Source: Algoriphagus pacificus
GTDB taxonomy: Bacteria; Bacteroidota; Bacteroidia; Cytophagales; Cyclobacteriaceae
Direction: 5' to 3'
NCBI RefSeq assembly: GCF_017254845.1
Contig: NZ_JAFKCU010000005.1
Coordinates: 124,001-188,000 of the forward strand
Length of the DNA stretch: 64,000 nucleotides
Part shown: piece by piece, positions 1-64,000 of the stretch
Position numbering within the stretch: position 1 is the first letter of the stretch
Layout of the letters: each line of letters starts with the position of its first letter
Translations under genes and position numbers: made by a program
The notes under the pieces: model-generated
Database searches by the model: none
Told to the model about the DNA's origin: nothing
Seen by the model: the letters and a program-made list of their open reading frames with translations, nothing else

Positions 1-1092
1 CGAACCTATATTTCAAGAATAGCAATCTCACCGGGAGATTCTACTTTCTCGCCTTATGCTATTTCCGGTATTTCCAGAATTGATTTGAAGCCAAGGATCT
101 ATAATTACAAGGAAAGAGAATTCGAGACAGACTTTTATCCAAATTATTCTGTTTGGTTTGATGGGGTAGAATATCCGAACCCAACAAACATCCTGGTGAA
201 CCGGACAGGAAATATTCCTTATTATGTTGTTTCGGGAGATAAGAAATCTGAGGTGCAATATATTATTTCAAGAGAAAAGCCTGATTTGTCACCTGTCTAT
301 AGCCTACCAATTATTTTTCATTTAGTAAAGGGACCAGGAAGCAGAGAAGCTTATTCAGAAGAAATTCCTGGGATTCTTGAAAAGGCAAATGAACAATTTA
401 GAAATGAACCAAGTACTTTCAGACAAAGCCATAATTCATTCGATTCCGGAATTCAATTTACTTTGGCACTCACTGATACGCTTGGCAATTTATTAAACGA
501 ACCTGGGATTCATCGGATAAACACTGATATAGACAAATTCCCCTATAATTCTAATCTAACCAATGAATTCATTTTTGAACATCTTTGGGATCCAGAAAAG
601 TACATTAATGTTTTCATCTTGGAACTGACTGGAGCAGGAGGTTTTGCCAATTTTCCCAGAGAATATCCAGCCGATCAAATCCCTCCTCTAAACTTTAATT
701 ATGCAGTTGCAGTTGGTATGTCTTCCTACCGAAACTCTACCACTTTAACCCATGAATTGGGTCATTTATTTGGTCTCCCCCACATATTTCATAACAATGA
801 ATACGACCCTTGTAAAGATGGGGATGGAATACCTGACACTGAGTCTTACCTGAAAAAGGGCGATATCTTGGCTTCCAAACAAGACATTTATTGCAACGAT
901 ATTCCATTCTACTCCACTAATTATATGGACTATATCGGGGCCAAGAATAGCTTCACTCTCGACCAAGTGATAAAAATGAGAGAAGTGGTATCAAAAAATA
1001 TTTATTTGCCAGCCATAGATTCCAAGGGAAGAATAGACCAAGGCTCATTTGTAAAAGGAACCCTGGATTTGAGTATTAAAGCAGTTCAATAA
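1..1092 (+). CDS. M43-type (pappalysin-like) zinc metalloprotease, 5' truncated by window edge
   Basis: The frame is open from base 1, so the true start lies outside the window; 363 residues are visible. A metzincin zinc site HELGHLFGLPH (HExxHxxGxxH; bases 751-783) is followed by the Met-turn NYMDYIG (bases 922-942), the arrangement of M43 peptidases. The region between them contains an acidic DPCKDGDGIPDTES stretch with Cys residues, also seen in this family. These proteases are normally secreted; the signal peptide would be in the missing N-terminus. I see no type IX secretion C-terminal domain before the stop. The in-frame TTG at base 85 is not a credible start because coding sequence continues upstream of it. 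Family call is firm; substrate unknown. Confidence 0.85.
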   Translation, partial: RTYISRIAISPGDSTFSPYAISGISRIDLKPRIYNYKEREFETDFYPNYSVWFDGVEYPNPTNILVNRTGNIPYYVVSGDKKSEVQYIISREKPDLSPVYSLPIIFHLVKGPGSREAYSEEIPGILEKANEQFRNEPSTFRQSHNSFDSGIQFTLALTDTLGNLLNEPGIHRINTDIDKFPYNSNLTNEFIFEHLWDPEKYINVFILELTGAGGFANFPREYPADQIPPLNFNYAVAVGMSSYRNSTTLTHELGHLFGLPHIFHNNEYDPCKDGDGIPDTESYLKKGDILASKQDIYCNDIPFYSTNYMDYIGAKNSFTLDQVIKMREVVSKNIYLPAIDSKGRIDQGSFVKGTLDLSIKAVQ

Positions 1093-1226
1093 GAGATATT
1101 AGATACTCTTGAATTGTATAAAAGATGGTATAGAATCTAAACTCCTGAATTTACAGACATAGGATGTCTACATTTTGTAGGGTTGGAATAAAATATCCTT
1201 ATAAAACAACTATTTTACCTTGGAAT

Positions 1227-1234
1227 TAACTTTG
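1227..1234 (+). promoter_or_regulatory. Putative Bacteroidetes -7 box upstream of the XRE gene
   Basis: TAACTTTG matches the TAnnTTTG -7 consensus and lies about 90 bp upstream of the XRE start codon. No convincing TTG -33 element is visible at the usual spacing, so this is a tentative call. Confidence 0.35.
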
Positions 1235-1323
1235 CATTTCCAGCGTCAAATCCAGAAAAGGTTTAAATTTGATCTACTACAGAATTAAGTCTTAAGCCAC
1301 AAACCGGAAAAATATCCTAAACC

Positions 1324-1743
1324 ATGAACGACTCTCCATCCAATAAAATCCATCAAGGTAGAAACGTCAAACGCTTCAGGGAAATGCTAGGCATCAAGCA
1401 GGAAGCCCTGGCTTATGAGCTAGGTGAGGACTGGAACCAGAAAAAGATTTCCCTGCTGGAACAAAAGGAAGAAATTGAAGCTAGTCTTTTAAGCCAGATT
1501 GCTGAGGCACTCAAACTTCCTGTTGAAGCATTTCAGAATTTTGATGAGGAACAAGCCGTGAATATTATTTCTAATACTTTTCAAGATTTCAAAGAGGGTG
1601 CTGTGGCTATTAATGTAAATCCAACTTTTCACCCAATAGATAAATTGATCCAGCTTCACGAAGAAAAAATTGCATTGTACGAGCGTATGCTCAAGGAGAA
1701 AGATGAGATGATGGCCAGGCTGGAGAAGTTGATCGGAAAGTAA
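1324..1743 (+). CDS. XRE-family helix-turn-helix transcriptional regulator
   Basis: 139 residues. The N-terminal half (about residues 10-65) has the lambda-repressor-like HTH pattern: GRNVKRFREMLGIKQEALA, then a kink and KKISLLEQKEEI as recognition helix. The C-terminus (about residues 105-137) is a charged amphipathic coiled coil (HEEKIALYERMLKEKDEMMARL) that probably dimerises. This size and architecture are common for small Bacteroidetes XRE regulators. It stands alone; its targets cannot be inferred. The 293 bp after it, before the next gene, are AT-rich with no feature that I recognise. Confidence 0.8.
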   Translation: MNDSPSNKIHQGRNVKRFREMLGIKQEALAYELGEDWNQKKISLLEQKEEIEASLLSQIAEALKLPVEAFQNFDEEQAVNIISNTFQDFKEGAVAINVNPTFHPIDKLIQLHEEKIALYERMLKEKDEMMARLEKLIGK

Positions 1744-2036
1744 TGGCATCTTTTTAATTACCTTAAATCCCTCAAGGCCTTTCCTATCACTCTTCCTACC
1801 ATCTTTGCTACATTTTCTCTCCCAATAAAAGCAGCTTACTAGCATCATCAGCATAGTATACTTTAGTGTAAAACCATTCTATGACCAATCCAAAAACAAT
1901 CTGAAATCAATCCATAATTAATAAATTATTGGTTTGAAGATAATTGTAGAGTGATTTTAGATAAAAAACAAACTAATTTATTGTGTGATTATTCTTTTTT
2001 TAAACTAAATTCTACTGTAAATTAAACAGTAAGCAA

Positions 2037-2693
2037 ATGGCAAGGATTACTAACTCAATTCTGGAGGGACTTTCAGGAAGCGTAGGAGATCTGACTTTTT
2101 ACAAAATAGGAGGAAAAACCTATACGCGCAGGAAACCCGGAAAGCAAAGTAAAAGTACTAAAGCAAAAACTTCAGAAATAAAGCGCCGATCTCAATCTGT
2201 GAATACGCAGAGCGTAAGATTTCTGAAAAACATTACTCATATTTTAAAGTTCGGCTATCAAAACCATGAAAACGGTGCAAGGAGAGCTTATCATGCAGCA
2301 GTCTCCTATACCAATAAAAATTCTTTCAAGTTCGAAGGCAATTCAAAAATTCTGGATATCAGCCTTGTAAAAGTAAGTCTGGGCAATCTATTAGGTCCGC
2401 AAAATGCTAAAGCGGAACGGGTTACTGATGGAATAAAATTCACCTGGACAGATAATTCCGAACAGGCATCTGCAAAACCCTAGGACAATGCTTTTCTATT
2501 TTTACTATCTACAGAAAGCACAGGCTCAGAATGGGAGTTTTTAGGTAGCATCAGAAAATCCGAAAACCATTTAATGCCAATATCTCCAATACTTGCCGAT
2601 ATAAAATGGCATGCTTGGTTAGCCTTTAGCCAAGAAAACCCTTGGACAAAGAAAAGGGACTTATCTGATTCAGTGTATCTAGGTATTGTATAA
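2037..2693 (+). pseudogene. DUF6266-like gene interrupted by an in-frame TAG
   Basis: The frame from ATG 2037 runs 148 codons to TAG at 2481-2483, then continues open in the same frame for 69 more codons to TAA at 2691-2693. The N-terminus (MARITNSILEGLSGSVGDL..., a GxxG segment then an RRKP patch, later an AYHAAV segment) looks like the Bacteroidetes family DUF6266. The part after TAG (DNAFLFLLSTES ... WHAWLAFS ... SDSVYLGIV) is the expected C-terminal half of that family, ending in its typical SdSvYLG motif. The simplest reading is a single nonsense mutation, giving a 148-residue truncated product or a dead gene; amber readthrough cannot be excluded. The function of the family is unknown to me. 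No partner genes adjoin it. Confidence 0.7.
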
Positions 2694-2747
2694 GAAATCC
2701 ATCTCCGACGATATGTTAGCTTAGGAGATTTAACCAAAAAAAACTCA

Positions 2748-2870
2748 AAGGTTGATTTCTAATTTCTGCCCAGCTTGTTTCCCCACGTGCCGATTTTATT
2801 TATTAGTTTGGTCGCTCAGGCTCGTGTCTTCACGAGCCATCAGAATAGTCAATTCGTGAAGACATGAATT
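2748..2870. repeat. Intergenic palindromic repeat, copy A
   Basis: Starts with the shared AAGGTTGATTTCT motif and contains the hairpin GGCTCGTG-TCTT-CACGAGCC (2819-2838, perfect 8-bp stem). An outer arm GTCTTCACGA (2826-2835) is repeated inverted as TCGTGAAGAC (2854-2863). The same pieces recur at 2929-3000, 5244-5347 and 10719-10767. Non-coding. Confidence 0.7.
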
Positions 2871-2928
2871 AGGGCTTTAACGTTAGTGAATACAAGAACT
2901 TAGTAGGGGAATTATAACAAAACAAAAA

Positions 2929-3000
2929 ATCCTTCTAGGTATTAATAACCTCGAAGGTTGAATTCTGCTTCGGCTTGTGTCTCCACAACCCGATTTTATT
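2929..3000. repeat. Intergenic palindromic repeat, copy B
   Basis: An imperfect inverted repeat (2929-2940 with 2948-2959, two mismatches) is followed by the shared AAGGTTGA-TTCTGCTTCGGC segment. A second hairpin GGCTTGTG-TCTC-CACAACCC (2972-2991) follows. The tail CCGATTTTATTT is shared with copy A. The copy overlaps the extended 5' frame of the GH3 gene, one reason for placing that gene's start downstream. Confidence 0.65.
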
Positions 3001-3135
3001 TTAAGCCCTATAGGAAAGGAACTTTTGGGAGAAAAATTTAACTTCTCATTTACTGCATCAGAAATCCCATCTGATTTTTTTTATATTGAGAAAGGTACCC
3101 AAATACCCTTTAGTCAATCAACCCAAAATAGTCCC

Positions 3136-5175
3136 ATGAAAAATGCTTTTAAAGTAGTGCTATTAGCGCTATTACTCTCAGGCAATACTTTGGCACAAGG
3201 AACCTATAAATTCCAGCCTACCATTGAAGGTCGTGTCGTAGATATTCTACACGAAAATCAACTCACTTTTAAAGACCTGAACAAAAACAACAAATTAGAT
3301 CCTTATGAAGATTGGCGTCAACCTGTGAACATCCGGATTACTGATTTACTAAATCAAATGACGCTGGAGGAAAAAGTGGGTATGATGCTAATCAATACGC
3401 TAAATGCTGGTGAACATGGAAAAATAACGGATCAGGCTGTAGACTTAATTGAAAATCAGAAAATGACCCGATTCATTTTCAGAAATACTATTAAAGACAA
3501 TCCAGTCAATAATGGTCCGGGGAATGGTTTTGCAGGAGTACAAATCTCTCCTTTCGATGCCGCACAATTTATGAATGCTATTCAAGAGTTATCTGAGCGC
3601 ACACGCTTGGGCATTCCGTCTATGTTTAAATCCAATTCCAGAAACCATATGGATTTTGACTCTAGAGCCGGAATTAACGTGGAGTCTGGTTCGTTTTCAG
3701 CCTGGCCTAAAGAAAGTGGTTTGGCAGCGACGAGAGATATGGAGCTAATTGCCGACTTCGCTAAAATAATGGCCGAAGAATGGAATGCTATTGGCCTGCG
3801 AGGCATGTATGGATATATGGCCGACTTGTCTACCGAACCGCGATGGTATCGCGTCCATGAGACTTTTACGGAAGACAGCGAGCTAGCATCTGATATCATC
3901 TCAGTATTGATAAAGAATCTTCAAGGAGAACAATTGAATTCAAAAAGCATTGCTTTAACTATCAAACATTTCCCTGGCGGCGGGCCACAGGAAGGAGGCG
4001 GAGATCCGCATTATGATTTTGGGAAAAACCAAGTCTATCCAGCCGGTCAATTCGATTACCACCTTGCTCCTTTTAAAGCTGCTGTGGATGCAGGGGCTTC
4101 ATCCATCATGGCATATTATGGTATTCCAGTGGGCCAGCCTTATCTACCCAATACAGTTGGGATGGCCTTTTCCAAAGGGATTTTGACAGATTTATTACGA
4201 ATTAAACTCGGCTTTAGCGGATATGTGAATTCGGATACTGGAATTATTGGTGACCGAGCTTGGGGATTGGAAGATAAGACTGTGGATGAACAAATTCTGA
4301 TTGCAATAGAGGCTGGCACGGATATTCTTTCCGGTTTTAGCAATAACAAGCAAATCCTGGACTTAGTGAAATCCGGTAAACTCTCTGAAGACAGGGTCAA
4401 TCTTTCGGTGACCAGATTATTGAAAGAGCAATTTGAATTAGGCTTATTCGAAAACCCATACGTTGATCCAAACAGAGCGGCTTATGTAGTGGGAAATCCT
4501 TCTTTCCAGAAAAAGGCTGATCTCGCACAAAGAAAATCAATTGTGCTTCTCCAAAATAAAATGACCCTTCCCCTGTCTCAACCCAAGGAACAGGATACGC
4601 TGAGAATCTTTACTATGGGAATGAATACGGCTTTGTTTAAAGATCGAGCATGGTCAAATTACATCTTCACGCCAGGCGATTACGACAAAGCAAAAAATGA
4701 AACATTACCAGCTATTTCACAAGAAACTGATATTGCTATTATCCGAATTCAGGTAACCACGAATGGTGGAAGTGAAAGAAGATTTGGGGGAGCTAGTCCT
4801 GATGAATTAAGTTTTCTATCCTTTTCAGAAATGGCAAAATCAAAGTCTTGGAAGATTTCACCTTCTTTGGAAGACATTCAGAAGATTATGGAAACTGTTG
4901 GCCCTGAGAAGACCATTTTATCCATTGACTTCCGCCAGCCATATGTATTGGATGAAGCAAGTGGCGTTCTCAATGCTGGGGGTATATTGGCTACTTTTGG
5001 AGTAAGTGATGCAGCCGTGATGGATATTATTATGGGAAAATTTAATCCAAGCGGAAAACTACCATTTGCCTTGGCAAAAACCAGTTCGGCAATTATAGAA
5101 CAAGATCCTGATGCTCCTGGATATCCCGAAAAAGATACCTTATTCCCTTTTGGATTTGGGTTAACCTATAAATAA
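3136..5175 (+). CDS. Secreted glycoside hydrolase family 3 (beta-glucosidase-type)
   Basis: 679 residues from ATG 3136, chosen because it begins a clean signal peptide (MKNAFKVVLLALLLSGNTLAQ). The longer GTG-initiated frame from 2977 would encode repeat-derived sequence. The GH3 N-terminal barrel starts near MTLEEKVGMML, carries the substrate-binding KHFPGGG (Lys277-His278), and has the catalytic nucleophile Asp367 in GYVNSDTG, where most GH3 enzymes have SDW. The C-terminal alpha/beta-sandwich runs from about residue 460 to the end. It probably releases beta-linked glucose or a related sugar in the periplasm or at the cell surface. No SusC/SusD genes adjoin, so it is not part of a visible polysaccharide-utilisation locus. 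Exact substrate cannot be told. Confidence 0.88.
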   Translation: MKNAFKVVLLALLLSGNTLAQGTYKFQPTIEGRVVDILHENQLTFKDLNKNNKLDPYEDWRQPVNIRITDLLNQMTLEEKVGMMLINTLNAGEHGKITDQAVDLIENQKMTRFIFRNTIKDNPVNNGPGNGFAGVQISPFDAAQFMNAIQELSERTRLGIPSMFKSNSRNHMDFDSRAGINVESGSFSAWPKESGLAATRDMELIADFAKIMAEEWNAIGLRGMYGYMADLSTEPRWYRVHETFTEDSELASDIISVLIKNLQGEQLNSKSIALTIKHFPGGGPQEGGGDPHYDFGKNQVYPAGQFDYHLAPFKAAVDAGASSIMAYYGIPVGQPYLPNTVGMAFSKGILTDLLRIKLGFSGYVNSDTGIIGDRAWGLEDKTVDEQILIAIEAGTDILSGFSNNKQILDLVKSGKLSEDRVNLSVTRLLKEQFELGLFENPYVDPNRAAYVVGNPSFQKKADLAQRKSIVLLQNKMTLPLSQPKEQDTLRIFTMGMNTALFKDRAWSNYIFTPGDYDKAKNETLPAISQETDIAIIRIQVTTNGGSERRFGGASPDELSFLSFSEMAKSKSWKISPSLEDIQKIMETVGPEKTILSIDFRQPYVLDEASGVLNAGGILATFGVSDAAVMDIIMGKFNPSGKLPFALAKTSSAIIEQDPDAPGYPEKDTLFPFGFGLTYK

Positions 5176-5503
5176 GAACTTGAATAGGTTGAGCAGTTAA
5201 TTCCTCGAGAATTATGGGGATAAAAAGCATTAGAAAACAAAAAAACCTTCGAGGTATTAAAAACCTCGAAGGTTGATTTCTGCTTCGGCTTGTGTCTCCA
5301 TGAGCCATAGGAATAGTCAGTTCGTGAAGACAGGAACTTCGGCAAGAGTCGAGATGGGTTACTTTTCAGACTTCTTCCTTTAGCTTTCTGACTTGAGATC
5401 CTTCGCTCCTACCTCTCTCGCCCGCCTCCCGGAGGGCAGGCAATAACGATTAAATCAGAAGGTCAGCTGAACCTAAATCCTACATCCAAAATCTTAAATC
5501 AAA
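5176..5503. other. Intergenic region with repeat copy C; no gene
   Basis: Convergent gap between the GH3 gene and the ABC permease. It holds the perfect hairpin and repeat at 5244-5347, then roughly 150 bp of unremarkable sequence including a GC-richer stretch (about 5410-5440, cccgcctcccggagggcagg) that can form a short CCTCCCGGAGG palindrome. No coding potential is seen. Confidence 0.6.
5244..5347. repeat. Intergenic palindromic repeat, copy C, with terminator-like hairpin
   Basis: Perfect inverted repeat AACCTTCGAGGT (5244-5255) / ACCTCGAAGGTT (5263-5274) with a 7-nt loop. It is preceded by an A-run on the plus strand, so on the minus strand the stem is followed by a T-run. It therefore can act as an intrinsic terminator for the ABC operon that ends at 5504. 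The shared GGTTGATTTCTGCTTCGGC segment follows, then the hairpin 5287-5306 (GGCTTGTG-TCTC-CATGAGCC) and the outer arm TCGTGAAGAC (5322-5331). Confidence 0.7.
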
Positions 5504-7957
5504 TTACTCGCTCTTTAATGAGTTTACCGGATTGGCAGTAGCAGCTTTGATGGATTGATAACTGGTGGTCAACAAAGCAATCACAATCGCAAACACTCCT
5601 GCCCCCAGGAATACCTGCCAGCCTAAATCCTGCTTGAACTGATAATCTTCCAGCCATTTTCTCATGGCGTACCAGGCCACTGGTGAAGCAATCAAGAAGG
5701 CTATCAAAACCAGTTTGGCAAACTCTTTCGACAGCAATACGATAATGCTTCCAATACTGGAACCCAGTACTTTTCGGATACCGATTTCCTTGGTTCGCTG
5801 CTCTGCAGTAAAGGCTGTCAAAGCAAACAAACCCAAACAAGCAATCACAATCGCAAAGCCGGCAAAGATGCCAAAGACCTTTCCAAGTCGGGTTTCAGCT
5901 GCATACATTTTCCCAAATCGATCATCCAGGAATGAGTAAGTAAAAGGCTGCCCGGGAGCAAATTCATTCCACTTTGCTTCCACAAATTCAATTACCTGAT
6001 CTGTATTGTTGGCATTGAATCGGAAAGAGGCTATTCCTTGTGGTCTTTTATTCAAAAATATCATCACTGACCCGATATTTTCCTTCAGAGACTCGAAGTG
6101 GAAATTTTTCACAATTCCTACCACTGTCTTATTTTGAAGGTTACTCATATCCAGGTTTTCATTATCCCCAGCCATGGTATAGATTTTCTGTCCGATTGGA
6201 TCTCCTTCAAAATTGAAGTTTTTCGCTGCCGTTTCATTGAGAATTACTGCGGAGGAATCAGATGGAAAATCCATAGAGAAATCTCTTCCTTCAGCAATCT
6301 CCATACCCAGAGTTTTCACATAATCGTAATCAACACGCCAGTTTTGAATGCTAACAAGGTTTTCAGTTTGCTTGGGATCTTTACCTTCTGCCCACCACGG
6401 GGTATCGCTCCGGTAAGTTCCAGCTACAGGTAAATAGCCAGAAATTGTCCCGGCTTCCATCATACTATTGGAAAGTACAGCAGCCTTAAAAGCTTCTGCC
6501 TGATCGCCTAGCGCATAGATATCATCTATTGTGATGATTTGATCTTTGTTAAAACCAATCTTCTTGTTTTGGATGTAATTCAACTGGTTGAATACCGCGA
6601 TGGTTGCGATGATCAAAATGATGGAAATAGAAAACTGGAAAACCACTAAAGAGCTTCGAATCAATCCGCTTTTCATTCCAGAAGCCACTTTTCCCTTAAG
6701 AATACTTATTGGCTTAAAGCCTGAAAGGAAAAAGGATGGATAGGTTCCTGCCAATAATCCTGTACCAATGGCTCCCACAACCAAAATCCCGTAAAAAGTT
6801 ATTTGAGAAAAAGGAATACTTAATGTTCTACCAGCCAAATCATTGAAAATCGGCAAAAGAAAAGCCACAATAGGAATCGCGATCAGGAAAGAAATTACGC
6901 TCAATAAGATAGACTCCATCAGGAACTGACGGATCAAGTGAGACCTGTAGGAACCCATTACTTTTCGGATCCCAACTTCCTTGGCTCGGTTAGAAGAACG
7001 TGCCGTGGATAAGTTCATAAAATTGATGCAGGCAATAACCAAAATGAATAATGCAATTGCCACAAAAAGGTAAACATAAGTGATGTTGAAATTCGGCTCA
7101 AATTCACCCATCAAATCACTTTTCAAGTGAATATCCAGCAGCGGTTGCAAAGCATATTCCATTTTACCCCCATCAGCAAGCATGGCATCCATGGTCGCAC
7201 CTTCACCAAATATTTTACTTAATTCAGGCTCTATATTTTTTTTGACCAGAGACTTCATCTTTAGATCCAAATCTTCTGGATCCGAACCCTCTCTGAGTTT
7301 GAGATAAGTCTGAAAATTATTGCTCAGCCAAGATGTGGTTTGAGCTTCTTCCAAGCCTTCCATGGAAAGCAAAAAATCGAAATGGAAATGAGTGTTTTTT
7401 GGGATATCCTCATAGATTCCTGTAATTCTGAAATCGTATTCATTGTCCAAAATCAATGATTTACCCAAGGCACTTTCTCCCGGAAAATATTTCTCTGCGG
7501 TACTTTTACTGATGGCCATTGTATTTGGTTCTGCCAAAACCCCGTCAGGACTTCCTTCCAAAAGAGGTGTTCCAAAGACGTTAAAAAAGTCCTTACTAGC
7601 CCAAATCACATTGTTTTCCTTAATATTTTGGTCTACGTTCTTGACCAAGTAAGAGCCACGCTGTCTGAAGTTTACTGCGTATTCCACTTCGGGAAATTCC
7701 GCTGGAAGTGCTTCCGCCATTGGAGCGGGAGCCTGAATCATATTCCAGTGATTCCCACCAAAAATAATATCCGCATGAATTCTGTAAATCTGATTCGCAT
7801 CTTTGAAATGCTTGTCGTAGGAGAGTTCGTTGATCACAAAAAGTGAGATGATCAGGCAGACTGCCACTCCAACCGATAAACCCAGGATATTGATAAATGT
7901 GTAGAACTTATGCTTCTTTAAGTTCCTCAGTGCGATTTTGAAATAATTCTCAAACAT
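5504..7957 (-). CDS. ABC transporter permease, MacB/FtsX type (second of two)
   Basis: 817 residues. The N-terminus MFENYFKIALRNLKKHKF followed by a hydrophobic segment (about residues 20-43) is the classic start of Bacteroidetes MacB-type permeases. A periplasmic MacB core domain follows (about 45-270), then FtsX-type membrane segments near 290-440. A second periplasmic domain (about 460-660) and three more membrane segments (about 685-805) complete a two-FtsX-domain protein with roughly eight helices. The motifs ARSSNRAKEVGIRKVMGS and TAEQRTKEIGIRKVLGSS are the conserved cytoplasmic coupling loops of the two halves. It is last in the minus-strand set fusion protein-ATPase-permease-permease and lies 218 bp from its paralogue. 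It likely exports peptides, antimicrobials or lipoprotein-like substrates; the substrate is unknown. Confidence 0.88.
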   Translation of the reverse strand: MFENYFKIALRNLKKHKFYTFINILGLSVGVAVCLIISLFVINELSYDKHFKDANQIYRIHADIIFGGNHWNMIQAPAPMAEALPAEFPEVEYAVNFRQRGSYLVKNVDQNIKENNVIWASKDFFNVFGTPLLEGSPDGVLAEPNTMAISKSTAEKYFPGESALGKSLILDNEYDFRITGIYEDIPKNTHFHFDFLLSMEGLEEAQTTSWLSNNFQTYLKLREGSDPEDLDLKMKSLVKKNIEPELSKIFGEGATMDAMLADGGKMEYALQPLLDIHLKSDLMGEFEPNFNITYVYLFVAIALFILVIACINFMNLSTARSSNRAKEVGIRKVMGSYRSHLIRQFLMESILLSVISFLIAIPIVAFLLPIFNDLAGRTLSIPFSQITFYGILVVGAIGTGLLAGTYPSFFLSGFKPISILKGKVASGMKSGLIRSSLVVFQFSISIILIIATIAVFNQLNYIQNKKIGFNKDQIITIDDIYALGDQAEAFKAAVLSNSMMEAGTISGYLPVAGTYRSDTPWWAEGKDPKQTENLVSIQNWRVDYDYVKTLGMEIAEGRDFSMDFPSDSSAVILNETAAKNFNFEGDPIGQKIYTMAGDNENLDMSNLQNKTVVGIVKNFHFESLKENIGSVMIFLNKRPQGIASFRFNANNTDQVIEFVEAKWNEFAPGQPFTYSFLDDRFGKMYAAETRLGKVFGIFAGFAIVIACLGLFALTAFTAEQRTKEIGIRKVLGSSIGSIIVLLSKEFAKLVLIAFLIASPVAWYAMRKWLEDYQFKQDLGWQVFLGAGVFAIVIALLTTSYQSIKAATANPVNSLKSE

Positions 7958-8024
7958 AATTGTGCTGGATAAGGTTGGTCAAAATTCTGGAACGCAGGGT
8001 CTTTCATCTGTTAGATGCGTTCTA

Positions 8025-8042
8025 AGTGAAACAGGTTTCACT
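8025..8042. promoter_or_regulatory. Short perfect palindrome between the two permease genes
   Basis: AGTGAAAC-AG-GTTTCACT, 8-bp arms with a 2-bp spacer, in the 218-bp gap upstream of the second permease. It could be an operator or a short hairpin affecting expression of the distal permease. No promoter box is recognised beside it. Confidence 0.3.
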
Positions 8043-8175
8043 TTATATTCATTTTGGATTGATATTTTCTATTTCAAAGGATTCAGATTCTTGAAGCATC
8101 ATTTCATTCATCCAATACAGATTCTGAAATCGCCACCTCAAATCACAAATCCTATATCATATATCTTAAATCCAT

Positions 8176-10536
8176 TTATTCGCTTCTCAAGGAATTAACC
8201 GGATTGGCTGAGGCTGCTTTGAAAGCCTGATAGCCTACCGTAATCAATGAAATCACAATCAAGAGCACACCAGAACCTGCAAAGATCCACCAACTCAAAT
8301 CTGTCTGATAAGCATAAGTTTGCAGCCAGTTATTTGCGAAATACCAAGCAATCGGAACCGCGATGATGATTGACACTAAAATCAAAGCGATAAAGTCTTT
8401 GGATACCAAGGTCAGCACACTCATCAAGGAAGCTCCCATGACTTTGCGAACTCCGATTTCTTTTTTGCGCTTTTCGGCAGTAAATGCAGCCAATCCAAAC
8501 AGTCCCAAGCAGGAAAGGAAAATGGCAGTGGTGCCAAAATATTTAGCCAGTTTAGAAGCTCTTTGCTCGGAGGCATAGAGCGACTGATAATCCTCATCCA
8601 TAAAAGAATAATTCAAGGGTTGACCCGTGAATTTCTCATAGACTTCTGAAATACCTGCGATACTTGCCTGCTGATCGTTGGATTCAATTCTAACCATAAC
8701 TTTCTGAGCGAAAGCTGGATCGTATTTCAGGAACGCTGGCTTAACAGTTTCTTTTAATGACTCAAAATGAAAGTCTTTCACAACTCCAATCACCTCTTTG
8801 TCATCGCCCCATAAGTTGACGATTTGACCAACAGGATCCTGAAAACCAATGGTTCTCACTGCTGCTTCATTTAAAATGATCTTATTTTGTTCTTCCCCAT
8901 ATTCTGGCGAAAAAGCACGACCTGCCGCCATTTCAAAACCCATGGTTTCGATCAATCCCATGTTGACAGTGATGTTTTCAAACTTCACCTGCTCCTCTTC
9001 ATTCTTTCCTTCCCAAGTCAATCCAATAGTCGAACTTGCCAATCCAACCAAGGGATGGGATAAGCTGGATGCATTACTTACACCGGGTACTTTTTTGGTT
9101 TCTTCGAGGTAAGTTGCAAGTTGATTTGGAGCGATTCCTGAGGCGTTCAGCTCTATCAGGTGCGCTTGGTTATATCCCAAGTTTTGATTTTGGATATAAT
9201 TCATCTGCTTGCTCAAAACCGAGATGCCAATGATCAATAAAAGTGAGATTGAAAACTGAAATACAACCAGTCCTTTTCTCGCTAAAAGCTCTCCAAAACT
9301 TCCTTTCAGATTTGATTTCATTACCTCCACTGGCTTGAATTTGGAAAGGTAAATGGCTGGATAAATTCCTGCCAATAAACCTGTAAGCAACCAAACTCCT
9401 AGCAAGATGAGAATGACATCTGGCTGGAATGAGAGTGTTAGCGTTTTGGAAGTGACTTGATTGAAAAATGGCTGCAATGCATAGGATACCAAAACAGCAA
9501 GCACAACAGCAAAGAAAGTCAGTACCAAAGACTCGGTAATAAACTGGGTAAACAATCCTCCACGGCTAGCACCCATCGATTTTTTCACACCGATTTCCTT
9601 TAACCTGCTCATGGATCTGGCAGTGGTTAAATTCATGAAATTGATGCATGCAATGATCAGGATGAAAATTGCGATGACAGAGAAGATTTTCACATAGCTA
9701 ATCCTTCCGCCTGCTACTTTCCCGTCTTCATAAGTTCCGTATAAGTAAGTGTCTCCAAATGGCTGTACAAAAACCGACACGTTAGATTCCGCTTCCTTAT
9801 TTTTTATAAAATCTGAAATCTGCTCATTGAAAGAAGCTACATCTGTTCCTTCTTTTAATAAAACTGTTGCGGTGGCATTGAAATTATCCCAGTGAGCTCC
9901 TTCACCAAGCATTTGTTTGAAAAATGGAAAAGCCATTAAATATTCAGGCTTGACAAGATCAAGTTTCCCAAAGTCCTTATAAACCCCGGTCACCTCCACA
10001 TCATTTTTGAAATCAAAAACCTGCCATTTCAAAGACTTCCCTAAAGCCAATTGAGGGCTTCCAAAAAGTTTATTTGCCAAGGTTTCTGAAATCACCACTG
10101 AGTTAATATCTGTCAGGGCTTTTTCAGGGTTCCCAGCCAAAAAATCAACATCAAAAATCTGGAAATATTCCTGGTCCACGAAATATCCATCCCCTTCCAT
10201 TTTTGTATTTCCCTGCTCAAAAGTCACTCCCTCGATAAATGGAGAAAAAGCAGTTGCCTTATCCACTTGGGACAGTTCAGCTTGCATCGCCTCCGCCATT
10301 TCAGCTGGAGTGTAAGGAATCGTAACAATTCCGGTAGAATTATCATGATTCGTCATCACTGTGTAAATCTGATCTATCTGTGCATGATAGCGATTGACAC
10401 TCAATTCATCTTTTACCCAAAGCAAAATGAGAATGACCGTGGTGAGACCAATAGTCAACCCAAAAAGATTGATGGCAAAAATATGCTTGGACTTCATAAA
10501 ACTTCGGAAGGCCAATAGAATTTGATGACGTAGCAT
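8176..10536 (-). CDS. ABC transporter permease, MacB/FtsX type (first of two)
   Basis: 786 residues with the same architecture as its downstream paralogue: MLRHQILLAFRSFMKSKHIFAINLFGL start with a first helix at about residues 20-42. A MacB periplasmic core, FtsX helices around 280-430, a second periplasmic domain, and C-terminal helices near 675-780 follow. Coupling-loop motifs ARSMSRLKEIGVKKSMGAS and TAEKRKKEIGVRKVMGAS are present in both halves. Both permeases end in the same ANPVNSLRSE / ANPVNSLKSE tail, showing duplication from a common ancestor. Two non-identical permeases served by one ATPase could form a heteromeric or alternative transporter; that is inference. Confidence 0.88.
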   Translation of the reverse strand: MLRHQILLAFRSFMKSKHIFAINLFGLTIGLTTVILILLWVKDELSVNRYHAQIDQIYTVMTNHDNSTGIVTIPYTPAEMAEAMQAELSQVDKATAFSPFIEGVTFEQGNTKMEGDGYFVDQEYFQIFDVDFLAGNPEKALTDINSVVISETLANKLFGSPQLALGKSLKWQVFDFKNDVEVTGVYKDFGKLDLVKPEYLMAFPFFKQMLGEGAHWDNFNATATVLLKEGTDVASFNEQISDFIKNKEAESNVSVFVQPFGDTYLYGTYEDGKVAGGRISYVKIFSVIAIFILIIACINFMNLTTARSMSRLKEIGVKKSMGASRGGLFTQFITESLVLTFFAVVLAVLVSYALQPFFNQVTSKTLTLSFQPDVILILLGVWLLTGLLAGIYPAIYLSKFKPVEVMKSNLKGSFGELLARKGLVVFQFSISLLLIIGISVLSKQMNYIQNQNLGYNQAHLIELNASGIAPNQLATYLEETKKVPGVSNASSLSHPLVGLASSTIGLTWEGKNEEEQVKFENITVNMGLIETMGFEMAAGRAFSPEYGEEQNKIILNEAAVRTIGFQDPVGQIVNLWGDDKEVIGVVKDFHFESLKETVKPAFLKYDPAFAQKVMVRIESNDQQASIAGISEVYEKFTGQPLNYSFMDEDYQSLYASEQRASKLAKYFGTTAIFLSCLGLFGLAAFTAEKRKKEIGVRKVMGASLMSVLTLVSKDFIALILVSIIIAVPIAWYFANNWLQTYAYQTDLSWWIFAGSGVLLIVISLITVGYQAFKAASANPVNSLRSE

Positions 10537-10566
10537 GAGGAATTGGTTTAGTGGTGGGACTTAAAT

Positions 10567-10684
10567 GTCATTGCGAACACGAGAGTCGGGAGAAGCAATC
10601 TCGTCTTCAGATATCTTTCTTGTTTTTAGATTCAATACCTTCTATTTCACGAGACTGCTTCGTCGTTCCTCCTCGCAGTGACGT
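10567..10684. repeat. Long inverted repeat of the TCATTGCGAG...GAAGCAATCTC type
   Basis: The left arm (10567-10604, gtcattgcgaac...gaagcaatctcgt) is matched imperfectly by the reverse complement of the right arm (10648-10684, cacgagactgcttcg...cgcagtgacgt), with about 43 bp between them. From memory, this kind of palindrome recurs in Bacteroidetes intergenic regions. No transposase is present, so it is a non-autonomous repeat. Confidence 0.7.
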
Positions 10685-10718
10685 CGTTTTCCGAGGTTTG
10701 TGTTGGAGCTATTTGCCT

Positions 10719-10767
10719 TGGCTCGTGTCTTCACGGGCCATTTGATAAACAGTCCGTAAAGACACGA
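10719..10767. repeat. Intergenic palindromic repeat, copy D
   Basis: Hairpin GGCTCGTG-TCTT-CACGGGCC (10720-10739). An outer arm TCGTGTCTTCACGG (10722-10735) pairs at 13 of 14 positions with CCGTAAAGACACGA (10754-10767). Same family as copies A-C. Confidence 0.65.
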
Positions 10768-10790
10768 CCTGTGGCGAAGGTATTCCAGTT

Positions 10791-10819
10791 ACCTCGGTCT
10801 GTGTCTCACAGACCGAGGT
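10791..10819. repeat. Perfect 13-bp stem hairpin, related to the repeat family
   Basis: ACCTCGGTCTGTG (10791-10803), loop TCT, CACAGACCGAGGT (10807-10819). The GTGTCT-CAC core matches the hairpins of copies A-D while the rest of the stem differs with pairing kept. On the plus strand it is followed by gattttt, but no plus-strand gene precedes it. On the minus strand it lies inside the operon, where it may affect transcript stability. Confidence 0.65.
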
Positions 10820-10899
10820 GGAGATTTTTCTTAAGAGACTAATTTTTCAATCCACCACGGCGGACAAGTATTTAGAATCTTCAAATCTTTCAATTCAAA

Positions 10900-11598
10900 C
10901 TACACGTGAAACTGCTCCCTGATATTCTCGGTCACAACTTTACCGTCAAACAAGTTGATGATTCTGTGTGCGTAGTTGGCATCATGGGGAGAGTGAGTTA
11001 CCATGACGATAGTAGTTCCCTCGTTATTCAATTCTTCCAAAAGTCTCATTACTTCTTCACCGTTTGTAGAATCCAAGTTACCTGTAGGTTCATCGGCAAG
11101 GATCACTGAAGGCTTTGCTACAATTGCTCTGGCAATAGCCACACGCTGCTGCTGACCACCTGAAAGTTGCTGAGGGAAGTGATTTCTTCTGTGCATGATA
11201 TTCATGCGAGTCAAAACTTCTTCAACTCTGGTTTTTCTTTCGTCAGAAGGGATTTTCAGATAAAGCAAAGGAAGCTCAACGTTTTCGAATACTGTCAATT
11301 CATCGATCAGGTTAAAGCTCTGGAATACGAAACCGATGTTTCCTTTTCTCAAAGAAGATCTTTGTCTCTCGGAGAATTTACCAACCTCTTTGTCCAAGAA
11401 ATGGTATTCTCCATCATCTGGGTTGTCCAATAAACCTAGGATATTCAACAAAGTGGACTTACCACATCCGGATGGCCCCATGATAGCTACAAATTCTCCT
11501 TTTTTGATTTCAATTTGGATACTATCCAATGCAGTTGTTTCTACCTCTTCAGTAGCATACATTTTCCTTAGATTGACGGTTTTGATGACGTTTTGCAT
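10900..11598 (-). CDS. ABC transporter ATP-binding protein (LolD/MacB type)
   Basis: 232 residues, typical length for the family. Walker A GPSGCGKST (residues 41-49), Q-loop VFQSFN (near 91-96), signature LSGGQ (145-149), Walker B VILADE (165-170), and the switch His in VTHSPHDA. It powers the two MacB-type permeases encoded downstream, with the membrane-fusion protein encoded 202 bp upstream. The set resembles tripartite efflux or lipoprotein-release systems of Bacteroidetes, though no outer-membrane TolC gene is present here. Confidence 0.93.
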   Translation of the reverse strand: MQNVIKTVNLRKMYATEEVETTALDSIQIEIKKGEFVAIMGPSGCGKSTLLNILGLLDNPDDGEYHFLDKEVGKFSERQRSSLRKGNIGFVFQSFNLIDELTVFENVELPLLYLKIPSDERKTRVEEVLTRMNIMHRRNHFPQQLSGGQQQRVAIARAIVAKPSVILADEPTGNLDSTNGEEVMRLLEELNNEGTTIVMVTHSPHDANYAHRIINLFDGKVVTENIREQFHV

Positions 11599-11751
11599 AT
11601 GCGTTTTTTATTTTCCGATGTCCGGTGTCGGAGGCCCGATGCGGCACAATCAGTGGTTTTAGTATTTATTTTATTTTAGACTTAAATGATTGCATCATAT
11701 TCATTAGATGAAAAGAGTCGCGATATAGTTGCATGGATTTACATTTTATCC

Positions 11752-11768
11752 ACGAAATCTTATTTCGT
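11752..11768. promoter_or_regulatory. Small inverted repeat between fusion-protein and ATPase genes
   Basis: ACGAAAT-CTT-ATTTCGT, perfect 7-bp arms. It lies just beyond the fusion-protein stop, in the 202-bp gap before the ATPase gene. It has no clear T-run, so processing hairpin or operator cannot be separated. Confidence 0.3.
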
Positions 11769-11800
11769 AGTTCTCATTACATATTTCATACTTCGCAGCA

Positions 11801-13048
11801 TTATTTCAAATCCAGCACCTCATTGGTACCGAAATTTTCATAGCCAGAGACGATGACTTTTTCACCTTCTACAAGTCCTTCCAGCACTTCGTAGTATTCA
11901 GGATTCTTTCTTCCCAATCTGATATTTCTCTTCTCTGCATTTCCTTCAGAATTGATCACAAATACCCAGTTTCCTCCGGTATCTTTAAAGAATCCACCTG
12001 TTGGCAAAAGCAAGCTCTGCTCACTATCTCCCAACTCCAATCTGATTCTTACACTTTGACCTCTTCTGATTCCTTGAGGACTTTCGCCGGTGAATTTCAT
12101 ATCCACTTCAAAGCGACCATTGGTGATCGTTGGATAGATTTTCATGATTTCCAGCTCATGGTCCACTCCACTAAGAGTGAACTTTCCTCTCAATCCCTGA
12201 CCGATTCTTGGCAGGTATAATTCGTCAATCGGAACTCTCACTTTGAATTCATCCAAGACGTCTATTTGTCCGTATCGCTCACCGGAATTGATGGCCTGAC
12301 CAATTTCTATCTGTTCCATCGCCAATTGTCCAGCAATAGGAGCTTTGATCACCAGGTTATTCAGGATCTGACCAACTCCATTCAAAGAAGCATTCATTCT
12401 ATTTTCTGACTGACGCAATTGCTGCAACTGATAAGCTCTAGCGATAGAGTCACTTCTATAAGAAGCATAGGTCAATTCCTTTCGCTTCAAATTGTATTCG
12501 TATTGTTCCGCCACTTCCTCAAACTCTCGGTCAGAAACCAGTTTTTTATCATGTAGCTCTTTGAATCTTTTGTATTGCGGCTCAAGTAAGCTGATCTGAT
12601 AATCGATTTCAGCCAATTGGCCTTGTTGACTTAAGTCGTTTTGATCCAAGAAAAGACGTGTCTGACGCAGGTTATTGATTTGCTCATAAAGCATGGTTTC
12701 CCGCTGCATTACATCAAGCTGCAAATTGGAGTTGGCCATAATCAAAATCGTATCGCCAACATCTACCAAAGCTCCAGACTCCCGAACGATTTCAGCAACC
12801 ATCCCTCCTTCTACTGCATCGAGGAAAAAGGTTTGGGCAGGTTCAATCTGTCCTGATACGAGAATGTAGTCAGTAAATTCACCGGTAGAAACCGTTGCGA
12901 TACTGAGGCGATCCTTTTCCACATTCATAGTAGATCGATGATCCGCAAATCCGATTTGATAAACAATCCCGAAGAGCAATGCAGCTCCTCCGGCAATCCA
13001 TGCAATCTTCCTGGGCGTCCAGGTCTTCTTTTGTATTTTTCTATCCAT
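11801..13048 (-). CDS. HlyD/MacA-type membrane fusion protein of the ABC exporter
   Basis: 415 residues. One N-terminal membrane anchor (about residues 15-32: IAWIAGGAALLFGIVYQIG), then a biotinyl-lipoyl-like half (VDVGDTILIMANSNLQ). A long coiled-coil hairpin follows (about 115-220, rich in Leu/Gln/Glu), then the returning lipoyl half (LVIKAPIAGQLAMEQIEIGQAI), beta-barrel and membrane-proximal domains. The C-terminal end VEGEKVIVSGYENF is typical of efflux adaptors. It is the first gene of the minus-strand exporter set and its promoter region is shared with the divergent NtrC-type regulator. Confidence 0.88.
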   Translation of the reverse strand: MDRKIQKKTWTPRKIAWIAGGAALLFGIVYQIGFADHRSTMNVEKDRLSIATVSTGEFTDYILVSGQIEPAQTFFLDAVEGGMVAEIVRESGALVDVGDTILIMANSNLQLDVMQRETMLYEQINNLRQTRLFLDQNDLSQQGQLAEIDYQISLLEPQYKRFKELHDKKLVSDREFEEVAEQYEYNLKRKELTYASYRSDSIARAYQLQQLRQSENRMNASLNGVGQILNNLVIKAPIAGQLAMEQIEIGQAINSGERYGQIDVLDEFKVRVPIDELYLPRIGQGLRGKFTLSGVDHELEIMKIYPTITNGRFEVDMKFTGESPQGIRRGQSVRIRLELGDSEQSLLLPTGGFFKDTGGNWVFVINSEGNAEKRNIRLGRKNPEYYEVLEGLVEGEKVIVSGYENFGTNEVLDLK

Positions 13049-13082
13049 TGTGTGTATCTGCCAATTGTGGCTGTCCCTATTA

Positions 13083-13099
13083 TGCCAAATGGTATGCCA
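13083..13099 (-). promoter_or_regulatory. Candidate sigma-54 promoter for the exporter operon
   Basis: Minus strand reads TGGCAT-ACCAT-TTGGCA, close to the TGGCAC-N5-TTGCA pattern (GG and the second G-pair 10 nt apart, with GG in place of GC at -12). It sits 35 bp before the fusion-protein start and about 100 bp from the palindrome at 13169-13190, the usual geometry for an NtrC-type activator. Match is imperfect. Confidence 0.35.
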
Positions 13100-13168
13100 C
13101 CAAAAAAACTGCCTTCTGAGGCTCTTATCGCAGGTTTATGAATTTGTGCCGGATTGGCTCCCGAACAT

Positions 13169-13190
13169 TTTTGTTCGCCAGCGAACAAAA
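13169..13190. promoter_or_regulatory. Perfect palindrome, probable binding site of the NtrC-type regulator
   Basis: TTTTGTTCGC-CA-GCGAACAAAA, perfect 10-bp arms. A third half-site CGAACA lies directly upstream (13162-13167). It stands between the divergent exporter operon and the regulator-kinase operon, about 105-145 bp from the candidate sigma-54 promoters on each side. This fits an upstream activating sequence bound by the regulator encoded at 13387; binding is inferred. Confidence 0.6.
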
Positions 13191-13298
13191 CCCGCTCAAT
13201 GCATGATTTTTTTTTGTACCTTTTATTGGAATAAGAAATAAGAAAAAATGGCTTTAAAATGATATAGGAGAGCTTTTGATTTGAATTTCTTCTAAAAA

Positions 13299-13314
13299 TG
13301 GAATTCGGTATGCT
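13299..13314 (+). promoter_or_regulatory. Weak candidate sigma-54 promoter for the regulator-kinase operon
   Basis: TGGAATTCGGTATGCT keeps the GG-N10-GC spacing but misses several other consensus bases. It lies about 73 bp before the response-regulator start. If real, it would let the regulator activate its own operon. Confidence 0.25.
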
Positions 13315-13386
13315 TTTGGAACAAAGGGAAGTAATTATTTAAAAAAGGCTGAAGCCCAAAAACTACTGTTTAAAACCTTTCAATAA

Positions 13387-14775
13387 ATGAGTGAGCAAAA
13401 AATCGGTAAAATCCTGATCATTGATGATAATGAGGACTTACTAAAAGCGGCAAAGATTTTTCTTAAAAGACACTTTGCGCAAGTAGATACCGAAACAAAT
13501 CCTGACCTACTTCCAATCTTGACTCATAATGAACAGTATGATGTGATCATGCTGGACATGAATTTCACGAAAGATGTGAGTTCGGGACAAGAGGGTTTTT
13601 ATTGGCTTGACAGAATCTTGGAACTTGACCCATCCGCTGTTGTCGTATTGATTACAGCTTATGGTGATGTGAACTTGGCCGTGCGAGCTATCAAAGAAGG
13701 GGCAACAGACTTTGTTTTGAAGCCTTGGGAAAACGAACGACTTCTCGCCACATTGAATTCTGCATTGCAGTTGCGACAGAAGAAATTGGAAGTGGACCTT
13801 TTGAAAGACCAGAAGCAAACTTTGCAACAGGATATTGATCGGAAGTTTACCGAGATTATTGGGCAGAGTCCAGCTATGCAAAAGGTGTTTGAAACCATCG
13901 AGCGAGTAGCTGCTACTGATGCCAACGTGTTGATACTAGGTGAAAACGGAACAGGAAAGGAACTGATCGCTCGAGCGATTCACAGACATTCCAGAAGAAA
14001 TAAAGAAGCATTTGTTGGAGTGGATTTGGGATCAATTACCCAGACATTGTTTGAATCAGAATTATTTGGACATAAAAAAGGATCCTTTACAGATGCTAAA
14101 GAAGATCGTGCCGGAAGGTTTGAGCAAGCCCATAAAGGAACTTTGTTTTTGGATGAAATAGGTAATTTACCTTTACCGCTTCAGGCCAAGCTTTTGGCAG
14201 TTTTGCAAAATAGACAAGTGACTCGCGTAGGTGCCAATCGGGCCGTGGATGTGAACATCCGTTTGATTTCCGCCACCAATATGCCGATTCACAACATGGT
14301 TTATGAAAATGGATTCAGACAGGATTTGCTCTACCGAATCAACACCATAGAGATTCAGCTTCCTCCACTTAGAGAAAGAGCGGATGATGTGATGCTTTTG
14401 GCAAATCATTTTATTCAATTTTATTCCAAGAAGTACAATAAAGATGTCAGAAAGGCTTCTGAGCCACTTATTAAGCGAATGATGAAATATCATTGGCCTG
14501 GAAATATCCGTGAATTGCAGCATAGTATCGAGCGGGCAGTCATCATGAGTAATCACAATGTTTTGCAGCCAGAAGATCTGTTTTTACAGAAAATGCAGCA
14601 GCCTGAGCAAAAGGATGAATCAGTAAGCTTGGAGCATCTGAACATTGAAGATGTGGAGAGAATCCTGATCAGAAAAGCCTTACAAAAACACAACGGACAT
14701 ATCACTAGAGCAGCCGAGGAGTTAGGACTGACACGTTCGTCTCTTTATCGCAGATTGGAAAAATATGGTTTATAA
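13387..14775 (+). CDS. NtrC-family sigma-54-dependent response regulator
   Basis: 462 residues: receiver domain (1-125, phospho-acceptor Asp57 in VIMLDMNF, acidic pair in IIDDNED), a linker helix, AAA+ domain (about 155-385) and a Fis-type HTH (about 430-460, GHITRAAEELGLTRSSLYRRL). The Walker A is GENGTGKE (about 185-192), Walker B GTLFLDEIGN. The sigma-54 contact loop reads GSFTDA (232-237) rather than the canonical GAFTGA. It overlaps the kinase gene by 11 bp and is divergent from the ABC exporter operon, which it most likely controls. Confidence 0.93.
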   Translation: MSEQKIGKILIIDDNEDLLKAAKIFLKRHFAQVDTETNPDLLPILTHNEQYDVIMLDMNFTKDVSSGQEGFYWLDRILELDPSAVVVLITAYGDVNLAVRAIKEGATDFVLKPWENERLLATLNSALQLRQKKLEVDLLKDQKQTLQQDIDRKFTEIIGQSPAMQKVFETIERVAATDANVLILGENGTGKELIARAIHRHSRRNKEAFVGVDLGSITQTLFESELFGHKKGSFTDAKEDRAGRFEQAHKGTLFLDEIGNLPLPLQAKLLAVLQNRQVTRVGANRAVDVNIRLISATNMPIHNMVYENGFRQDLLYRINTIEIQLPPLRERADDVMLLANHFIQFYSKKYNKDVRKASEPLIKRMMKYHWPGNIRELQHSIERAVIMSNHNVLQPEDLFLQKMQQPEQKDESVSLEHLNIEDVERILIRKALQKHNGHITRAAEELGLTRSSLYRRLEKYGL

Positions 14776-16117
14776 GCGGTTTTCAATCGGCGTAGCCCTA
14801 CGGATCGTACTCATCATCTTTTGCCTCTACTTAGGTCTTTGGCTGTTTTACAGTCAGGATTTATGGTTGGCACCGGGTATTTTGGGTTTTATCGCTTTGA
14901 TCCAAATCGGCGAATTGATCTATTATGTCAACTCCGTCAACCATAAACTTGCCCGATTTCTAGACTCTATTCGCTATACGGATTTTTCGAGTTCATTCAC
15001 TTCAGATAGCCAAATGGGAGGCTCTTTCAGGGAAGTCAATGTGGCTTTTAACGAGGTGATGAATGTATTCAAGCAAACGCGAGCTGAGAAAGAGGAGCAA
15101 ATGCTCTTCCTTCAGGTCATCATTCAGCACATAAATTCTGGTATTATTTCTTTCAATGCGGAAGGAAAAATCGGAGTGATCAATAATGCGGCAAAGCATT
15201 TATTACAAATTCCTCAGTTTCGAGATATTTCGGATTTGGGAAAGTTGAGCCCGGCACTTTTGGAGCAAGTGATGGAAATGAAACCGGGGCAGCGGATTTC
15301 TTACCGGGTCAATCCTAACCTTCATTTGATCATTCAATCCACTTCTCTGAAAATGGGAGGTTTAAGCTGGACACTTCTATCCTTACAAAACATCAATGCA
15401 GAACTCCAATCCAATGAATTGGAAGCTTGGCAAAACCTGACTAAGGTCTTGAGACATGAAATCATGAACTCCATCACTCCTATTTCCAGTCTGGTGGATT
15501 CGCTGAGTACGATTTTGGAAGAGGACTCTTATGTACAAAAAGAGGGTTTTTTAATCAAAAGAGATGGCTATCAGGATATTCAAGAAGGTTTGGAAACAAT
15601 CGCCAATCGAAGCAAAGGTCTGGTCAATTTCGTAAATGCCTACAGGGATTATACCAACATCCCAATGCCTAAGAAAGAGATGACCAAAGTCAAAGCACTT
15701 TTTGAAAATGTATTGATTTTGATGAAGGAAGATCTGAAAGTTTCTGAGGTGAAAATCCAGACGGACATTTTACCTGAGGACTTGGAGATTCTTTGTGATC
15801 CGGATCAGATCACTATGATTTTGATCAATTTGGTTAAAAACGCAAGTGAATCTTTAATGCACCAGGTAGACCGTACAATCTGGCTATCGGCTGTAAGCCA
15901 AGGTGATGCAGGTACAGTGATCCGCGTAGAGGATCATGGACCTGGAATCATACCAGAAGCTTTGGAGAGAATCTTTGTGCCTTTCTATACAACCAAGAAA
16001 ACCGGTTCGGGTATTGGATTAGCTATTTCCAGACAGATCATGAATCTTCACAGAGGAAGCCTTCAAGTGAATTCAATTCCCAACGAAAAAACAGTATTTA
16101 CGCTGTCTTTTCGATAA
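14765..16117 (+). CDS. Sensor histidine kinase partner of the NtrC-type regulator
   Basis: 450 residues. Two N-terminal membrane helices (about 9-28 and 34-55) with almost no periplasmic loop, so the signal is probably sensed in or at the membrane. A PAS-like region follows (about 115-215). The H-box is KVLRHEIMNSITPI (His231), a variant typical of NtrB-like Bacteroidetes kinases. The ATPase domain has N-box NLVKNASESL, G1 DHGPGI and G2 GSGIGLAIS. It overlaps the regulator gene by 11 bp (translational coupling). The stop codon abuts the convergent gene with no intergenic base. Confidence 0.92.
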   Translation: MVYKRFSIGVALRIVLIIFCLYLGLWLFYSQDLWLAPGILGFIALIQIGELIYYVNSVNHKLARFLDSIRYTDFSSSFTSDSQMGGSFREVNVAFNEVMNVFKQTRAEKEEQMLFLQVIIQHINSGIISFNAEGKIGVINNAAKHLLQIPQFRDISDLGKLSPALLEQVMEMKPGQRISYRVNPNLHLIIQSTSLKMGGLSWTLLSLQNINAELQSNELEAWQNLTKVLRHEIMNSITPISSLVDSLSTILEEDSYVQKEGFLIKRDGYQDIQEGLETIANRSKGLVNFVNAYRDYTNIPMPKKEMTKVKALFENVLILMKEDLKVSEVKIQTDILPEDLEILCDPDQITMILINLVKNASESLMHQVDRTIWLSAVSQGDAGTVIRVEDHGPGIIPEALERIFVPFYTTKKTGSGIGLAISRQIMNLHRGSLQVNSIPNEKTVFTLSFR

Positions 16118-16660
16118 TTATTTGTTGTACAGAGAGGTATAATAGTCGGTATAAAAATTATATACGTCAGGAGTTTCGCGGTAAAGATCTTTGATTCTTT
16201 TGAATACGAAAATGGACTGGGCAATCAGTTCTTTTTCATTTTTCACCTCGACAGGAGCTAAACCTCTGTTCTCTACATTAAATAAGAGCCCGCTAGGTCC
16301 GATGATTTCGTATCCTTCTTTTTTCTTCTTCTTTTCAAAAATGAATTCGTCTCCATCAGTAAAAATAAGATTTCCTGATTGGAAACTATTGAGGCTTTTT
16401 CCTTCTGCATAGACTTGGTCTGAACCCAACTCTATGATCTTACATTTCTTTTCGCTTTTGTTAAGCAAAATTCTGTATGATTTTGATCCCAAATGCAGAT
16501 CTGCAAATTCCAGACTTTTCTCAATTTCAAGATTTGCTTTGGCCTCCCCTTCTGAAACTAGTGGTACCTCGATGGTAGGAATTTGCCAAGTGGAAGTTTG
16601 GGCTTGCCCAACTCCTACCATTAATAATATTCCCGAAATTAATAGCGTGATCTTTTTCAT
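16118..16660 (-). CDS. Secreted protein of unknown function
   Basis: 180 residues with a signal peptide (MKKITLLISGILLMVGVGQAQ, cleavage near residue 21). The mature part is charged, with a run of five lysines near residue 111 and predicted mixed alpha/beta content; no motif is recognised. It is convergent with the histidine kinase, with zero bases between the two stop codons, and is not obviously linked to its neighbours. Confidence 0.6.
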   Translation of the reverse strand: MKKITLLISGILLMVGVGQAQTSTWQIPTIEVPLVSEGEAKANLEIEKSLEFADLHLGSKSYRILLNKSEKKCKIIELGSDQVYAEGKSLNSFQSGNLIFTDGDEFIFEKKKKKEGYEIIGPSGLLFNVENRGLAPVEVKNEKELIAQSIFVFKRIKDLYRETPDVYNFYTDYYTSLYNK

Positions 16661-16838
16661 AAAGTAGGAGTTTAGGATGTATACAAGACTTCTACGGGCA
16701 AAACATTCGATAGTTTGATTCTCCTTTTATTATAATTCCAAAAATCCAATCTATCTTTTTTTAATCCAATCAAAGAATACTTCACTGGGGATGTTTCATT
16801 GTAAATCAAGACTTTGTATCTTAAATAAAAAAGAGGAT

Positions 16839-17360
16839 ATGGAAGAAAATATCATCACTCAAACCCAAATAGCTTTTCACAATTTAAATGGTCTTATCAA
16901 TGGAATTGCCATGGATGGTAGGATCACAAAAAGCGAATTTGATGCAATCAAAGGATGGTGCCAAACCCATCATGGTCTTTGCGATCAAGAGCCTTTTAAT
17001 TCTTTTTACCATGAGATCCATGATAAGATAAGACCTGGGGTGCTTGGCTCAGAGGAAATTTTTGAACTCAAAAGTATTTTGGATTCTTACGCACCAAAAT
17101 TTGAAGAAAAAGACAAGTCTAAAGCTGCCCTACATTATTTGCAGGGGATTTGTTTTGGAATCATGGCAGATGGAGACATCAATAAGTATGAGCTTTTGAT
17201 GCTCAAGAATTGGCTAGATGAACATGATCAGCTAAAAACCACTTATCCATTTGACGAGATTGCAGAGGAAGTAAAAAAGGCCATCGAAGCCGGAAAATTG
17301 GATCAGGAATCCTATCTGTCGCTGCAGCGATATTTTAGGGAATTCTTGAAAATTGATTAA
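16839..17360 (+). CDS. TerB-like two-repeat helical protein
   Basis: 173 residues from ATG 16839, preferred over an ATG at 16791 because AGAGGA precedes it and the upstream residues look non-native. Two similar units are visible: LNGLINGIAMDGRITKSEFDAIKGW (about 14-38) and LQGICFGIMADGDINKYELLMLKNWL (about 96-121). Both have the G-xx-ADG-x-I-xx-E-xxx-L-xx-W pattern seen in TerB-like modules, including those next to BRCT domains in some bacterial proteins. The pattern suggests a helical, possibly metal-binding fold; the role is unknown. A strong terminator follows immediately. Confidence 0.6.
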   Translation: MEENIITQTQIAFHNLNGLINGIAMDGRITKSEFDAIKGWCQTHHGLCDQEPFNSFYHEIHDKIRPGVLGSEEIFELKSILDSYAPKFEEKDKSKAALHYLQGICFGIMADGDINKYELLMLKNWLDEHDQLKTTYPFDEIAEEVKKAIEAGKLDQESYLSLQRYFREFLKID

Positions 17361-17363
17361 AAA

Positions 17364-17402
17364 AAGGAGGCTAATCTAAAAATTAGCCTCCTCATTTTTT
17401 AT
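17364..17402. terminator. Bidirectional intrinsic terminator
   Basis: AGGAGGCTAAT (17366-17376) / ATTAGCCTCCT (17383-17393), perfect 11-bp stem with a 6-nt loop. It has an A-run on the left and T-run on the right, and serves both convergent genes. Confidence 0.9.
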
Positions 17403-20047
17403 CGAATAAATCTCAGGGAATTCATATTGAAGGTATTCCAAATCGATATTCCATCTTCTGTTTGGATCACAAAATAGACATCGTGTGTACTTTCTGTTTG
17501 CTCAATTGGAATACTGATTATTCCCCAGGTTTTTCCTGCTTTGATGGAATTATCCACTAACGCTGTTTCCCCAAGTAATTTTCCTTCTGGGCTATCCAAA
17601 CGCACTTGGATTTTAGCTTTGATACTTCCTGGATCCAGTTCAAATTCGATTTTCCCGATTCCTTTAAGATCAAGTTGATTCATTTTAAACCAAGCAGCTT
17701 TTTCGGTAAACCTTACATAGTTTTTACCATCATCATTGGCTTTGGCCACATGATCAAATGCATCTGCAAAAACCGGAGAAACCAATGGACTTCTTAAAAT
17801 CAATTGCTCGGTAGCCTGCAAAGGTGCTAATCCATTTGCACCTTGATCTGTATAGCTAGCTTGAACCACATAATACCCTTCAGCCATTTCCTCTTCACCC
17901 AAGGTAAATGTTCCATTGAGAGGAAGATTGCTTTTAGAAGATTCAGGATTGGATATGGCAAGAATAAAATCCACCATTTCCTCTATTTTCGATACATCAA
18001 TGTGGGTGTGCCCCGGCATCTGAGTATCTCCCCAGACTCCCGCTCCACCATTTTGGATCTTGTTTATGAGATAATCTTTTGCATCAGAATCATCCTTATA
18101 CTTTTCAGAAACCTGCTCATAACTCGGACCAACAGATTTTTCAGCAATTCCATGACAGCCTTTACAGCCCGCTTGATTGATAAGGGTCTCTCCTACACTG
18201 ATTATTTCTTCTTCTGGACCTGTCTGGATCAAATCATATCCTCCCGGCACAAAGTCAATTGTGAAATCAATTGCTTCTTCACGAATATTGGAATCCTCCT
18301 TATCCGAGACACTAACTGCATAAGAAACTTCCTCTTTGCCGAAGTAAAAACTTCTGTTACCACTCCAGGCTAATTCAACTTCAGGAGCCTCATTACCTAC
18401 TTGCACTTCCAGTCTTTGGGTGGCGCTTGCCCCGTCTTGATCGGTAACTGTCAAAGAAACCTCATAAACTCCTACTTCTTCAAAAGTGAAACTTGGATTC
18501 TTATCTGTAGAGGTCCCTGCTTTACCAAATTGCCATTCGTATTTAAGTACATCTTCTGGATCAAAATCCACAGTGCCCTCCGATGAAAAATCAACTGTCA
18601 AAGGAGCACTTCCAGATTTCTTGTCTGAAGAAACCTTCACATTTGGTTTTCTATTTCCAGCGGCAAACTCAATTCTGTAAAGCCCTGAATTATCATTTTG
18701 AGATCTCCAAAAGGTTCCGTATTCGAGCACATAAAGCGCTCCATCCGGTCCATATTGCATGTCCATGGGTTTATCAAAAACGGTGGAAGGCATAAACTGC
18801 TCAAGCGTATCCAACTCATTGTTTTCAGTCAGACTCACCATGAAAATCCAGTTTCTCATCCAGTCGTAAAAAAGCACTTTCCCATTGTAATAGCCTGGAA
18901 ATCTCACTTCTGAATCTTCGTAATCATCCCGGTAGAAAACCGGCCCCGCCATGGCATTTCTTCCTCCTGTTCCCAGCATCGGGAATTCCTCAGATTCATC
19001 GTAAGGATACCAAATCAAGGGTTTTTGTGTTGGAGGAAGGTTTTGGATTCCTGTATTATTTGGGGAGGAATTAACTGGAGCAGTTGGATCAAACTGAAAA
19101 AGAGATTCTTCCTTCGCAAAGTCAAATTTCCAATAGGCTTTGTTATCACCCACGAAATAGGGCCATCCATAAAAGCCAGGTTTTGTAGCCAAATTGAATT
19201 CATCATGACCTTTTGGTCCTCTCAAAGAGTCATTTACTGCTGCATCTGGTCCAACTTCACCCCAAAACAAATTCCCGTTATGCTGATCAATGGCAATTCT
19301 AAACGGATTTCGATTTCCCATTACATAGATTTCAGGCCTAGTACCTTCTGTCCCAACTGAAAATAAATTTCCTTCAGGAATAGTGTAAGTACCATCAGCT
19401 TCTGGGTGAATTCTAATAATAGCACCTCTTAAGTCATTGGCATTTCCAGAGGATCTTTGTGCATCGACGTTTTCCGGTCTAAAATCACGTTCGTCTATCG
19501 GATTGTAATTACTGGATTCAAATGGAGTGGAATCATCACCTAAGGAAAGAAACAAGTTTCCATTCGCATCAAACTCAATGGAACCACCGGAATGGCAGCA
19601 ATCTCTATAAACCGGGACATCCAGAAGAACTTTTTCAGAACTCAAATCCACTGAATTGTCTTTGAAATCAAATCTGGCTAATCGATTGACGCTGGTATTC
19701 TTTGGAGCATAGTATAGATAGATCCAATGGTTATTCTCAAAATCAGGATCTTTTGCAAGCCCCATTAATCCATCTTCCCGCTCAGGATAGACATCTATAA
19801 AGCCAACTTGAATGGTTTCACCTGTTGCATTTTGATAAAGCTTTATCTTTCCTGCCCTTTCGATGATCATTACATCTTTGTTTGCAAAGACTTCAATTTC
19901 CATCGGTTCATTTAGCTTTTCCACCAAGGTTACTTTGGTAAATCGGCTTTCATCGGGTTTGATTGTCGCAAATGGATCGGATTCCTCTTTGGTGCAACCG
20001 GTAAGCCATAAGGCAGCTATACAGGAGGCAAAGACCAATTTTCTCAT
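17399..20047 (-). CDS. Lipoprotein sugar dehydrogenase (GSDH beta-propeller) fused to PKD, cytochrome c and C-terminal binding domain
   Basis: 882 residues from ATG 20047, chosen because MRKLVFASCIAALWLTGC is a lipobox signal and GGAG lies 9 nt upstream; an ATG at 20062 would add five residues. Order: PQQ-type glucose/sorbosone dehydrogenase beta-propeller (about 35-460; SGGSIEFDANGNLFLSLGDD and GNRNPFRI are typical), PKD domain (about 465-555), a monoheme cytochrome c domain (CKGCH near residue 625, distal Met in TQMPGH) and a C-terminal beta domain (about 740-880). It probably oxidises a sugar or other alcohol at the outer surface of a membrane and passes electrons to its own heme. Divergent from msrAB. 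Confidence 0.85.
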   Translation of the reverse strand: MRKLVFASCIAALWLTGCTKEESDPFATIKPDESRFTKVTLVEKLNEPMEIEVFANKDVMIIERAGKIKLYQNATGETIQVGFIDVYPEREDGLMGLAKDPDFENNHWIYLYYAPKNTSVNRLARFDFKDNSVDLSSEKVLLDVPVYRDCCHSGGSIEFDANGNLFLSLGDDSTPFESSNYNPIDERDFRPENVDAQRSSGNANDLRGAIIRIHPEADGTYTIPEGNLFSVGTEGTRPEIYVMGNRNPFRIAIDQHNGNLFWGEVGPDAAVNDSLRGPKGHDEFNLATKPGFYGWPYFVGDNKAYWKFDFAKEESLFQFDPTAPVNSSPNNTGIQNLPPTQKPLIWYPYDESEEFPMLGTGGRNAMAGPVFYRDDYEDSEVRFPGYYNGKVLFYDWMRNWIFMVSLTENNELDTLEQFMPSTVFDKPMDMQYGPDGALYVLEYGTFWRSQNDNSGLYRIEFAAGNRKPNVKVSSDKKSGSAPLTVDFSSEGTVDFDPEDVLKYEWQFGKAGTSTDKNPSFTFEEVGVYEVSLTVTDQDGASATQRLEVQVGNEAPEVELAWSGNRSFYFGKEEVSYAVSVSDKEDSNIREEAIDFTIDFVPGGYDLIQTGPEEEIISVGETLINQAGCKGCHGIAEKSVGPSYEQVSEKYKDDSDAKDYLINKIQNGGAGVWGDTQMPGHTHIDVSKIEEMVDFILAISNPESSKSNLPLNGTFTLGEEEMAEGYYVVQASYTDQGANGLAPLQATEQLILRSPLVSPVFADAFDHVAKANDDGKNYVRFTEKAAWFKMNQLDLKGIGKIEFELDPGSIKAKIQVRLDSPEGKLLGETALVDNSIKAGKTWGIISIPIEQTESTHDVYFVIQTEDGISIWNTFNMNSLRFIR

Positions 20048-20173
20048 AATTCTATACTCCATACTTTTTCAGCAGTGCCGAAGATAGGGAAAATCAATAT
20101 TTTTAATTAACCGCAGGTGGATTTGGCAGAATTATTAAAAATCAGCTTAATTAAGTTCAATTTTAGAGAGATA

Positions 20174-20189
20174 TGTCAGTTAGCTGACA
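20174..20189. promoter_or_regulatory. Small palindrome in a divergent promoter region
   Basis: TGTCAG-TTAG-CTGACA between the sugar-dehydrogenase and msrAB genes. Could be an operator for either; no regulator is identified. Confidence 0.3.
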
Positions 20190-20292
20190 CATCCAAGGAA
20201 GATTCTATTCCGTAATTGAAACTAGAACTGGAAAAATTGAATTAACATAATAAAACCAAACAGAACTCAATTAATTCAGTTTATTAATCAGA

Positions 20293-20309
20293 GGTAGTTT
20301 AGAACTACC
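20293..20309. promoter_or_regulatory. Inverted repeat just upstream of msrAB
   Basis: GGTAGTT-TAG-AACTACC, perfect 7-bp arms, ending 21 bp before the msrAB start. The position fits an operator or a leader hairpin. Confidence 0.35.
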
Positions 20310-20330
20310 ACTTAATCATTCATACAACCC

Positions 20331-21440
20331 ATGAAATATTTTAACACTATGTCTTCAAAACTTCTAAGTGCAGCAGTAGCTCTGCTTTTGACTGCATGCG
20401 GGAATGCTCCTGCAGAAAGCAAGGAGAACGAGAGCAGTACTGATATGGAAAAAGTAGCTGCTTACAAAGGCGATACAGAACTTGCCACTTTTGCTGGTGG
20501 CTGTTTTTGGTGCGTTGAGGCTCCTTTCGAAGGAATCGATGGCGTAATTGCCGTGACTTCAGGCTATTCAGGAGGAAAAGAGAAAAATCCAACCTATGGT
20601 GAAGTCAGCAGCGGATCTACTTCCCATAGAGAATCTGTACAGATTGCCTTTGATCCTGAAGTAATCAGTTATTCAGAATTAGTAGATATTTTCTGGCAAA
20701 CTTTTGATCCTACCGATGTAGGAGGATCGTTTTATGATAGAGGAAGTCAGTATGAATCAGCAATATTTTACCATGATGCTGAGCAAAAGAAAGTAGCTGA
20801 AGAATCTAAAAAAGCATTGGATGCATCAGGTAAGTTCGATAAGCCTATCGCAACCCCGATTATCAAGTATACCAATTTCTATCCAGCAGAGGATTATCAC
20901 CAGGATTATTACAAAAAGAATCCTAAGGAATATTATGCTTATAGAAACGGAAGTGGAAGAGACGCTTTCATAAAGAAACACTGGCCTGAGTTGTCAGAAA
21001 AGAAATACCCTGCTCCATCCAAAGCAGAATTGAAATCTAAATTGACGGATTTGCAATACGAGGTAACCATGGAGGAGGCTACAGAATATGCATTCCAAAA
21101 TGAATACAATGACAATAAGAAAGCCGGAATCTATGTAGATATCGTGACAGGTGCTCCGCTTTTCAGTTCAAAAGACAAATATGAATCTGGTTCTGGTTGG
21201 CCAAGTTTCACCAAACCGATAGATGCCAGAATTATAGAAAAGCCGGTAGATCGTTCTGCGGGAATGATGAGAGTAGAAGTTAGAAGTAAGTTGGGAGACA
21301 GCCATTTGGGTCATGTATTTTATGACGGTCCAAACCCTACTAATTTGCGCTATTGCATGAATTCAGCTGCGATGAAATTTATTCCGAAAGAAGAAATGGA
21401 AGCCGCAGGTTACGGCGATTATCTTTGGTTGGTTGATTAG
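20331..21440 (+). CDS. msrAB: Bifunctional lipoprotein peptide-methionine sulfoxide reductase MsrA-MsrB
   Basis: 369 residues: lipobox ending at Cys23 (LLTAC), MsrA domain (about 50-215) with active site GGCFWC (Cys58, Cys61), then MsrB (about 235-365) with catalytic Cys342 in LRYCMNSAA. It repairs oxidised methionine in periplasmic or surface proteins. Oddities: the MsrB recycling cysteine is replaced by Ser288 (GSGWPSF where many have GCGWPSF), and both zinc CxxC pairs are absent ([11 protein letters not shown]). Only four Cys remain in the whole protein including the lipid anchor. A second ATG at base 20349 is possible. A terminator follows. Confidence 0.93.
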
Positions 21441-21461
21441 TTTTTTTGAATAGAGGACAGA

Positions 21462-21488
21462 AGCCCGGAGCAATCTGGGCTTTTTTTT
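21462..21488 (+). terminator. Intrinsic terminator of msrAB
   Basis: AGCCCGGA-GCAA-TCTGGGCT hairpin (21462-21481) followed by a run of T. Confidence 0.85.
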
Positions 21489-21609
21489 ATTTTTTTTAAA
21501 AAAACTTAAATTCAAAAATATAACTATTTCTATATAAAAATATAATTTTTTAGCTGAGACTTTCGAAAATATTGAATTTCCATTTCACAGCTATTTCACA
21601 TGACTCGTA

Positions 21610-21657
21610 TGTGACAAATGTTACAAAAGATTATTCTATAAAACTTACTTATATTTG
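21610..21657 (+). promoter_or_regulatory. Candidate promoter of the phosphorelay operon with Crp/Fnr-like site
   Basis: TGTGA-CAAATG-TTACA (21610-21625) is one base from a perfect Crp-type palindrome. A -7 box TATATTTG follows at 21650-21657, 70 bp before the kinase start. The spacing is 24 bp, 3 bp more than in the three sulfur promoters. An overlapping palindrome TCACAT-N7-ATGTGA (21597-21615) is also present. Confidence 0.4.
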
Positions 21658-21727
21658 CTTTTGCATTCAGAATGAAGACTTAATCAGAATATAATTTTGA
21701 AAAAGACTTCTATTATAAAATGAGAAA

Positions 21728-24700
21728 ATGAATATTCAAGACACAGATTCGGCTATTCCAAATAAAGAATCCATTCAAATAATACAGCAGTCACTTAGTT
21801 TATTTAAAACAATTGCATTCTTTATTTCGGCTAAAAGCCAAACAATCTATTTAAATCAGAAGGCAAATGATTTTTTAAAAACACCTAATTCGGAATGGAA
21901 TGGCTCTTATGTTTCTATGTTTCCAGAATTGGATAAAAATGAGTTGGAACATTTCTATAATTCAAATGCCCTAGACTATTTTGAAACAGTTAAGTTCAAT
22001 CATCAAACCAACCAAACCCTGAAACATGATTTTAGCAGGGCTGAAAATGGATTTTTTGTGAGGGTCCTTCCTATTTTAAGTGAAAATCCTAATAAGGAAT
22101 TTGAACTAAAATCAATTGAACTACTTAACTCTCTTGACCAAGGGGTCATCGTGATATCGGAGGAACTTGATAAGATCAGTTTTATAAACAAGTATTTTAT
22201 TGAGCTTACTGGATTAGATGAGATTACTTTTTTAAATAAATCAAAACAGGAGCAGTTACAAATGATACTGCCTCTTTCTCAAGACCTTGTCCAACAAATT
22301 GAATCTGAAAACCCAGTTCAAAAAGAGACTTGGATTCTAGATAAAAATGGTAAGAACGTTTGCTATTTAATCAACCCTATCCAATTTGATTCAAACCATG
22401 GGAAAAAGACCTTTATCTATATTCAGAACACAAACCAAGAAGGTAAAACCGAAAACCAATCTAATGTAGGGTACAATAAATTTTCATCGCTTTTCGACAA
22501 AATGCCAGAGGGTATACTGATTCAAAATGAATGTGGTGATATTATTTATGCCAATCCTGCCGCTGAAAAGATCTTGGATTTTGATCCGGAAAAAATTATT
22601 GGGAGGCCCTTTAATTTCCGCCCAAATCAAGTCATTCAGCTTGATGGTAGTTTTTTACCATTAGAAAAGTACCCCCATATTATAGCCTTAAACACTGGAA
22701 ATGCAGTTGAAAAATCTATCCTAGGTTTTTACAATAAGAAAAAGGATTCCTATACCTGGGTACAATCCAATACTACTCCTGAATTTCGACCAGGGGAATC
22801 AAAGCCCTATCAGATCTTTAATTCCTTTATCGATATCACGAGTCAAATTAAAGCAGAGAAGAAAGTAGAGCAGCAAAAGGAGTTATTAAAGTTGATGGTA
22901 TCTACTTCCACCTCCTACATGAATATTCCAGAGGAAAAGCTTCCATTGACTATCCAAAAATCACTCAAAAAACTGGGAGAATATGTAGAAGCAGACAGGA
23001 TGTATATTTTTGATTACAATTGGCAAGAAAAAACCTGTACAAATACATATGAATGGTGTGCTGAAGGTATCGAGCCTCAGATCGAGCATCTTCAAAATAT
23101 TCCTCTGGAAGGGTTAGAAGATTGGACTGGAAAGCACCTAACTGGTGAATATTTGTATGTTGAGAATGTTCAGGATCTAAATCAGGAAGAAATTCTCTGG
23201 CAAATATTAGAACCACAAGGCATTCAAAGTTTGATGACTATGCCAATCATGGATAACCAACATTGCCTCGGTTTTATAGGCTTGGATTCAGTCAAAAAAA
23301 TCCATAAATATTCAGAAAATGAAATCAATCTTTTAAACATCTTCTCCGGGATCATTGCAAATGTGATCACGCGATTAAACCGTGAGAGAGACTTAAAAGA
23401 AAGAATCAAGGAATTAAATACTATCTATAAAGTTTCCTCTTTTACAAACCAGGGTTCTCTATCGGAAGCAGAGATATTCCAAAAAATAGTTGATATTATT
23501 CCTCCTGGATTCCTGATCCCTGAGGAAACTTCAGCTCGATTGATATACAAGAATCAAACTTTTACTTCTCCTAATTTTCAGGAAAGTAATAAGAGCATTG
23601 AGGAACCAATTAAAATAAAGGGAGAAGCTTTGGGTCTTCTACAAGTCTATATCCCAGATCATAAAAAATTCTTAATTGAAGAATATTCTTTGATTAAAAC
23701 CATTACTAATACATTGGATCAACACCTTGAGGCGAACGAAAATCTCATTCAGATAAAGAACAATGAAAGCAGGTTGAGAAATTTAGTCAACTCTCAAACG
23801 AGTTTTGTTCTAAGGACAGATCTTAAGGGGATCAAGAAATATTGGAATCAAAAATATGAAGATGAGTTCAGTTGGTTGATCCAGAAATTCCCTAAAGAAC
23901 AGCCAATCAATGTATTTGATTTTATCTGTGATTATCACCACGAAAGAGCTAAGGAAGCATTAGCTAATTGTCTTGAAAATCCAGGTAAAATATTTTCTGT
24001 TGAATTGGATAAACCTGGAAAAGACGGAAAAACAGTGACGGTATTAGCCGAATATTCTGCATTAGTTGATGAGAAAGGAATTCCTAGTGAAATCCAGTGC
24101 ATGGGAGTGGATATCAGCAAAAGGAAAGAGTCAGAAATTAAATTAATTGAAAGTGAAAAAAGACTGAGAAGCTTAATTGATTCGCAGACTAATTACATCA
24201 TCAGAACTGACCTGAATGGTATTCATACTTTTTGGAACAATAAATTCGAAAGAGATTTTTCCCATTGTTTTTCAAATGATTTAAAAGATTCAAATTCACT
24301 TGTCAGCATTTGTGAGTATCACCACGAAAGAACGAGAGAGGCCGTATTCAAATGTTTAGAATCACCAGGTAGCGTTGTCCAGGTAGAATTAGATAAACCT
24401 GGAAAAGACGGAAATATCCTAACCACGATTTGGGAATTCACCTGTATTACGGACAGTTATGGAATTCCCTTTGAGATGCAATGTGTAGGGATTGATATTA
24501 CAGACCGGAAAAAAACCCAGCAAAAACTTGAAGAAAGTGAAAGGAGGCTGATCCAGGTAACCGATCACAGTGGATCTGTAGTATGGGAAACTAATAAAGA
24601 TGGCTTATTTACCTATATGAGTCCGGCTTGTGAAAGAATTTTTGGCTACCATCCAGATGAAATTATCAATAAGAAATATTTCTTCGACCTTTTTCCTCCA

Positions 24701-26860
24701 TCGCTTAGGGAAGAGTTTACTTCTCTAGGAAAAAATAAAATTGAAAGTGCTCTTGGTATATTGGATATCGAAAACCCAATCCAAAAGAAAAACGGCGAAA
24801 TAATATGGGTAGCAACACATGGGGTAGCTGTAAGAGATGAGGATGGTAACACGATCAAAGTATTGGGCGTCGACAATGATATTACAGAGAGAAAAATTCA
24901 AGAAAAACAGATAAAAGATCAAAATGATCGTCTCCAAGCAATTGTTGAAGCAATACCTGACATCCTTTATGTAATGGATGAAGATGGCAATTATTTAGAG
25001 TATTATAGCTCCACAATTCATAATGAAATTGGGGATTATAGCTATCTGGTTGGGAAAAACATCAGAGAAGCTTTCCAAGAGAAAGAAGCTGATTTGCATC
25101 TTTCAAAAATCCAAGCGGCTTTAGCAAGTGGTAAGGTAGAAACCTATGAATACCCCGGAATGATTGGGCATGAAAAGAGATTCTTTGAATCCCGAATCAT
25201 TGCCATGTCCCCAAAAAAGGTGTTGAGGTTTGTCCGGGAAATAACTGAAAGAAAGAAATCTGAACTTGAAATCAAAAAATTATCCCAGGCTGTAGAACAA
25301 AGCCCTGTGGCGATTGTGATTACTGATCTTGAAGGAGAAATAGAATACCTTAATTCTGCTTATAGTAGTTTAATTGAGGAAGACACTGAAAAAATATTAG
25401 GAACTCCTTTAAGCTTTATTTCAAACATCTATTCCAATAGGTTGAAAAAAGAGGAATTATGGGCTCACCTTAATTCTGGAATCCCATTCACCATTGAATG
25501 TGAATATAAAAAGAATAGCTCCTCTGAAACCCTATGGAAAAATGTAACCATCACCCCGATCCAAAATGAGAGAAATGATATCATTAAATTGATGGTAATC
25601 ATTCAAGATGTAACGGAACAAAAAGCCTTCGAAAATCAAATCCTTGAATTGAATCTATCTCTGGAAAAGCGGATTGAAGCAAGGACAGAGGAACTCAAAA
25701 ATTCAAATCTAGAACTAAAGAAAGCCCAACTAGAAGCAGAATTTGCCAATCAAGCTAAAAGTGAATTTCTCTCAAGAATGAGTCATGAACTTAGAACTCC
25801 AATGAATTCTATTCTTGGCTTTGCCCAGTTGTTGGAGTTTACGGACCTAAAAGCAAATCAAAAAAGAAACTTGGATTTTATTCTAAAAAGTGGAGATCAC
25901 CTACTCAATTTGATTAATGAGATCCTTGATATCTCAAGGATAGAATCTGGAATGGTAACAGTTTCTTTGGAAACTTTGGAGCTAAACAACCTAATTGAAG
26001 AAGTAGCAGAATCTATAATGCCAGCTGCAATTTCAAAATCTGTCTCTGTCCACTACCCTAGTTCGCAAACAGATTTTATTTATGTAAAAGCTGACCTCCA
26101 AAGATTAAAGCAAATCTTTATTAACCTTATCAATAATGCAATTAAGTATAATAAAGAAAATGGGACTGTAACGATTGACTTTGAAGAAGTACCTGAAAAT
26201 AAAATCAAAGTACATATTAAAGATACCGGTGTAGGTATTTCAGAAGAAGATTTGCCTAAACTTTTCAAACCTTTTGAAAGAGCTGGCAATAACAATTCAA
26301 ACATCGAAGGCACAGGTCTGGGCCTATCAGTTGTAGAAAAGCTTGCTAATTTGATGCAGGCTAAAGTTGGAGTTACCAGTGAAATAGGAAAAGGAAGCGA
26401 TTTTTGGATCGAACTTCCAATCGCAACAGAATCTTTTGAAACATTAGAAAAAGAAATTGAATCCGAGCCATTTAAAAATGGGGGATCTGACATGCATCAC
26501 TTATTGCTGATTGAAGACAACAATACCAATATTGAACTCATCAGCGAACTCTTGCACCATGTCAAACCACAATGCCATGTTCATCCCGTAATGGGCAAAA
26601 AAGAGGCTATATCACTAGCAAAAGAATACCATCCCTCTCTCATCTTACTGGACTTAAATCTCCCAGATATTCATGGTTCTGAAATTTTAGATACTTTGAA
26701 ATCAGATCAAGATTTGAAAGATATCCCGGTTGTAATTGTCAGTGCTGATGCAACAGCCAAGCAAATTGAAGCTATGATTAAAAAAGGGGCTGAACATTAC
26801 GTGACTAAGCCAATCAATGTGAATAATATGGTTAAAATATTTGAAGATTATTTATCATGA
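21728..26860 (+). CDS. Multi-PAS/GAF hybrid sensor histidine kinase with C-terminal receiver
   Basis: 1710 residues, no membrane segment seen, so cytoplasmic sensing. Order: PAS-like N-terminus (about 10-115 and 130-240), PAS (about 255-385), GAF (about 395-555), a divergent GAF-like region (about 565-675), two very similar PAS units (about 679-805 and 810-935), further PAS units (about 937-1055, 1065-1175, 1185-1305). A coiled coil, DHp with MSHELRTPMNS (His1353), ATPase domain (NLINNAIKY, DTGVGI, GTGLGLSV) and receiver (LLIEDNNTN, phospho-acceptor Asp1642) follow. The two central PAS units share ELDKPGKDG and the FxCxYHHER pattern, indicating a recent internal duplication. First gene of a three-gene phosphorelay operon; stop overlaps the next start by 4 bp. 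Confidence 0.92.
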   Translation: MNIQDTDSAIPNKESIQIIQQSLSLFKTIAFFISAKSQTIYLNQKANDFLKTPNSEWNGSYVSMFPELDKNELEHFYNSNALDYFETVKFNHQTNQTLKHDFSRAENGFFVRVLPILSENPNKEFELKSIELLNSLDQGVIVISEELDKISFINKYFIELTGLDEITFLNKSKQEQLQMILPLSQDLVQQIESENPVQKETWILDKNGKNVCYLINPIQFDSNHGKKTFIYIQNTNQEGKTENQSNVGYNKFSSLFDKMPEGILIQNECGDIIYANPAAEKILDFDPEKIIGRPFNFRPNQVIQLDGSFLPLEKYPHIIALNTGNAVEKSILGFYNKKKDSYTWVQSNTTPEFRPGESKPYQIFNSFIDITSQIKAEKKVEQQKELLKLMVSTSTSYMNIPEEKLPLTIQKSLKKLGEYVEADRMYIFDYNWQEKTCTNTYEWCAEGIEPQIEHLQNIPLEGLEDWTGKHLTGEYLYVENVQDLNQEEILWQILEPQGIQSLMTMPIMDNQHCLGFIGLDSVKKIHKYSENEINLLNIFSGIIANVITRLNRERDLKERIKELNTIYKVSSFTNQGSLSEAEIFQKIVDIIPPGFLIPEETSARLIYKNQTFTSPNFQESNKSIEEPIKIKGEALGLLQVYIPDHKKFLIEEYSLIKTITNTLDQHLEANENLIQIKNNESRLRNLVNSQTSFVLRTDLKGIKKYWNQKYEDEFSWLIQKFPKEQPINVFDFICDYHHERAKEALANCLENPGKIFSVELDKPGKDGKTVTVLAEYSALVDEKGIPSEIQCMGVDISKRKESEIKLIESEKRLRSLIDSQTNYIIRTDLNGIHTFWNNKFERDFSHCFSNDLKDSNSLVSICEYHHERTREAVFKCLESPGSVVQVELDKPGKDGNILTTIWEFTCITDSYGIPFEMQCVGIDITDRKKTQQKLEESERRLIQVTDHSGSVVWETNKDGLFTYMSPACERIFGYHPDEIINKKYFFDLFPPSLREEFTSLGKNKIESALGILDIENPIQKKNGEIIWVATHGVAVRDEDGNTIKVLGVDNDITERKIQEKQIKDQNDRLQAIVEAIPDILYVMDEDGNYLEYYSSTIHNEIGDYSYLVGKNIREAFQEKEADLHLSKIQAALASGKVETYEYPGMIGHEKRFFESRIIAMSPKKVLRFVREITERKKSELEIKKLSQAVEQSPVAIVITDLEGEIEYLNSAYSSLIEEDTEKILGTPLSFISNIYSNRLKKEELWAHLNSGIPFTIECEYKKNSSSETLWKNVTITPIQNERNDIIKLMVIIQDVTEQKAFENQILELNLSLEKRIEARTEELKNSNLELKKAQLEAEFANQAKSEFLSRMSHELRTPMNSILGFAQLLEFTDLKANQKRNLDFILKSGDHLLNLINEILDISRIESGMVTVSLETLELNNLIEEVAESIMPAAISKSVSVHYPSSQTDFIYVKADLQRLKQIFINLINNAIKYNKENGTVTIDFEEVPENKIKVHIKDTGVGISEEDLPKLFKPFERAGNNNSNIEGTGLGLSVVEKLANLMQAKVGVTSEIGKGSDFWIELPIATESFETLEKEIESEPFKNGGSDMHHLLLIEDNNTNIELISELLHHVKPQCHVHPVMGKKEAISLAKEYHPSLILLDLNLPDIHGSEILDTLKSDQDLKDIPVVIVSADATAKQIEAMIKKGAEHYVTKPINVNNMVKIFEDYLS

Positions 26861-27963
26861 AAGATTTTCAGGCTCAACACAAAAAAGATATCCTAATGTC
26901 CAAAATCTTTATTGTTGATGATAAAATTAACAATGTGATTTTATTAGAAAACATTCTGGAAATCGCTGGATTTATAAATATCTGGTCTACAACTGACGAG
27001 CGCGAATTGAAGGAAAAATTGGAAAAAGAAAAACCAGATCTTCTCCTTCTTGATCTGATGATGCCACATATTTCAGGGTTTGATTTTCTCAATGAAAGAA
27101 ATGATCCAAACTCCAACGAACCTTTTTATCCAGTCATCATTCTAACTGCAGATACTATCCCTGCTACTAAAAAGAAAGCTTTAGAATTAGGTGCAAGTGA
27201 TTTTCTCACCAAGCCCTACGATTTCAACGAAGTAATTTTAAGAGTGAAAAATCATTTGGTCACGAAATTCCTGCTTGATCAAACAAAGGTTCAAAATGAA
27301 ATACTGGAAGAAAAAATCAAGGTAAAAACATCAAATTTACTAGTAGCCAATAAGTTAGCCGAAAAGAACGAACAAAAATACAAGCTACTTTTTGAGGCTA
27401 ATTTAGACAGCATATTAATGATGTATGTGGACGAAAATGGACCTTCGGACTTCATAGAATGTAATCCTGCGAGTGAGAAAAACCTTGGCTATTCTAGAGG
27501 TGAAATTCTAAGTATGAATATAAAATCACTCCTCAAAAATTTCGAATTTGACAAATATGTTCAAATCCGAAAAAAAGTTCTCGAGAAAGAAAAACAAATA
27601 TTTCAGATGGAAATAAAAAGGAAAGATGATGAAGTTCGTATCATGGAAACCTCTGTTATTCCTGATGAATTGGATGGAAAACCGGTCGCAATCGTATTTT
27701 TAAGAGATGTCACAGATCAAATCAATAATTTGGCTGCTATCTTAAAACAAAATGAGATTTTCAAAGAGATTGCTTGGATTCAATCTCACGTGGTCCGTGC
27801 GCCTTTAGCAAGGATGATGGGAATTATCAATATTTTGGAGGAAGTAGAAGACCTGGATGAGGAAGTTTCTAATTATCTTTCTATAGTTACGAATTCTGCT
27901 AACGAACTTGATGGAATTGTTAGGAAAATTTCTTCGAAAACAAATGAAGCTTTATATATTTGA
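26857..27963 (+). CDS. Receiver-PAS-DHp protein lacking a kinase ATPase domain
   Basis: 368 residues: receiver domain (about 14-135; IFIVDDKINN, phospho-acceptor Asp66 in LLLLDLMMP, Lys in SDFLTKPYDF), a coiled linker, PAS domain (about 165-285), then a dimerisation/phosphotransfer helix pair with His311 in WIQSHVVRAPLARMMGI. The protein ends about 57 residues after that His, so the catalytic ATPase domain is absent and there is no sign of one downstream. It may work as a phosphotransfer intermediate between the upstream hybrid kinase and the downstream receiver, or dock a kinase. Start overlaps the kinase stop (ATGA); a second ATG is 13 codons in. Confidence 0.85.
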   Translation: MKDFQAQHKKDILMSKIFIVDDKINNVILLENILEIAGFINIWSTTDERELKEKLEKEKPDLLLLDLMMPHISGFDFLNERNDPNSNEPFYPVIILTADTIPATKKKALELGASDFLTKPYDFNEVILRVKNHLVTKFLLDQTKVQNEILEEKIKVKTSNLLVANKLAEKNEQKYKLLFEANLDSILMMYVDENGPSDFIECNPASEKNLGYSRGEILSMNIKSLLKNFEFDKYVQIRKKVLEKEKQIFQMEIKRKDDEVRIMETSVIPDELDGKPVAIVFLRDVTDQINNLAAILKQNEIFKEIAWIQSHVVRAPLARMMGIINILEEVEDLDEEVSNYLSIVTNSANELDGIVRKISSKTNEALYI

Positions 27964-27981
27964 AAAGATAGACCTAGACTA

Positions 27982-28371
27982 ATGAATTTTGACCTTTTAA
28001 TCGTAGATGACGATCTGCAATTTCAGTTTCTCCACAAGAAATTAGCTGAAAAATCTGAATTTCATTACGGCCCAGTTTGTGTTTCCAGCGGTGAGGAAGC
28101 CATCGACTATATCAAGCAAAAACATCTTGATTCAACAAACAACCTGTTGATTTTTTTGGATATCTACATGGAAGGAATTGATGGCTGGGATGTGCTGGAC
28201 TATTTAGAAACTTTGAAGCTCCCCAAGCGATTCAAAGTTATTTTGATTTCTTCCTCAGTAAATATTGAAGACAAGAGGAAAGCTCTAAACTATGATACGG
28301 TTATCGAATACATCGAGAAACCTCTTATGGTGGAGTATTTGACAATGCTCAAGGATGCAATCATCTTCTAA
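27982..28371 (+). CDS. CheY-like single-domain response regulator
   Basis: 129 residues, receiver only: acidic pair IVDDDLQ near the N-terminus, phospho-acceptor Asp60 in LIFLDIYMEGIDG, Ser-rich switch LISSSV, and conserved Lys in YIEKPL. No output domain. Eighteen bp after the receiver-PAS-DHp gene, so it is probably the terminal receiver or phosphate sink of this phosphorelay. Convergent with alkB with only 8 bp between them. Confidence 0.92.
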   Translation: MNFDLLIVDDDLQFQFLHKKLAEKSEFHYGPVCVSSGEEAIDYIKQKHLDSTNNLLIFLDIYMEGIDGWDVLDYLETLKLPKRFKVILISSSVNIEDKRKALNYDTVIEYIEKPLMVEYLTMLKDAIIF

Positions 28372-28379
28372 GCAATTCC

Positions 28380-28988
28380 CTAGGTAATAATTTTTCTAAA
28401 AGTAAGATTGATCCGAGCAGGAAGTGACTTGCTTGTTTTTGGGATCTGATGCTCCCAAAATTGCTGGCTGAGGCCTGACATAAGCAACAAACTTCCATCC
28501 TCCAAGGGTAATTTTACCTTCTTACTTTTGTCTTGGTAGTATCTCATTTGAAATTCCCTTACAGCTCCAAAACTTACAGAGGCAATAGTTGGGGTCTTTC
28601 CCAGACTCAATTCATTGTCTCGATGCCAGCCCATGGAATCCTGTCCATCGCGGTAATAATTTAGCAGCACATGGGTAAACTCCGCTTGTGCAATCCCTTC
28701 GATTCTTTCCTTTATGTCCATCAAAAAATCATTCCAAGGAAGCGGAAGCATTTCTATTCCGGAATACCTATAAACCTTATTTGGATTGCCATACAAAGCT
28801 GTCAACCTAGGCTGCATCACTTCTTTCCCGAAAATCTTGATGGGTTCTTGCTTCCATTCTATTTCCTGCTTCAGAAGATTCAGGTAGCGATTGGCATCCT
28901 CTTTTGGCAAAAAGCTTTTGAAATAAAAAACTTCTCCATCGTAAGGAAGTAAGTTTTCAGTTGGGCTTGCAAATAGATCTGACTGCAT
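28380..28988 (-). CDS. alkB: AlkB-type 2-oxoglutarate/Fe(II)-dependent DNA repair dioxygenase
   Basis: 202 residues. Iron ligands His122-x-Asp124 (MGWHRDNE) and His180 (WEHQIP), 2-oxoglutarate-binding Arg192 and Arg198 in ARINLTFR. The NYYRDG segment before the iron site is characteristic of AlkB homologues. It removes alkyl lesions such as 1-methyladenine from DNA or RNA. Length fits the compact bacterial AlkB/ALKBH2-like group. Stands alone, divergent from the next gene. Confidence 0.92.
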   Translation of the reverse strand: MQSDLFASPTENLLPYDGEVFYFKSFLPKEDANRYLNLLKQEIEWKQEPIKIFGKEVMQPRLTALYGNPNKVYRYSGIEMLPLPWNDFLMDIKERIEGIAQAEFTHVLLNYYRDGQDSMGWHRDNELSLGKTPTIASVSFGAVREFQMRYYQDKSKKVKLPLEDGSLLLMSGLSQQFWEHQIPKTSKSLPARINLTFRKIIT

Positions 28989-29092
28989 GAACTTATTTCT
29001 GAAATTTTAATCAAGATAAAACCAAAATATTGGGAATAGAATCGATTTTATTCATCGACTTTCTATATTTAATAAACCTTACAAATCACTTT

Positions 29093-29500
29093 ATGAAGAA
29101 GTTCGCTTGGATTCTCGGTATCAGTGCCTTGGTTATTTTCTTGGCCTTTTTTTGGTGGAAATTCTATTTTGTCTTCGGTGAAGGCGTGAAAGCCGGAAGT
29201 CTCAATTACTTTGTGAAGAAAGGTGTGATTTTCAAAACCTATGAGGGAAGAGTTGTTCAGGAAGGTTTTCAAAGTCCAACAGCTGGAGGACTCCAAAGTA
29301 ACGAATTCAGGTTCAGTGTGGAAAGTGAGGAAGTGGCCCAACAATTAGAAAGAGCCTCTGGGAAATTCGTGGAGCTTCGTTACAAAGAATTCAATGGGAT
29401 GTTGCCTTGGCGTGGTACTAGCAACTTTGTGGTAACTGAAGTGCTCACAGTGGAAAATACAGGCAAAACGGATGGTTCCGCTTTGCCCTATGATCAATGA
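29093..29500 (+). CDS. Small membrane-anchored protein of unknown function
   Basis: 135 residues from ATG 29093, preferred to an upstream in-frame start at 29030 because the N-terminus then reads as Lys-Lys followed by one hydrophobic helix (FAWILGISALVIFLAFFWW). The rest is a soluble domain with a YEGRVVQEGFQS segment and beta-rich pattern. It resembles a small conserved Bacteroidetes family with no established function; I do not assign one. Convergent with the next gene with zero intergenic bases. Confidence 0.6.
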   Translation: MKKFAWILGISALVIFLAFFWWKFYFVFGEGVKAGSLNYFVKKGVIFKTYEGRVVQEGFQSPTAGGLQSNEFRFSVESEEVAQQLERASGKFVELRYKEFNGMLPWRGTSNFVVTEVLTVENTGKTDGSALPYDQ

Positions 29501-29938
29501 TTAGTGAGTCCAATAATCGACAACCACTACTTTCTCCAAGCTATTTCCTAGCACTTCGCCAAAAGCTTTGTGATCTGGATGAGGAAGATAAATCGCACGA
29601 TCTTCTTCAGAATGAAAAGTCAAGGTAAATGCATGAGTCAATCCATCATTTAGACCTTCAGGACTGTTGTTTGTACCGTATTCAAAGCCTTTGATCTGTT
29701 CAATCTTACTTGGTAAAGCTTTGAAAGCATCTACTACTTCCTGAATTTTCTCTGGAGAAGTTGTCTCTTTAAATCCAAACATGACAACGTGTCTCAATAC
29801 GGAATCTGGTTCCATTGTTTTATCCATTTCAATTTCTTTTACTTCTTCAATAATATTTTTTTCCTCTTTTTCTTCATTGCAGGCTGAAAAGAAGGCCAAT
29901 AAGCCTAGCATTAGAATTCCTTTATACATTTTTTTCAT
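29501..29938 (-). CDS. Lipoprotein with Dabb (stress-responsive A/B barrel) domain
   Basis: 145 residues: lipoprotein signal (MKKMYKGILMLGLLAFFSAC), a short acidic/lysine linker, then a Dabb domain starting at LRHVVMFGFKETTSPEKIQEV, with the typical FEYGTNNSPEG and HAFTLTFHSEEDRAIYLPHPDH segments. Dabb domains form dimeric ferredoxin-like barrels with diverse or unknown roles. Anchoring of this domain in the envelope is common in Bacteroidetes. Substrate unknown. Confidence 0.82.
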   Translation of the reverse strand: MKKMYKGILMLGLLAFFSACNEEKEEKNIIEEVKEIEMDKTMEPDSVLRHVVMFGFKETTSPEKIQEVVDAFKALPSKIEQIKGFEYGTNNSPEGLNDGLTHAFTLTFHSEEDRAIYLPHPDHKAFGEVLGNSLEKVVVVDYWTH

Positions 29939-30099
29939 GTTGATTGGTTTTTTGAAACTAATCTAGGCAGAATAGTGAAATTATGCCAAGTCTTCTTAGA
30001 ATATGGATTCCAATCTTTAAAAAAAGGTAAATACTAGGGATTGAAGGTGGAAAGATATATATTGAACGAAATTTTCATAGATCTACGAAATAAAAATAA

Positions 30100-31284
30100 A
30101 TGAAAACCACAAACGCCTTATCCCCCATTCTTGTACTCACTCTTTCAGTATTATTTATTGGTTGCTCTTCCTCCACCAGCGATGAGAAAACAGAATCACA
30201 GGAAAGCATAAATTACAACCTTGTAAAAGTAGATTCCTTTCAGGTAGACAATTTCACCCGTGTTGTTATCAGGGATTTTAGCCCTGAGGAAAATATTTAT
30301 TTAGGCTATTCTATCATTGAAGATGATATTTTGGAAATCTCACCTTCCGGAGAAATCCTAAAAAGGGTCAATAGAAAAGGGGAAGGACCCGAGCTTTACG
30401 GTACTTGGAACCCAATAGGTCTTGGATTTGGTCCTGATAACTTGCGAATCGTAGAACTGCCGTTTATGCTTGCAGCATATAATCCTGATTACGAAATGGA
30501 GTATTCTCACAGGATTCAGTCCCCTCTTCCGATCAGAGCGAATATGCCTTTAGGAACCCCTCCCTACTACCAAAAGAATGATACCACTTTATTATTGGTA
30601 GGTCCCAGCAATTATCTAACTGCGAGTTATCTCATTAGAAATCAAGAGGGTAAAGACACGCTACAAAATTTCTATCAGTTAAATCTCCAGACTGGTGATG
30701 TAAAATCCGTGGTGCCCTATGATGAAAACTCTATCTATACCAAATCACAAGGTATTTTCCCAGAATTGATGGGCAAAACCTTTTTCATAGATCATAGCAA
30801 AAACGAGTTGGTGTTAGTTCAAAATTTAGATCCAGAAATTCTCGTTTACGATCTGGATGGTTTGACTTTAAAAAACCGAATCCCGGTTTCTTATTCTGAA
30901 TTTCTCAGATATGATCCAGTTTCCATTGAAACTTCTCCAGCAGATGAAAGCACAATGCCTTCCAAGCGATTGGCCGCAAAAAACCAGAAGTTAGTCAACT
31001 TAGGAAATGGAATATATCTACTTCAGTATTTTACCGGAATTACAGAAGCAGAGTTTGAAGCAAGAAATTCAGAAGATGATCCCTACAACGGTCAATTTGA
31101 CACTGAAGAACAGCGACTTATCATTTTCAAGAATGGAACTCAGGTAGGTTCTGAGTTGCCAGGAATCAAGGGAAATATAATTTTAACATTACCAAATCAG
31201 AAAATATTGGTACAAGAGCCAGAAAATTCAGAGATTGAGGAAGAGTTTACTCGTTTCTCGATTTATGAACTTCAAAATGAATAA
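30100..31284 (+). CDS. BF3164-like / six-bladed beta-propeller lipoprotein
   Basis: 394 residues. Lipobox VLFIGC (Cys near 22) after MKTTNALSPILVLTLS. The mature region has repeated beta-blade segments such as SPSGEILKRVNRKGEGPELYG, matching the 6-bladed beta-propeller lipoproteins common in Bacteroidetes. Probably a surface or periplasmic binding protein. Two bp upstream of the dehydrogenase gene, so the two may be co-transcribed, although no functional link is obvious. Confidence 0.7.
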   Translation: MKTTNALSPILVLTLSVLFIGCSSSTSDEKTESQESINYNLVKVDSFQVDNFTRVVIRDFSPEENIYLGYSIIEDDILEISPSGEILKRVNRKGEGPELYGTWNPIGLGFGPDNLRIVELPFMLAAYNPDYEMEYSHRIQSPLPIRANMPLGTPPYYQKNDTTLLLVGPSNYLTASYLIRNQEGKDTLQNFYQLNLQTGDVKSVVPYDENSIYTKSQGIFPELMGKTFFIDHSKNELVLVQNLDPEILVYDLDGLTLKNRIPVSYSEFLRYDPVSIETSPADESTMPSKRLAAKNQKLVNLGNGIYLLQYFTGITEAEFEARNSEDDPYNGQFDTEEQRLIIFKNGTQVGSELPGIKGNIILTLPNQKILVQEPENSEIEEEFTRFSIYELQNE

Positions 31285-31286
31285 GG

Positions 31287-32291
31287 ATGAAAGTGGCTTT
31301 CTTCAGTACTAAATCTTACGACAAAGATAGCTTTACCAAACAAATACCTCATTTCAAGCATCAATTCACCTTTTTGGAGCCGAAATTAGATCTGGATACT
31401 GCCAAATTAGCGGCAGGTCATGATGCCGTTTGTGCTTTTGTAAATGACCATTTGGATGAGCCAGTCTTAAGAAAGCTTGCAGAATTAAAAATCAAAAGGA
31501 TAGTCTTGCGCTGCGCAGGATATAATCAGGTGAATCTAGAAACCGCAGATGAACTGGGTTTTAAAATTTGCAGAGTTCCTGCCTACAGTCCCGAGGCGGT
31601 AGCTGAGCATGCTTTTGCTTTAATCTTATCATTGAGCCGCAAAACCCATAAATCATTTAATCGGGTCAGAGACAATAACTTTTCATTAGAAGGACTGGTA
31701 GGCTTTAATCTAGCCGGTAAGACAGTTGGGGTAATCGGAACAGGAGCTATAGGTACAGCCTTCTGCAAAATTGCTTTGGGTTTTGGCTGTACGGTTTTGG
31801 CTTATGATTTAATTGAGAGCAAAGAGCTAAAACAAATCGGGGTGAATTACATGTCACTAGACGAGCTACTTTCCGATAGCCAGATTATTTCCCTGCATTG
31901 TCCTTTGACTCCTGGCACAAAACATTTAATCAACCCACAGACCATCTCACAAATGCCAGATGGTGTGATGCTCATCAATACTAGCCGAGGAGCCTTAATC
32001 GATACAAAGGCAGCAATCAAAGGGCTGAAAAGCAAGAAAATCGGATACTTGGGGATCGATGTGTATGAACAAGAAGAGGATTTGTTTTTCAGGAATCTTT
32101 CAGAAGAGATCTTGATGGATGAATACATTTCCCGATTGATGACTTTCCCGAATGTTTTGATCACAGGTCATCAGGCATTTTTGACAAGGGAGGCATTGGA
32201 GCAAATTGCCACCACTACACTATTTAATCTGGATGAAATGGCCCAAAACAAGCCGCTTACCAATCAGATAAAGCTCCTGAAGCAATTCTAA
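31287..32291 (+). CDS. ldhA: D-isomer-specific 2-hydroxyacid dehydrogenase (D-lactate dehydrogenase type)
   Basis: 334 residues. NAD-binding GTGAIG (151-156), substrate-binding Arg in INTSRGALID, catalytic Glu in DVYEQEED and His in GHQAFLT. The F-V-N-D-H segment near residue 52 and overall length fit fermentative D-lactate dehydrogenases of the LdhA group: pyruvate + NADH to D-lactate. The gene symbol is by similarity only. Follows the lipoprotein gene by 2 bp. Confidence 0.85.
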   Translation: MKVAFFSTKSYDKDSFTKQIPHFKHQFTFLEPKLDLDTAKLAAGHDAVCAFVNDHLDEPVLRKLAELKIKRIVLRCAGYNQVNLETADELGFKICRVPAYSPEAVAEHAFALILSLSRKTHKSFNRVRDNNFSLEGLVGFNLAGKTVGVIGTGAIGTAFCKIALGFGCTVLAYDLIESKELKQIGVNYMSLDELLSDSQIISLHCPLTPGTKHLINPQTISQMPDGVMLINTSRGALIDTKAAIKGLKSKKIGYLGIDVYEQEEDLFFRNLSEEILMDEYISRLMTFPNVLITGHQAFLTREALEQIATTTLFNLDEMAQNKPLTNQIKLLKQF

Positions 32292-32305
32292 AAGTCTATA
32301 AATAA

Positions 32306-32336
32306 AAACACCTACCTCAGATTGAAGTAGGTGTTT
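32306..32336 (+). terminator. Hairpin after the 2-hydroxyacid dehydrogenase gene
   Basis: AAACACCTAC (32306-32315) / GTAGGTGTTT (32327-32336), 10-bp stem. The T-tract is short, so terminator strength is uncertain; it separates this gene from the convergent cold-shock operon. Confidence 0.6.
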
Positions 32337-32383
32337 ATGTATCAAAAAGTAAACGGATTCGGGCGAACCCATTCCTGTTTTCT

Positions 32384-32578
32384 TTATTTGATCACTTTAA
32401 CGTTAACAGCATTAACGCCTTTTTTACCTTGAACTAAGTCATATTTCACTTTATCGTTTTCACGGATATCGTGTACCAAACCAGACTGGTGTACGAATAC
32501 ATCCTCGTCAGAGTCAGATGGTGTGATAAATCCAAAGCCTTTTGTAGTGTTAAAGAATTTTACTGTTCCTTCATTCAT
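32384..32578 (-). CDS. cspA: Cold-shock domain protein
   Basis: 64 residues, the usual length. Single cold-shock OB fold: RNP-1 KGFGFI (13-18), RNP-2 VFVHQS (27-32). RNA chaperone that melts secondary structure at low temperature. Its start overlaps the upstream 86-residue gene by 8 bp. It is the last gene of a minus-strand operon with a fatty-acid desaturase and a DEAD-box helicase. Symbol is by family. Confidence 0.93.
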
Positions 32579-32831
32579 GATTTCTTGATTTTAAATTAGG
32601 TGTTCTTAAATTTTTATTTTTTTGATTTTGATTTGTATTCTTTACTGGCTCCTCTTCCGGAGGAGTATCGGTGAAATTACCGAAGCGATCCACGTAGACG
32701 ATCATATCATCTAAATCACCGCTTTTTGGCTGTGCTTTTCTTTCTAACTTTTTCTCAAATTTTTCTTTTTGTTTTCTTCTTTTTAATTCTGCCTTTTGCT
32801 TCTTTATGAAGCTATTTTGATTTTTTGACAT
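32571..32831 (-). CDS. Small highly basic protein of the cold-shock operon
   Basis: 86 residues. N-terminal half almost all Lys/Arg/Glu/Gln helix (residues 1-35, [20 protein letters not shown]), then a short conserved-looking segment [21 protein letters not shown], then a Lys/Asn-rich tail. Similar small proteins accompany cold-shock genes in Bacteroidetes in my recollection. It may bind RNA or the ribosome; this is inference. Nine bp after the helicase gene and overlapping the cold-shock gene by 8 bp. Confidence 0.7.
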
Positions 32832-32840
32832 ACAATTAGT

Positions 32841-34034
32841 TTAGTTGACAAATGTGATGGCATGACCCGTCTTACCTGCCCTGCCAGTCCTTCCGATTCT
32901 GTGTATATAGCTATCCATAGTCATGGGCAGCTGATAGTTGATCACATGGGATACATCAGCCACGTCTATACCTCTGGCAGCTACGTCAGTTGCTACCAGT
33001 ACTCTGGTTTGACCAGATTTGAATTGCTCAATGGTTTTATTTCTAAAATTCTGAGACTTATTTCCATGAATCAATCCTGATTTTACTCCGGATTCATTTA
33101 GTTTTTTGCTGAGCTTATCTGCTAGTCTTTTGGTTTCGGTGAAAATGATCACCTTTTCCAAAGCCTTGTCTTTGAAAAGATCTGCCAGCATGATAAACTT
33201 ATCTTTGCCTTCAGGAACACGAATGATCCCTTGTTCAATATTCTCGTTGGTGGTAACTCCAGAATTGATTTTTACCTCTACTGGATTATTGAGCAAGCTA
33301 TTGATCAGATTTCTCTGAGTAGCTTCCAAAGTCGCCGAAAACAACATCGTTTGATTTCTTTGCGTCATGGCTCCTACCAATTTTTTCACATCATTGACAA
33401 ATCCCATATCCAACATTCTATCAAACTCATCCAGCACCAAGGTTTTTACTTGGTTTAGCTTTAGAAGTCTTCTATCTGCCAGATCCAGTAGCCTTCCCGG
33501 AGTCCCTACAATCACATGTAGTTTCTTTGACAAAGCCTTCATGTCTGTGTTTATGTTCGTACCTCCAATAAAGGTGGCCGAATGTAGGTTCATGCCCTTG
33601 CTCAGGCTTTTAAACTCCTCTTCGATCTGCAATGCTAGTTCACGTGTAGGTGTGACGATCAATGCAGTGAATTGTCTTGTATCCTGAAGCGCATGCTCAA
33701 TGATAGGAATCAAAAAAGCTCCAGTCTTACCTGAACCTGTATTTGAAATCCCCAAAAGATCTCTTCCATCCAATAAAGCAGCAACAGATTGTTCCTGGAT
33801 ATTGGTCATATTTTCATAGCCCTTTGCTTTCATGTTTTTCAAAATTCCCTGAGCCAAATTAAGGCTGGTGAAGGAGGTTTTGGACTGAAAACCTTGCTGT
33901 CCGGTAGGTCTGGCTTTTTTCACCAATAAGTTGGGGTCCAAAGTAGACTCCTTCTTTTTCTGGACTTGTCTAGGACCTCTGTTGGGTCTTGCGACAGGAC
34001 TAGGGTTTGTATTTCTATTTCTTGTATTATACAT
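32841..34034 (-). CDS. DEAD-box RNA helicase (RhlE-like, DEFD variant)
   Basis: 397 residues. Motif I SNTGSGKT, Ia PTRELA, Ib TPGRL, motif II DEFD (not DEAD), motif III SAT, motif V ARGIDV, motif VI HRIGRTGRAG. The N-terminal 45 residues are basic and Gln/Pro-rich; there is no C-terminal extension after the helicase core (ends at HAITFVN). Probably unwinds RNA at low temperature, given the operon with cspA and a desaturase. The desaturase gene ends 4 bp upstream. Confidence 0.9.
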   Translation of the reverse strand: MYNTRNRNTNPSPVARPNRGPRQVQKKKESTLDPNLLVKKARPTGQQGFQSKTSFTSLNLAQGILKNMKAKGYENMTNIQEQSVAALLDGRDLLGISNTGSGKTGAFLIPIIEHALQDTRQFTALIVTPTRELALQIEEEFKSLSKGMNLHSATFIGGTNINTDMKALSKKLHVIVGTPGRLLDLADRRLLKLNQVKTLVLDEFDRMLDMGFVNDVKKLVGAMTQRNQTMLFSATLEATQRNLINSLLNNPVEVKINSGVTTNENIEQGIIRVPEGKDKFIMLADLFKDKALEKVIIFTETKRLADKLSKKLNESGVKSGLIHGNKSQNFRNKTIEQFKSGQTRVLVATDVAARGIDVADVSHVINYQLPMTMDSYIHRIGRTGRAGKTGHAITFVN

Positions 34035-34038
34035 TATT

Positions 34039-35142
34039 TCAAGCTTTTTGTGGCTCCAACTTCGGCGTATTACCGAGTATGTAGAGCATTTTAAAATGAT
34101 CTAAAACAGCCATGAAAAAATTGGGCTTGGAATAATAAGGCACGTTAAATTCCTCCGCTGTGGCTTTTACGATCGGAGCAATGTCTTTATAATGTACGTG
34201 ACAAATGTCTGGGAATAAATGATGCTCTACCTGGTAATTCAATCCACCGGCAAACCAAGTGATGATTCGCGAGTTTGGTGAAAAATTACAAGTAGTAGCT
34301 AATTGATGTAAGATTCTTTCGCCTTCTACCGTACCGTTTTCGTCAGCAACCGGGAAATTAACGTCCTCCACAATATGTGCAATCTGGAAAACCATCGTAA
34401 TGATAAATCCAGTCACAAAGTGCATCGTGACATATCCCAATAAAATCATCCAAAATGGAAATGGAGCAAATAACAAAGGCAAACCTAAAATGAATGCGAA
34501 ATAGACAACCTTCCAAGCGATAATTGTCCATAGCGTATTTCTGTAGCCATTCTCTCCTTTTACCAAACCCTTCTTATGATACCTTTTCAGACGGATAAAG
34601 TCTTTGGCAGTCACCCAAGAAAGCGTAGATAGAGAATAGAAAAACCAAGCATACAAGTGCTGGTATTTATGTAATTTATTTTGCTCTGCTTCAGGAGAGA
34701 ATCTCAAAAAGAAAGGAGCATTGATATCGTCGTCATGCTCATGGATATTGGTATAACTATGATGCAGGACATTGTGCTGTATTCTCCATACCTCAGAACT
34801 GGCTCCAACCATATTTAGGGTATAGCTGACCATTTTATTTACAAATGGACTTTTGGAATAAGATCCATGACAAGCGTCATGCATCACACCCATACCGATG
34901 CCAGACATTCCAAAGGCAGACAGGATATAACATCCAAATAATTGCCATGTTTCAGTTACGAAACCGGAAATAATCAAGATTTGTGGGACGAAAAAGAGAG
35001 AAATTAGGATGACGGTCTTAAAAACCATTTCCTTGTTGGCATACTTTGATTTATTGGAATTTTTGAAATGTCCATAAACCCGAGATTTGAGGGCGACAGA
35101 GAAATCTGATAGATTTGATTCTGAGAATCTTATAGTTTTAAT
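34039..35142 (-). CDS. Membrane fatty-acid desaturase, probable ATT start
   Basis: The first ATG is at 35028 (329 residues), but the frame stays open and clearly family-like for 38 codons further: IKTIRFSESN, then LKSRVYGHFKNSN, then KYANKE, matching the usual N-terminus of acyl-lipid/linoleoyl-CoA desaturases. An in-frame TAA lies just upstream (35158-35160) and no ATG, GTG or TTG occurs in the extension. The residue where homologues start is an ATT (35140-35142). Catalytic His boxes: HDACH, HNVLHH and QVEHH; four membrane helices in two pairs. It introduces double bonds into membrane lipids, raising fluidity in the cold. First gene of the operon with the helicase, small basic protein and cspA. 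Confidence 0.8.
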   Translation of the reverse strand: MKTIRFSESNLSDFSVALKSRVYGHFKNSNKSKYANKEMVFKTVILISLFFVPQILIISGFVTETWQLFGCYILSAFGMSGIGMGVMHDACHGSYSKSPFVNKMVSYTLNMVGASSEVWRIQHNVLHHSYTNIHEHDDDINAPFFLRFSPEAEQNKLHKYQHLYAWFFYSLSTLSWVTAKDFIRLKRYHKKGLVKGENGYRNTLWTIIAWKVVYFAFILGLPLLFAPFPFWMILLGYVTMHFVTGFIITMVFQIAHIVEDVNFPVADENGTVEGERILHQLATTCNFSPNSRIITWFAGGLNYQVEHHLFPDICHVHYKDIAPIVKATAEEFNVPYYSKPNFFMAVLDHFKMLYILGNTPKLEPQKA

Positions 35143-35473
35143 AGAGAACTGTTTTGGTTAATAATTGAGTGATACAGGTACTGTTTGGGAGGATTTTTAC
35201 TGCAGGTTTTAATTCGAAAAATAGCCTTGGGCCATTGTTGAATTAAAAAAGTAGAAAAGGGAGAGAATTAAAACCTAGGTAATCGTAAGGGAAAACTCTT
35301 GAATTTGCTACTTAAGCAGGTTGATAATCAACGCTAACTTTACTTCAAGGATCAGGATGCTGTTGTTTATGTGAATTCCTGACTGGGTCAAAGGTCTGTC
35401 TATTAATCCGTAATTCCTAATTTGTTCCAAAATAGGTCTATACAGCCTTCATTTATTGATTGGAAATACTAAT
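35143..35473. other. 331-bp non-coding region upstream of the cold operon
   Basis: Between the porin stop and the desaturase. It should hold the cold operon's promoter and leader, but no clear TAnnTTTG box is seen on the minus strand. A 13-bp palindrome GTTGAT-A-ATCAAC (35320-35332) is the only structured element. Its half-sites are Fnr-like but the 1-bp spacer does not fit Fnr. Confidence 0.45.
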
Positions 35474-36826
35474 TTATTGAAATGGTCTCCAATTGACTAT
35501 TCCATTGATATGTATCATTTCCACCTTATTATACCGCTGCCTTGGGCTAAGAGCCTCATTTCCTAAGGCTTCTTTGTTCATCAGAATGATATGAAAATCC
35601 AAATCCTTTCTGTTTTTAGGTTTGTATTTAAGACCTAAATTAATTTGCCTGTAGGAAGGGAAACCATACTTATTAGCTGCTGCATCAGCCAGATCAGGCA
35701 ACCAATGAAAACCTATATGAAGGTATGGTCTTAGCCCAGTTTCCGGAATTTTATATTCAACATACCCTACTAGGGCATCAAGGCTTTCCATGCCTTCATT
35801 TCTCTCACGTGGTATAAATGTATACCAAGCATCTTTCCCCCATTCTCTTGGACTAAGCCATCGCCCTTGTCCGTCTAAATGTGTAAAGCTCAATGAAGTA
35901 TTCCAATTATTGACTTCATATCCTAGTTTGCCGGAAAGAACCCAGTTTTGGTCTGAGGGATCTTTATAGCTGAGTTTTGGATCATCATTTCCACCATTCC
36001 CTACTCCAACCTGATAGCCGATCTGAATTCCAGAAAACCATTTTTTAGCTGGATTATCATTTGGCCAGACTTTCTCTAGTTTTCCCCAGAGTGTGTTTGA
36101 AATATTCTGGACAAATGTTTCAGATAAACTGATCTTTCCTAATTTCTCGGTTTGATAAGCCAACTCCATAATTCCTATCCAGTCACTTGAAGTGTTATTT
36201 CGGTAGAAAGAGCTCTCTCCTGTCACATCCCTTCCAACTGGAAATACTCCGATGGACTCACCTATTCCCAGCCATTTGGAAGATCCCCTGACACTCATGC
36301 GATTGATTCCCCAAAGCCCAATTTTCCATTTTGGGTTCGGATTTATCCAAGTATGAATTCCCTCCACATAAGTTGGTGACAATCTTCCATCCTGCCCATT
36401 GATCCAATCGGTTTCAATATCCATCCGACCGAGAGTCACTCCCCAAGTATCTTTTGAATAGGATAAACTCAACCTTTCAAGCTTCCCAAAAAACTTATCC
36501 TCTGGGTTTAATAAGTCAAACAATCCTACTTCGTAGCGATTATCTAAACCCGATAATGGATCTGGAGACGTAAGGTCCGAACTCCAAAGGTTTCCAAAAA
36601 CTCGGTATCCGATCCTGAATTTCAACCTTTCGGCAAATGTGATCTGTGTCCCTAAATTCAAACTCGAACCTAGGGCAAAATCATTTTTAAAGTCAGTCGG
36701 ATAGCTGGTGCTCATCCAAAATATACGAAAATGGATATCCGGTACTATTTCTAGCTTTTTTTCAGTTTCCTGAGCCATGGCGAGAAAAGGTAGTACCAGG
36801 AATAATCCTAGTAGTAGCTTTCTCAT
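35474..36826 (-). CDS. Outer-membrane beta-barrel porin, partner of the diheme cytochrome
   Basis: 450 residues with signal peptide (MRKLLLGLFLVLPFLAMAQ). The mature part is a series of alternating amphipathic beta strands with aromatic girdles (for example RLSLSYSKDTWGVTLGRMDIE, KISLSETFVQNIS), ending in an aromatic strand (VNWRPF). This matches an outer-membrane porin of roughly OprD/alginate-porin style; the exact family is uncertain. Start overlaps the cytochrome stop by 4 bp, so they are translationally coupled and probably serve the same substrate. Confidence 0.7.
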   Translation of the reverse strand: MRKLLLGLFLVLPFLAMAQETEKKLEIVPDIHFRIFWMSTSYPTDFKNDFALGSSLNLGTQITFAERLKFRIGYRVFGNLWSSDLTSPDPLSGLDNRYEVGLFDLLNPEDKFFGKLERLSLSYSKDTWGVTLGRMDIETDWINGQDGRLSPTYVEGIHTWINPNPKWKIGLWGINRMSVRGSSKWLGIGESIGVFPVGRDVTGESSFYRNNTSSDWIGIMELAYQTEKLGKISLSETFVQNISNTLWGKLEKVWPNDNPAKKWFSGIQIGYQVGVGNGGNDDPKLSYKDPSDQNWVLSGKLGYEVNNWNTSLSFTHLDGQGRWLSPREWGKDAWYTFIPRERNEGMESLDALVGYVEYKIPETGLRPYLHIGFHWLPDLADAAANKYGFPSYRQINLGLKYKPKNRKDLDFHIILMNKEALGNEALSPRQRYNKVEMIHINGIVNWRPFQ

Positions 36827-37881
36827 TTTAGTTTGGCTATAGCTTCTTGAATAGGTTTGAAAGGACCGAATTTGTGCTGCTCCTCAGAGAAACTATCGGC
36901 ATATGGACCAAAGGGGTGATCCATTGGTTTTTTAGAGATATCAGGCCAGTCGTTTGGAAAATCCTTTTTCGGCCTATCCAGACTATTTACATAAGCCGCA
37001 ACATCCCAAGCTTCCTCATCACTTAGAATGGGGTTTTCATAGGTTGCCCCAAAAGGCATGTTAGCTCTCACATATCCAGCAAACCTGGACATTCTGAAAA
37101 GACCAGCTCCTTGATTGTAACTATGGTCTCCCCAAAGTGGTGGATAAGTATATCCCGATCCATCAGGTTTTGGAAGACCTTGTCCATCAGCCATATGACA
37201 GACCACGCATTCCTGTTCATAGATAGTTTTACCTTTCACTGGGTCAGCGGCTCTATCCAGCAACGGTACTTCGTAGATCCCAGCTCCTTTTGGTTTTTCA
37301 CCTTTGGGAACTCCTGTTCCTAGCCAGTTCATGTAAGCAACCATGGCAATCATTTCCTTACTATCAGCAGGAAGTGGATCGCCGTTGAGACTTCTTTCAA
37401 AACAGCCGTTGATTCTACTGACAACATCCTCTGATTTACCTGATCTTCCTCTGACTTTGGGATAAGTAGAGGCTACTGCAGAGTAGTTATTTCCCAAAGG
37501 AACCGTTCCTGCCTGAAGGTGGCAATTTTGACAGTTTAAGCCATTGGAGATCTTCTTAACTTTTCCGTTTGGGCCTAGATATTCGGCTGTATTGGCGATG
37601 AGTTCTTTTCCATATTTAATTGCATCTGCATCGGGAGATTCATCGACTTTACTCCAATCAGGAGCTTGCCACATACCAGCAGGATCCATTAAAGCAGTTG
37701 GCTTTGGAGTTTCTGGAATTGCAGAAACAAGAGGCGCATCTTCTTCCAAAGTAGGAAGTTGAACACCAGAAAAAGAGAAAAATAAGATGAATACGATGAT
37801 CCCTACCAGAAAACTGGAAAGCACCAATAAACCACTGATTAATGTGATTAACTGTAGAAAGGGTTTTCCTAGCTGTTTCAT
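36823..37881 (-). CDS. TsdA-like diheme cytochrome c (probable thiosulfate dehydrogenase)
   Basis: 352 residues with one N-terminal membrane helix (about 12-37). Two heme-binding sites, CQNCH (117-121) and CVVCH (225-229). The segment between them, GRSGKSEDVVSRINGC(160)FERS, is the TsdA pattern in which the Cys is the unusual axial heme ligand. TsdA enzymes interconvert thiosulfate and tetrathionate. Supporting context is a YeeE/YedE pair, an MBL-rhodanese protein and thioredoxin within 6 kb, and a shared promoter architecture. Co-translated with an outer-membrane porin. Family call good; direction of the reaction unknown. Confidence 0.8.
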   Translation of the reverse strand: MKQLGKPFLQLITLISGLLVLSSFLVGIIVFILFFSFSGVQLPTLEEDAPLVSAIPETPKPTALMDPAGMWQAPDWSKVDESPDADAIKYGKELIANTAEYLGPNGKVKKISNGLNCQNCHLQAGTVPLGNNYSAVASTYPKVRGRSGKSEDVVSRINGCFERSLNGDPLPADSKEMIAMVAYMNWLGTGVPKGEKPKGAGIYEVPLLDRAADPVKGKTIYEQECVVCHMADGQGLPKPDGSGYTYPPLWGDHSYNQGAGLFRMSRFAGYVRANMPFGATYENPILSDEEAWDVAAYVNSLDRPKKDFPNDWPDISKKPMDHPFGPYADSFSEEQHKFGPFKPIQEAIAKLK

Positions 37882-37898
37882 ATTGCTTTATCAAGCTA

Positions 37899-37943
37899 CA
37901 AAAATGCTCCAAGAATGATTGAAAAGCTGTGACAAGAATCACA
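37899..37943 (-). promoter_or_regulatory. Promoter of the cytochrome-porin operon with perfect Crp/Fnr-type site
   Basis: Perfect palindrome TGTGA-N6-TCACA (37928-37943). On the minus strand 21 bp follow, then a -7-like box CATTTTTG (37899-37906, one mismatch to TAnnTTTG), and the gene starts 18 bp later. The operator-to-box spacing is identical to the promoters at 42755-42799 and 43152-43197, and places the site centre near -42 (class II activation position). Confidence 0.65.
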
Positions 37944-37965
37944 TCTGCTGCTTGACTTACTAATA

Positions 37966-38682
37966 TTAACTGGCAGAAGCCAAAAAAACGAGTTTTTCTC
38001 CGATTTTTCCTTGGAACAAAAATTCATTAAGGCTTTGAAACATTTCTAATTCAACCAAATCTCCAAGCCTACATTCCGCTTGGAAATTGATGAGGAACTG
38101 ACTGAAATCAATGCCCTTTTCTCGAAGGATGTTTTCTACCCAAAGAATATAACTGGTATTGTTCACATGATCATAAAGATCCAAATCAGAATAGCGCACC
38201 CGAACCAATTCTTTAGCGATAAGCTCTCCCTGAATTTTAACTTTATCAGGTTGCCACTCGGGCCTTTCCAAGGGATCAAATAGATGTGCCGGCAAAACAA
38301 CCTCTGGACGCATAGGTCTTTTGCTTTCAGTATTTAGCAAAAGGTAGGAAGACATACACTGTGCTAGGACTTTATCGTCTTCATCAGTAATTAAAAACTC
38401 ACGAAAAGCAAATAGCTTCTCTACTCCTCTTCCTGCAGTAAAAACCTTCACTTTTTGACCCCAAGTGGGAAGATCAAAACAATGAAAATCCAACCTGGCA
38501 AGTACCCACATTTGTTGATTTTCCAGAAGGTTCCTTCCGAAATCCGCAGAATCTGCATGAGACCAGGAAGTTTCCTGAAAAAGATCCGCCAGACTAGTCA
38601 ACCGGATTTTTCCATCGGGATGCACCTGAAATGATCCGATTTCAAAATCCTTTTCATGCTGAAAACTGGAGGAGTGGCTCAT
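37966..38682 (-). CDS. Acyl-ACP thioesterase
   Basis: 238 residues, two hot-dog folds as in bacterial FatA/FatB-type enzymes. Early segment FEIGSFQVHPDGKIRLTSLADLFQE, the catalytic-type segment VRYSDLDLYDHVNNTSY (Asp, Asn and His pattern), and the strand WVLARLDFHCFDLPTW. Hydrolyses acyl-ACP to free fatty acid, ending chain elongation. Its start overlaps the MFS stop (4 bp, ATGA), so the two are co-transcribed. A link to the adjacent sulfur genes is not evident. Confidence 0.8.
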   Translation of the reverse strand: MSHSSSFQHEKDFEIGSFQVHPDGKIRLTSLADLFQETSWSHADSADFGRNLLENQQMWVLARLDFHCFDLPTWGQKVKVFTAGRGVEKLFAFREFLITDEDDKVLAQCMSSYLLLNTESKRPMRPEVVLPAHLFDPLERPEWQPDKVKIQGELIAKELVRVRYSDLDLYDHVNNTSYILWVENILREKGIDFSQFLINFQAECRLGDLVELEMFQSLNEFLFQGKIGEKLVFLASAS

Positions 38683-39851
38683 GAAGCTTTTACAGTTTTG
38701 ACTTTCGGAGGTATTAAGAAAACTGCTTTTCTGAAACTGGACAGCAAAGTGATTCCTAAAGCACTTACTGCAACCATTGCAAATGATATTTTCAGGTTAA
38801 ATAAATCGGCAATGAACCCGATCAAGGGAGGTCCCAGCAAAAAACCAAAAAAGGAAATAGTCGATACAATAGCCAATGCAACACTTGGAGTGTAAAGTTT
38901 CGATCTCCCAGCAATACTGTATGAAAGTGGAATAATTGATGCCACTCCAAAACCCACTAAGAAAAATCCGAAAGTTGCCATCGGAACTGTAGGAAATAAA
39001 ACTGCTAAAGCCAAACCCGCAGAAATCAATAAACCACTTACTTGGATCACAGCAACTTTGGTATATCTCGCGGCGATTTTATCAGTGATAAATCTTCCGG
39101 AGGCCATGGTTCCCATAAAAGCCACATAGCCCAAAGCAATCAGGGAAGGGTCTGCCTGCACTACTTTTTTGAAATAAACTCCCGACCAGTCAAACATACA
39201 TCCCTCGCACATCATACCTAGAAAAGCGATCAAACTGATCCGCATCAATAAGGCGTCTGGTTTTTTCAACACCATTCCACCTTCTTTAGATGTGGCTTTT
39301 TGTTTGATAATATATCGCTGGGCAGAAAGGATAATGATAAATGAAATGAACATTACTATTCCATAGTGGGCTGCTGGTGATAAACCTAGAAAAATCATTA
39401 AGGCCCCTATTCCTGCACCTGTAAAGCCTGCCATACTCCAAAGTCCATGAAAACTGGCTAGGATGCTCTTTCCCATTTCATCTTCCAAAGCCAAAGCCTG
39501 AGTATTCAGGGAAATATTCATGGTGTTTCCTAACATTCCATATAGCACCAAAACGGGCACCAATAACCAAGTGCTAGGTGCCAAGCCAATTAATGGCAAG
39601 GTCATCGCGTAGGCACATGCTCCGATCATGATCACAATTCTGCTTCCAAACTGGTGAACAGCCCAACCGGCAATTGGTAATCCAATTACGGAACCCATGG
39701 GTAAGAAGAGTAATAAAGTACCGAGTTGTCCTTCAGACAAATCAAATTTTGCCTGAATATCCGGTATTCTAGCAGCCCAGGAAGCAAAGCATAATCCTAC
39801 GAAAAAGAAAAAGGCCCCTAAGGCCACTCTGCGTTTGGAAAGGATGTTCAT
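38679..39851 (-). CDS. MFS transporter
   Basis: 390 residues, 12 predicted membrane helices. N-terminal LSKRRVALGAFFFFVGLCFASWAARIPDIQAKFDLSEGQLG with the helix-2/3 region GLPIAGWAVHQFGSRIVI resembles the YbjJ-like (fucose-permease-related) MFS subgroup. Substrate unknown. Upstream of, and overlapping, the acyl-ACP thioesterase gene. Confidence 0.82.
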   Translation of the reverse strand: MNILSKRRVALGAFFFFVGLCFASWAARIPDIQAKFDLSEGQLGTLLLFLPMGSVIGLPIAGWAVHQFGSRIVIMIGACAYAMTLPLIGLAPSTWLLVPVLVLYGMLGNTMNISLNTQALALEDEMGKSILASFHGLWSMAGFTGAGIGALMIFLGLSPAAHYGIVMFISFIIILSAQRYIIKQKATSKEGGMVLKKPDALLMRISLIAFLGMMCEGCMFDWSGVYFKKVVQADPSLIALGYVAFMGTMASGRFITDKIAARYTKVAVIQVSGLLISAGLALAVLFPTVPMATFGFFLVGFGVASIIPLSYSIAGRSKLYTPSVALAIVSTISFFGFLLGPPLIGFIADLFNLKISFAMVAVSALGITLLSSFRKAVFLIPPKVKTVKAS

Positions 39852-39931
39852 GTAAGGATAGGTTGATAGGCTCCGAAATTTAGCAAGATTCGCTCAAAAT
39901 GACTTCATTTTAAGAGAAAGGAGGCTGAAAC

Positions 39932-39939
39932 TATTTTTG
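39932..39939 (+). promoter_or_regulatory. Putative -7 box for the 26-residue membrane ORF
   Basis: TATTTTTG fits TAnnTTTG exactly and lies 31 bp before the ATG at 39971. Confidence 0.4.
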
Positions 39940-39970
39940 ACCTTTGCTGTTATTCAATAAAATTTAGCCC

Positions 39971-40051
39971 ATGGAATTTGTCATTGTAGGAAGCATAATC
40001 ATCTGTATTATTTTTTTGATCCGATTTATTATCAGAAAGGTATTTGAATAA
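39971..40051 (+). CDS. Single-helix membrane microprotein (26 residues)
   Basis: ATG 39971 to TAA 40049: MEFVIVGSIIICIIFLIRFI followed by a basic end (IRKVFE). One hydrophobic helix of about 18 residues with a charged Arg/Lys C-terminus, so N-out/C-in by the positive-inside rule. Supported by its own -7 box at 39932 and a terminator directly after the stop. Function unknown. It sits between the divergent MFS gene and the convergent YeeE/YedE genes. Confidence 0.5.
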   Translation: MEFVIVGSIIICIIFLIRFIIRKVFE

Positions 40052-40086
40052 AAAAGCCGCTTTCCTTTACAGAAAACGGCTTTTCT
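40052..40086. terminator. Bidirectional terminator between microprotein and YeeE/YedE genes
   Basis: AAAAAGCCG ... CGGCTTTTC hairpin with an imperfect inner stem (CTTTCC / GAAAA), A-run on one side and T-run on the other. Confidence 0.75.
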
Positions 40087-40100
40087 ATATTTAAGCATTT

Positions 40101-40586
40101 TTAATTCGGCAATTTGTCTGAAAACTTTCCATAAACCCATGTGCCTGCAATGGCTGAAAGTAGGGTGACAAAAACAACCGTAAATCCGCTTCCAATTTGA
40201 GCAAACAAAGGTCCAGGACAAGCTCCGGTAATTGCCCAACCTAAGCCGAAGATAAAACCTCCTATAATCTGACCTTTTCTAAATTCTTTATTTGGAATCT
40301 TTACAGTCTCACCTGAAATGGTTTTGATCCCGAATCGCTTGATGATCTGAATCGAAATAATTCCAGTGACAATTGCAGAACCGATTACTCCATACATATG
40401 GAAGGACTGCAGTCTGAACATCTCCTGAATTCTGAACCAGGAAATGATTTCAGCTTTGACAAATATGATCCCGAAGAGAATACCAATGATGATATACTTC
40501 ACCAAAGCAAGGCCTTTCTCTATATTTTCCTGAGAGTTTGGTGCATCACAAACTTCAGCTTTTATATCTTTTTCTACTACTTGCAT
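40101..40586 (-). CDS. YeeE/YedE-type thiosulfate/sulfur transporter, second half
   Basis: 161 residues, four predicted helices. The conserved GLGWAITGACPGP segment carries the key Cys of the YeeE/YedE (TsuA) family, which conducts thiosulfate through cysteine-lined membrane pores. It is the shorter subunit of a split pair; the 193-residue partner gene lies 11 bp upstream. N-terminal 20 residues are polar (DIKAEVCDAPNSQENIEKG). Confidence 0.85.
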   Translation of the reverse strand: MQVVEKDIKAEVCDAPNSQENIEKGLALVKYIIIGILFGIIFVKAEIISWFRIQEMFRLQSFHMYGVIGSAIVTGIISIQIIKRFGIKTISGETVKIPNKEFRKGQIIGGFIFGLGWAITGACPGPLFAQIGSGFTVVFVTLLSAIAGTWVYGKFSDKLPN

Positions 40587-40597
40587 TTCCTATCAGT

Positions 40598-41179
40598 TTA
40601 AAATCCCACAAGTTTCATCAAAGGCTCCATCATAAGATGGGTCATCAAAAAGCCTCCCAACATAAAGAAGATAGTAGCCACTAGAGAAGGCCACTGAAGG
40701 GAGCTGATCCCCATAATCGCATGTCCCGAAGTACATCCTCCCGCATAGCGCGTTCCGAAACCTACCATAAAACCTCCAATCACAAAGAACAAAAGCCCTT
40801 TTGCTGTGAAGAGGTTAGACCATGTGAAAATATCAGAAGGCATTAATCCTGAGAAACTGCTGATGCCAATAGCATTTAGATCTGCTTTGGTTTGTTCTGC
40901 AATTACAATCTCATTTGGATTTGAGATAAATTGAGTGGCTAGAAATCCCCCAATCAATACTCCCAAAACAAACATGAGATTCCACATTTCCTTTTTCCAG
41001 TTGTAGGTGAAAAAAGGAATACCAGCCGGTACGCAGATGGCACAGGCATGACGCAAGGAAGAGGAGATCCCAAAGGTTTTATTCCCCACCAACAGCAAGG
41101 TCGGCACTGTTAGACCAATGAGCGGGCCTGCTACATACCATGGCCAAGGTTGGGTAATCCAGTCCATAAATTGATTCAT
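40598..41179 (-). CDS. YeeE/YedE-type thiosulfate/sulfur transporter, first half
   Basis: 193 residues, about five helices. Conserved Cys motifs [14 protein letters not shown] and [20 protein letters not shown], the latter a hallmark of YeeE/YedE. Together with the following 161-residue gene it probably makes a two-subunit sulfur-compound importer; in TsuA both halves are one protein. Preceded by a terminator-like hairpin after the MBL-rhodanese gene. Confidence 0.87.
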
Positions 41180-41230
41180 ATATTTCAGTTTTTTTAAAAG
41201 AACAAGTTAAAGGCACCTAATAAGAAGAAA

Positions 41231-41258
41231 AACGGCAAGTCTGAGACTTGCCATTTTT
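41231..41258 (-). terminator. Hairpin between the MBL-rhodanese and YeeE/YedE genes
   Basis: GGCAAGTC-TGA-GACTTGCC (41234-41252) followed on the minus strand by GTTTTTC. It can terminate or attenuate transcription from the MBL gene into the transporter genes. Confidence 0.7.
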
Positions 41259-41297
41259 GGGATTAAGCAACTTTTCTCAATTTCAATTTACTCAAAT

Positions 41298-42719
41298 TCA
41301 AAGCAAAGTAGTTGGACAAACGTAATCTGTAACTTTGAATTTTTCCGAATCTTTAATGGCTTTGAATCCGCCATTTATATCGATAAGGTTATCATATCCA
41401 CGAGCTCTTAAGATTGAGTTGAATACCATGGATCGGTAGCCACCCGCACAATGCACATAATATGTTTTATCCTTATTTATTTTCAGCATGCTTTCATTGA
41501 TGTAATCCAAAGGAGCATTCTCAGCATCAACAACATGTTCAGAGAGATATTCACTGTTTTTTCTCACATCAACAATGTTGATATCAGGATTCTCAGCTTG
41601 TCTTTTTGCAAGCTCTTCTGCTGAGATGGATTCGATCTGGTCGATTTCATGACCTGATTTCTTCCAGGCATCAATTCCTCCATCCAAGTATCCAATTGCA
41701 TAATCATAGCCTACTCTTGCAAGTCTAGTAATTACTTCTTCTTCTCTTCCTTCATCAGCTACCACCAAGATCTCTTGTTTCAAGTCAGGAATCATAGCTC
41801 CAACCCACACCGCAAAGCTTCCATCGATTCCGATATTTACTGAGTTAGGAACAAATCCCTTTGCAAATACCTGAGGTGCTCTAGTATCCAAAATCAAGGC
41901 GCCAGTTTCATTTGCTGCTGCTTCAAATTGAGCTGGAGTCAAAGGCTTCACACCTCTTTCCAAAACTGAATCAATGCTATCATATCCTTGGATATTCATC
42001 ATCACATTCTGAGGGAAATAAGCCGGAGGAGGAGTCAATCCTGTAATTACTTCTTTGATAAACTCTTCTTTGGTCATCTCCTGAAGTGCATAATTGGTCT
42101 TCTTTTGATTTCCAAGCGTATCTGAAGTCTCTTTGCTCATGTTTTTGCCACAGGCAGAACCAGCTCCGTGTGCAGGATAAACAATCAAATCATCTGGTAA
42201 TGGCATGATCTTATTTCTCAAAGAGTCATACAAGTGACCAGCTAATTTTTCCTGAGTCAAATCTTTAACTACTTTTTGAGCCAAATCAGGTCTTCCTACA
42301 TCCCCGATAAACAAGGTATCTCCTGTGAAAATTGCTTCTGGATTTCCTTCCTCATTATAAAGCAAGTAACAAGAACTCTCCATCGTATGACCCGGAGTGT
42401 GGATCACTTTTACTTTTGCTTTACCGATTTGGAATTCCTGACCATCTTCTGCTACGATCGCATCAAAACCCATTTTCATGGTTGTTGGACCGTAAATAAT
42501 TGGGGCTCCGGTTTTAGCGGATAAATCCTGGTGACCAGAAACAAAGTCTGCATGGAAATGCGTTTCAAAAACATATTTGATTTTGGCATTTCTTCTCTCA
42601 GCTTTTTCAATGTATGGCTGAACCTCTCTTAACGGATCGATGACAGCTGCTTCTCCATCTGATTCAATGTAGTAAGCTCCTTGTGCTAGACAGCCTGTAT
42701 AGATTTGCTCGATTTTCAT
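41298..42719 (-). CDS. MBL-fold hydrolase fused to two rhodanese domains (persulfide dioxygenase type)
   Basis: 473 residues: metallo-beta-lactamase domain (about 1-245) with ETHFHADFVSGH, the TPGHTMES His and GDTLFIGDVGRPDL Asp typical of ETHE1-like persulfide dioxygenases, then two rhodanese domains. The first (about 265-360) has no active-site Cys (VADEGREEE); the second (about 375-465) has an active loop HCAGGYRS. It likely oxidises glutathione-type persulfide and transfers sulfane sulfur. Neighbours (thioredoxin, YeeE/YedE) and the shared operator fit a sulfur-oxidation role. Confidence 0.87.
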   Translation of the reverse strand: MKIEQIYTGCLAQGAYYIESDGEAAVIDPLREVQPYIEKAERRNAKIKYVFETHFHADFVSGHQDLSAKTGAPIIYGPTTMKMGFDAIVAEDGQEFQIGKAKVKVIHTPGHTMESSCYLLYNEEGNPEAIFTGDTLFIGDVGRPDLAQKVVKDLTQEKLAGHLYDSLRNKIMPLPDDLIVYPAHGAGSACGKNMSKETSDTLGNQKKTNYALQEMTKEEFIKEVITGLTPPPAYFPQNVMMNIQGYDSIDSVLERGVKPLTPAQFEAAANETGALILDTRAPQVFAKGFVPNSVNIGIDGSFAVWVGAMIPDLKQEILVVADEGREEEVITRLARVGYDYAIGYLDGGIDAWKKSGHEIDQIESISAEELAKRQAENPDINIVDVRKNSEYLSEHVVDAENAPLDYINESMLKINKDKTYYVHCAGGYRSMVFNSILRARGYDNLIDINGGFKAIKDSEKFKVTDYVCPTTLL

Positions 42720-42754
42720 ATGATTCTATTTTTTATTCTTTTCTAAATTTGATT

Positions 42755-42799
42755 CAAAAGTAAACTGTGTCTGATGATTCCTAAATGACTTTTGTCACA
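42755..42799 (-). promoter_or_regulatory. Promoter of the MBL-rhodanese gene with Crp/Fnr-like site
   Basis: Minus strand: TGTGA-CAAAAG-TCATT (42784-42799, 8 of 10 palindrome bases), 21 bp, then an exact -7 box TACTTTTG (42755-42762), then 35 bp to the ATG. Same operator-to-box spacing as the cytochrome and thioredoxin promoters. Confidence 0.65.
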
Positions 42800-42805
42800 T
42801 TGGCA

Positions 42806-43126
42806 TCAGGCATTACTCAGAATGTTTGATTGGATTGTCTGTACCAACTGATGCGCTGGAACCACTCCTGATTGTCTCCAAAGGATTTTGCCTTGTTGAA
42901 ACAGGATCAAAGTTGGCACCCCTCTCACTTGAAATTTACTGGCAGCCAAAGGATTCTTATCTACATCCACTTTTAGAATTTTCACCTTGTCTCCTAATTG
43001 ACGGGCAGTGTCTTCCAAAATTGGATGCATCATTTTGCATGGGCCACACCAAGTTGCAGTGAAATCTACCAAAACCGGTTGTTCTCCATTTATTAAATCC
43101 TGAAAACTTTTTGCTTGTCCACTCAT
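42806..43126 (-). CDS. trxA: Thioredoxin
   Basis: 106 residues from ATG 43126. Active site WCGPC (Cys27, Cys30), cis-Pro in RGVPTLILF. The longer frame starting at 43153 is ruled out: a perfect -7 box overlaps that ATG, so transcription would begin after it. Reduces disulfides, and in this context may reduce the persulfide or thiosulfate-derived sulfur handled by the neighbouring MBL-rhodanese protein. Nearly complete single-domain length. Confidence 0.92.
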   Translation of the reverse strand: MSGQAKSFQDLINGEQPVLVDFTATWCGPCKMMHPILEDTARQLGDKVKILKVDVDKNPLAASKFQVRGVPTLILFQQGKILWRQSGVVPAHQLVQTIQSNILSNA

Positions 43127-43151
43127 AACTATGATATTTAAGTAACACAAC

Positions 43152-43197
43152 AAAAGTACAGGTACATTCAGTTCTTTACAGTAATTTTTATCACAAA
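43152..43197 (-). promoter_or_regulatory. Promoter of thioredoxin gene with Crp/Fnr-like site
   Basis: Minus strand: TGTGA-TAAAAA-TTACT (43182-43197), 21 bp, then exact -7 box TACTTTTG (43152-43159), 25 bp before ATG 43126. The right half-site is degenerate, but the left half and spacing equal those of the other two sulfur promoters. Confidence 0.6.
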
Positions 43198-43293
43198 AGC
43201 TCTTTTCGCGTTTTGTTTAACTTTTAAAAAGTGCTAAAAAATCCTCAGTTGGCGATTATTTTTTTATTTTCGCCATTCTAATTTCCCGAATTA

Positions 43294-46278
43294 ATGCTCA
43301 ATTATAAGCAAATCAATAATTTAACTGGCTGGGTAGTTTTTGTTGTAGCTGCCATTGTATATATTCTGACTGCCGAACAAACCGCAAGTTTCTGGGATCC
43401 AGGAGAATTCATCGCGGTTTCTTATAAACTTCAGGTTCCTCACCCTCCAGGAGCTCCTTTCTTTTTGCTCGTTTACAGAATGTTCAGTTTCTTGGCTTTG
43501 GGCGATACATTAGAGGTTGCTTACTGGATGAACGTGGGTTCTGCCCTTTTCTCAGCCTTCACGATATTATTCCTTTTCTGGTCAATTACTCTTTTTGGAA
43601 GAAGACTTTACAAAATCGAAGAAGGACAAGAAAGCAAAGGTCAGGTAATCTCTTTGATGGGAGCTGGAATTGTAGGATCGCTTCTTTACACTTTTACGGA
43701 TAGTTTCTGGTTCTCTGCAGTAGAAGCGGAAGTTTATGCCATGTCCTCATTCTTTACAGCAATCGTGATTTGGGCATTTTTGAAGTGGGATGTGATCAAG
43801 GATCCAAGAGAAGAGAACAAATACATGATTTTCATTGCCTATTTGGTGGGTCTTTCTATCGGTGTTCACTTGCTGAATTTGGTGACTCTTCCTGCTTTGG
43901 CACTGGTTTATTATTTTAAAAAATATCAAAAACCGAATCTCAAAGGAGCTATCATTGCCATGTTTGCTGGCGGATTAGCACTGATCATAATCAACAATTT
44001 CATCATTCCTGGCTTGCCTAGCTTGGCAGGATCAATGGAAATCTTCTTTGTCAATTCACTGGGATTGCCATTTGGATCAGGTATTATTTTCTTCTCAATT
44101 CTGTTTTTTTCGGCTTTATATTTTGCCTACAAATATTCCAGAAGCAAAGAAAATGCGACTTTAAATACAGCATTGCTTTCTTTGGTTTTCATTCTGATTG
44201 GATACAGTAGCTATGCATTGATTGTCATCCGTGCCAATCAAGACCCTATTATTAATGAAAATGCACCGAAAGACATTATTAGCTACGTTTCTTATCTAAA
44301 GCGTGAGCAATACGGATACAGACCTTTGCTTCATGGGCAGTATTTCACCGCGAAATTGGTAGATCAAGAAGAAGGTGATCCTGTCTACATGAAGGGAAAA
44401 GACAAGTATGAAATCGTGGATTATGAATTAAAGAACATCTACGAATCTTCAAAAACCACTATTCTTCCGAGGGTCTATTCCACACAGGAAAACCACAAAC
44501 GGATCTATCGCCAAAAGCTGGGATTGAGAGAAGGTCAGGATCCTACATTTGGTGACAACCTTTATTTCATGTTCAGTCATCAACTTGGACAGATGTATTG
44601 GAGGTACTTTATGTGGAATTTCTCCGGAAGAGAAAGTGATTTCTCCGATGCTCCATGGATAGGAATTACAGATGCATTTTCTGATAAGTTCCCTGATTAT
44701 ATCAAGGAAAATAAAGGCCATAATAACTTCCTGATGCTTCCACTTTTGTTGGGAATCATCGGATTGTTTTTCCAGGCTAAGTATGATCCAAAATCTTTCT
44801 ATGTCAATTTGATGCTATTCCTGATGATGGGAGTGGTTTTGGTACTCTACCTGAATTCCCCTCCGGTAGAGCCGAGAGAAAGGGATTATATCTACGTAGG
44901 TAGTTTCTATGCCTTTGCAATATGGATAGGCATGGGAGTCATGGGCATTGCTCATGCAATCGGAAAAATGAATAAAAATCTAGCGACGGCAGGTATAATA
45001 GCGACATTATTGACTTTGCCTGTTGTGGGATTAGTGGCCAGTCAAACTTGGGATGATCACAATAGACATGGAAGATTCTTCTCAGTAGATTCTGCCAGAA
45101 ACTTCCTTGCTTCATGCGCACCGAATGCCATTCTATTTACAGGCGGTGATAATGATACTTTCCCACTTTGGTATGTACAAGAAGTGGAAGGCTTCAGAAC
45201 GGATGTTCGAGTAATCGTATTGAGCTATTTCGACACCGATTGGTATGTACAGCAAATGACAAGGAATGTCAATGAATCTGAGTCTTTACCATTTAGCCTG
45301 TCTCCAGAGCGCTATCAAAAAGGAACAAATGATGTTCTTTATGTAACTGGAGATGACAAGCCAAATTCAGCTATTTCTGTAAGAGCTTATCTGAACCTTC
45401 TAAATGATGCCGATCCGAGATTGAATATTAATACCGGAGGAAAAAGTGTGGTCAACATGGTGCCTTCAAGAAACCTGATTTTGGATATTGATAGTGCTTC
45501 AGTGGCCAATAAGGATATTATCCCAAATGAGTTTACACCGCTATTTACTCCTCAAATCAACTTGAGAGTTAATGGTCAGTACATGACTAAAGGAACCTTG
45601 ATGCTAGTAGATTTGATCACCACAAATAATTGGGAGCGTCCGATCTATTTCAACAACACATCCCTTTCCACTATCGGAATTGACTTAGAAAGTCATGTGG
45701 TAAATGAAGGTTTGACTTATCGTCTATTGCCTATTCAAAAGCCGGATTTTATCCGTGACGAATTAGTCAATGCTGACTTGGCTTATAAAAACTTCATGGA
45801 AAAATTTGCTTTCCGTGGCCTGGATGATCCAAATGCATACAAAGATGAGGAATATAGAAGATTTGTTTCAAACCACAGAAGTGCGCTGAACTCTATCGCG
45901 ATTGCTTTATTGGATCAAAACAAAATGGATAAAGCAGCTGAGCTGTTGAATTATGGTCTGGAAGTGATGCCAAACGAGTCTATTCCTTACGATTTGTCCA
46001 GTGGACAATCAGTTCCTTTGTTTTTTGAGGTTGGAGAAGAGGAGAAGGCTCTGGACATCATCGACAAAGTCTCCAAGAAATCTTTGGACATGATAGAATT
46101 CTATACCAAAGAAGATAGAGATTACGATCGAGAAATGATGATTTCCATTGAAATGATCCGATATTTCATTCCACTCTTGGAAGAGCGTGGTTATCAGGAA
46201 AAAGCTGATGAATTGAGAACTCGACTGAGATTGTACATGGGTGAAGATGCCCTTCCAACCCAAATAGACAGAAGATAA
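43294..46278 (+). CDS. DUF2723-family polytopic membrane protein (protein O-mannosyltransferase-like)
   Basis: 994 residues. Starts LNYKQINNLTGWVVFVVAAIVYILTAEQTASFWDPGEF: the conserved acidic SFWDxGEF after helix 1 is diagnostic of DUF2723/TMEM260, a group related to lipid-linked sugar glycosyltransferases. About ten helices in residues 1-600, then a soluble C-terminal region with a VGEEEKALDIIDKVSKKSLDM helical-repeat (TPR-like) part. Likely glycosylates exported proteins; substrate unproven. Ends at a terminator shared with the convergent methyltransferase. Confidence 0.88.
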   Translation: MLNYKQINNLTGWVVFVVAAIVYILTAEQTASFWDPGEFIAVSYKLQVPHPPGAPFFLLVYRMFSFLALGDTLEVAYWMNVGSALFSAFTILFLFWSITLFGRRLYKIEEGQESKGQVISLMGAGIVGSLLYTFTDSFWFSAVEAEVYAMSSFFTAIVIWAFLKWDVIKDPREENKYMIFIAYLVGLSIGVHLLNLVTLPALALVYYFKKYQKPNLKGAIIAMFAGGLALIIINNFIIPGLPSLAGSMEIFFVNSLGLPFGSGIIFFSILFFSALYFAYKYSRSKENATLNTALLSLVFILIGYSSYALIVIRANQDPIINENAPKDIISYVSYLKREQYGYRPLLHGQYFTAKLVDQEEGDPVYMKGKDKYEIVDYELKNIYESSKTTILPRVYSTQENHKRIYRQKLGLREGQDPTFGDNLYFMFSHQLGQMYWRYFMWNFSGRESDFSDAPWIGITDAFSDKFPDYIKENKGHNNFLMLPLLLGIIGLFFQAKYDPKSFYVNLMLFLMMGVVLVLYLNSPPVEPRERDYIYVGSFYAFAIWIGMGVMGIAHAIGKMNKNLATAGIIATLLTLPVVGLVASQTWDDHNRHGRFFSVDSARNFLASCAPNAILFTGGDNDTFPLWYVQEVEGFRTDVRVIVLSYFDTDWYVQQMTRNVNESESLPFSLSPERYQKGTNDVLYVTGDDKPNSAISVRAYLNLLNDADPRLNINTGGKSVVNMVPSRNLILDIDSASVANKDIIPNEFTPLFTPQINLRVNGQYMTKGTLMLVDLITTNNWERPIYFNNTSLSTIGIDLESHVVNEGLTYRLLPIQKPDFIRDELVNADLAYKNFMEKFAFRGLDDPNAYKDEEYRRFVSNHRSALNSIAIALLDQNKMDKAAELLNYGLEVMPNESIPYDLSSGQSVPLFFEVGEEEKALDIIDKVSKKSLDMIEFYTKEDRDYDREMMISIEMIRYFIPLLEERGYQEKADELRTRLRLYMGEDALPTQIDRR

Positions 46279-46306
46279 AAAAAGCGGCTTAGGCCGCTTT
46301 TTTACT
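46277..46306. terminator. Bidirectional intrinsic terminator
   Basis: AAAAAAGCGGC / GCCGCTTTTTT around a 4-nt loop, symmetrical A- and T-runs, between two convergent genes. Confidence 0.9.
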
Positions 46307-47078
46307 TTTTATGAAGGATATAAAATAAATCCAAACCAACTGCCGGATCATCAACGATGGGATAATCCTCATGGGTGATTTCAACTACATTATCTCTTTG
46401 TTGTTGATGCAGTTTATTTCTGTTTCTTCTGTTAAGGAATTCATAGGGCATTCTTAAAATCGATGCTGGCAATCTGTACTGCAAGTTGAAAATATCAAAG
46501 CGCATGATTTTTTGAACGGACTTTCGGTTGGCAGCATGGTAAGCCCATACTTTTTCATTCCCCCCTACACCTTTTGCCTCCACAGAATCAAAAATGGAAT
46601 TGCAAAGATCTATCAACTGCTGAGGGGTATACTCCCGGATATGCCAGGGATTTCTGGAAAGGGTATGGGTAATATTTGGAGTAGAAATAATCGCTTTTCC
46701 ACCTGGCTTTAAGACCCGGTAGATTTCCTCCAAAAATAATTTATCTTCTTTGATATGCTCGATAACCTGAAAGCTAACTACCGTGTCGAAAGAATTATCT
46801 TCCAAGCCCTTGAAAGGAGGAATAACTGCCTGTTCAAAATTCACCTGAGGGAATTTTGAACTCAGCATATCGATTACTTCTTGGATTTTATCAATCCCAA
46901 GATATCCTGTAGAATGAGGCAAAAGAATCTCCACTCCTCTCCCTTCTCCACAACCCACTTCCAATAATTTTCCTGAAATCCAAGGCTGAGCAGCAATGTA
47001 TGCTTTTAGCAAACGTTGATGAATTGGATTGTCACTGATTAACTTGTCGGAGGCAATTTCCGTTGTATAGGTAGCCAT
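46302..47078 (-). CDS. Class I SAM-dependent methyltransferase
   Basis: 258 residues from ATG 47078; the 47120 start is unlikely because a -7 box (47099-47106) lies inside that extension. Motif I LLEVGCGEGRG, motif II VVSFQVIEH, motif III LKPGGKAIISTPN: a ubiquinone/menaquinone- or glycan-type Rossmann methyltransferase. C-terminal basic stretch (NRRNRNKLHQQQRD). Substrate unknown. Divergent from the GWxTD gene. Confidence 0.85.
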   Translation of the reverse strand: MATYTTEIASDKLISDNPIHQRLLKAYIAAQPWISGKLLEVGCGEGRGVEILLPHSTGYLGIDKIQEVIDMLSSKFPQVNFEQAVIPPFKGLEDNSFDTVVSFQVIEHIKEDKLFLEEIYRVLKPGGKAIISTPNITHTLSRNPWHIREYTPQQLIDLCNSIFDSVEAKGVGGNEKVWAYHAANRKSVQKIMRFDIFNLQYRLPASILRMPYEFLNRRNRNKLHQQQRDNVVEITHEDYPIVDDPAVGLDLFYILHKK

Positions 47079-47098
47079 ACAAAATTTTACTATTTTGG

Positions 47099-47106
47099 CA
47101 AAAGTA
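47099..47106 (-). promoter_or_regulatory. -7 box of the methyltransferase gene
   Basis: TACTTTTG on the minus strand, exact TAnnTTTG, 20 bp before ATG 47078. It decides the start codon. Confidence 0.6.
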
Positions 47107-47139
47107 AGGTTAATTTTCAAAACCCGATAAGATCACTCA

Positions 47140-48375
47140 ATGAAGCTTAAACTAAAATTCTTCCTATTTTTTGTAATCCTCCAAGTAGGAACTATCCAAA
47201 CAGGCTTTTCTCAAAGAAATCTATCCAATCTCAATCAGACACTTCGGTATTCAAGGTATTCCCGTTTAGGTCTCAAAATCATTCCGATCAAAGAGAATGA
47301 GACAGACTTTAAACTTCAGATGGTGATAGAGAAAATTGAAGAGAACCCAAACTTCAATACTTTCAGTTTTTCTTATTCCATTTTGGAAAGCTATGAGCAG
47401 GAGATCAAAGATGATGAGGTAAATCTTCTAACCGATAACGACCTTAAGTCCGACACAGAAAGACATTGGTTTTTTGAAAAAACAGTAAGTATTCCCGCAG
47501 ACCAAAAAGTGGCAGTGGCTTTATTAACTGTTCTGGATACCAGACAAGGAGATGAGTATTACTATCATGTTGATTTAAAAAGCCCATTTATTTTCAGTCA
47601 ACCGGAATTTGGAGCGTATTACGCAAATAATGTCCCATTTGACCAAAACTTTCTGAATAAAGGACAATCTCTTCTTTTCAAATCTGAGCAGGGTCCAAAC
47701 CTTCATGCCTTTTATTACCCTGCGCCTTTTGAAGTACCATATCCTCCGATGGAAACCAAGCCAAGTGCTGTTCCTAAGGAACTGGAAGTTATTGATCAGG
47801 GAGATTTTCTTGCCAATGTCCCTAAAAGTCTAGACGGGGAAGGATATTATTTTATCCAAGGAGATACTTCAGAATCATCAGGATTATTACTAAAAACAAC
47901 TCATGAGGCATTCCCAAAAGTAAAAGACTGGGAAGAGATGGTTCAGATAGTCACCTATATCTCTACAAGGAAAGAGCATGAAACTTTGCTTGCCGCAGAG
48001 GATAAAAAGAAAGCATTGGATCAATATTGGTACAATTTGACCCGAAATCCAGATACTGCCAAAGACCTGATCAGGGAATATTTCCGACAGGTAGAGTTTG
48101 CAAATATCCTGTTTACAGACTTCAAAGAAGGCTGGAAAACAGACCGTGGGATGGTATATGTTGTCATGGGACCACCGACTGAAGTCAACTTTTATTTGGA
48201 CCGAGAGGTATGGTCTTATGGTGGATTGAGTGAGAGTTCGAAAATTCGCTTTACTTTTGTCCGCATAAAGAATATTCTCACACCACACTATTACTCGCTG
48301 AACCGCTCCAGAGCATATCAGCCAGTTTGGTTCAAAAACATTTCCATATGGAGAAGCGGAAAGATGGCTTTCTGA
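47140..48375 (+). CDS. GWxTD domain-containing protein
   Basis: 411 residues, signal peptide (MKLKLKFFLFFVILQVGTIQTGFSQ). C-terminal GWxTD domain: FKEGWKTDRGMVYVVMGPPTEV (about residues 328-349, Gly-Trp-Lys-Thr-Asp) followed by an aromatic-rich end. Conserved in Bacteroidetes, periplasmic, function not established. Its last 28 bp overlap the rlmB coding region, a constant neighbour in some relatives as far as I recall. Confidence 0.85.
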   Translation: MKLKLKFFLFFVILQVGTIQTGFSQRNLSNLNQTLRYSRYSRLGLKIIPIKENETDFKLQMVIEKIEENPNFNTFSFSYSILESYEQEIKDDEVNLLTDNDLKSDTERHWFFEKTVSIPADQKVAVALLTVLDTRQGDEYYYHVDLKSPFIFSQPEFGAYYANNVPFDQNFLNKGQSLLFKSEQGPNLHAFYYPAPFEVPYPPMETKPSAVPKELEVIDQGDFLANVPKSLDGEGYYFIQGDTSESSGLLLKTTHEAFPKVKDWEEMVQIVTYISTRKEHETLLAAEDKKKALDQYWYNLTRNPDTAKDLIREYFRQVEFANILFTDFKEGWKTDRGMVYVVMGPPTEVNFYLDREVWSYGGLSESSKIRFTFVRIKNILTPHYYSLNRSRAYQPVWFKNISIWRSGKMAF

Positions 48376-49124
48376 TAGAAAAAGGGGCAACTGAAAAGGA
48401 TTTTATATTTGGCACCAGAGCTGTCATGGAAGCAATCCATGCGGGCAAAGAAATAGATAAGGTATTGGTTCAAAAGGAATTGAACAATGATCTGATCAAA
48501 GAATTACTGAAACTTTGCAAAGCTGATGGAGTGCCTGTGGTCCGTGTTCCTGATGCGAAACTCAATAGAATCACCAGAAAGAATCACCAAGGCGTTGTCG
48601 CTTACATTTCCTCGATTGAATATGCTTCTTTGGATCATGTGATCGAAAGTTGCTTTAATGTCGGCAAATCTCCAATGATCTTGATTTTGGATAGAATTAC
48701 TGATGTCAGGAATTTTGGTGCAATTGCAAGGACGGCAGAATGTGCCGGAGTTGATGCGATTGTGATCCCTGCCAAAGGTAGTGCTCAGATCAATTCAGAT
48801 GCTGTAAAAACCTCCGCGGGGGCTTTGAATTTCCTTCCTGTAGTTCGGTCAAAAAACCTTTTTTACACCTGTCGAGATCTTCAAAAATCCGGTTTGACTT
48901 TGGTAGCAATTACCGAGAAAACGACAAAATCCATGTATGAGGCCGATTTTTCAGCTCCTGTTGCTTTGGTGATGGGTTCGGAAGAAGACGGAATATCTAA
49001 TGAACTCATGGGGATTGTGGATGAAAAAGTAAGAATCCCAATGCTTGGAAAAATCGAAAGCTTAAACGTGTCTGTATCTGCTGGAGTAGCGATATATGAA
49101 GCGATGAGGCAGCGTCAAAAATAA
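48348..49124 (+). CDS. rlmB: 23S rRNA (guanosine-2'-O-)-methyltransferase RlmB (SpoU/TrmH family)
   Basis: 258 residues. ATG 48348 chosen over a TTG at 48327. Substrate-binding N-domain (about 10-85, FIFGTRAVMEAIHAGKEIDKVLV) and SpoU methyltransferase knot: motif 1 LILDRITDVRNFGAIARTAE, motif 2 LVMGSEEDGIS, motif 3 IPMLGKIESLNVSVSAGVAIYE. Methylates G2251 of 23S rRNA. Overlaps the GWxTD gene by 28 bp. A 7-bp GGGGAGG/CCTCCCC hairpin (49136-49160) follows and lies over the 3' end of the convergent manC gene. Confidence 0.93.
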   Translation: MEKRKDGFLIEKGATEKDFIFGTRAVMEAIHAGKEIDKVLVQKELNNDLIKELLKLCKADGVPVVRVPDAKLNRITRKNHQGVVAYISSIEYASLDHVIESCFNVGKSPMILILDRITDVRNFGAIARTAECAGVDAIVIPAKGSAQINSDAVKTSAGALNFLPVVRSKNLFYTCRDLQKSGLTLVAITEKTTKSMYEADFSAPVALVMGSEEDGISNELMGIVDEKVRIPMLGKIESLNVSVSAGVAIYEAMRQRQK

Positions 49125-49135
49125 ATTTCTATACT

Positions 49136-49170
49136 GGGGAGGTCAGACAAAGTCCTCCCCTTTCTTTTTG
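49136..49170 (+). terminator. Terminator of rlmB overlapping the manC 3' end
   Basis: GGGGAGG (49136-49142) / CCTCCCC (49154-49160) then TTTCTTTTT. The manC stop codon (49143-49145, minus strand) lies in the loop. Confidence 0.75.
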
Positions 49171-50216
49171 GCATTCGCCACAAATTCCCTGAATTTTTTC
49201 TCAGCATCGAGTTTGCAGATCAAAAGCACATTATCTGACTCATTGACTAGGTAATTATCCAGACCCTGGATAACAACCAATTTATTCCCATCCACTTTGA
49301 TATAAGAATTTTTGGTATCGTAAAGGATACTATTTCCTTCCACCACGTTATTATCCTTATCTCTTTTTTTCAGCTCATGAATGCTATGCCAAGAGCCTAA
49401 ATCGGACCAACCAAATTCAGTTGGGATGACGTAGACATTATCCGAATGCTCCATAATGCCATTATCAATGGAAATATTTTTAAGCATGGAATAAGCGCGG
49501 TTGATAAACTCTTTTTCCTCTAGGCCTCCGAAATAAAAAACACCTTCGTTGAAAACCTCAGCAACATCGGGCATGTATTTTTCATAAGCTGAAATAAGGC
49601 TTTTCACCTTCCAGACAAACATCCCGGAATTCCATACAAAGTCTCCACTTTCCAAAAAGGCTTTGGCAAGCTTTGAGTTAGGCTTTTCGGTAAAAGTTTT
49701 GACTTTGAAAGCTCCATTTTCTGAATTGTCCAAATATTGAATATATCCATAGCCAGTGTCAGGACGGTTTGGTTTGATTCCCATCGTAACCAATCTACCC
49801 TCTATCTGGGCTGCCTGAGAGGCTAATTCAATGGCTTGATGAAACTTCTTTTCCTGTGTAATCAAATGATCTGCTGGAGCCACTATGATCATAGCATCCG
49901 GGTCTAATGAATGAATCCTGTAAGTAGCATAGGCGATGCAAGTGGCAGTATTTCTGCGTAATGGCTCTGTAAGAATCTGTTTTTCATCTAGTTCAGGTAA
50001 TTGTTCCTTGACTAGATCCAGATAATTCTGGTTGGTAACGATAAAAAATCTTTCTACAGTAGATATTTCCAAAAAACGATCAAAAGTCATCTGAAGCAAG
50101 GTTCGGCCTGTACCTAAAATGTCTAAAAATTGTTTTGGTCGATTATTTCGACTGTATGGCCAAAATCGGGAGCCTATACCCCCTGCCATGATGACGATGT
50201 ATGGTTTTTCTTGCAT
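49143..50216 (-). CDS. manC: Mannose-1-phosphate guanylyltransferase
   Basis: 357 residues. Nucleotidyltransferase signature VIMAGGIGSRFWPYSRNNRP then KQFLDILG at the N-terminus; IIVAPADHLI and FTEKPN segments in the middle. Uses Man-1-P and GTP to make GDP-mannose for polysaccharide or glycoprotein synthesis. Only the pyrophosphorylase domain is present (no fused isomerase). Seven bp downstream of the kpsF-like gene, both minus strand; the pair makes sugar precursors for cell-envelope glycans. Confidence 0.92.
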   Translation of the reverse strand: MQEKPYIVIMAGGIGSRFWPYSRNNRPKQFLDILGTGRTLLQMTFDRFLEISTVERFFIVTNQNYLDLVKEQLPELDEKQILTEPLRRNTATCIAYATYRIHSLDPDAMIIVAPADHLITQEKKFHQAIELASQAAQIEGRLVTMGIKPNRPDTGYGYIQYLDNSENGAFKVKTFTEKPNSKLAKAFLESGDFVWNSGMFVWKVKSLISAYEKYMPDVAEVFNEGVFYFGGLEEKEFINRAYSMLKNISIDNGIMEHSDNVYVIPTEFGWSDLGSWHSIHELKKRDKDNNVVEGNSILYDTKNSYIKVDGNKLVVIQGLDNYLVNESDNVLLICKLDAEKKFREFVANAKKKGEDFV

Positions 50217-50222
50217 TTGGGT

Positions 50223-51191
50223 CTATACGATGCCTTCTTTCATTAACTCATGAATATGCACAAATCCTGCGATTTTAGTTTCATCCATTGCTACCAGCTG
50301 CGTGATATTGTGATTTTTCATCATATTCAAAGCACGAATGGCAAATTCATCTTTAGAAATTGTCTTTGGATTCACAGTCATGATATCCGAAGCGGTCAAT
50401 TTTTGAATATCCAGACTCTTTTCGAGCATTCTCCTCAAATCACCATCCGTAATTATTCCAACCAATTCATCTTGGTCGTTGACCACTGCTGTGGCTCCTA
50501 AACGCTTCCCGGAGATTTCTACAATGACCTCTGCCAAGCCAGAACTCTGATGGACTTTTGGTAATTGCTCCTTACTTAACAAATCGCTGACTTTAAGATA
50601 CAATTGTTTTCCCAAGGAACCACCAGGATGATACTTTGCAAAATCATCAGAGGTAAAACCTTTTGCCTCCAAAAGGCAAACTGCCAAGGCATCTCCCATG
50701 GCCAAATGTGCCGTAGTACTTGTTGTAGGAGCTAAATTATGCGGGCAAGCTTCTTCATCTATTGTCGCGTTCAACACATAATCTGCCTGCTCAGCCAGAT
50801 AACTTTGTGTGTTGCTCACCAAAGCAACCAAGACTGACCCTGACTTTTTCAGAAGAGGTACTAAAACTTTTATTTCGGGAGTATTGCCACTTTTTGAAAT
50901 ACAGATCACAATATCATCATCTTGAATCATCCCCAAGTCACCATGGATCGCATCAGCCGCATGCATAAAGATCGAGGGCGTACCTGTAGAGTTGAGAGTT
51001 GCTACAATTTTATTGGCAATGATGGCACTTTTACCCACTCCCGTGATCACAACTCTACCTTTTGAGTTTTTGATCCTTTCCACACATGCCTCAAAATCAC
51101 CGTCCAGGTATTCAATTAATTTTAATATCGCATTCGACTCATTTTGCAATACTCGAGTGGCTGTATTCTTAATATTTTTAGCTAAATTCAA
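50223..51191 (-). CDS. kdsD: KpsF/GutQ-type arabinose-5-phosphate isomerase
   Basis: 322 residues: SIS domain (about 30-165; RVVITGVGKSAIIANKIVATLNSTGTPSIF is split here to note VGKSA and the TPSIFMHAADAIHGDLGM active-site segment) and two CBS motifs (about 205-320). Converts ribulose-5-P to arabinose-5-P, first step of Kdo synthesis for lipopolysaccharide. The promoter is a TACCTTTG -7 box at 51221-51228. Same operon as manC. Confidence 0.92.
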   Translation of the reverse strand: MNLAKNIKNTATRVLQNESNAILKLIEYLDGDFEACVERIKNSKGRVVITGVGKSAIIANKIVATLNSTGTPSIFMHAADAIHGDLGMIQDDDIVICISKSGNTPEIKVLVPLLKKSGSVLVALVSNTQSYLAEQADYVLNATIDEEACPHNLAPTTSTTAHLAMGDALAVCLLEAKGFTSDDFAKYHPGGSLGKQLYLKVSDLLSKEQLPKVHQSSGLAEVIVEISGKRLGATAVVNDQDELVGIITDGDLRRMLEKSLDIQKLTASDIMTVNPKTISKDEFAIRALNMMKNHNITQLVAMDETKIAGFVHIHELMKEGIV

Positions 51192-51220
51192 TTTTACCTG
51201 TGTTTATAAGTAATTTTACA

Positions 51221-51228
51221 CAAAGGTA
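51221..51228 (-). promoter_or_regulatory. -7 box of the kpsF-manC operon
   Basis: TACCTTTG on the minus strand matches TAnnTTTG and is 29 bp before the kpsF-type start codon. Confidence 0.55.
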
Positions 51229-51290
51229 TAAAAGTAAATAAATCATTCCTGTTTACAGGCCCAGAGCACCCTTTAAAGTACCTGTTTCAA

Positions 51291-53468
51291 GTGGAAGAAA
51301 AAGTAAAAGCAGATCTTAAGAAAATATTTGGCTTCAGCCAGTTCCGTGGGAATCAAGAACTCATCGTGGACAATTTGCTCAGCCAAAAGAACACCTTCGT
51401 GATCATGCCGACAGGAGCCGGGAAATCCCTATGCTACCAATTGCCTGCTGTGGTCAAAGAAGGTACAGCCATCGTGATATCGCCATTGATTGCCTTGATG
51501 AAAAATCAGGTGGATCAGTTGAATGCGATTGGGATAAATGCCCATTTTCTAAATTCGACTCTCAATAAGTCAGAAGCTACTAAAGTTAAGAATGAAGTCT
51601 TGAGTCAAAAGACCAAGCTACTCTATGTAGCTCCAGAGTCTCTGACAAAAGAAGAAAATATAGCCTTTTTGAAATCCGCAAAATTGAGTTTTGTAGCGAT
51701 CGATGAGGCGCATTGTATTTCTGAATGGGGCCATGACTTCAGACCGGAGTATAGAAAAATCAAATCGATTGTAGCTCAAATTGCTCCGAACCTACCCATC
51801 ATTGCTTTGACCGCAACTGCAACACCCAAAGTGCAGCAGGATATTCAGCGCAACTTGCAAATGGAAGAAGCGGACTTGTTCAAGTCTTCTTTTAATAGGA
51901 CTAACCTCTATTATGAGGTCAGACCAAAACAAAAGAACGAGTCCAAAAAGCAACTAATCAAGTTCATCAAAAACCATAAAGGTAAATCAGGAATCATCTA
52001 TTGCCTCAGCCGAAAAAAGGTAGAGGAAATTGCTGAACTTCTGAAAGTGAACCAGATCAACGCCGCCCCTTACCATGCTGGATTGGATTCGGCAGTTAGG
52101 ATAAAAAACCAAGATGATTTCCTAAATGAAGAATTGGATGTCATTGTCGCCACCATTGCTTTTGGAATGGGAATCGACAAACCTGATGTCCGCTATGTGA
52201 TTCATTACGATGTTCCAAAATCTTTGGAAGGTTATTATCAAGAAACTGGTAGAGCTGGTAGAGATGGTCTGGAAGGGCATTGCTTGATGTTCTATCGCTA
52301 CGATGACATCCTGAAACTTGATAAGTTTAACAAGGACAAACCAGTCACCGAACGTGAAAACGCCAGAGTCCTACTTCAGGAAATGGCAGCTTATGCCGAG
52401 ACTGGCGTTTGTAGAAGAAAATTTATCTTGAATTATTTCGGGGAAACCTTCGAGAAAGATTGCGGCTATTGCGATAACTGTAAAAGAGAGCGGGAGATTT
52501 TTGAGGGAATGGATTATATCCAGACAGCTTTGGAAGCCGCCCTTCAGACAAACGAGCGCTTCGGGATTGAGCATTTGGTCAAAGTAATTATCGGAGAAAC
52601 CAACGAATATGTCTCCAGCTACAAACATGATTTACTTCCTGTTTTTGGTAAGGGCAAAATCGTTCCGGAAAAATACTGGACAACAATAATCCGACAGGCC
52701 ATGATCTTCGATTTCCTCGAAAAGGATATTGAGGCTTATGGTGTATTAAAACTTACCCCGAGAGGAAAGGCCTTTTTGGAAGCACCTTATTCAGTCAATC
52801 TATACAAAGATCATGACTATGAAAATGCCGAGGAAAATGAGGCACCTGAAGTGGTAGTAACTGCTGGAATTGCTTATGACGAAAAGCTTTTTGAACTGCT
52901 AAAAGCAGAGCGAAAAAAAGTCGCAAAATCCAAAGGATTACCTCCTTACGTGATTTTCCAAGATCCTTCTTTAGAGGAAATGGCCACAGTTTACCCAACC
53001 ACACGTGAAGAGCTTGCTCAGATCAACGGTGTTGGTATGGGAAAAGTGTCTAAATTTGGGGCGTCGTTTTTAAGAATCATTTCCACCTATGTGGAAGAGA
53101 ATGATATTGAGACTGCATCGGATGTGGTGGTAAAATCCTCCGGGTCCCGATCAAAAATCAAGATCACGATCATTCAACAGATCGACAGAAAAATCGATTT
53201 GGATGAGATTGCAAATAACCTGAATATCAGCATGACTGAGTTGCTGCAGGAAATCGAACAAATCATCTATAGCGGTACAAAATTAAATATCGATTACTAC
53301 ATCGAACATATCATGGATGAAGAGCGCGAAGAGCTACTCCATGATTATTTCATGAATGCAGAAACCGATCGTATTAAAGAGGCATTGGAGGAACTGGAAG
53401 ATGAGGATTTTGCAGAAGATGAATTGCGGGTCTATCGGATTAAGTTTATCTCCGAGCATGCCAATTAA
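51291..53468 (+). CDS. recQ: ATP-dependent DNA helicase RecQ
   Basis: 725 residues, GTG start. Helicase domains: motif I TGAGKSLCYQLP, DEAH box VAIDEAHCISEWGHDFR, motif VI QETGRAGRDG. Zinc-binding Cys cluster CRRKFILNYFGETFEKDCGYCDNC (Cys positions near 379, 397, 400 and 403), RQC winged helix, and a C-terminal HRDC domain (about 530-600, VIFQDPSLEEMA). Unwinds DNA in recombination repair. Fourteen bp upstream of purD; start of the recQ-purD-ricT-gldH run. Confidence 0.93.
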   Translation: MEEKVKADLKKIFGFSQFRGNQELIVDNLLSQKNTFVIMPTGAGKSLCYQLPAVVKEGTAIVISPLIALMKNQVDQLNAIGINAHFLNSTLNKSEATKVKNEVLSQKTKLLYVAPESLTKEENIAFLKSAKLSFVAIDEAHCISEWGHDFRPEYRKIKSIVAQIAPNLPIIALTATATPKVQQDIQRNLQMEEADLFKSSFNRTNLYYEVRPKQKNESKKQLIKFIKNHKGKSGIIYCLSRKKVEEIAELLKVNQINAAPYHAGLDSAVRIKNQDDFLNEELDVIVATIAFGMGIDKPDVRYVIHYDVPKSLEGYYQETGRAGRDGLEGHCLMFYRYDDILKLDKFNKDKPVTERENARVLLQEMAAYAETGVCRRKFILNYFGETFEKDCGYCDNCKREREIFEGMDYIQTALEAALQTNERFGIEHLVKVIIGETNEYVSSYKHDLLPVFGKGKIVPEKYWTTIIRQAMIFDFLEKDIEAYGVLKLTPRGKAFLEAPYSVNLYKDHDYENAEENEAPEVVVTAGIAYDEKLFELLKAERKKVAKSKGLPPYVIFQDPSLEEMATVYPTTREELAQINGVGMGKVSKFGASFLRIISTYVEENDIETASDVVVKSSGSRSKIKITIIQQIDRKIDLDEIANNLNISMTELLQEIEQIIYSGTKLNIDYYIEHIMDEEREELLHDYFMNAETDRIKEALEELEDEDFAEDELRVYRIKFISEHAN

Positions 53469-53482
53469 CTAGAATTGAGTCA

Positions 53483-54772
53483 ATGAATATACTCCTATTA
53501 GGAAGCGGAGGCCGAGAACATGCCTTTGCTTGGAAAATTGTACAAAGTCCAAAATGTACGCAACTATTCGTTGCGCCAGGTAATGCCGGCACCGCAGACA
53601 TTGCCACCAATATCAGCCTTTCTATTACAGATTTTGAGGGAATCAAAAATTTCATCCTATCAGAATCCATTGACTTAGTAGTCGTTGGACCAGAGGAACC
53701 TTTGGTAAAAGGCGTAGTAGATTACTTGCTTGACCAGCCTGAAACTTCGAAAATCCCTGTAGTCGGTCCTTCCCAATTGGGAGCAACTTTAGAAGGCAGC
53801 AAGGATTTTTCGAAGCGATTCATGCAACGTAACAATGTGCCGACAGCAGCATACGAAACCTTCACCGCAGATCAAATTGAAGCAGGTTTAGCTTACTTGG
53901 AAACGCAGAATCTTCCTATCGTTTTAAAAGCCGATGGACTTGCTGCCGGAAAGGGAGTTTTAATCTGTCAAACGCTGGAAGAAGCAAAAGCTTCATTCAA
54001 GGAAATGCTTTTGGAACAGAAATTCGGTGCTGCTTCAGCCAAAGTAGTCGTGGAAGAATTTCTTTATGGAATCGAGCTTTCTGTTTTCGTAGCTACAGAC
54101 GGTAAAAACTATAAAATCCTACCTGAAGCGAAAGATTACAAAAGAATCGGAGAAGGTGATACTGGTTTGAATACCGGAGGAATGGGAGCTGTAAGCCCTG
54201 TGATCTTTGCTGATGAGGCCTACATGAAAAAGGTGGAGGAACTGGTTGTCAAACCAACGGTAGCCGGACTTGCCAAAGAGAATATTCCTTACAAAGGATT
54301 CTTGTTCATTGGTTTGATGAATTATGAAGGTCAGCCTTATGTCATCGAATATAATGTGCGAATGGGAGATCCAGAAACTGAGGCTGTTTTACCTAGAATC
54401 ACGAGTGATTTTGTTGGATTATTACATGGAATTGGAACGGGAACGCTGGAAGATTACGATTTGCAGATTTCTCCGGAATATGCCACTACAGTAGTAATGG
54501 TGAGCGGTGGATATCCAGAATCCTATGAAAAAGGATTTGAAATCTCCTTGCCGAAAGAAACTCCGGGTACGGTAGTATTCCATGCAGGCACAGCTATCAA
54601 TTCCGCAAATCATTTGGTCAATCAAGGGGGTAGAGTACTTGCCATCACTGGCATGGGTGCAGACCTTGAGACCGCATTAAAAAACGCTTTCTCTACAGTG
54701 GAAAATATTCATTGGGAAAAATCGTACCATAGACGGGATATCGGACAGGATATCCTGAAGCTATCTAAGTAA
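53483..54772 (+). CDS. purD: Phosphoribosylamine-glycine ligase (GARS)
   Basis: 429 residues, standard length. N-terminal signature MNILLLGSGGREHAFAWKI, ATP-grasp domain with LKADGLAAGKGV and the family signature VRMGDPETEAVLPR. Second step of purine synthesis: 5-phosphoribosylamine + glycine + ATP to GAR. Between recQ and ricT, all plus strand. Confidence 0.95.
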   Translation: MNILLLGSGGREHAFAWKIVQSPKCTQLFVAPGNAGTADIATNISLSITDFEGIKNFILSESIDLVVVGPEEPLVKGVVDYLLDQPETSKIPVVGPSQLGATLEGSKDFSKRFMQRNNVPTAAYETFTADQIEAGLAYLETQNLPIVLKADGLAAGKGVLICQTLEEAKASFKEMLLEQKFGAASAKVVVEEFLYGIELSVFVATDGKNYKILPEAKDYKRIGEGDTGLNTGGMGAVSPVIFADEAYMKKVEELVVKPTVAGLAKENIPYKGFLFIGLMNYEGQPYVIEYNVRMGDPETEAVLPRITSDFVGLLHGIGTGTLEDYDLQISPEYATTVVMVSGGYPESYEKGFEISLPKETPGTVVFHAGTAINSANHLVNQGGRVLAITGMGADLETALKNAFSTVENIHWEKSYHRRDIGQDILKLSK

Positions 54773-54816
54773 ACCCAATCTTACCCAGGGCTCTCGAGTC
54801 CTGTAACTATATACTT

Positions 54817-56340
54817 ATGAGTGGATGTACAACTTGCTCTACCTCTTCTGGAGGCGGTGGTTGCCAAAATAATGGCAGCTGCGGAACGAGCGATTGCAAT
54901 AAAATGAATTCCTTTGATTGGCTTAGTCACATGGGAATTCCTGAGGTGGATACCTTTGATATCGTAGAAGTAAAGTTTAAAGGTGGGAGAAAAGAATACT
55001 ATAGAAATGTAGATTACCTACCATTAACTACCGGTGACCCAGTGGTTGTAGACGTGCCTAATGGACATCATATCGGTTATGTTTCTCTGCAAGGTGAACT
55101 CGTTCGCCTGCAAATGCAGAAACGAAAAATCAAAAATGATGACGAGATCCTGAGGATCTACAGAATCGCTACTGAAAAAGACCTGGAGAAATGGCAGGAA
55201 GCCAAAAATCGTGAAATCCCAACATTATATCGCTGCAAGCAGATTGTGGATGAACTGGGACTCAAGATGAAAATGTCTGACATCGAATACCAATCAGATA
55301 ACTCCAAAGCAACCTTTTATTATTCAGCTGATGAACGTGTAGATTTCCGTGAGCTGATCAAAGTGCTTGCTTCTGAGTTCAGAATTCGCGTTGAAATGCG
55401 CCAAATCAGTCTTCGTCAGGAAGCTGGGAGAATAGGTGGACTAGGAGTGTGCGGTAGAGAACTTTGCTGCTCTACCTGGCTGGTTGATTTTAAAAATGTC
55501 AGCACCTCTGCAGCGAGATATCAAAACCTTTCTTTAAATCCAGGTAAACTTAGCGGTCAGTGCGGCAGATTAAAATGTTGTCTCAATTATGAATTGGACA
55601 CCTACATGGATGCCATCAAAGACATCCCACAAGTGGATCGTCCTTTGATGACTGAAACGGGACCTGCGAAATTGCAGAAAACCGACATCTTCAGAAAGAT
55701 GATGTGGTTCAGCTATAACAATGATAATGATTGGCAAAGCATCACATGCGAAAGAGTATCTGAGATTTTAGAGTTGAATGCAAAAGGAATCAAGGTCTTT
55801 AATTTGCAGGTAGACAAAGCTTCTGATATCGAAGATCTAGCTGCTAAATCTACCCGCGAACTGGAGCTTTTGGACAAAAAATTTGCTTCTACACCTACTA
55901 AAAAGAAAAGGAAGTCAAGAAATAAGAATAGGAACAAAGGTGAAAATCCTCAGGCTAATTTAAGTGCTGAAACGAGAAATCAGAAAATCAGTCCTGATGC
56001 TCCTGCGCCTCAAAACCAACAGCCAAAAGGAAATCAGCAAGGACCAAATCAGCCGGGAGAAAATAGAAAAAGGAAAAACAGGAATCGAAACAAGCCTAAA
56101 AATCCGCAAGGCTCTACCCCGCCTGTACAAGGTACTAATCCACCTAAAAGACAGGGAGGCAATAATGGTCCAAAACCAAATCAGGAAAGAAAACCTAAGC
56201 CTCAGGGAGAACCTAAAGTGAAACCTCAAGCTGAAGCTGGTTCGCCAAAACCAAAGCCTGAAGGAAAACCAGCTGGAAAAAGGAAGTTTCCGCCAAGAAA
56301 AAATCAAGGACCTAATCCAAATAATCCTTCCAATGAATAG
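54817..56340 (+). CDS. ricT: PSP1/RicT-type protein with long basic C-terminal tail
   Basis: 507 residues. The N-terminus is Cys/Gly-rich (MSGCTTCSTSSGGGGCQ, then more Cys up to about residue 27). The PSP1 domain (about 110-300) contains the motif GGLGVCGRELCCSTWL and the later GQCGRLKCCLNYELD, whose cysteines bind the Fe-S clusters of the Ric complex in Bacillus. Residues after about 360 are low-complexity, Lys/Arg/Asn/Pro/Gln-rich and highly basic. In Bacillus RicT (YaaT) works in RNA-processing control. Overlaps gldH by 8 bp. Confidence 0.87.
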   Translation: MSGCTTCSTSSGGGGCQNNGSCGTSDCNKMNSFDWLSHMGIPEVDTFDIVEVKFKGGRKEYYRNVDYLPLTTGDPVVVDVPNGHHIGYVSLQGELVRLQMQKRKIKNDDEILRIYRIATEKDLEKWQEAKNREIPTLYRCKQIVDELGLKMKMSDIEYQSDNSKATFYYSADERVDFRELIKVLASEFRIRVEMRQISLRQEAGRIGGLGVCGRELCCSTWLVDFKNVSTSAARYQNLSLNPGKLSGQCGRLKCCLNYELDTYMDAIKDIPQVDRPLMTETGPAKLQKTDIFRKMMWFSYNNDNDWQSITCERVSEILELNAKGIKVFNLQVDKASDIEDLAAKSTRELELLDKKFASTPTKKKRKSRNKNRNKGENPQANLSAETRNQKISPDAPAPQNQQPKGNQQGPNQPGENRKRKNRNRNKPKNPQGSTPPVQGTNPPKRQGGNNGPKPNQERKPKPQGEPKVKPQAEAGSPKPKPEGKPAGKRKFPPRKNQGPNPNNPSNE

Positions 56341-56788
56341 AGTGATTGCACTGCTGCTTTTGGTTTGCTGTGGTCTGTTTTCCTCTTGTACAGAAGACCG
56401 GGTGTTTGAGGAATTTCAAGCCATTCCCACTCAAAACTGGGGAATGGAAGACAGCCTACATTTTGAATTGAAGGATGTAGAAGGCATTAGTAATCCAGGT
56501 ATGATCGCTTTTCGCTTCAATGAAAAGTACACCTTTTCCAATTGCTATGTCAGGGTTTTGAGTAAGGACTCTATCGGAAACTTGATTGATAACCGATTGA
56601 TCAACGTGCCGCTCTTTGACTCGAAGACAGGTGAGCCTTTAGGAGATGGATTTGGAAGCACTTATACTTTCTATGATTCTTTGCCATTCAGACTCAATCC
56701 TCAAACCAAGTCGGTCACTTTGATTCAATACATGCGACAGGATCAATTACCCGGAATAGAAGCTGTGGGATTGAAAATTTTGAAATAA
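56333..56788 (+). CDS. gldH: Gliding motility lipoprotein GldH
   Basis: 151 residues. Lipobox ending at Cys19 (LLLLVCCGLFSSC), then the GldH pattern: W-x-MEDSLHFELKDVEG, RFNEKYTFSNCYVRV, GDGFGSTYTFYDS, and the C-terminal QYMRQDQLPGIEAVGLKI. Needed for gliding and normal surface-protein movement in Flavobacterium. Overlaps ricT by 8 bp, so the two are translationally coupled; other gld genes are not in this window. Followed by a terminator. Confidence 0.9.
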   Translation: MNRVIALLLLVCCGLFSSCTEDRVFEEFQAIPTQNWGMEDSLHFELKDVEGISNPGMIAFRFNEKYTFSNCYVRVLSKDSIGNLIDNRLINVPLFDSKTGEPLGDGFGSTYTFYDSLPFRLNPQTKSVTLIQYMRQDQLPGIEAVGLKILK

Positions 56789-56801
56789 ATCAATCACAAA
56801 C

Positions 56802-56841
56802 AAAAAAGTCACTTTCAGTAATTTGAAAGTGACTTTTTTTA
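56802..56841. terminator. Bidirectional intrinsic terminator
   Basis: AAAAAAGTCACTTTC / GAAAGTGACTTTTTTT with a short loop, A- and T-runs on either side, between gldH and pgi. Confidence 0.9.
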
Positions 56842-56853
56842 TTGACTTTAGAA

Positions 56854-58497
56854 CTACCTCATTTTCTTGTAAGCATTGATCAATCCGTTGGTGGATCCAT
56901 CATGCGAAGAAACTTCTTCATCGCCTTTTAGCTCAGGTAGAATACCATTTGCCAAAACTTTTCCAAGCTCTACTCCCCACTGATCAAAACTGAAAATATC
57001 CCAGATGACGCCCTGAACAAAGATTTTATGTTCATACATCGCGATCAATTGTCCTAAGGTGTAAGGAGTGATTTTCTTGACCAAAATAGAATTCGTAGGT
57101 CTATTTCCTTCAAAAACCCGATGTGGCGCAATTTTCTCGATTTCCTCTTCTGATTTTCCAGCTTTGGCCATTTCTGCTTTCACATCCTCCAACGATTTCC
57201 CTTTCATCAAGGCTTCTGTTTGGGCAAAGAAATTGGAAAGTAACTTAGGATGATGATCTCCAATCGGATTATGAGAAACAGCTGGCGCAATAAAATCACA
57301 TGGAATCAAGTGTGTACCTTGATGGATCAACTGATAAAAAGCATGTTGTCCATTAGTTCCTGGCTCACCCCAGATAATTGGCCCAGTGGTGTAGTTAACT
57401 TTTTCCCCATCTCTTCTGACATACTTGCCGTTACTTTCCATATTTCCTTGTTGAAAATAGGCAGCAAATCGATGCATGTATTGATCATAAGGTAAAATAG
57501 CCTCTGAAGCAGCTCCTAGGAAATTGGTATTCCAGATCCCGATCAAAGCCAAAATCACTGGAATATTCCTATCAAATGCAGAATGCCTGAAATGATTATC
57601 CATGGAATGGGCACCATGCAGCAATTGTTCAAAATTTTCGAAACCAATGGCGCAAGCGATAGGTAAACCGATGGCTGACCAAAGCGAGTATCTACCTCCT
57701 ACCCAATCCCAGAATGCAAACATGTTTTGGGTATCGATTCCAAATGCCTCCACTGCTTTTGCATTGGTAGAAAGTGCAACGAAATGCTTGGCAACTGCCT
57801 TTTCATCTTTAGCATATCCCAAAAACCAATCCCTAGCGGTATGGGCATTGGTCATAGTTTCTTGCGTCGTGAAAGTTTTGGATGCGATGAAGAAAAGCGT
57901 GGTTTCTGGATCCACTTTCTTTAATGTCTCAGCCATGTGGGTTCCATCCACATTCGAAACAAAATAAATTTCAATATCTGGATTTTGGTAAGGTTTCAAT
58001 GCTTCGGTCACCATTACTGGGCCGAGATCTGATCCTCCAATTCCAATATTTATTAAAGATTTGATTGGCTTTCCTGTATAACCAAGCCATTGTCCATTTT
58101 GGATTTTATCTGCGAAAGTCTTCATTTGATCCAGAACTTTCTGAATCTCCGGCATCACATTTTCTCCATCTACATAGACCGCATGATCCGATTTATTACG
58201 AAGGGCCGTGTGAAGCACTGCTCTCCCTTCGGTTTTATTGATCGGTTGACCAGTAAACATATCCTCTATCGCGACATGCAGTTCAGTCTCTCTTGCTAAA
58301 TCACAAAGTGCTTTTAAAACATCATCATTCACCCTGTTTTTGGAATAGTCTACAAGAATTTCCTCCAAAGAAAGGCTATAACGATCAAAGCGCTCACGCT
58401 GATCAAACAAAGAAAGTATCGTTAGGTCTTTATGCTCTTCTGCAAGTTGTTTTAAACGGGTCCAAGCGGGAGTGCTGGTTGGATTTATCGAATTCAT
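56854..58497 (-). CDS. pgi: Glucose-6-phosphate isomerase
   Basis: 547 residues from ATG 58497 (a start at 58527 would add ten residues). Signatures: [19 protein letters not shown] (substrate loop), [15 protein letters not shown], and the C-terminal [19 protein letters not shown]. Catalytic Glu and Lys are in the conserved segments [15 protein letters not shown] and the C-terminal block. Interconverts glucose-6-P and fructose-6-P in glycolysis/gluconeogenesis. Confidence 0.95.
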
Positions 58498-58744
58498 CTG
58501 TTGGTTATTGATAGGTAAGAGCAGCAAAATTAAGACTTATATCGAGGGATAAAAGGGATTTTAACCAAAGGAAGGGAATCTGTTTAAACCGTAGATTTCC
58601 TATTTAAACCATAGTGTATCATATGAGGTTGAATTTGAAATAATTTCAACCATCTGCTAAAATTCCAATCTCTAAGAAGAGCTGAGAAATTGATCCCTCA
58701 GATTTAATTTTCTATATTTTAATCGAAGTCACCCATAGCATAGG

Positions 58745-59509
58745 ATGAAAAAAATTCTAGTCACTTTCATTGTTCTGATCTTTTTTGCCAAAGTGAATTC
58801 TTTTAATGCCTTGGCTCAGGATTTTGAAATCACTCCTCTAAATGAGCATTTTTATCAGGTTTTGGGAGACGATCAGACCAGAACTGTCTACAATCAATTG
58901 AAAAATTACAATCAGGACGGTTCTACTTTCATCCAGATTACGGATCTACAAAACAGGGTTGTTAAAACAATTCAAACAGCTATCAATCCGCAAAAGGGCT
59001 ATTTGGAAGAAGTGACTGAAGTCTTTGATCAAAATGGAGACTTGGTGATGAGAAAAGAAGAAAATAAAGAAAACACCAGGGTTTTGACTTTTTATTATGA
59101 AAATGGAGTTCAGGTGGGGCATGTCGTTTACAGGGGTAATAATGATTATGAAATCTGGAGAATGTCAGGTAATAATCGATACAAATCAAAAAGGAATGAT
59201 TTCCAACCTAATTTATTTCCAGATGATAAAGCCTGGAGAAAGTTTCTCTTGAATGAGTTGAGGTTTTTATCTGAAGCCCAAAAGCAAGGACATGAAGGGA
59301 CAGTCATCCTTGCATTTCTAATTGACAAAAATGGTCAGCGAGTCAAAACGGAAGTAGCAAACCCCGATGACCTACCGGAGCTTTTGACAAATGAAGCGCT
59401 TCGGGTAGGTGAACTCTTCAGAGGAAATTACACTCCTGCCATTAATTATAATGGAGAAACGGTAGAAGCATGGCTCTATTTACCGGTAGGCTTCTATTTC
59501 TATCGCTAA
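58745..59509 (+). CDS. Secreted TonB C-terminal domain protein (first paralogue)
   Basis: 254 residues with a signal peptide (MKKILVTFIVLIFFAKVNSFNALAQ). The last 90 residues have a TonB C-terminal fold pattern: LRFLSEAQKQGHEGTVILAFLIDKNGQ, then ...GNYTPAINYNGETVEAWLYLPVGFYF. The middle part has a TFYYENG-type (MORN-like) segment near residue 115. There is no proline-rich spacer or ExbB-type transmembrane anchor, so it is unlikely to be a standard energy transducer. Tandem with a paralogue 61 bp downstream. Confidence 0.75.
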   Translation: MKKILVTFIVLIFFAKVNSFNALAQDFEITPLNEHFYQVLGDDQTRTVYNQLKNYNQDGSTFIQITDLQNRVVKTIQTAINPQKGYLEEVTEVFDQNGDLVMRKEENKENTRVLTFYYENGVQVGHVVYRGNNDYEIWRMSGNNRYKSKRNDFQPNLFPDDKAWRKFLLNELRFLSEAQKQGHEGTVILAFLIDKNGQRVKTEVANPDDLPELLTNEALRVGELFRGNYTPAINYNGETVEAWLYLPVGFYFYR

Positions 59510-59570
59510 TGAGATTTTTAAAACTGAATAATATATTTTAGTTTCAGATTCAGTATAGTATTACAAAAGC

Positions 59571-60332
59571 ATGCATTTAAAAAGGCAAATACCTCTTCTT
59601 CTATTTTTTATTCTTGGTTTATTCTCAAACAATCTATTCGGGCAACAAAAAGAAATTGCTTACCTCAATAAGTACTTTTATCCGATAGAAGAATCTGATT
59701 CCGCCTCCTACTTTTACAAATCCATCACCAGTGAGGATAAAAATGGAAATGCTATAGAGCGAGTTTTTACAACTTCAGATCAATTGGTAAGGATTACCCG
59801 ATCATCTTACAATGCCGAAGGACGATTTAACCAAGAAGAAATCGAAAATTATAATCTATCCGGAGAATTGATTTCACAAAAAACCAAGAATGCCGACAAT
59901 GGTCTTTTTCTGGCCAAATACTATGAAAACGGCAAGTATATCGGAGAGGCGTTATATACGGTTGACAGAACCTTTGAAATCACAAAGCCAGGAAGCAGTG
60001 ATGTTGTAACTACAGAATTCAATGAATTTGAGCCTCATCCTTTCACAGACAAGTTACTTTGGCAAAAACACCTGATGAAGAATCTGAGGTATCCTCCAGA
60101 AGCCAGATCAAAGCGGGCTGAGGGAACAGTAATAGTGGCGATGCATGTAACCGAACAGGGAAAACTTGAAAAAATAGAAATTGTAAATCCAGTGGGTTTA
60201 GAAAAATCCTTGATCAAAGAAGTCATTCGCGTTTCCGAATCTTACAAAGGGCAATTTTTACCAGCTCGGGATTTAAAAGGCAATCCCATAAAAGCATGGC
60301 TCACAATACCAGTTCGATTCAAATTGAGTTAA
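59571..60332 (+). CDS. Secreted TonB C-terminal domain protein (second paralogue)
   Basis: 253 residues, signal peptide (MHLKRQIPLLLFFILGLFSNNLFGQ). Same layout as the upstream gene: central YYENGKYIGEAL segment and C-terminal LRYPPEARSKRAEGTVIVAMHVTEQG then ...FLPARDLKGNPIKAWLTIPVRFKL. The two proteins clearly arose by duplication but have diverged. Signal-peptide TonB-C proteins of this kind are common in Bacteroidetes; role unclear. A strong terminator follows. Confidence 0.75.
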   Translation: MHLKRQIPLLLFFILGLFSNNLFGQQKEIAYLNKYFYPIEESDSASYFYKSITSEDKNGNAIERVFTTSDQLVRITRSSYNAEGRFNQEEIENYNLSGELISQKTKNADNGLFLAKYYENGKYIGEALYTVDRTFEITKPGSSDVVTTEFNEFEPHPFTDKLLWQKHLMKNLRYPPEARSKRAEGTVIVAMHVTEQGKLEKIEIVNPVGLEKSLIKEVIRVSESYKGQFLPARDLKGNPIKAWLTIPVRFKLS

Positions 60333-60338
60333 AACACC

Positions 60339-60366
60339 AAAACCCGCCATCTCTGGCGGGTTTTGT
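60339..60366. terminator. Intrinsic terminator
   Basis: AAAACCCGCCA-TCTC-TGGCGGGTTTT, perfect 11-bp stem with T-run on both strands, between the TonB-C gene and aconitase. Confidence 0.9.
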
Positions 60367-60386
60367 GCTTTTTAGAAATTAGAAAC

Positions 60387-63161
60387 TTAATCCTTCAAGA
60401 AATCTCTCAAGACATAATTCAAAATACCTCCATGTTGGTAATAAGCAATCTCCACTTCGGAGTCCAATCTTGATTTTACCTTGAACGCAATTTCTTTACC
60501 CTCTTTATCGACGGCTTTTACATCAAAAGTCTGACTTGGTTTCAACCCCTCAGAAATTCCAGTTATGCTAAAAGATTCGAAGCCAGAGAGACCTAAGCTT
60601 TCTGCACTTTCTCCTTTTTGAAACTGAAGTGGAAGTACACCCATTCCCACTAGATTACTTCTGTGGATCCGCTCATAGCTCTCTGCTACAACTGCTTTAA
60701 TTCCCAGCAAATTCGTGCCTTTTGCTGCCCAATCCCTAGAGGATCCAGACCCATATTCCTTTCCTGCCAAAACGATCAAAGGAGTATTAGAGGTTTGGTA
60801 TTTTTCAGCTGCTTCAAAAACAGACATTTCTTTTTCCTCTGGAATGTAAGTGGTATAGCCACCTTCCTGAGTTGATAATTGGTTTTTGATCCTAACATTG
60901 GCAAATGTACCCCGAACCATCACCTCATCATTTCCTCGTCTGGAACCATAGGAGTTAAAATCAGGTCTCTGAACTCCCCTTCCGACAAGGTATTTTCCAG
61001 CTGGAGAATCAGCCTTGAAAGAACCTGCAGGGGAAATATGGTCAGTAGTGATAGAGTCTCCCAATTTCAATAATACGTTGGCATCTTTGATATCCTGAGC
61101 CTTCTCCACATCCATAGAAATACCCTTAAAGAATGGAGCCTCTTTGATATAAGTACTATTTTCATCCCAAGGATAAATTTCACCTTCTCCTGATTCAAGG
61201 TTTCTCCAGATTTCATTTCCTTCGAAAATCTCCCCGTAATTTTTGGCGTAATCATCTGGGCTCAAAACCCTTCTTGATATTTCATCGATTTCAGCTGTAG
61301 TTGGCCAAATATCCTTTAAGAATACAGGTTCCTGGTTTGGATCATATCCTATCGGCTCATTGTATAAATCAACATCTACCCGGCCAGCCAAAGCATAAAC
61401 AACGACCAGCATTGGCGACATCAGGTAGTTCATCTTTACTTGTGGATGGACTCTTGCTTCAAAATTCCTGTTTCCAGAGAGCACAGATGCAACGACTAGG
61501 TCATTATCCTCCACAGCTTTTGCAATATGGTTAGGCAAAGGACCAGAGTTTCCGATACAGGAAGTACATCCATATCCAACTGTATGGAATTTCAAAGCTT
61601 CCAGTTCTTCCAATAAGCCTGCTTTTTCCAAATAATCGGTTACCACTTTAGATCCCGGTGCCAAGGAAGTTTTAACCCATGGTTTGACATCTAGTCCTTT
61701 TTCAATGGCTTTTTTTGCAACCAATCCAGCCCCAAGCATAACAGCTGGGTTCGAGGTATTCGTACAAGAAGTGATCGCAGCGATAACAATTGATCCATCA
61801 TAAATTGTGAATTTCTCATAATTCAAATCAATCGTAACAGATTTCAATCCGTTTTTCACTTCAGTTTTGATCGATACATCCTGTGGGGAATCTTTTACAT
61901 CTTTTGAGGCCTGACTTCCACCTTCTGCCAGCATTCTCCCTAAATCTCTTTTGTCAATTGGAATGTATTCTCTACCGTGAATAGACTCTATAAGTTCTTT
62001 GAATTTGGGTTTGAAATTCCTTACCAAGATTTTATCCTGAGGTCTTTTTGGACCGGAAACTGTCGCTTCTACAGAACCTAAATCCAGCTCTACTACCGAA
62101 GAATATTCAATCAAATCCTCTTCTTTTCTCCAAAGCAAATTGGCCTTGCAATAATCCTCTACCAATTGAATCTGCTCTTTGCTTCGATTGGTTTTAGCCA
62201 TGTAATCCAAGGTTCTAGAATCGATAGGGAAATAAGAAATCGTACATCCAAATTCAGGAGACATGTTTGAAATGGTAGCTCTATCCGGCACAGTCAGATG
62301 ATCCAATCCTGGCCCAAATACTTCCACAAATTTCCCTACCACTCCATGCTTACGAAGCAGCTCTGTAATGGTCAAAACCATATCAGTAGCAGTAGTTCCA
62401 GCTGGTAATTTTCCAGTTAATTTTAAACCAACCACCTCAGGCATAATGAAAAATATCGGCTGCCCGAGAAGTGCTGCCTCCGCTTCAATACCTCCGACTC
62501 CCCATCCAACTACACCAATACCGTTGACCATTGGCGTATGGGAATCTGTCCCTACCAAAGTATCCGGAAAGACTTTTCCATCTCTCAAAATCACGCCCTG
62601 AGCAAGGTATTCAAGATTTACTTGGTGACAAATACCCATTCCAGGCGGTACCACAGAGAAATTATCAAAGGATTTTTGTGCCCATTTTAAGAATTGATAC
62701 CGTTCTGCATTCCGCTCATATTCTACTTCTACATTTCTTTGATAGCTGTAATTGGTTCCAAAATAATCCACCTGAACAGAGTGGTCAATAACAAGATCTA
62801 CAGGAATCAAAGGATTAATCAACCCCGGGTTTTTACCTTTTCTTTTAGCTTCAGATCTTAGCGAAGCAATATCCACTACGGCCGGAACTCCGGTAAAATC
62901 CTGCATCAAAACCCTTGCTGGTTTGAATGGAATATCCAAGTCAGAGGGTTCAGGTTTCCAATTAAGAAGTGTATTCAAATGGTCTTTAGTGATGGAAAAA
63001 TCATCAAAATTCCGAAGGGCATTTTCGAGCAAAATCCGGATTGAAAATGGAAGTTTTTTGATAGAATGTCCCGCTTTTTCAAGCTTTTCCAAACTCCAAT
63101 AATCATAGGTTCCAGATTCAGTCTTTAGGATGGATTTGATATTGAATGGGTCTTGATTCAT
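60387..63161 (-). CDS. acnA: Aconitate hydratase (AcnA/IRP type)
   Basis: 924 residues from ATG 63161 (MNQDPFNIKS); the open frame extends to 63245, but the extra 28 residues do not resemble the family. Fe-S ligands: Cys in AAITSCTNTSNP and the pair in GYGCTSCIGNSGP. Other landmarks: GTDSHTPMVNGIGVVGWGVGG, and the C-terminal swivelling domain with GKEYGSGSSRDWAAKG. Citrate to isocitrate in the TCA cycle. Convergent with the TonB-C pair. Confidence 0.95.
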   Translation of the reverse strand: MNQDPFNIKSILKTESGTYDYWSLEKLEKAGHSIKKLPFSIRILLENALRNFDDFSITKDHLNTLLNWKPEPSDLDIPFKPARVLMQDFTGVPAVVDIASLRSEAKRKGKNPGLINPLIPVDLVIDHSVQVDYFGTNYSYQRNVEVEYERNAERYQFLKWAQKSFDNFSVVPPGMGICHQVNLEYLAQGVILRDGKVFPDTLVGTDSHTPMVNGIGVVGWGVGGIEAEAALLGQPIFFIMPEVVGLKLTGKLPAGTTATDMVLTITELLRKHGVVGKFVEVFGPGLDHLTVPDRATISNMSPEFGCTISYFPIDSRTLDYMAKTNRSKEQIQLVEDYCKANLLWRKEEDLIEYSSVVELDLGSVEATVSGPKRPQDKILVRNFKPKFKELIESIHGREYIPIDKRDLGRMLAEGGSQASKDVKDSPQDVSIKTEVKNGLKSVTIDLNYEKFTIYDGSIVIAAITSCTNTSNPAVMLGAGLVAKKAIEKGLDVKPWVKTSLAPGSKVVTDYLEKAGLLEELEALKFHTVGYGCTSCIGNSGPLPNHIAKAVEDNDLVVASVLSGNRNFEARVHPQVKMNYLMSPMLVVVYALAGRVDVDLYNEPIGYDPNQEPVFLKDIWPTTAEIDEISRRVLSPDDYAKNYGEIFEGNEIWRNLESGEGEIYPWDENSTYIKEAPFFKGISMDVEKAQDIKDANVLLKLGDSITTDHISPAGSFKADSPAGKYLVGRGVQRPDFNSYGSRRGNDEVMVRGTFANVRIKNQLSTQEGGYTTYIPEEKEMSVFEAAEKYQTSNTPLIVLAGKEYGSGSSRDWAAKGTNLLGIKAVVAESYERIHRSNLVGMGVLPLQFQKGESAESLGLSGFESFSITGISEGLKPSQTFDVKAVDKEGKEIAFKVKSRLDSEVEIAYYQHGGILNYVLRDFLKD

Positions 63162-63320
63162 AATAAAAATGGTTTTGATGTTAATGAGAAGCGTACCAAT
63201 AAGTAACCAATTTACCTGAAATAGAATTCCTAAATCTCGATTCAATTTTAGAATTGGAGTAGAATTGGCCCGTTTTTAAAGGTTTCTTGGATATATTACC
63301 ATTAATAAAATCCAAAGTGC

Positions 63321-64000
63321 ATGCCCATTTATATTTTAAGGTTTTTCAGTGCCTTTTTTTTGATCGCAACGCTTATTCCTTTTATCAGATGGGATCATTG
63401 GTGGATCCGGATTTTTGATTACCCTCAACTCCAAAAAATGATCATTTTGGTTCTTTGTGTATCTGGATGGATTTTCATCAATTCCCAAAAAACAACGACC
63501 GAAAAATGGATCTGGATTTCCTGCCTTGGAATTGCTATCGGTTACCTTTTCCTAAAAGTAAAAACATTTAGCCCACTCGGAGCTAAGATGATTGAATCTG
63601 TTCCTTACGAAGAGGAAAGTGGTATTCATGTTTTGGTTGGAAATGTTTTGCAATTCAATGAATCCTATAAGGATGCGGTTTCTTTGGTAAAAGAGACAAA
63701 TCCAGACCTTATATTCTTGGTCGAGACAGATCAAAAATGGGTTGACGGAATCTCTGCCATCAAAGAGGAATATCCAAATACCATTCTTATTCCCAAAGAC
63801 AATACTTATGGAATGACACTATACACGAAATTGGAAATCGTGCGCTATGAGATAGATTATTTGATTGATGAGGAAATTCCTTCGATTGAATTAGAGTTGA
63901 AACTTAGAAATGGAAAAGTCATTACCATTTATGCTATCCATCCCACGCCTCCTGTTCCCAATGAAAATCCAAAGAGCACCGAGCGTGATGCGGAAATTTT
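63321..64000 (+). CDS. Endonuclease/exonuclease/phosphatase-family membrane protein, 3' truncated
   Basis: ATG 63321, open to the window end (226 residues visible). Three hydrophobic segments (about 5-24, 37-56, 66-84), then an EEP-fold domain: VLVGNVLQFN (N-x-x strand), PDLIFLVETD (catalytic Glu), YGMTLYTKL, and IYAIHPTPPVP (His). This matches the YafD-like membrane-anchored EEP proteins of Bacteroidetes. The C-terminal catalytic Asp/His are beyond the window. Confidence 0.8.
   Translation, partial: MPIYILRFFSAFFLIATLIPFIRWDHWWIRIFDYPQLQKMIILVLCVSGWIFINSQKTTTEKWIWISCLGIAIGYLFLKVKTFSPLGAKMIESVPYEEESGIHVLVGNVLQFNESYKDAVSLVKETNPDLIFLVETDQKWVDGISAIKEEYPNTILIPKDNTYGMTLYTKLEIVRYEIDYLIDEEIPSIELELKLRNGKVITIYAIHPTPPVPNENPKSTERDAEI

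Follow-up and report, generated by a model that had tools for sequence, protein, structure and literature searches.

Genes and operators in the window

The window, a stretch of 64,000 nucleotides (C38:124001-188000 in genome coordinates), carries the following genes, operators and promoter boxes:

35474..36826, minus strand: gene of a 450-aa predicted outer-membrane protein (by eye), its start overlapping the stop of the TsdA-like gene
36823..37881, minus strand: TsdA/SoxA-family cytochrome c gene (PF21342 and PF00034 above cut-off)
37899..37906, minus strand: -7 box of the TsdA-like gene, CATTTTTG, 21 bp from the operator
37928..37943, minus strand: operator upstream of the TsdA-like gene, TGTGATTCTTGTCACA, a perfect 5+5 inverted repeat with 0 mismatches
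40101..40586, minus strand: YeeE/YedE-type membrane protein gene (Sulf_transp/DUF6691, domain match), second member of a pair
40598..41179, minus strand: YeeE/YedE-type membrane protein gene (Sulf_transp, PF04143), first member of the pair
41298..42719, minus strand: gene of a metallo-beta-lactamase with two rhodanese domains (MBL-rhodanese), of the persulfide dioxygenase/sulfurtransferase type
42755..42762, minus strand: -7 box of the MBL-rhodanese gene, TACTTTTG, 21 bp from the operator
42784..42799, minus strand: operator upstream of the MBL-rhodanese gene, TGTGACAAAAGTCATT, asymmetric and near-frozen in the genus
42806..43126, minus strand: thioredoxin gene (TIGR01068 above cut-off)
43151..43158, minus strand: -7 box of the thioredoxin gene, TACTTTTG, 21 bp from the operator
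43180..43195, minus strand: operator upstream of the thioredoxin gene, TGTGATAAAAATTACT

The 450-aa protein has no Pfam or NCBIfam match, and its gene is probably on one transcript with the TsdA-like gene. The solved relatives 3tp9 and 3r2u align with the MBL-rhodanese across residues 3-456 of 473. The YeeE/YedE-type gene at 40598..41179 is a probable member of the MBL-rhodanese operon, its product matching the model of the thiosulfate transporter TsuA weakly (41.5 bits, cut-off 400).

Crp/Fnr dimers bind TGTGA-N6-TCACA, and a centre near -41.5 is the class II activator position. The original prediction had placed operators of this kind before the TsdA-like, MBL-rhodanese and thioredoxin genes; all three were confirmed by direct reading and were then recovered by the genome search. 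However, the thioredoxin operator lies at 43180-43195 and not at 43182-43197, as first given (2 bp off). Similarly, the first site is indeed a perfect palindrome and the second scores 8/10, but the third, described as degenerate on one side, equals the second (8/10 consensus letters each). The identical spacing of 21 bp holds for the own genome, whereas in relatives of the genus it is 21 or 22 bp. The TsdA-like box is one letter away from TAnnTTTG, the C that it carries being the commonest letter at that position in the genus (0.9). A TAnnTTTG box at -12 to -5 is described in the accessible part of a transcription start map of Flavobacterium (F. psychrophilum; PMC9723704). With this box position, which is that of F. 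psychrophilum and not of the host, the distance of 21 bp gives a computed operator centre of -41.5, as had been predicted, and the spacing peaks described below agree with it.

Conservation in the genus

The upstream regions of orthologous genes were compared, as the original prediction had proposed, in the best 30 loci of each gene search, taken from 55 and 58 genomes with a match and including the own genome; within these loci the sites proved conserved upstream of all three genes (30/30 genus genomes per gene). The eight core half-site letters are invariant in all 30 genomes at each promoter, the outermost letters are conserved at 0.80-1.0 and the spacer at a mean of 0.41-0.55, the half-site identity being partly due to choice, because the sites were selected as the best consensus match. 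Among the same best 30 loci, the TsdA-like inverted repeat is present in 30/30 genomes (23 perfect, 7 with one mismatch) around 15 different central hexamers. The MBL-rhodanese operator has just 4 variants in its best 30 loci, all at a spacing of 21 bp (N21), with a mean of 2.2 mismatches versus 4.6-6.4 at other spacings. The ratio of N21 to N22 in the best 30 loci of each gene is 17/13 for thioredoxin, 10/20 for the TsdA-like gene and 30/0 for the MBL-rhodanese.

Matches elsewhere in the genome

The perfect sequence TGTGA-N6-TCACA has 4 matches in the 5.28 Mb genome: one upstream of the TsdA-like gene, a second upstream of a methyltransferase gene, also 21 bp before GAGATTTG, and the remaining ones in a terminator-like hairpin and in the interior of a gene that is susC-like by eye. 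The site at the methyltransferase gene (L018) has a promoter position only if translation starts at a later in-frame ATG, because a longer TTG-started frame covers it. TGTGA-N6-TNA followed by TANNTTTG at near spacing yielded 3 genome matches versus 0 in the reversed-pattern control, two of the three belonging to the MBL-rhodanese and thioredoxin genes and the third being L368. In the own genome, 0 matches were obtained with the strict pattern GTGA-N6-TCAC-N22-TANNTTTG, since every candidate there deviates by 1-2 letters; when up to 3 mismatches are allowed, 70 matches stand against 35 in the reversed control, and loose matches are therefore largely noise.

The whole-genome motif search suggested by the original prediction did find sulfur/redox genes downstream of matches. 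In addition, near-consensus sites precede a Crp/Fnr-type gene on contig C12, considered below as the candidate regulator, and the neighbouring TauE/SafE gene. Matches with up to 2 mismatches inside genes (L020, L024, L025, L030) and in a terminator-like hairpin (L021) were dismissed as noise. The match at a fatty-acid-hydroxylase gene (L026) is doubtful, as the message would be nearly leaderless, and so is that at a TlpA-like gene (L029), whose start codon is about 167 bp away. The reverse-half pattern gave two matches in the own genome, one being the coding match L030 seen from its other half and the other L369. No Hcp-like gene was seen among the 13 own-genome matches of up to 2 mismatches.

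It is scarcely credible that the three window sites resemble operators by chance. Sites 2 and 3 share no more than 8/10 letters with the consensus, and loose matches are common, as the counts above indicate; however, a site is found in 30/30 genomes at each promoter (best 30 loci) while the spacers vary freely, and the preferred spacing recurs family-wide. A chance origin was rejected on the conservation in the genus.

Spacing across the family and the phylum

The original prediction had named a lack of motif enrichment as fatal to it; instead, a peak at N21 was found in 148 family genomes, where 50/150 of the matches listed have this spacing, against a mean of 5.0 for the other 20 spacings. 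With all 21 spacings taken together, the family gives 257 matches versus 152 in the reversed control, a modest enrichment; the signal resides in the N21 peak. The fixed N21 pattern has 90 matches in 58/148 family genomes, compared with 9 in the reversed control. The sites analysed comprise 89 of these 90 (G042:C18 left out), 88 of them distinct by context; none of the 88 is inside a same-strand ORF of at least 150 aa (from the first ATG), and 4 are inside an opposite-strand one. Where an ORF start follows within 400 bp, it lies within 150 bp for 78/86 sites, and in a small set 9/10 sites at N21 versus 5/21 at other spacings are promoter-like. Of the N21 sites, 28/88 carry gene labels that derive solely from the window or the own genome (TsdA, YeeE, MBL-rhodanese, Trx, Crp, UspA, TlpA), many other family labels for N21 and GTAAC sites having been seeded from the N21 site list itself. 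The family list also holds 13 N29 matches, by eye mostly one near-identical sequence.

Phylum-wide, 35 of the 111 GTGA matches listed of their own class are at N21, 23 at N22 and 12 at N29. Among palindrome words in three layouts, those of the 4+6+4 layout show peaks for GTGA and GTAA; there is no peak with 5+6+5 or 4+8+4. GTAAC-type sites are at N21 in 68/106 cases and at N22 in 9, with a mean of 1.5 elsewhere, their sum over spacings being 106 versus about 77 in the control. Labelled gene families follow 16/22 of the GTAAC sites read at N21/N22 versus 0/9 at other spacings. One of the 22 precedes an Hcp-like gene (by eye) and likely belongs to HcpR, which may share GTAAC-like sites; in the portion of the literature available, HcpR is a Bacteroidota Crp/Fnr protein serving as a haem-based sensor of nitrosative stress.

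The geometry bears on the direction of control. Repression or de-repression would agree with the known persulfide regulators CstR and SqrR/BigR, which are repressors according to the accessible part of PMC9774590. However, the conserved non-consensus TsdA box suits a promoter needing help. Furthermore, the centre at -41.5/-42.5 is the class II activator position, the spacing peak there is sharp (50/150 at N21 among the matches listed; 77/106 of the GTAAC type at N21 or N22), and such exactness would be unnecessary for a repressor. Repression thus appears improbable, and we infer activation.

The candidate regulator

According to the original prediction, one Crp/Fnr regulator encoded outside the window controls the three promoters. 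A candidate can indeed be named, gene C12:950225-950881 of the same genome; it is the only group member in the own genome at E<=1e-20, whereas some other genomes hold two or three, so that the claim of a single regulator stands for the former and not for the latter. The protein scores 30.6 bits with PF00027 (cut-off 27.5), 50.4 with PF13545 (27) and 30.0 with PF00325 (21), the cNMP-binding-like N-terminal domain and the Crp-type HTH of the Crp/Fnr superfamily (cut-offs in brackets), and 51 bits with the CRP equivalog PRK11753, below its cut-off of 266. Its predicted model combines N-terminal strands with a CRP fold, 3DV8 is its best sequence match, and its profile alignment to CRP shows a gap at Glu72, with cysteines surrounding the site of the cAMP phosphate.

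Residues were counted in 74 of 80 named loci (L244, L247, L253, L266 and L268 omitted, L257 dropped for a stop; alignment A2 holds 64 of the 74). Cys78 occurs in 74/74 homologues, Cys84 in 73/74 and Cys85 in 70/74. Paralogues beside YgaP-TM genes (DUF2892, YgaP-like_TM) retain Cys78 alone, hence sensing by three cysteines cannot apply to every member of the group. The original prediction had proposed looking for a Crp/Fnr gene near sulfur genes in relatives, and labelled sulfur genes are indeed near the regulator in 58/80 named loci; none was seen nearby in 22/80. A group member is present in 128/148 family genomes, the strict site in just 58/148, and 3/20 family genomes without a group member still carry it.

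Operators of this kind might be real and yet be bound by other or several Crp/Fnr proteins instead of the C12 gene product, given that the own genome has 13 cNMP-binding-domain matches and that in relatives the recognition helix is shared by group paralogues. This is very improbable: apart from being the sole group member, the C12 regulator alone has the CRP-like R-E-x-x-x-R helix among the ten short Crp/Fnr-type proteins read, a near-consensus site precedes its own gene, and in other genomes the operator type varies with residue 184.

A more serious alternative, although still an unlikely one, keeps the regulator and the operator but takes haem, NO, CO or general redox state as the signal, with the sulfur genes belonging to a broader thiol or respiratory response. 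PgRsp of Porphyromonas gingivalis is described in the available part of PMC6955866 as a 207-aa haem-binding Crp/Fnr regulator of oxidative stress, with Cys76 and Met78 and modelled on 3DV8; its likeness to the regulator here, another Bacteroidota Crp/Fnr protein, lies in the residue numbers and in 3DV8. Moreover, the first genes downstream of N21 sites include those of peroxiredoxin, UspA, SufB, OsmC and CcmE. However, the targets and neighbours repeatedly include persulfide, thiosulfate and sulfur-transport genes, Cys78/84/85 are conserved as a set among the 74 named homologues, and replacement of Cys76 left the haem spectra of PgRsp unchanged (PMC6955866, same part), where neither a sulfur regulon nor an operator is given for PgRsp.

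Residue 184 and operator type

Residue 184 is Glu in 54 and Val in 20 of the 74 homologues. Strict nearby sites are of the GTGA type at 11/54 and of the GTAA type at 4/54 Glu184 loci, compared with 0/20 and 14/20, respectively, at Val184 loci; the site totals are 14 GTGA and 4 GTAA for Glu184, and 20 GTAA and 0 GTGA for Val184. In a second set of 40 stretches picked by eye from the listed matches (31 without a group gene; L440 without an N21/N22 site), residue 184 fits the nearby operator for 11/11 genes, both types being present in three genomes. The pairing has exceptions, since at 4 loci Algoriphagus of the Glu type have TauE sites of the GTAAC type. Val184 needs one change in the 74-sequence tree, and the switch may therefore be a single event. 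Judging from these comparisons, a single amino-acid difference appears to be matched by a change of the DNA site in many other Bacteroidota.

Ebright and co-workers reportedly observed in 1984 that CRP Glu181 to Val shifts preference from TGTGA towards TGTAA. The same letter change accompanies the Glu184/Val184 difference found in nature; the CRP mutants, in contrast, were laboratory-made and no natural pair.

Comparison with known systems

Class II activation would be common to this system and E. coli CRP, from which it differs by its sulfur regulon, the Bacteroidota promoter box, the gap at CRP Glu72 and the cysteines at the phosphate site. The cyanobacterial NtcA shares R-V-x-x-x-R with the Val-type regulators in the alignment, and its site, GTA-N8-TAC, resembles their GTAA-N6-TTAC, but NtcA serves nitrogen control with 2-oxoglutarate as the ligand, unlike the group here. 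The MBL-rhodanese and TauE targets resemble cst genes. CstR of Staphylococcus aureus exerts persulfide-responsive control of sulfurtransferase/persulfide genes in the cst operon (PMC9774590, accessible part), a regulon logic like that proposed here. CstR, however, is an all-helical tetrameric repressor of the CsoR family; the C12 regulator, with its Crp-type domains and its modelled strands and CRP fold, is not all-helical and is probably an activator. FisR of Cupriavidus and SqrR/BigR of the ArsR family respond to sulfane sulfur via conserved cysteines (same part of PMC9774590), but belong to other protein families, and SqrR/BigR repress. A persulfidated Crp-like protein is known from Acinetobacter, according to the part of PMC7315123 available. 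Within the openly licensed literature, no paper was found that places thiosulfate or persulfide genes of Bacteroidota under a Crp/Fnr regulator, nor any account of how these bacteria sense thiosulfate and persulfides, a weak absence.

Proposed circuit

The interpretation first given to the window sites is supported, and we consider it likely that a single Crp/Fnr class II activator, the C12 gene product, governs the sulfane-sulfur genes, with persulfide/polysulfide proposed as the signal. The regulator would bind TGTGA-N6-TCACA-like operators centred at -41.5 (-42.5 in relatives) before a TAnnTTTG-like box, the operator covering the place of a -33 element; this predicted binding and position are well supported by sequence comparison. 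Class II activation would then extend to genes oxidising, transporting and reducing sulfane sulfur, the putative targets being the TsdA-like cytochrome, the MBL-rhodanese with the YeeE pair, thioredoxin, TauE/SafE, the methyltransferase, the regulator's own gene and perhaps that of the TlpA-like protein; the predicted regulon content and the regulator-operator pairing are supported. As a hypothesis for the sensing chemistry and the inducer, persulfide/polysulfide or another thiol-reactive sulfur species would react with Cys78, Cys84 and Cys85, located where CRP binds the cAMP phosphate. In short, a cysteine-bearing relative of CRP very probably switches on thiosulfate/persulfide sulfur genes, and the same circuit appears to recur in many other Bacteroidota.

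We lean slightly towards a wider view, namely a Bacteroidota family of thiol-based Crp/Fnr activators of sulfane-sulfur genes, in which the phosphate site has become a CX5CC sensor and which an ancient Glu184/Val184 change has split into two insulated circuits, TGTGA and (T)GTAA, able to coexist in one cell. If this is true, the split is nature's equivalent of the classic CRP specificity mutants. The Glu/Val pair offers an example from nature of a regulator and an operator whose changes match. With a regulator named, its putative targets listed, and an operator and the promoter geometry that it prefers described, the question is open to direct experiment, and the motif together with its spacing would help to predict sulfur-handling genes across the phylum.

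Operators and promoter geometry

Three 16-bp operators, each followed after 21 bp by a -7 box (consensus TAnnTTTG), were read directly in the window and are listed here with one adjoining gene.

37928-37943, minus strand: operator TGTGATTCTTGTCACA before the TsdA-like gene; box CATTTTTG
42784-42799, minus strand: operator TGTGACAAAAGTCATT before the MBL-rhodanese gene; box TACTTTTG
43180-43195, minus strand: operator TGTGATAAAAATTACT before the thioredoxin gene; box TACTTTTG
35474-36826: predicted outer-membrane protein of 450 aa (by eye), without a Pfam or NCBIfam match

Downstream lie, respectively, a TsdA/SoxA-type cytochrome gene; a gene for a metallo-beta-lactamase carrying two rhodanese domains, with two genes for YeeE-type membrane proteins behind it; and a thioredoxin gene. 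All three sites of the original prediction are present, although the thioredoxin site lies two bases from where it had been placed; its score of 8/10 for the MBL-rhodanese site stands, but the thioredoxin site, then called degenerate on one side, is no worse (also 8/10 letters). The exact 21-bp spacing it described is true of all three promoters in this genome, whereas genus relatives have 21 or 22 bp (N21 or N22). The gene of the 450-aa protein overlaps the stop codon of the TsdA-like gene, and its product is a probable co-transcribed partner.

When the gap was left free (21 values) in 148 family genomes, 50 of the 150 matches listed lay at 21 bp, against an average of 5.0 at the other 20 spacings. 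Summed over all gaps, the excess over the reversed control was modest (257 versus 152 matches), hence the signal is the N21 peak. Fixing the gap at 21 bp gave 90 matches in 58 of the 148 genomes and 9 in the control. None of 88 distinct fetched N21 sites was covered by a same-strand ORF of at least 150 aa and four were covered by such an ORF on the opposite strand, while an ORF started within 150 bp of 78 of the 86 sites having a start within 400 bp (median 31 bp). In a small parallel set, 9/10 sites at N21 were promoter-like versus 5/21 at other spacings. In the Flavobacterium psychrophilum start-site map (PMC9723704) the TAnnTTTG box occupies -12 to -5; the 16-mer therefore would span -49 to -34, and its computed centre of -41.5 agrees with the position near -41.5 proposed earlier.

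Conservation within the genus

Upstream regions of orthologues were compared in 30 genus genomes per gene, own included (the best loci of the 55 and 58 genomes with a match), and, as anticipated, operator and box were kept at each of the three promoters in 30/30. The eight core half-site letters were identical in all 30, the outermost letters reached 0.80-1.0 and the spacer averaged 0.41-0.55; the half-site identity is partly by choice, since sites were picked as the best consensus match, and mismatch means at other spacings served as the control.

Mean mismatches by spacing, and N21/N22 counts, in 30 genus genomes
MBL-rhodanese: 2.2 at N21; 4.6-6.4 at other spacings; 30/0
Thioredoxin: 3.5 at N21, 4.3 at N22; 4.6-6.5 elsewhere; 17/13
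TsdA: 2.6 at N21, 2.2 at N22; 3.1-5.1 elsewhere; 10/20

The TsdA operator retains its inverted repeat while its centre takes 15 different forms. Almost no variation is seen in the MBL-rhodanese operator, its centre and off-consensus half included, possibly owing to an extra binding protein or an overlapping signal.

Motif searches in the A. pacificus genome

The 5.28-Mb genome has four perfect copies of TGTGA-N6-TCACA. One precedes the TsdA-like gene, one a SAM methyltransferase gene (21 bp ahead of the box-like GAGATTTG), one is part of a terminator-like hairpin and one lies within a gene judged susC-like by eye. Three matches to TGTGA-N6-TNA had a consensus box close to the expected spacing, two being the MBL-rhodanese and thioredoxin sites, and the reversed control had none. 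With looser matching noise dominates (70 matches versus 35 in the control at three mismatches); the strict family pattern had no match in this genome because every own candidate differs by one or two letters. At most two mismatches were present in 13 matches, eight of them promoter-placed. Six of the eight precede the genes of the TsdA-like cytochrome, MBL-rhodanese, thioredoxin, TauE, the regulator and, depending on its start codon, the methyltransferase; the two before the genes of a TlpA-like protein and a fatty-acid hydroxylase are doubtful. The genome-wide check of the original prediction has sulfur genes downstream (TsdA-like, MBL-rhodanese, thioredoxin, TauE).

The probable regulator

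The cNMP-binding domain is matched 13 times in the genome. Among ten short Crp/Fnr-type proteins compared, one, the product of C12:950225 outside the window, has a recognition helix of the CRP-like form R-E-x-x-x-R; no other own-genome protein belongs to its homologue group at E<=1e-20. A two-mismatch site lies 15 bp ahead of its start codon, and a further site precedes a TauE/SafE gene two genes past it. The Crp/Fnr gene predicted to neighbour sulfur genes in relatives was seen to do so at 58 of 80 named regulator loci, where a sulfur-linked gene stood in the fetched flank (labels: 34 TauE, 26 MBL-rhodanese, 20 YeeE). No sulfur-linked gene was found at the 12 other own-genome cNMP loci, though in a shorter 3.2-kb stretch that at C12 itself shows only the regulator and UspA. 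Counted over 29 spacings in the 80 loci, a perfect operator with box stood at N21 in 15 cases, at N20 and at N22 in one case each and at any other spacing in two; allowing one mismatch in the operator gave 13 at N21, 12 at N22 and 9 elsewhere. Sites were present in 55 of 128 family genomes having a group member versus 3 of 20 without (Fisher one-sided p 0.013).

Two regulator types and their predicted operators

Residue 184 aligns with CRP Glu181; of 74 homologues, 54 have Glu there and 20 have Val. By analogy with NtcA, the Val type was expected to favour TGTA-like sites, and an unseeded search for palindromes ahead of the box was then made in three layouts. In the 4+6+4 layout the top words were GTGA-N6-TCAC at Glu loci and GTAA-N6-TTAC at Val loci, both at 21-bp spacing; the two other layouts gave no peak. 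Sites at N21 or N22 numbered 14 GTGA and 4 GTAA at Glu loci against 20 GTAA and no GTGA at Val loci (by locus, 11/54 and 4/54 against 14/20 and 0/20). The four exceptions (L230, L231, L239, L240) are Algoriphagus TauE promoters with GTAAC...GTTAC at 22 bp and a Glu-type regulator. Reportedly, CRP Glu181 mutants (Ebright 1984) show the same letter change as that between the Glu and Val types. The genes after both operator types are alike (TauE, MBL-rhodanese, SulP, rhodanese, regulator).

Since Val184 requires one change in the tree of the 74 proteins, relatedness limits this pairing count, and a second set therefore matters: in 40 stretches from 28 genomes, picked by eye around sites, residue 184 fits the nearby operator in 11/11 regulator genes (nine stretches, five families). 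Three genomes hold both types, each beside its own operator. Across 395 phylum genomes, GTAAC-N4-GTTAC plus box matched 106 times (68 at N21, 9 at N22, mean 1.5 at the other 19 spacings) versus about 77 over all spacings in the reversed control; among 31 sites examined, labelled families followed 16/22 at N21/N22 versus 0/9 at other spacings.

Other genes behind the operators

OEP/TolC-type outer-membrane efflux genes are frequent first genes for both types, at 7/88 GTGA sites (L136, L137, L138, L139, L142, L144, L173) and 6/22 GTAAC N21/N22 sites (L382, L389, L394, L397, L398, L400). Among the labelled first genes behind GTGA N21 sites, one for a small YgaP-like transmembrane protein is the most frequent (9/88: L152, L154, L164, L176, L178, L184, L187, L189, L190; also L128, L169, L185), and a one-cysteine regulator paralogue lies near it at 10/12 such loci. 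Two GTAAC N21 sites (L371, L372) stand ahead of an Hcp-like gene and a small, maybe metal-binding one (named by eye). These genes are possibly HcpR targets, and different Crp/Fnr regulators may share the GTAAC operator.

The original finding of a shared operator at sulfur genes is right in substance. The sequence evidence suggests that in Bacteroidota a distinct Crp/Fnr subfamily runs a regulon for handling sulfane sulfur, with predicted binding and activation and a putative inducer.
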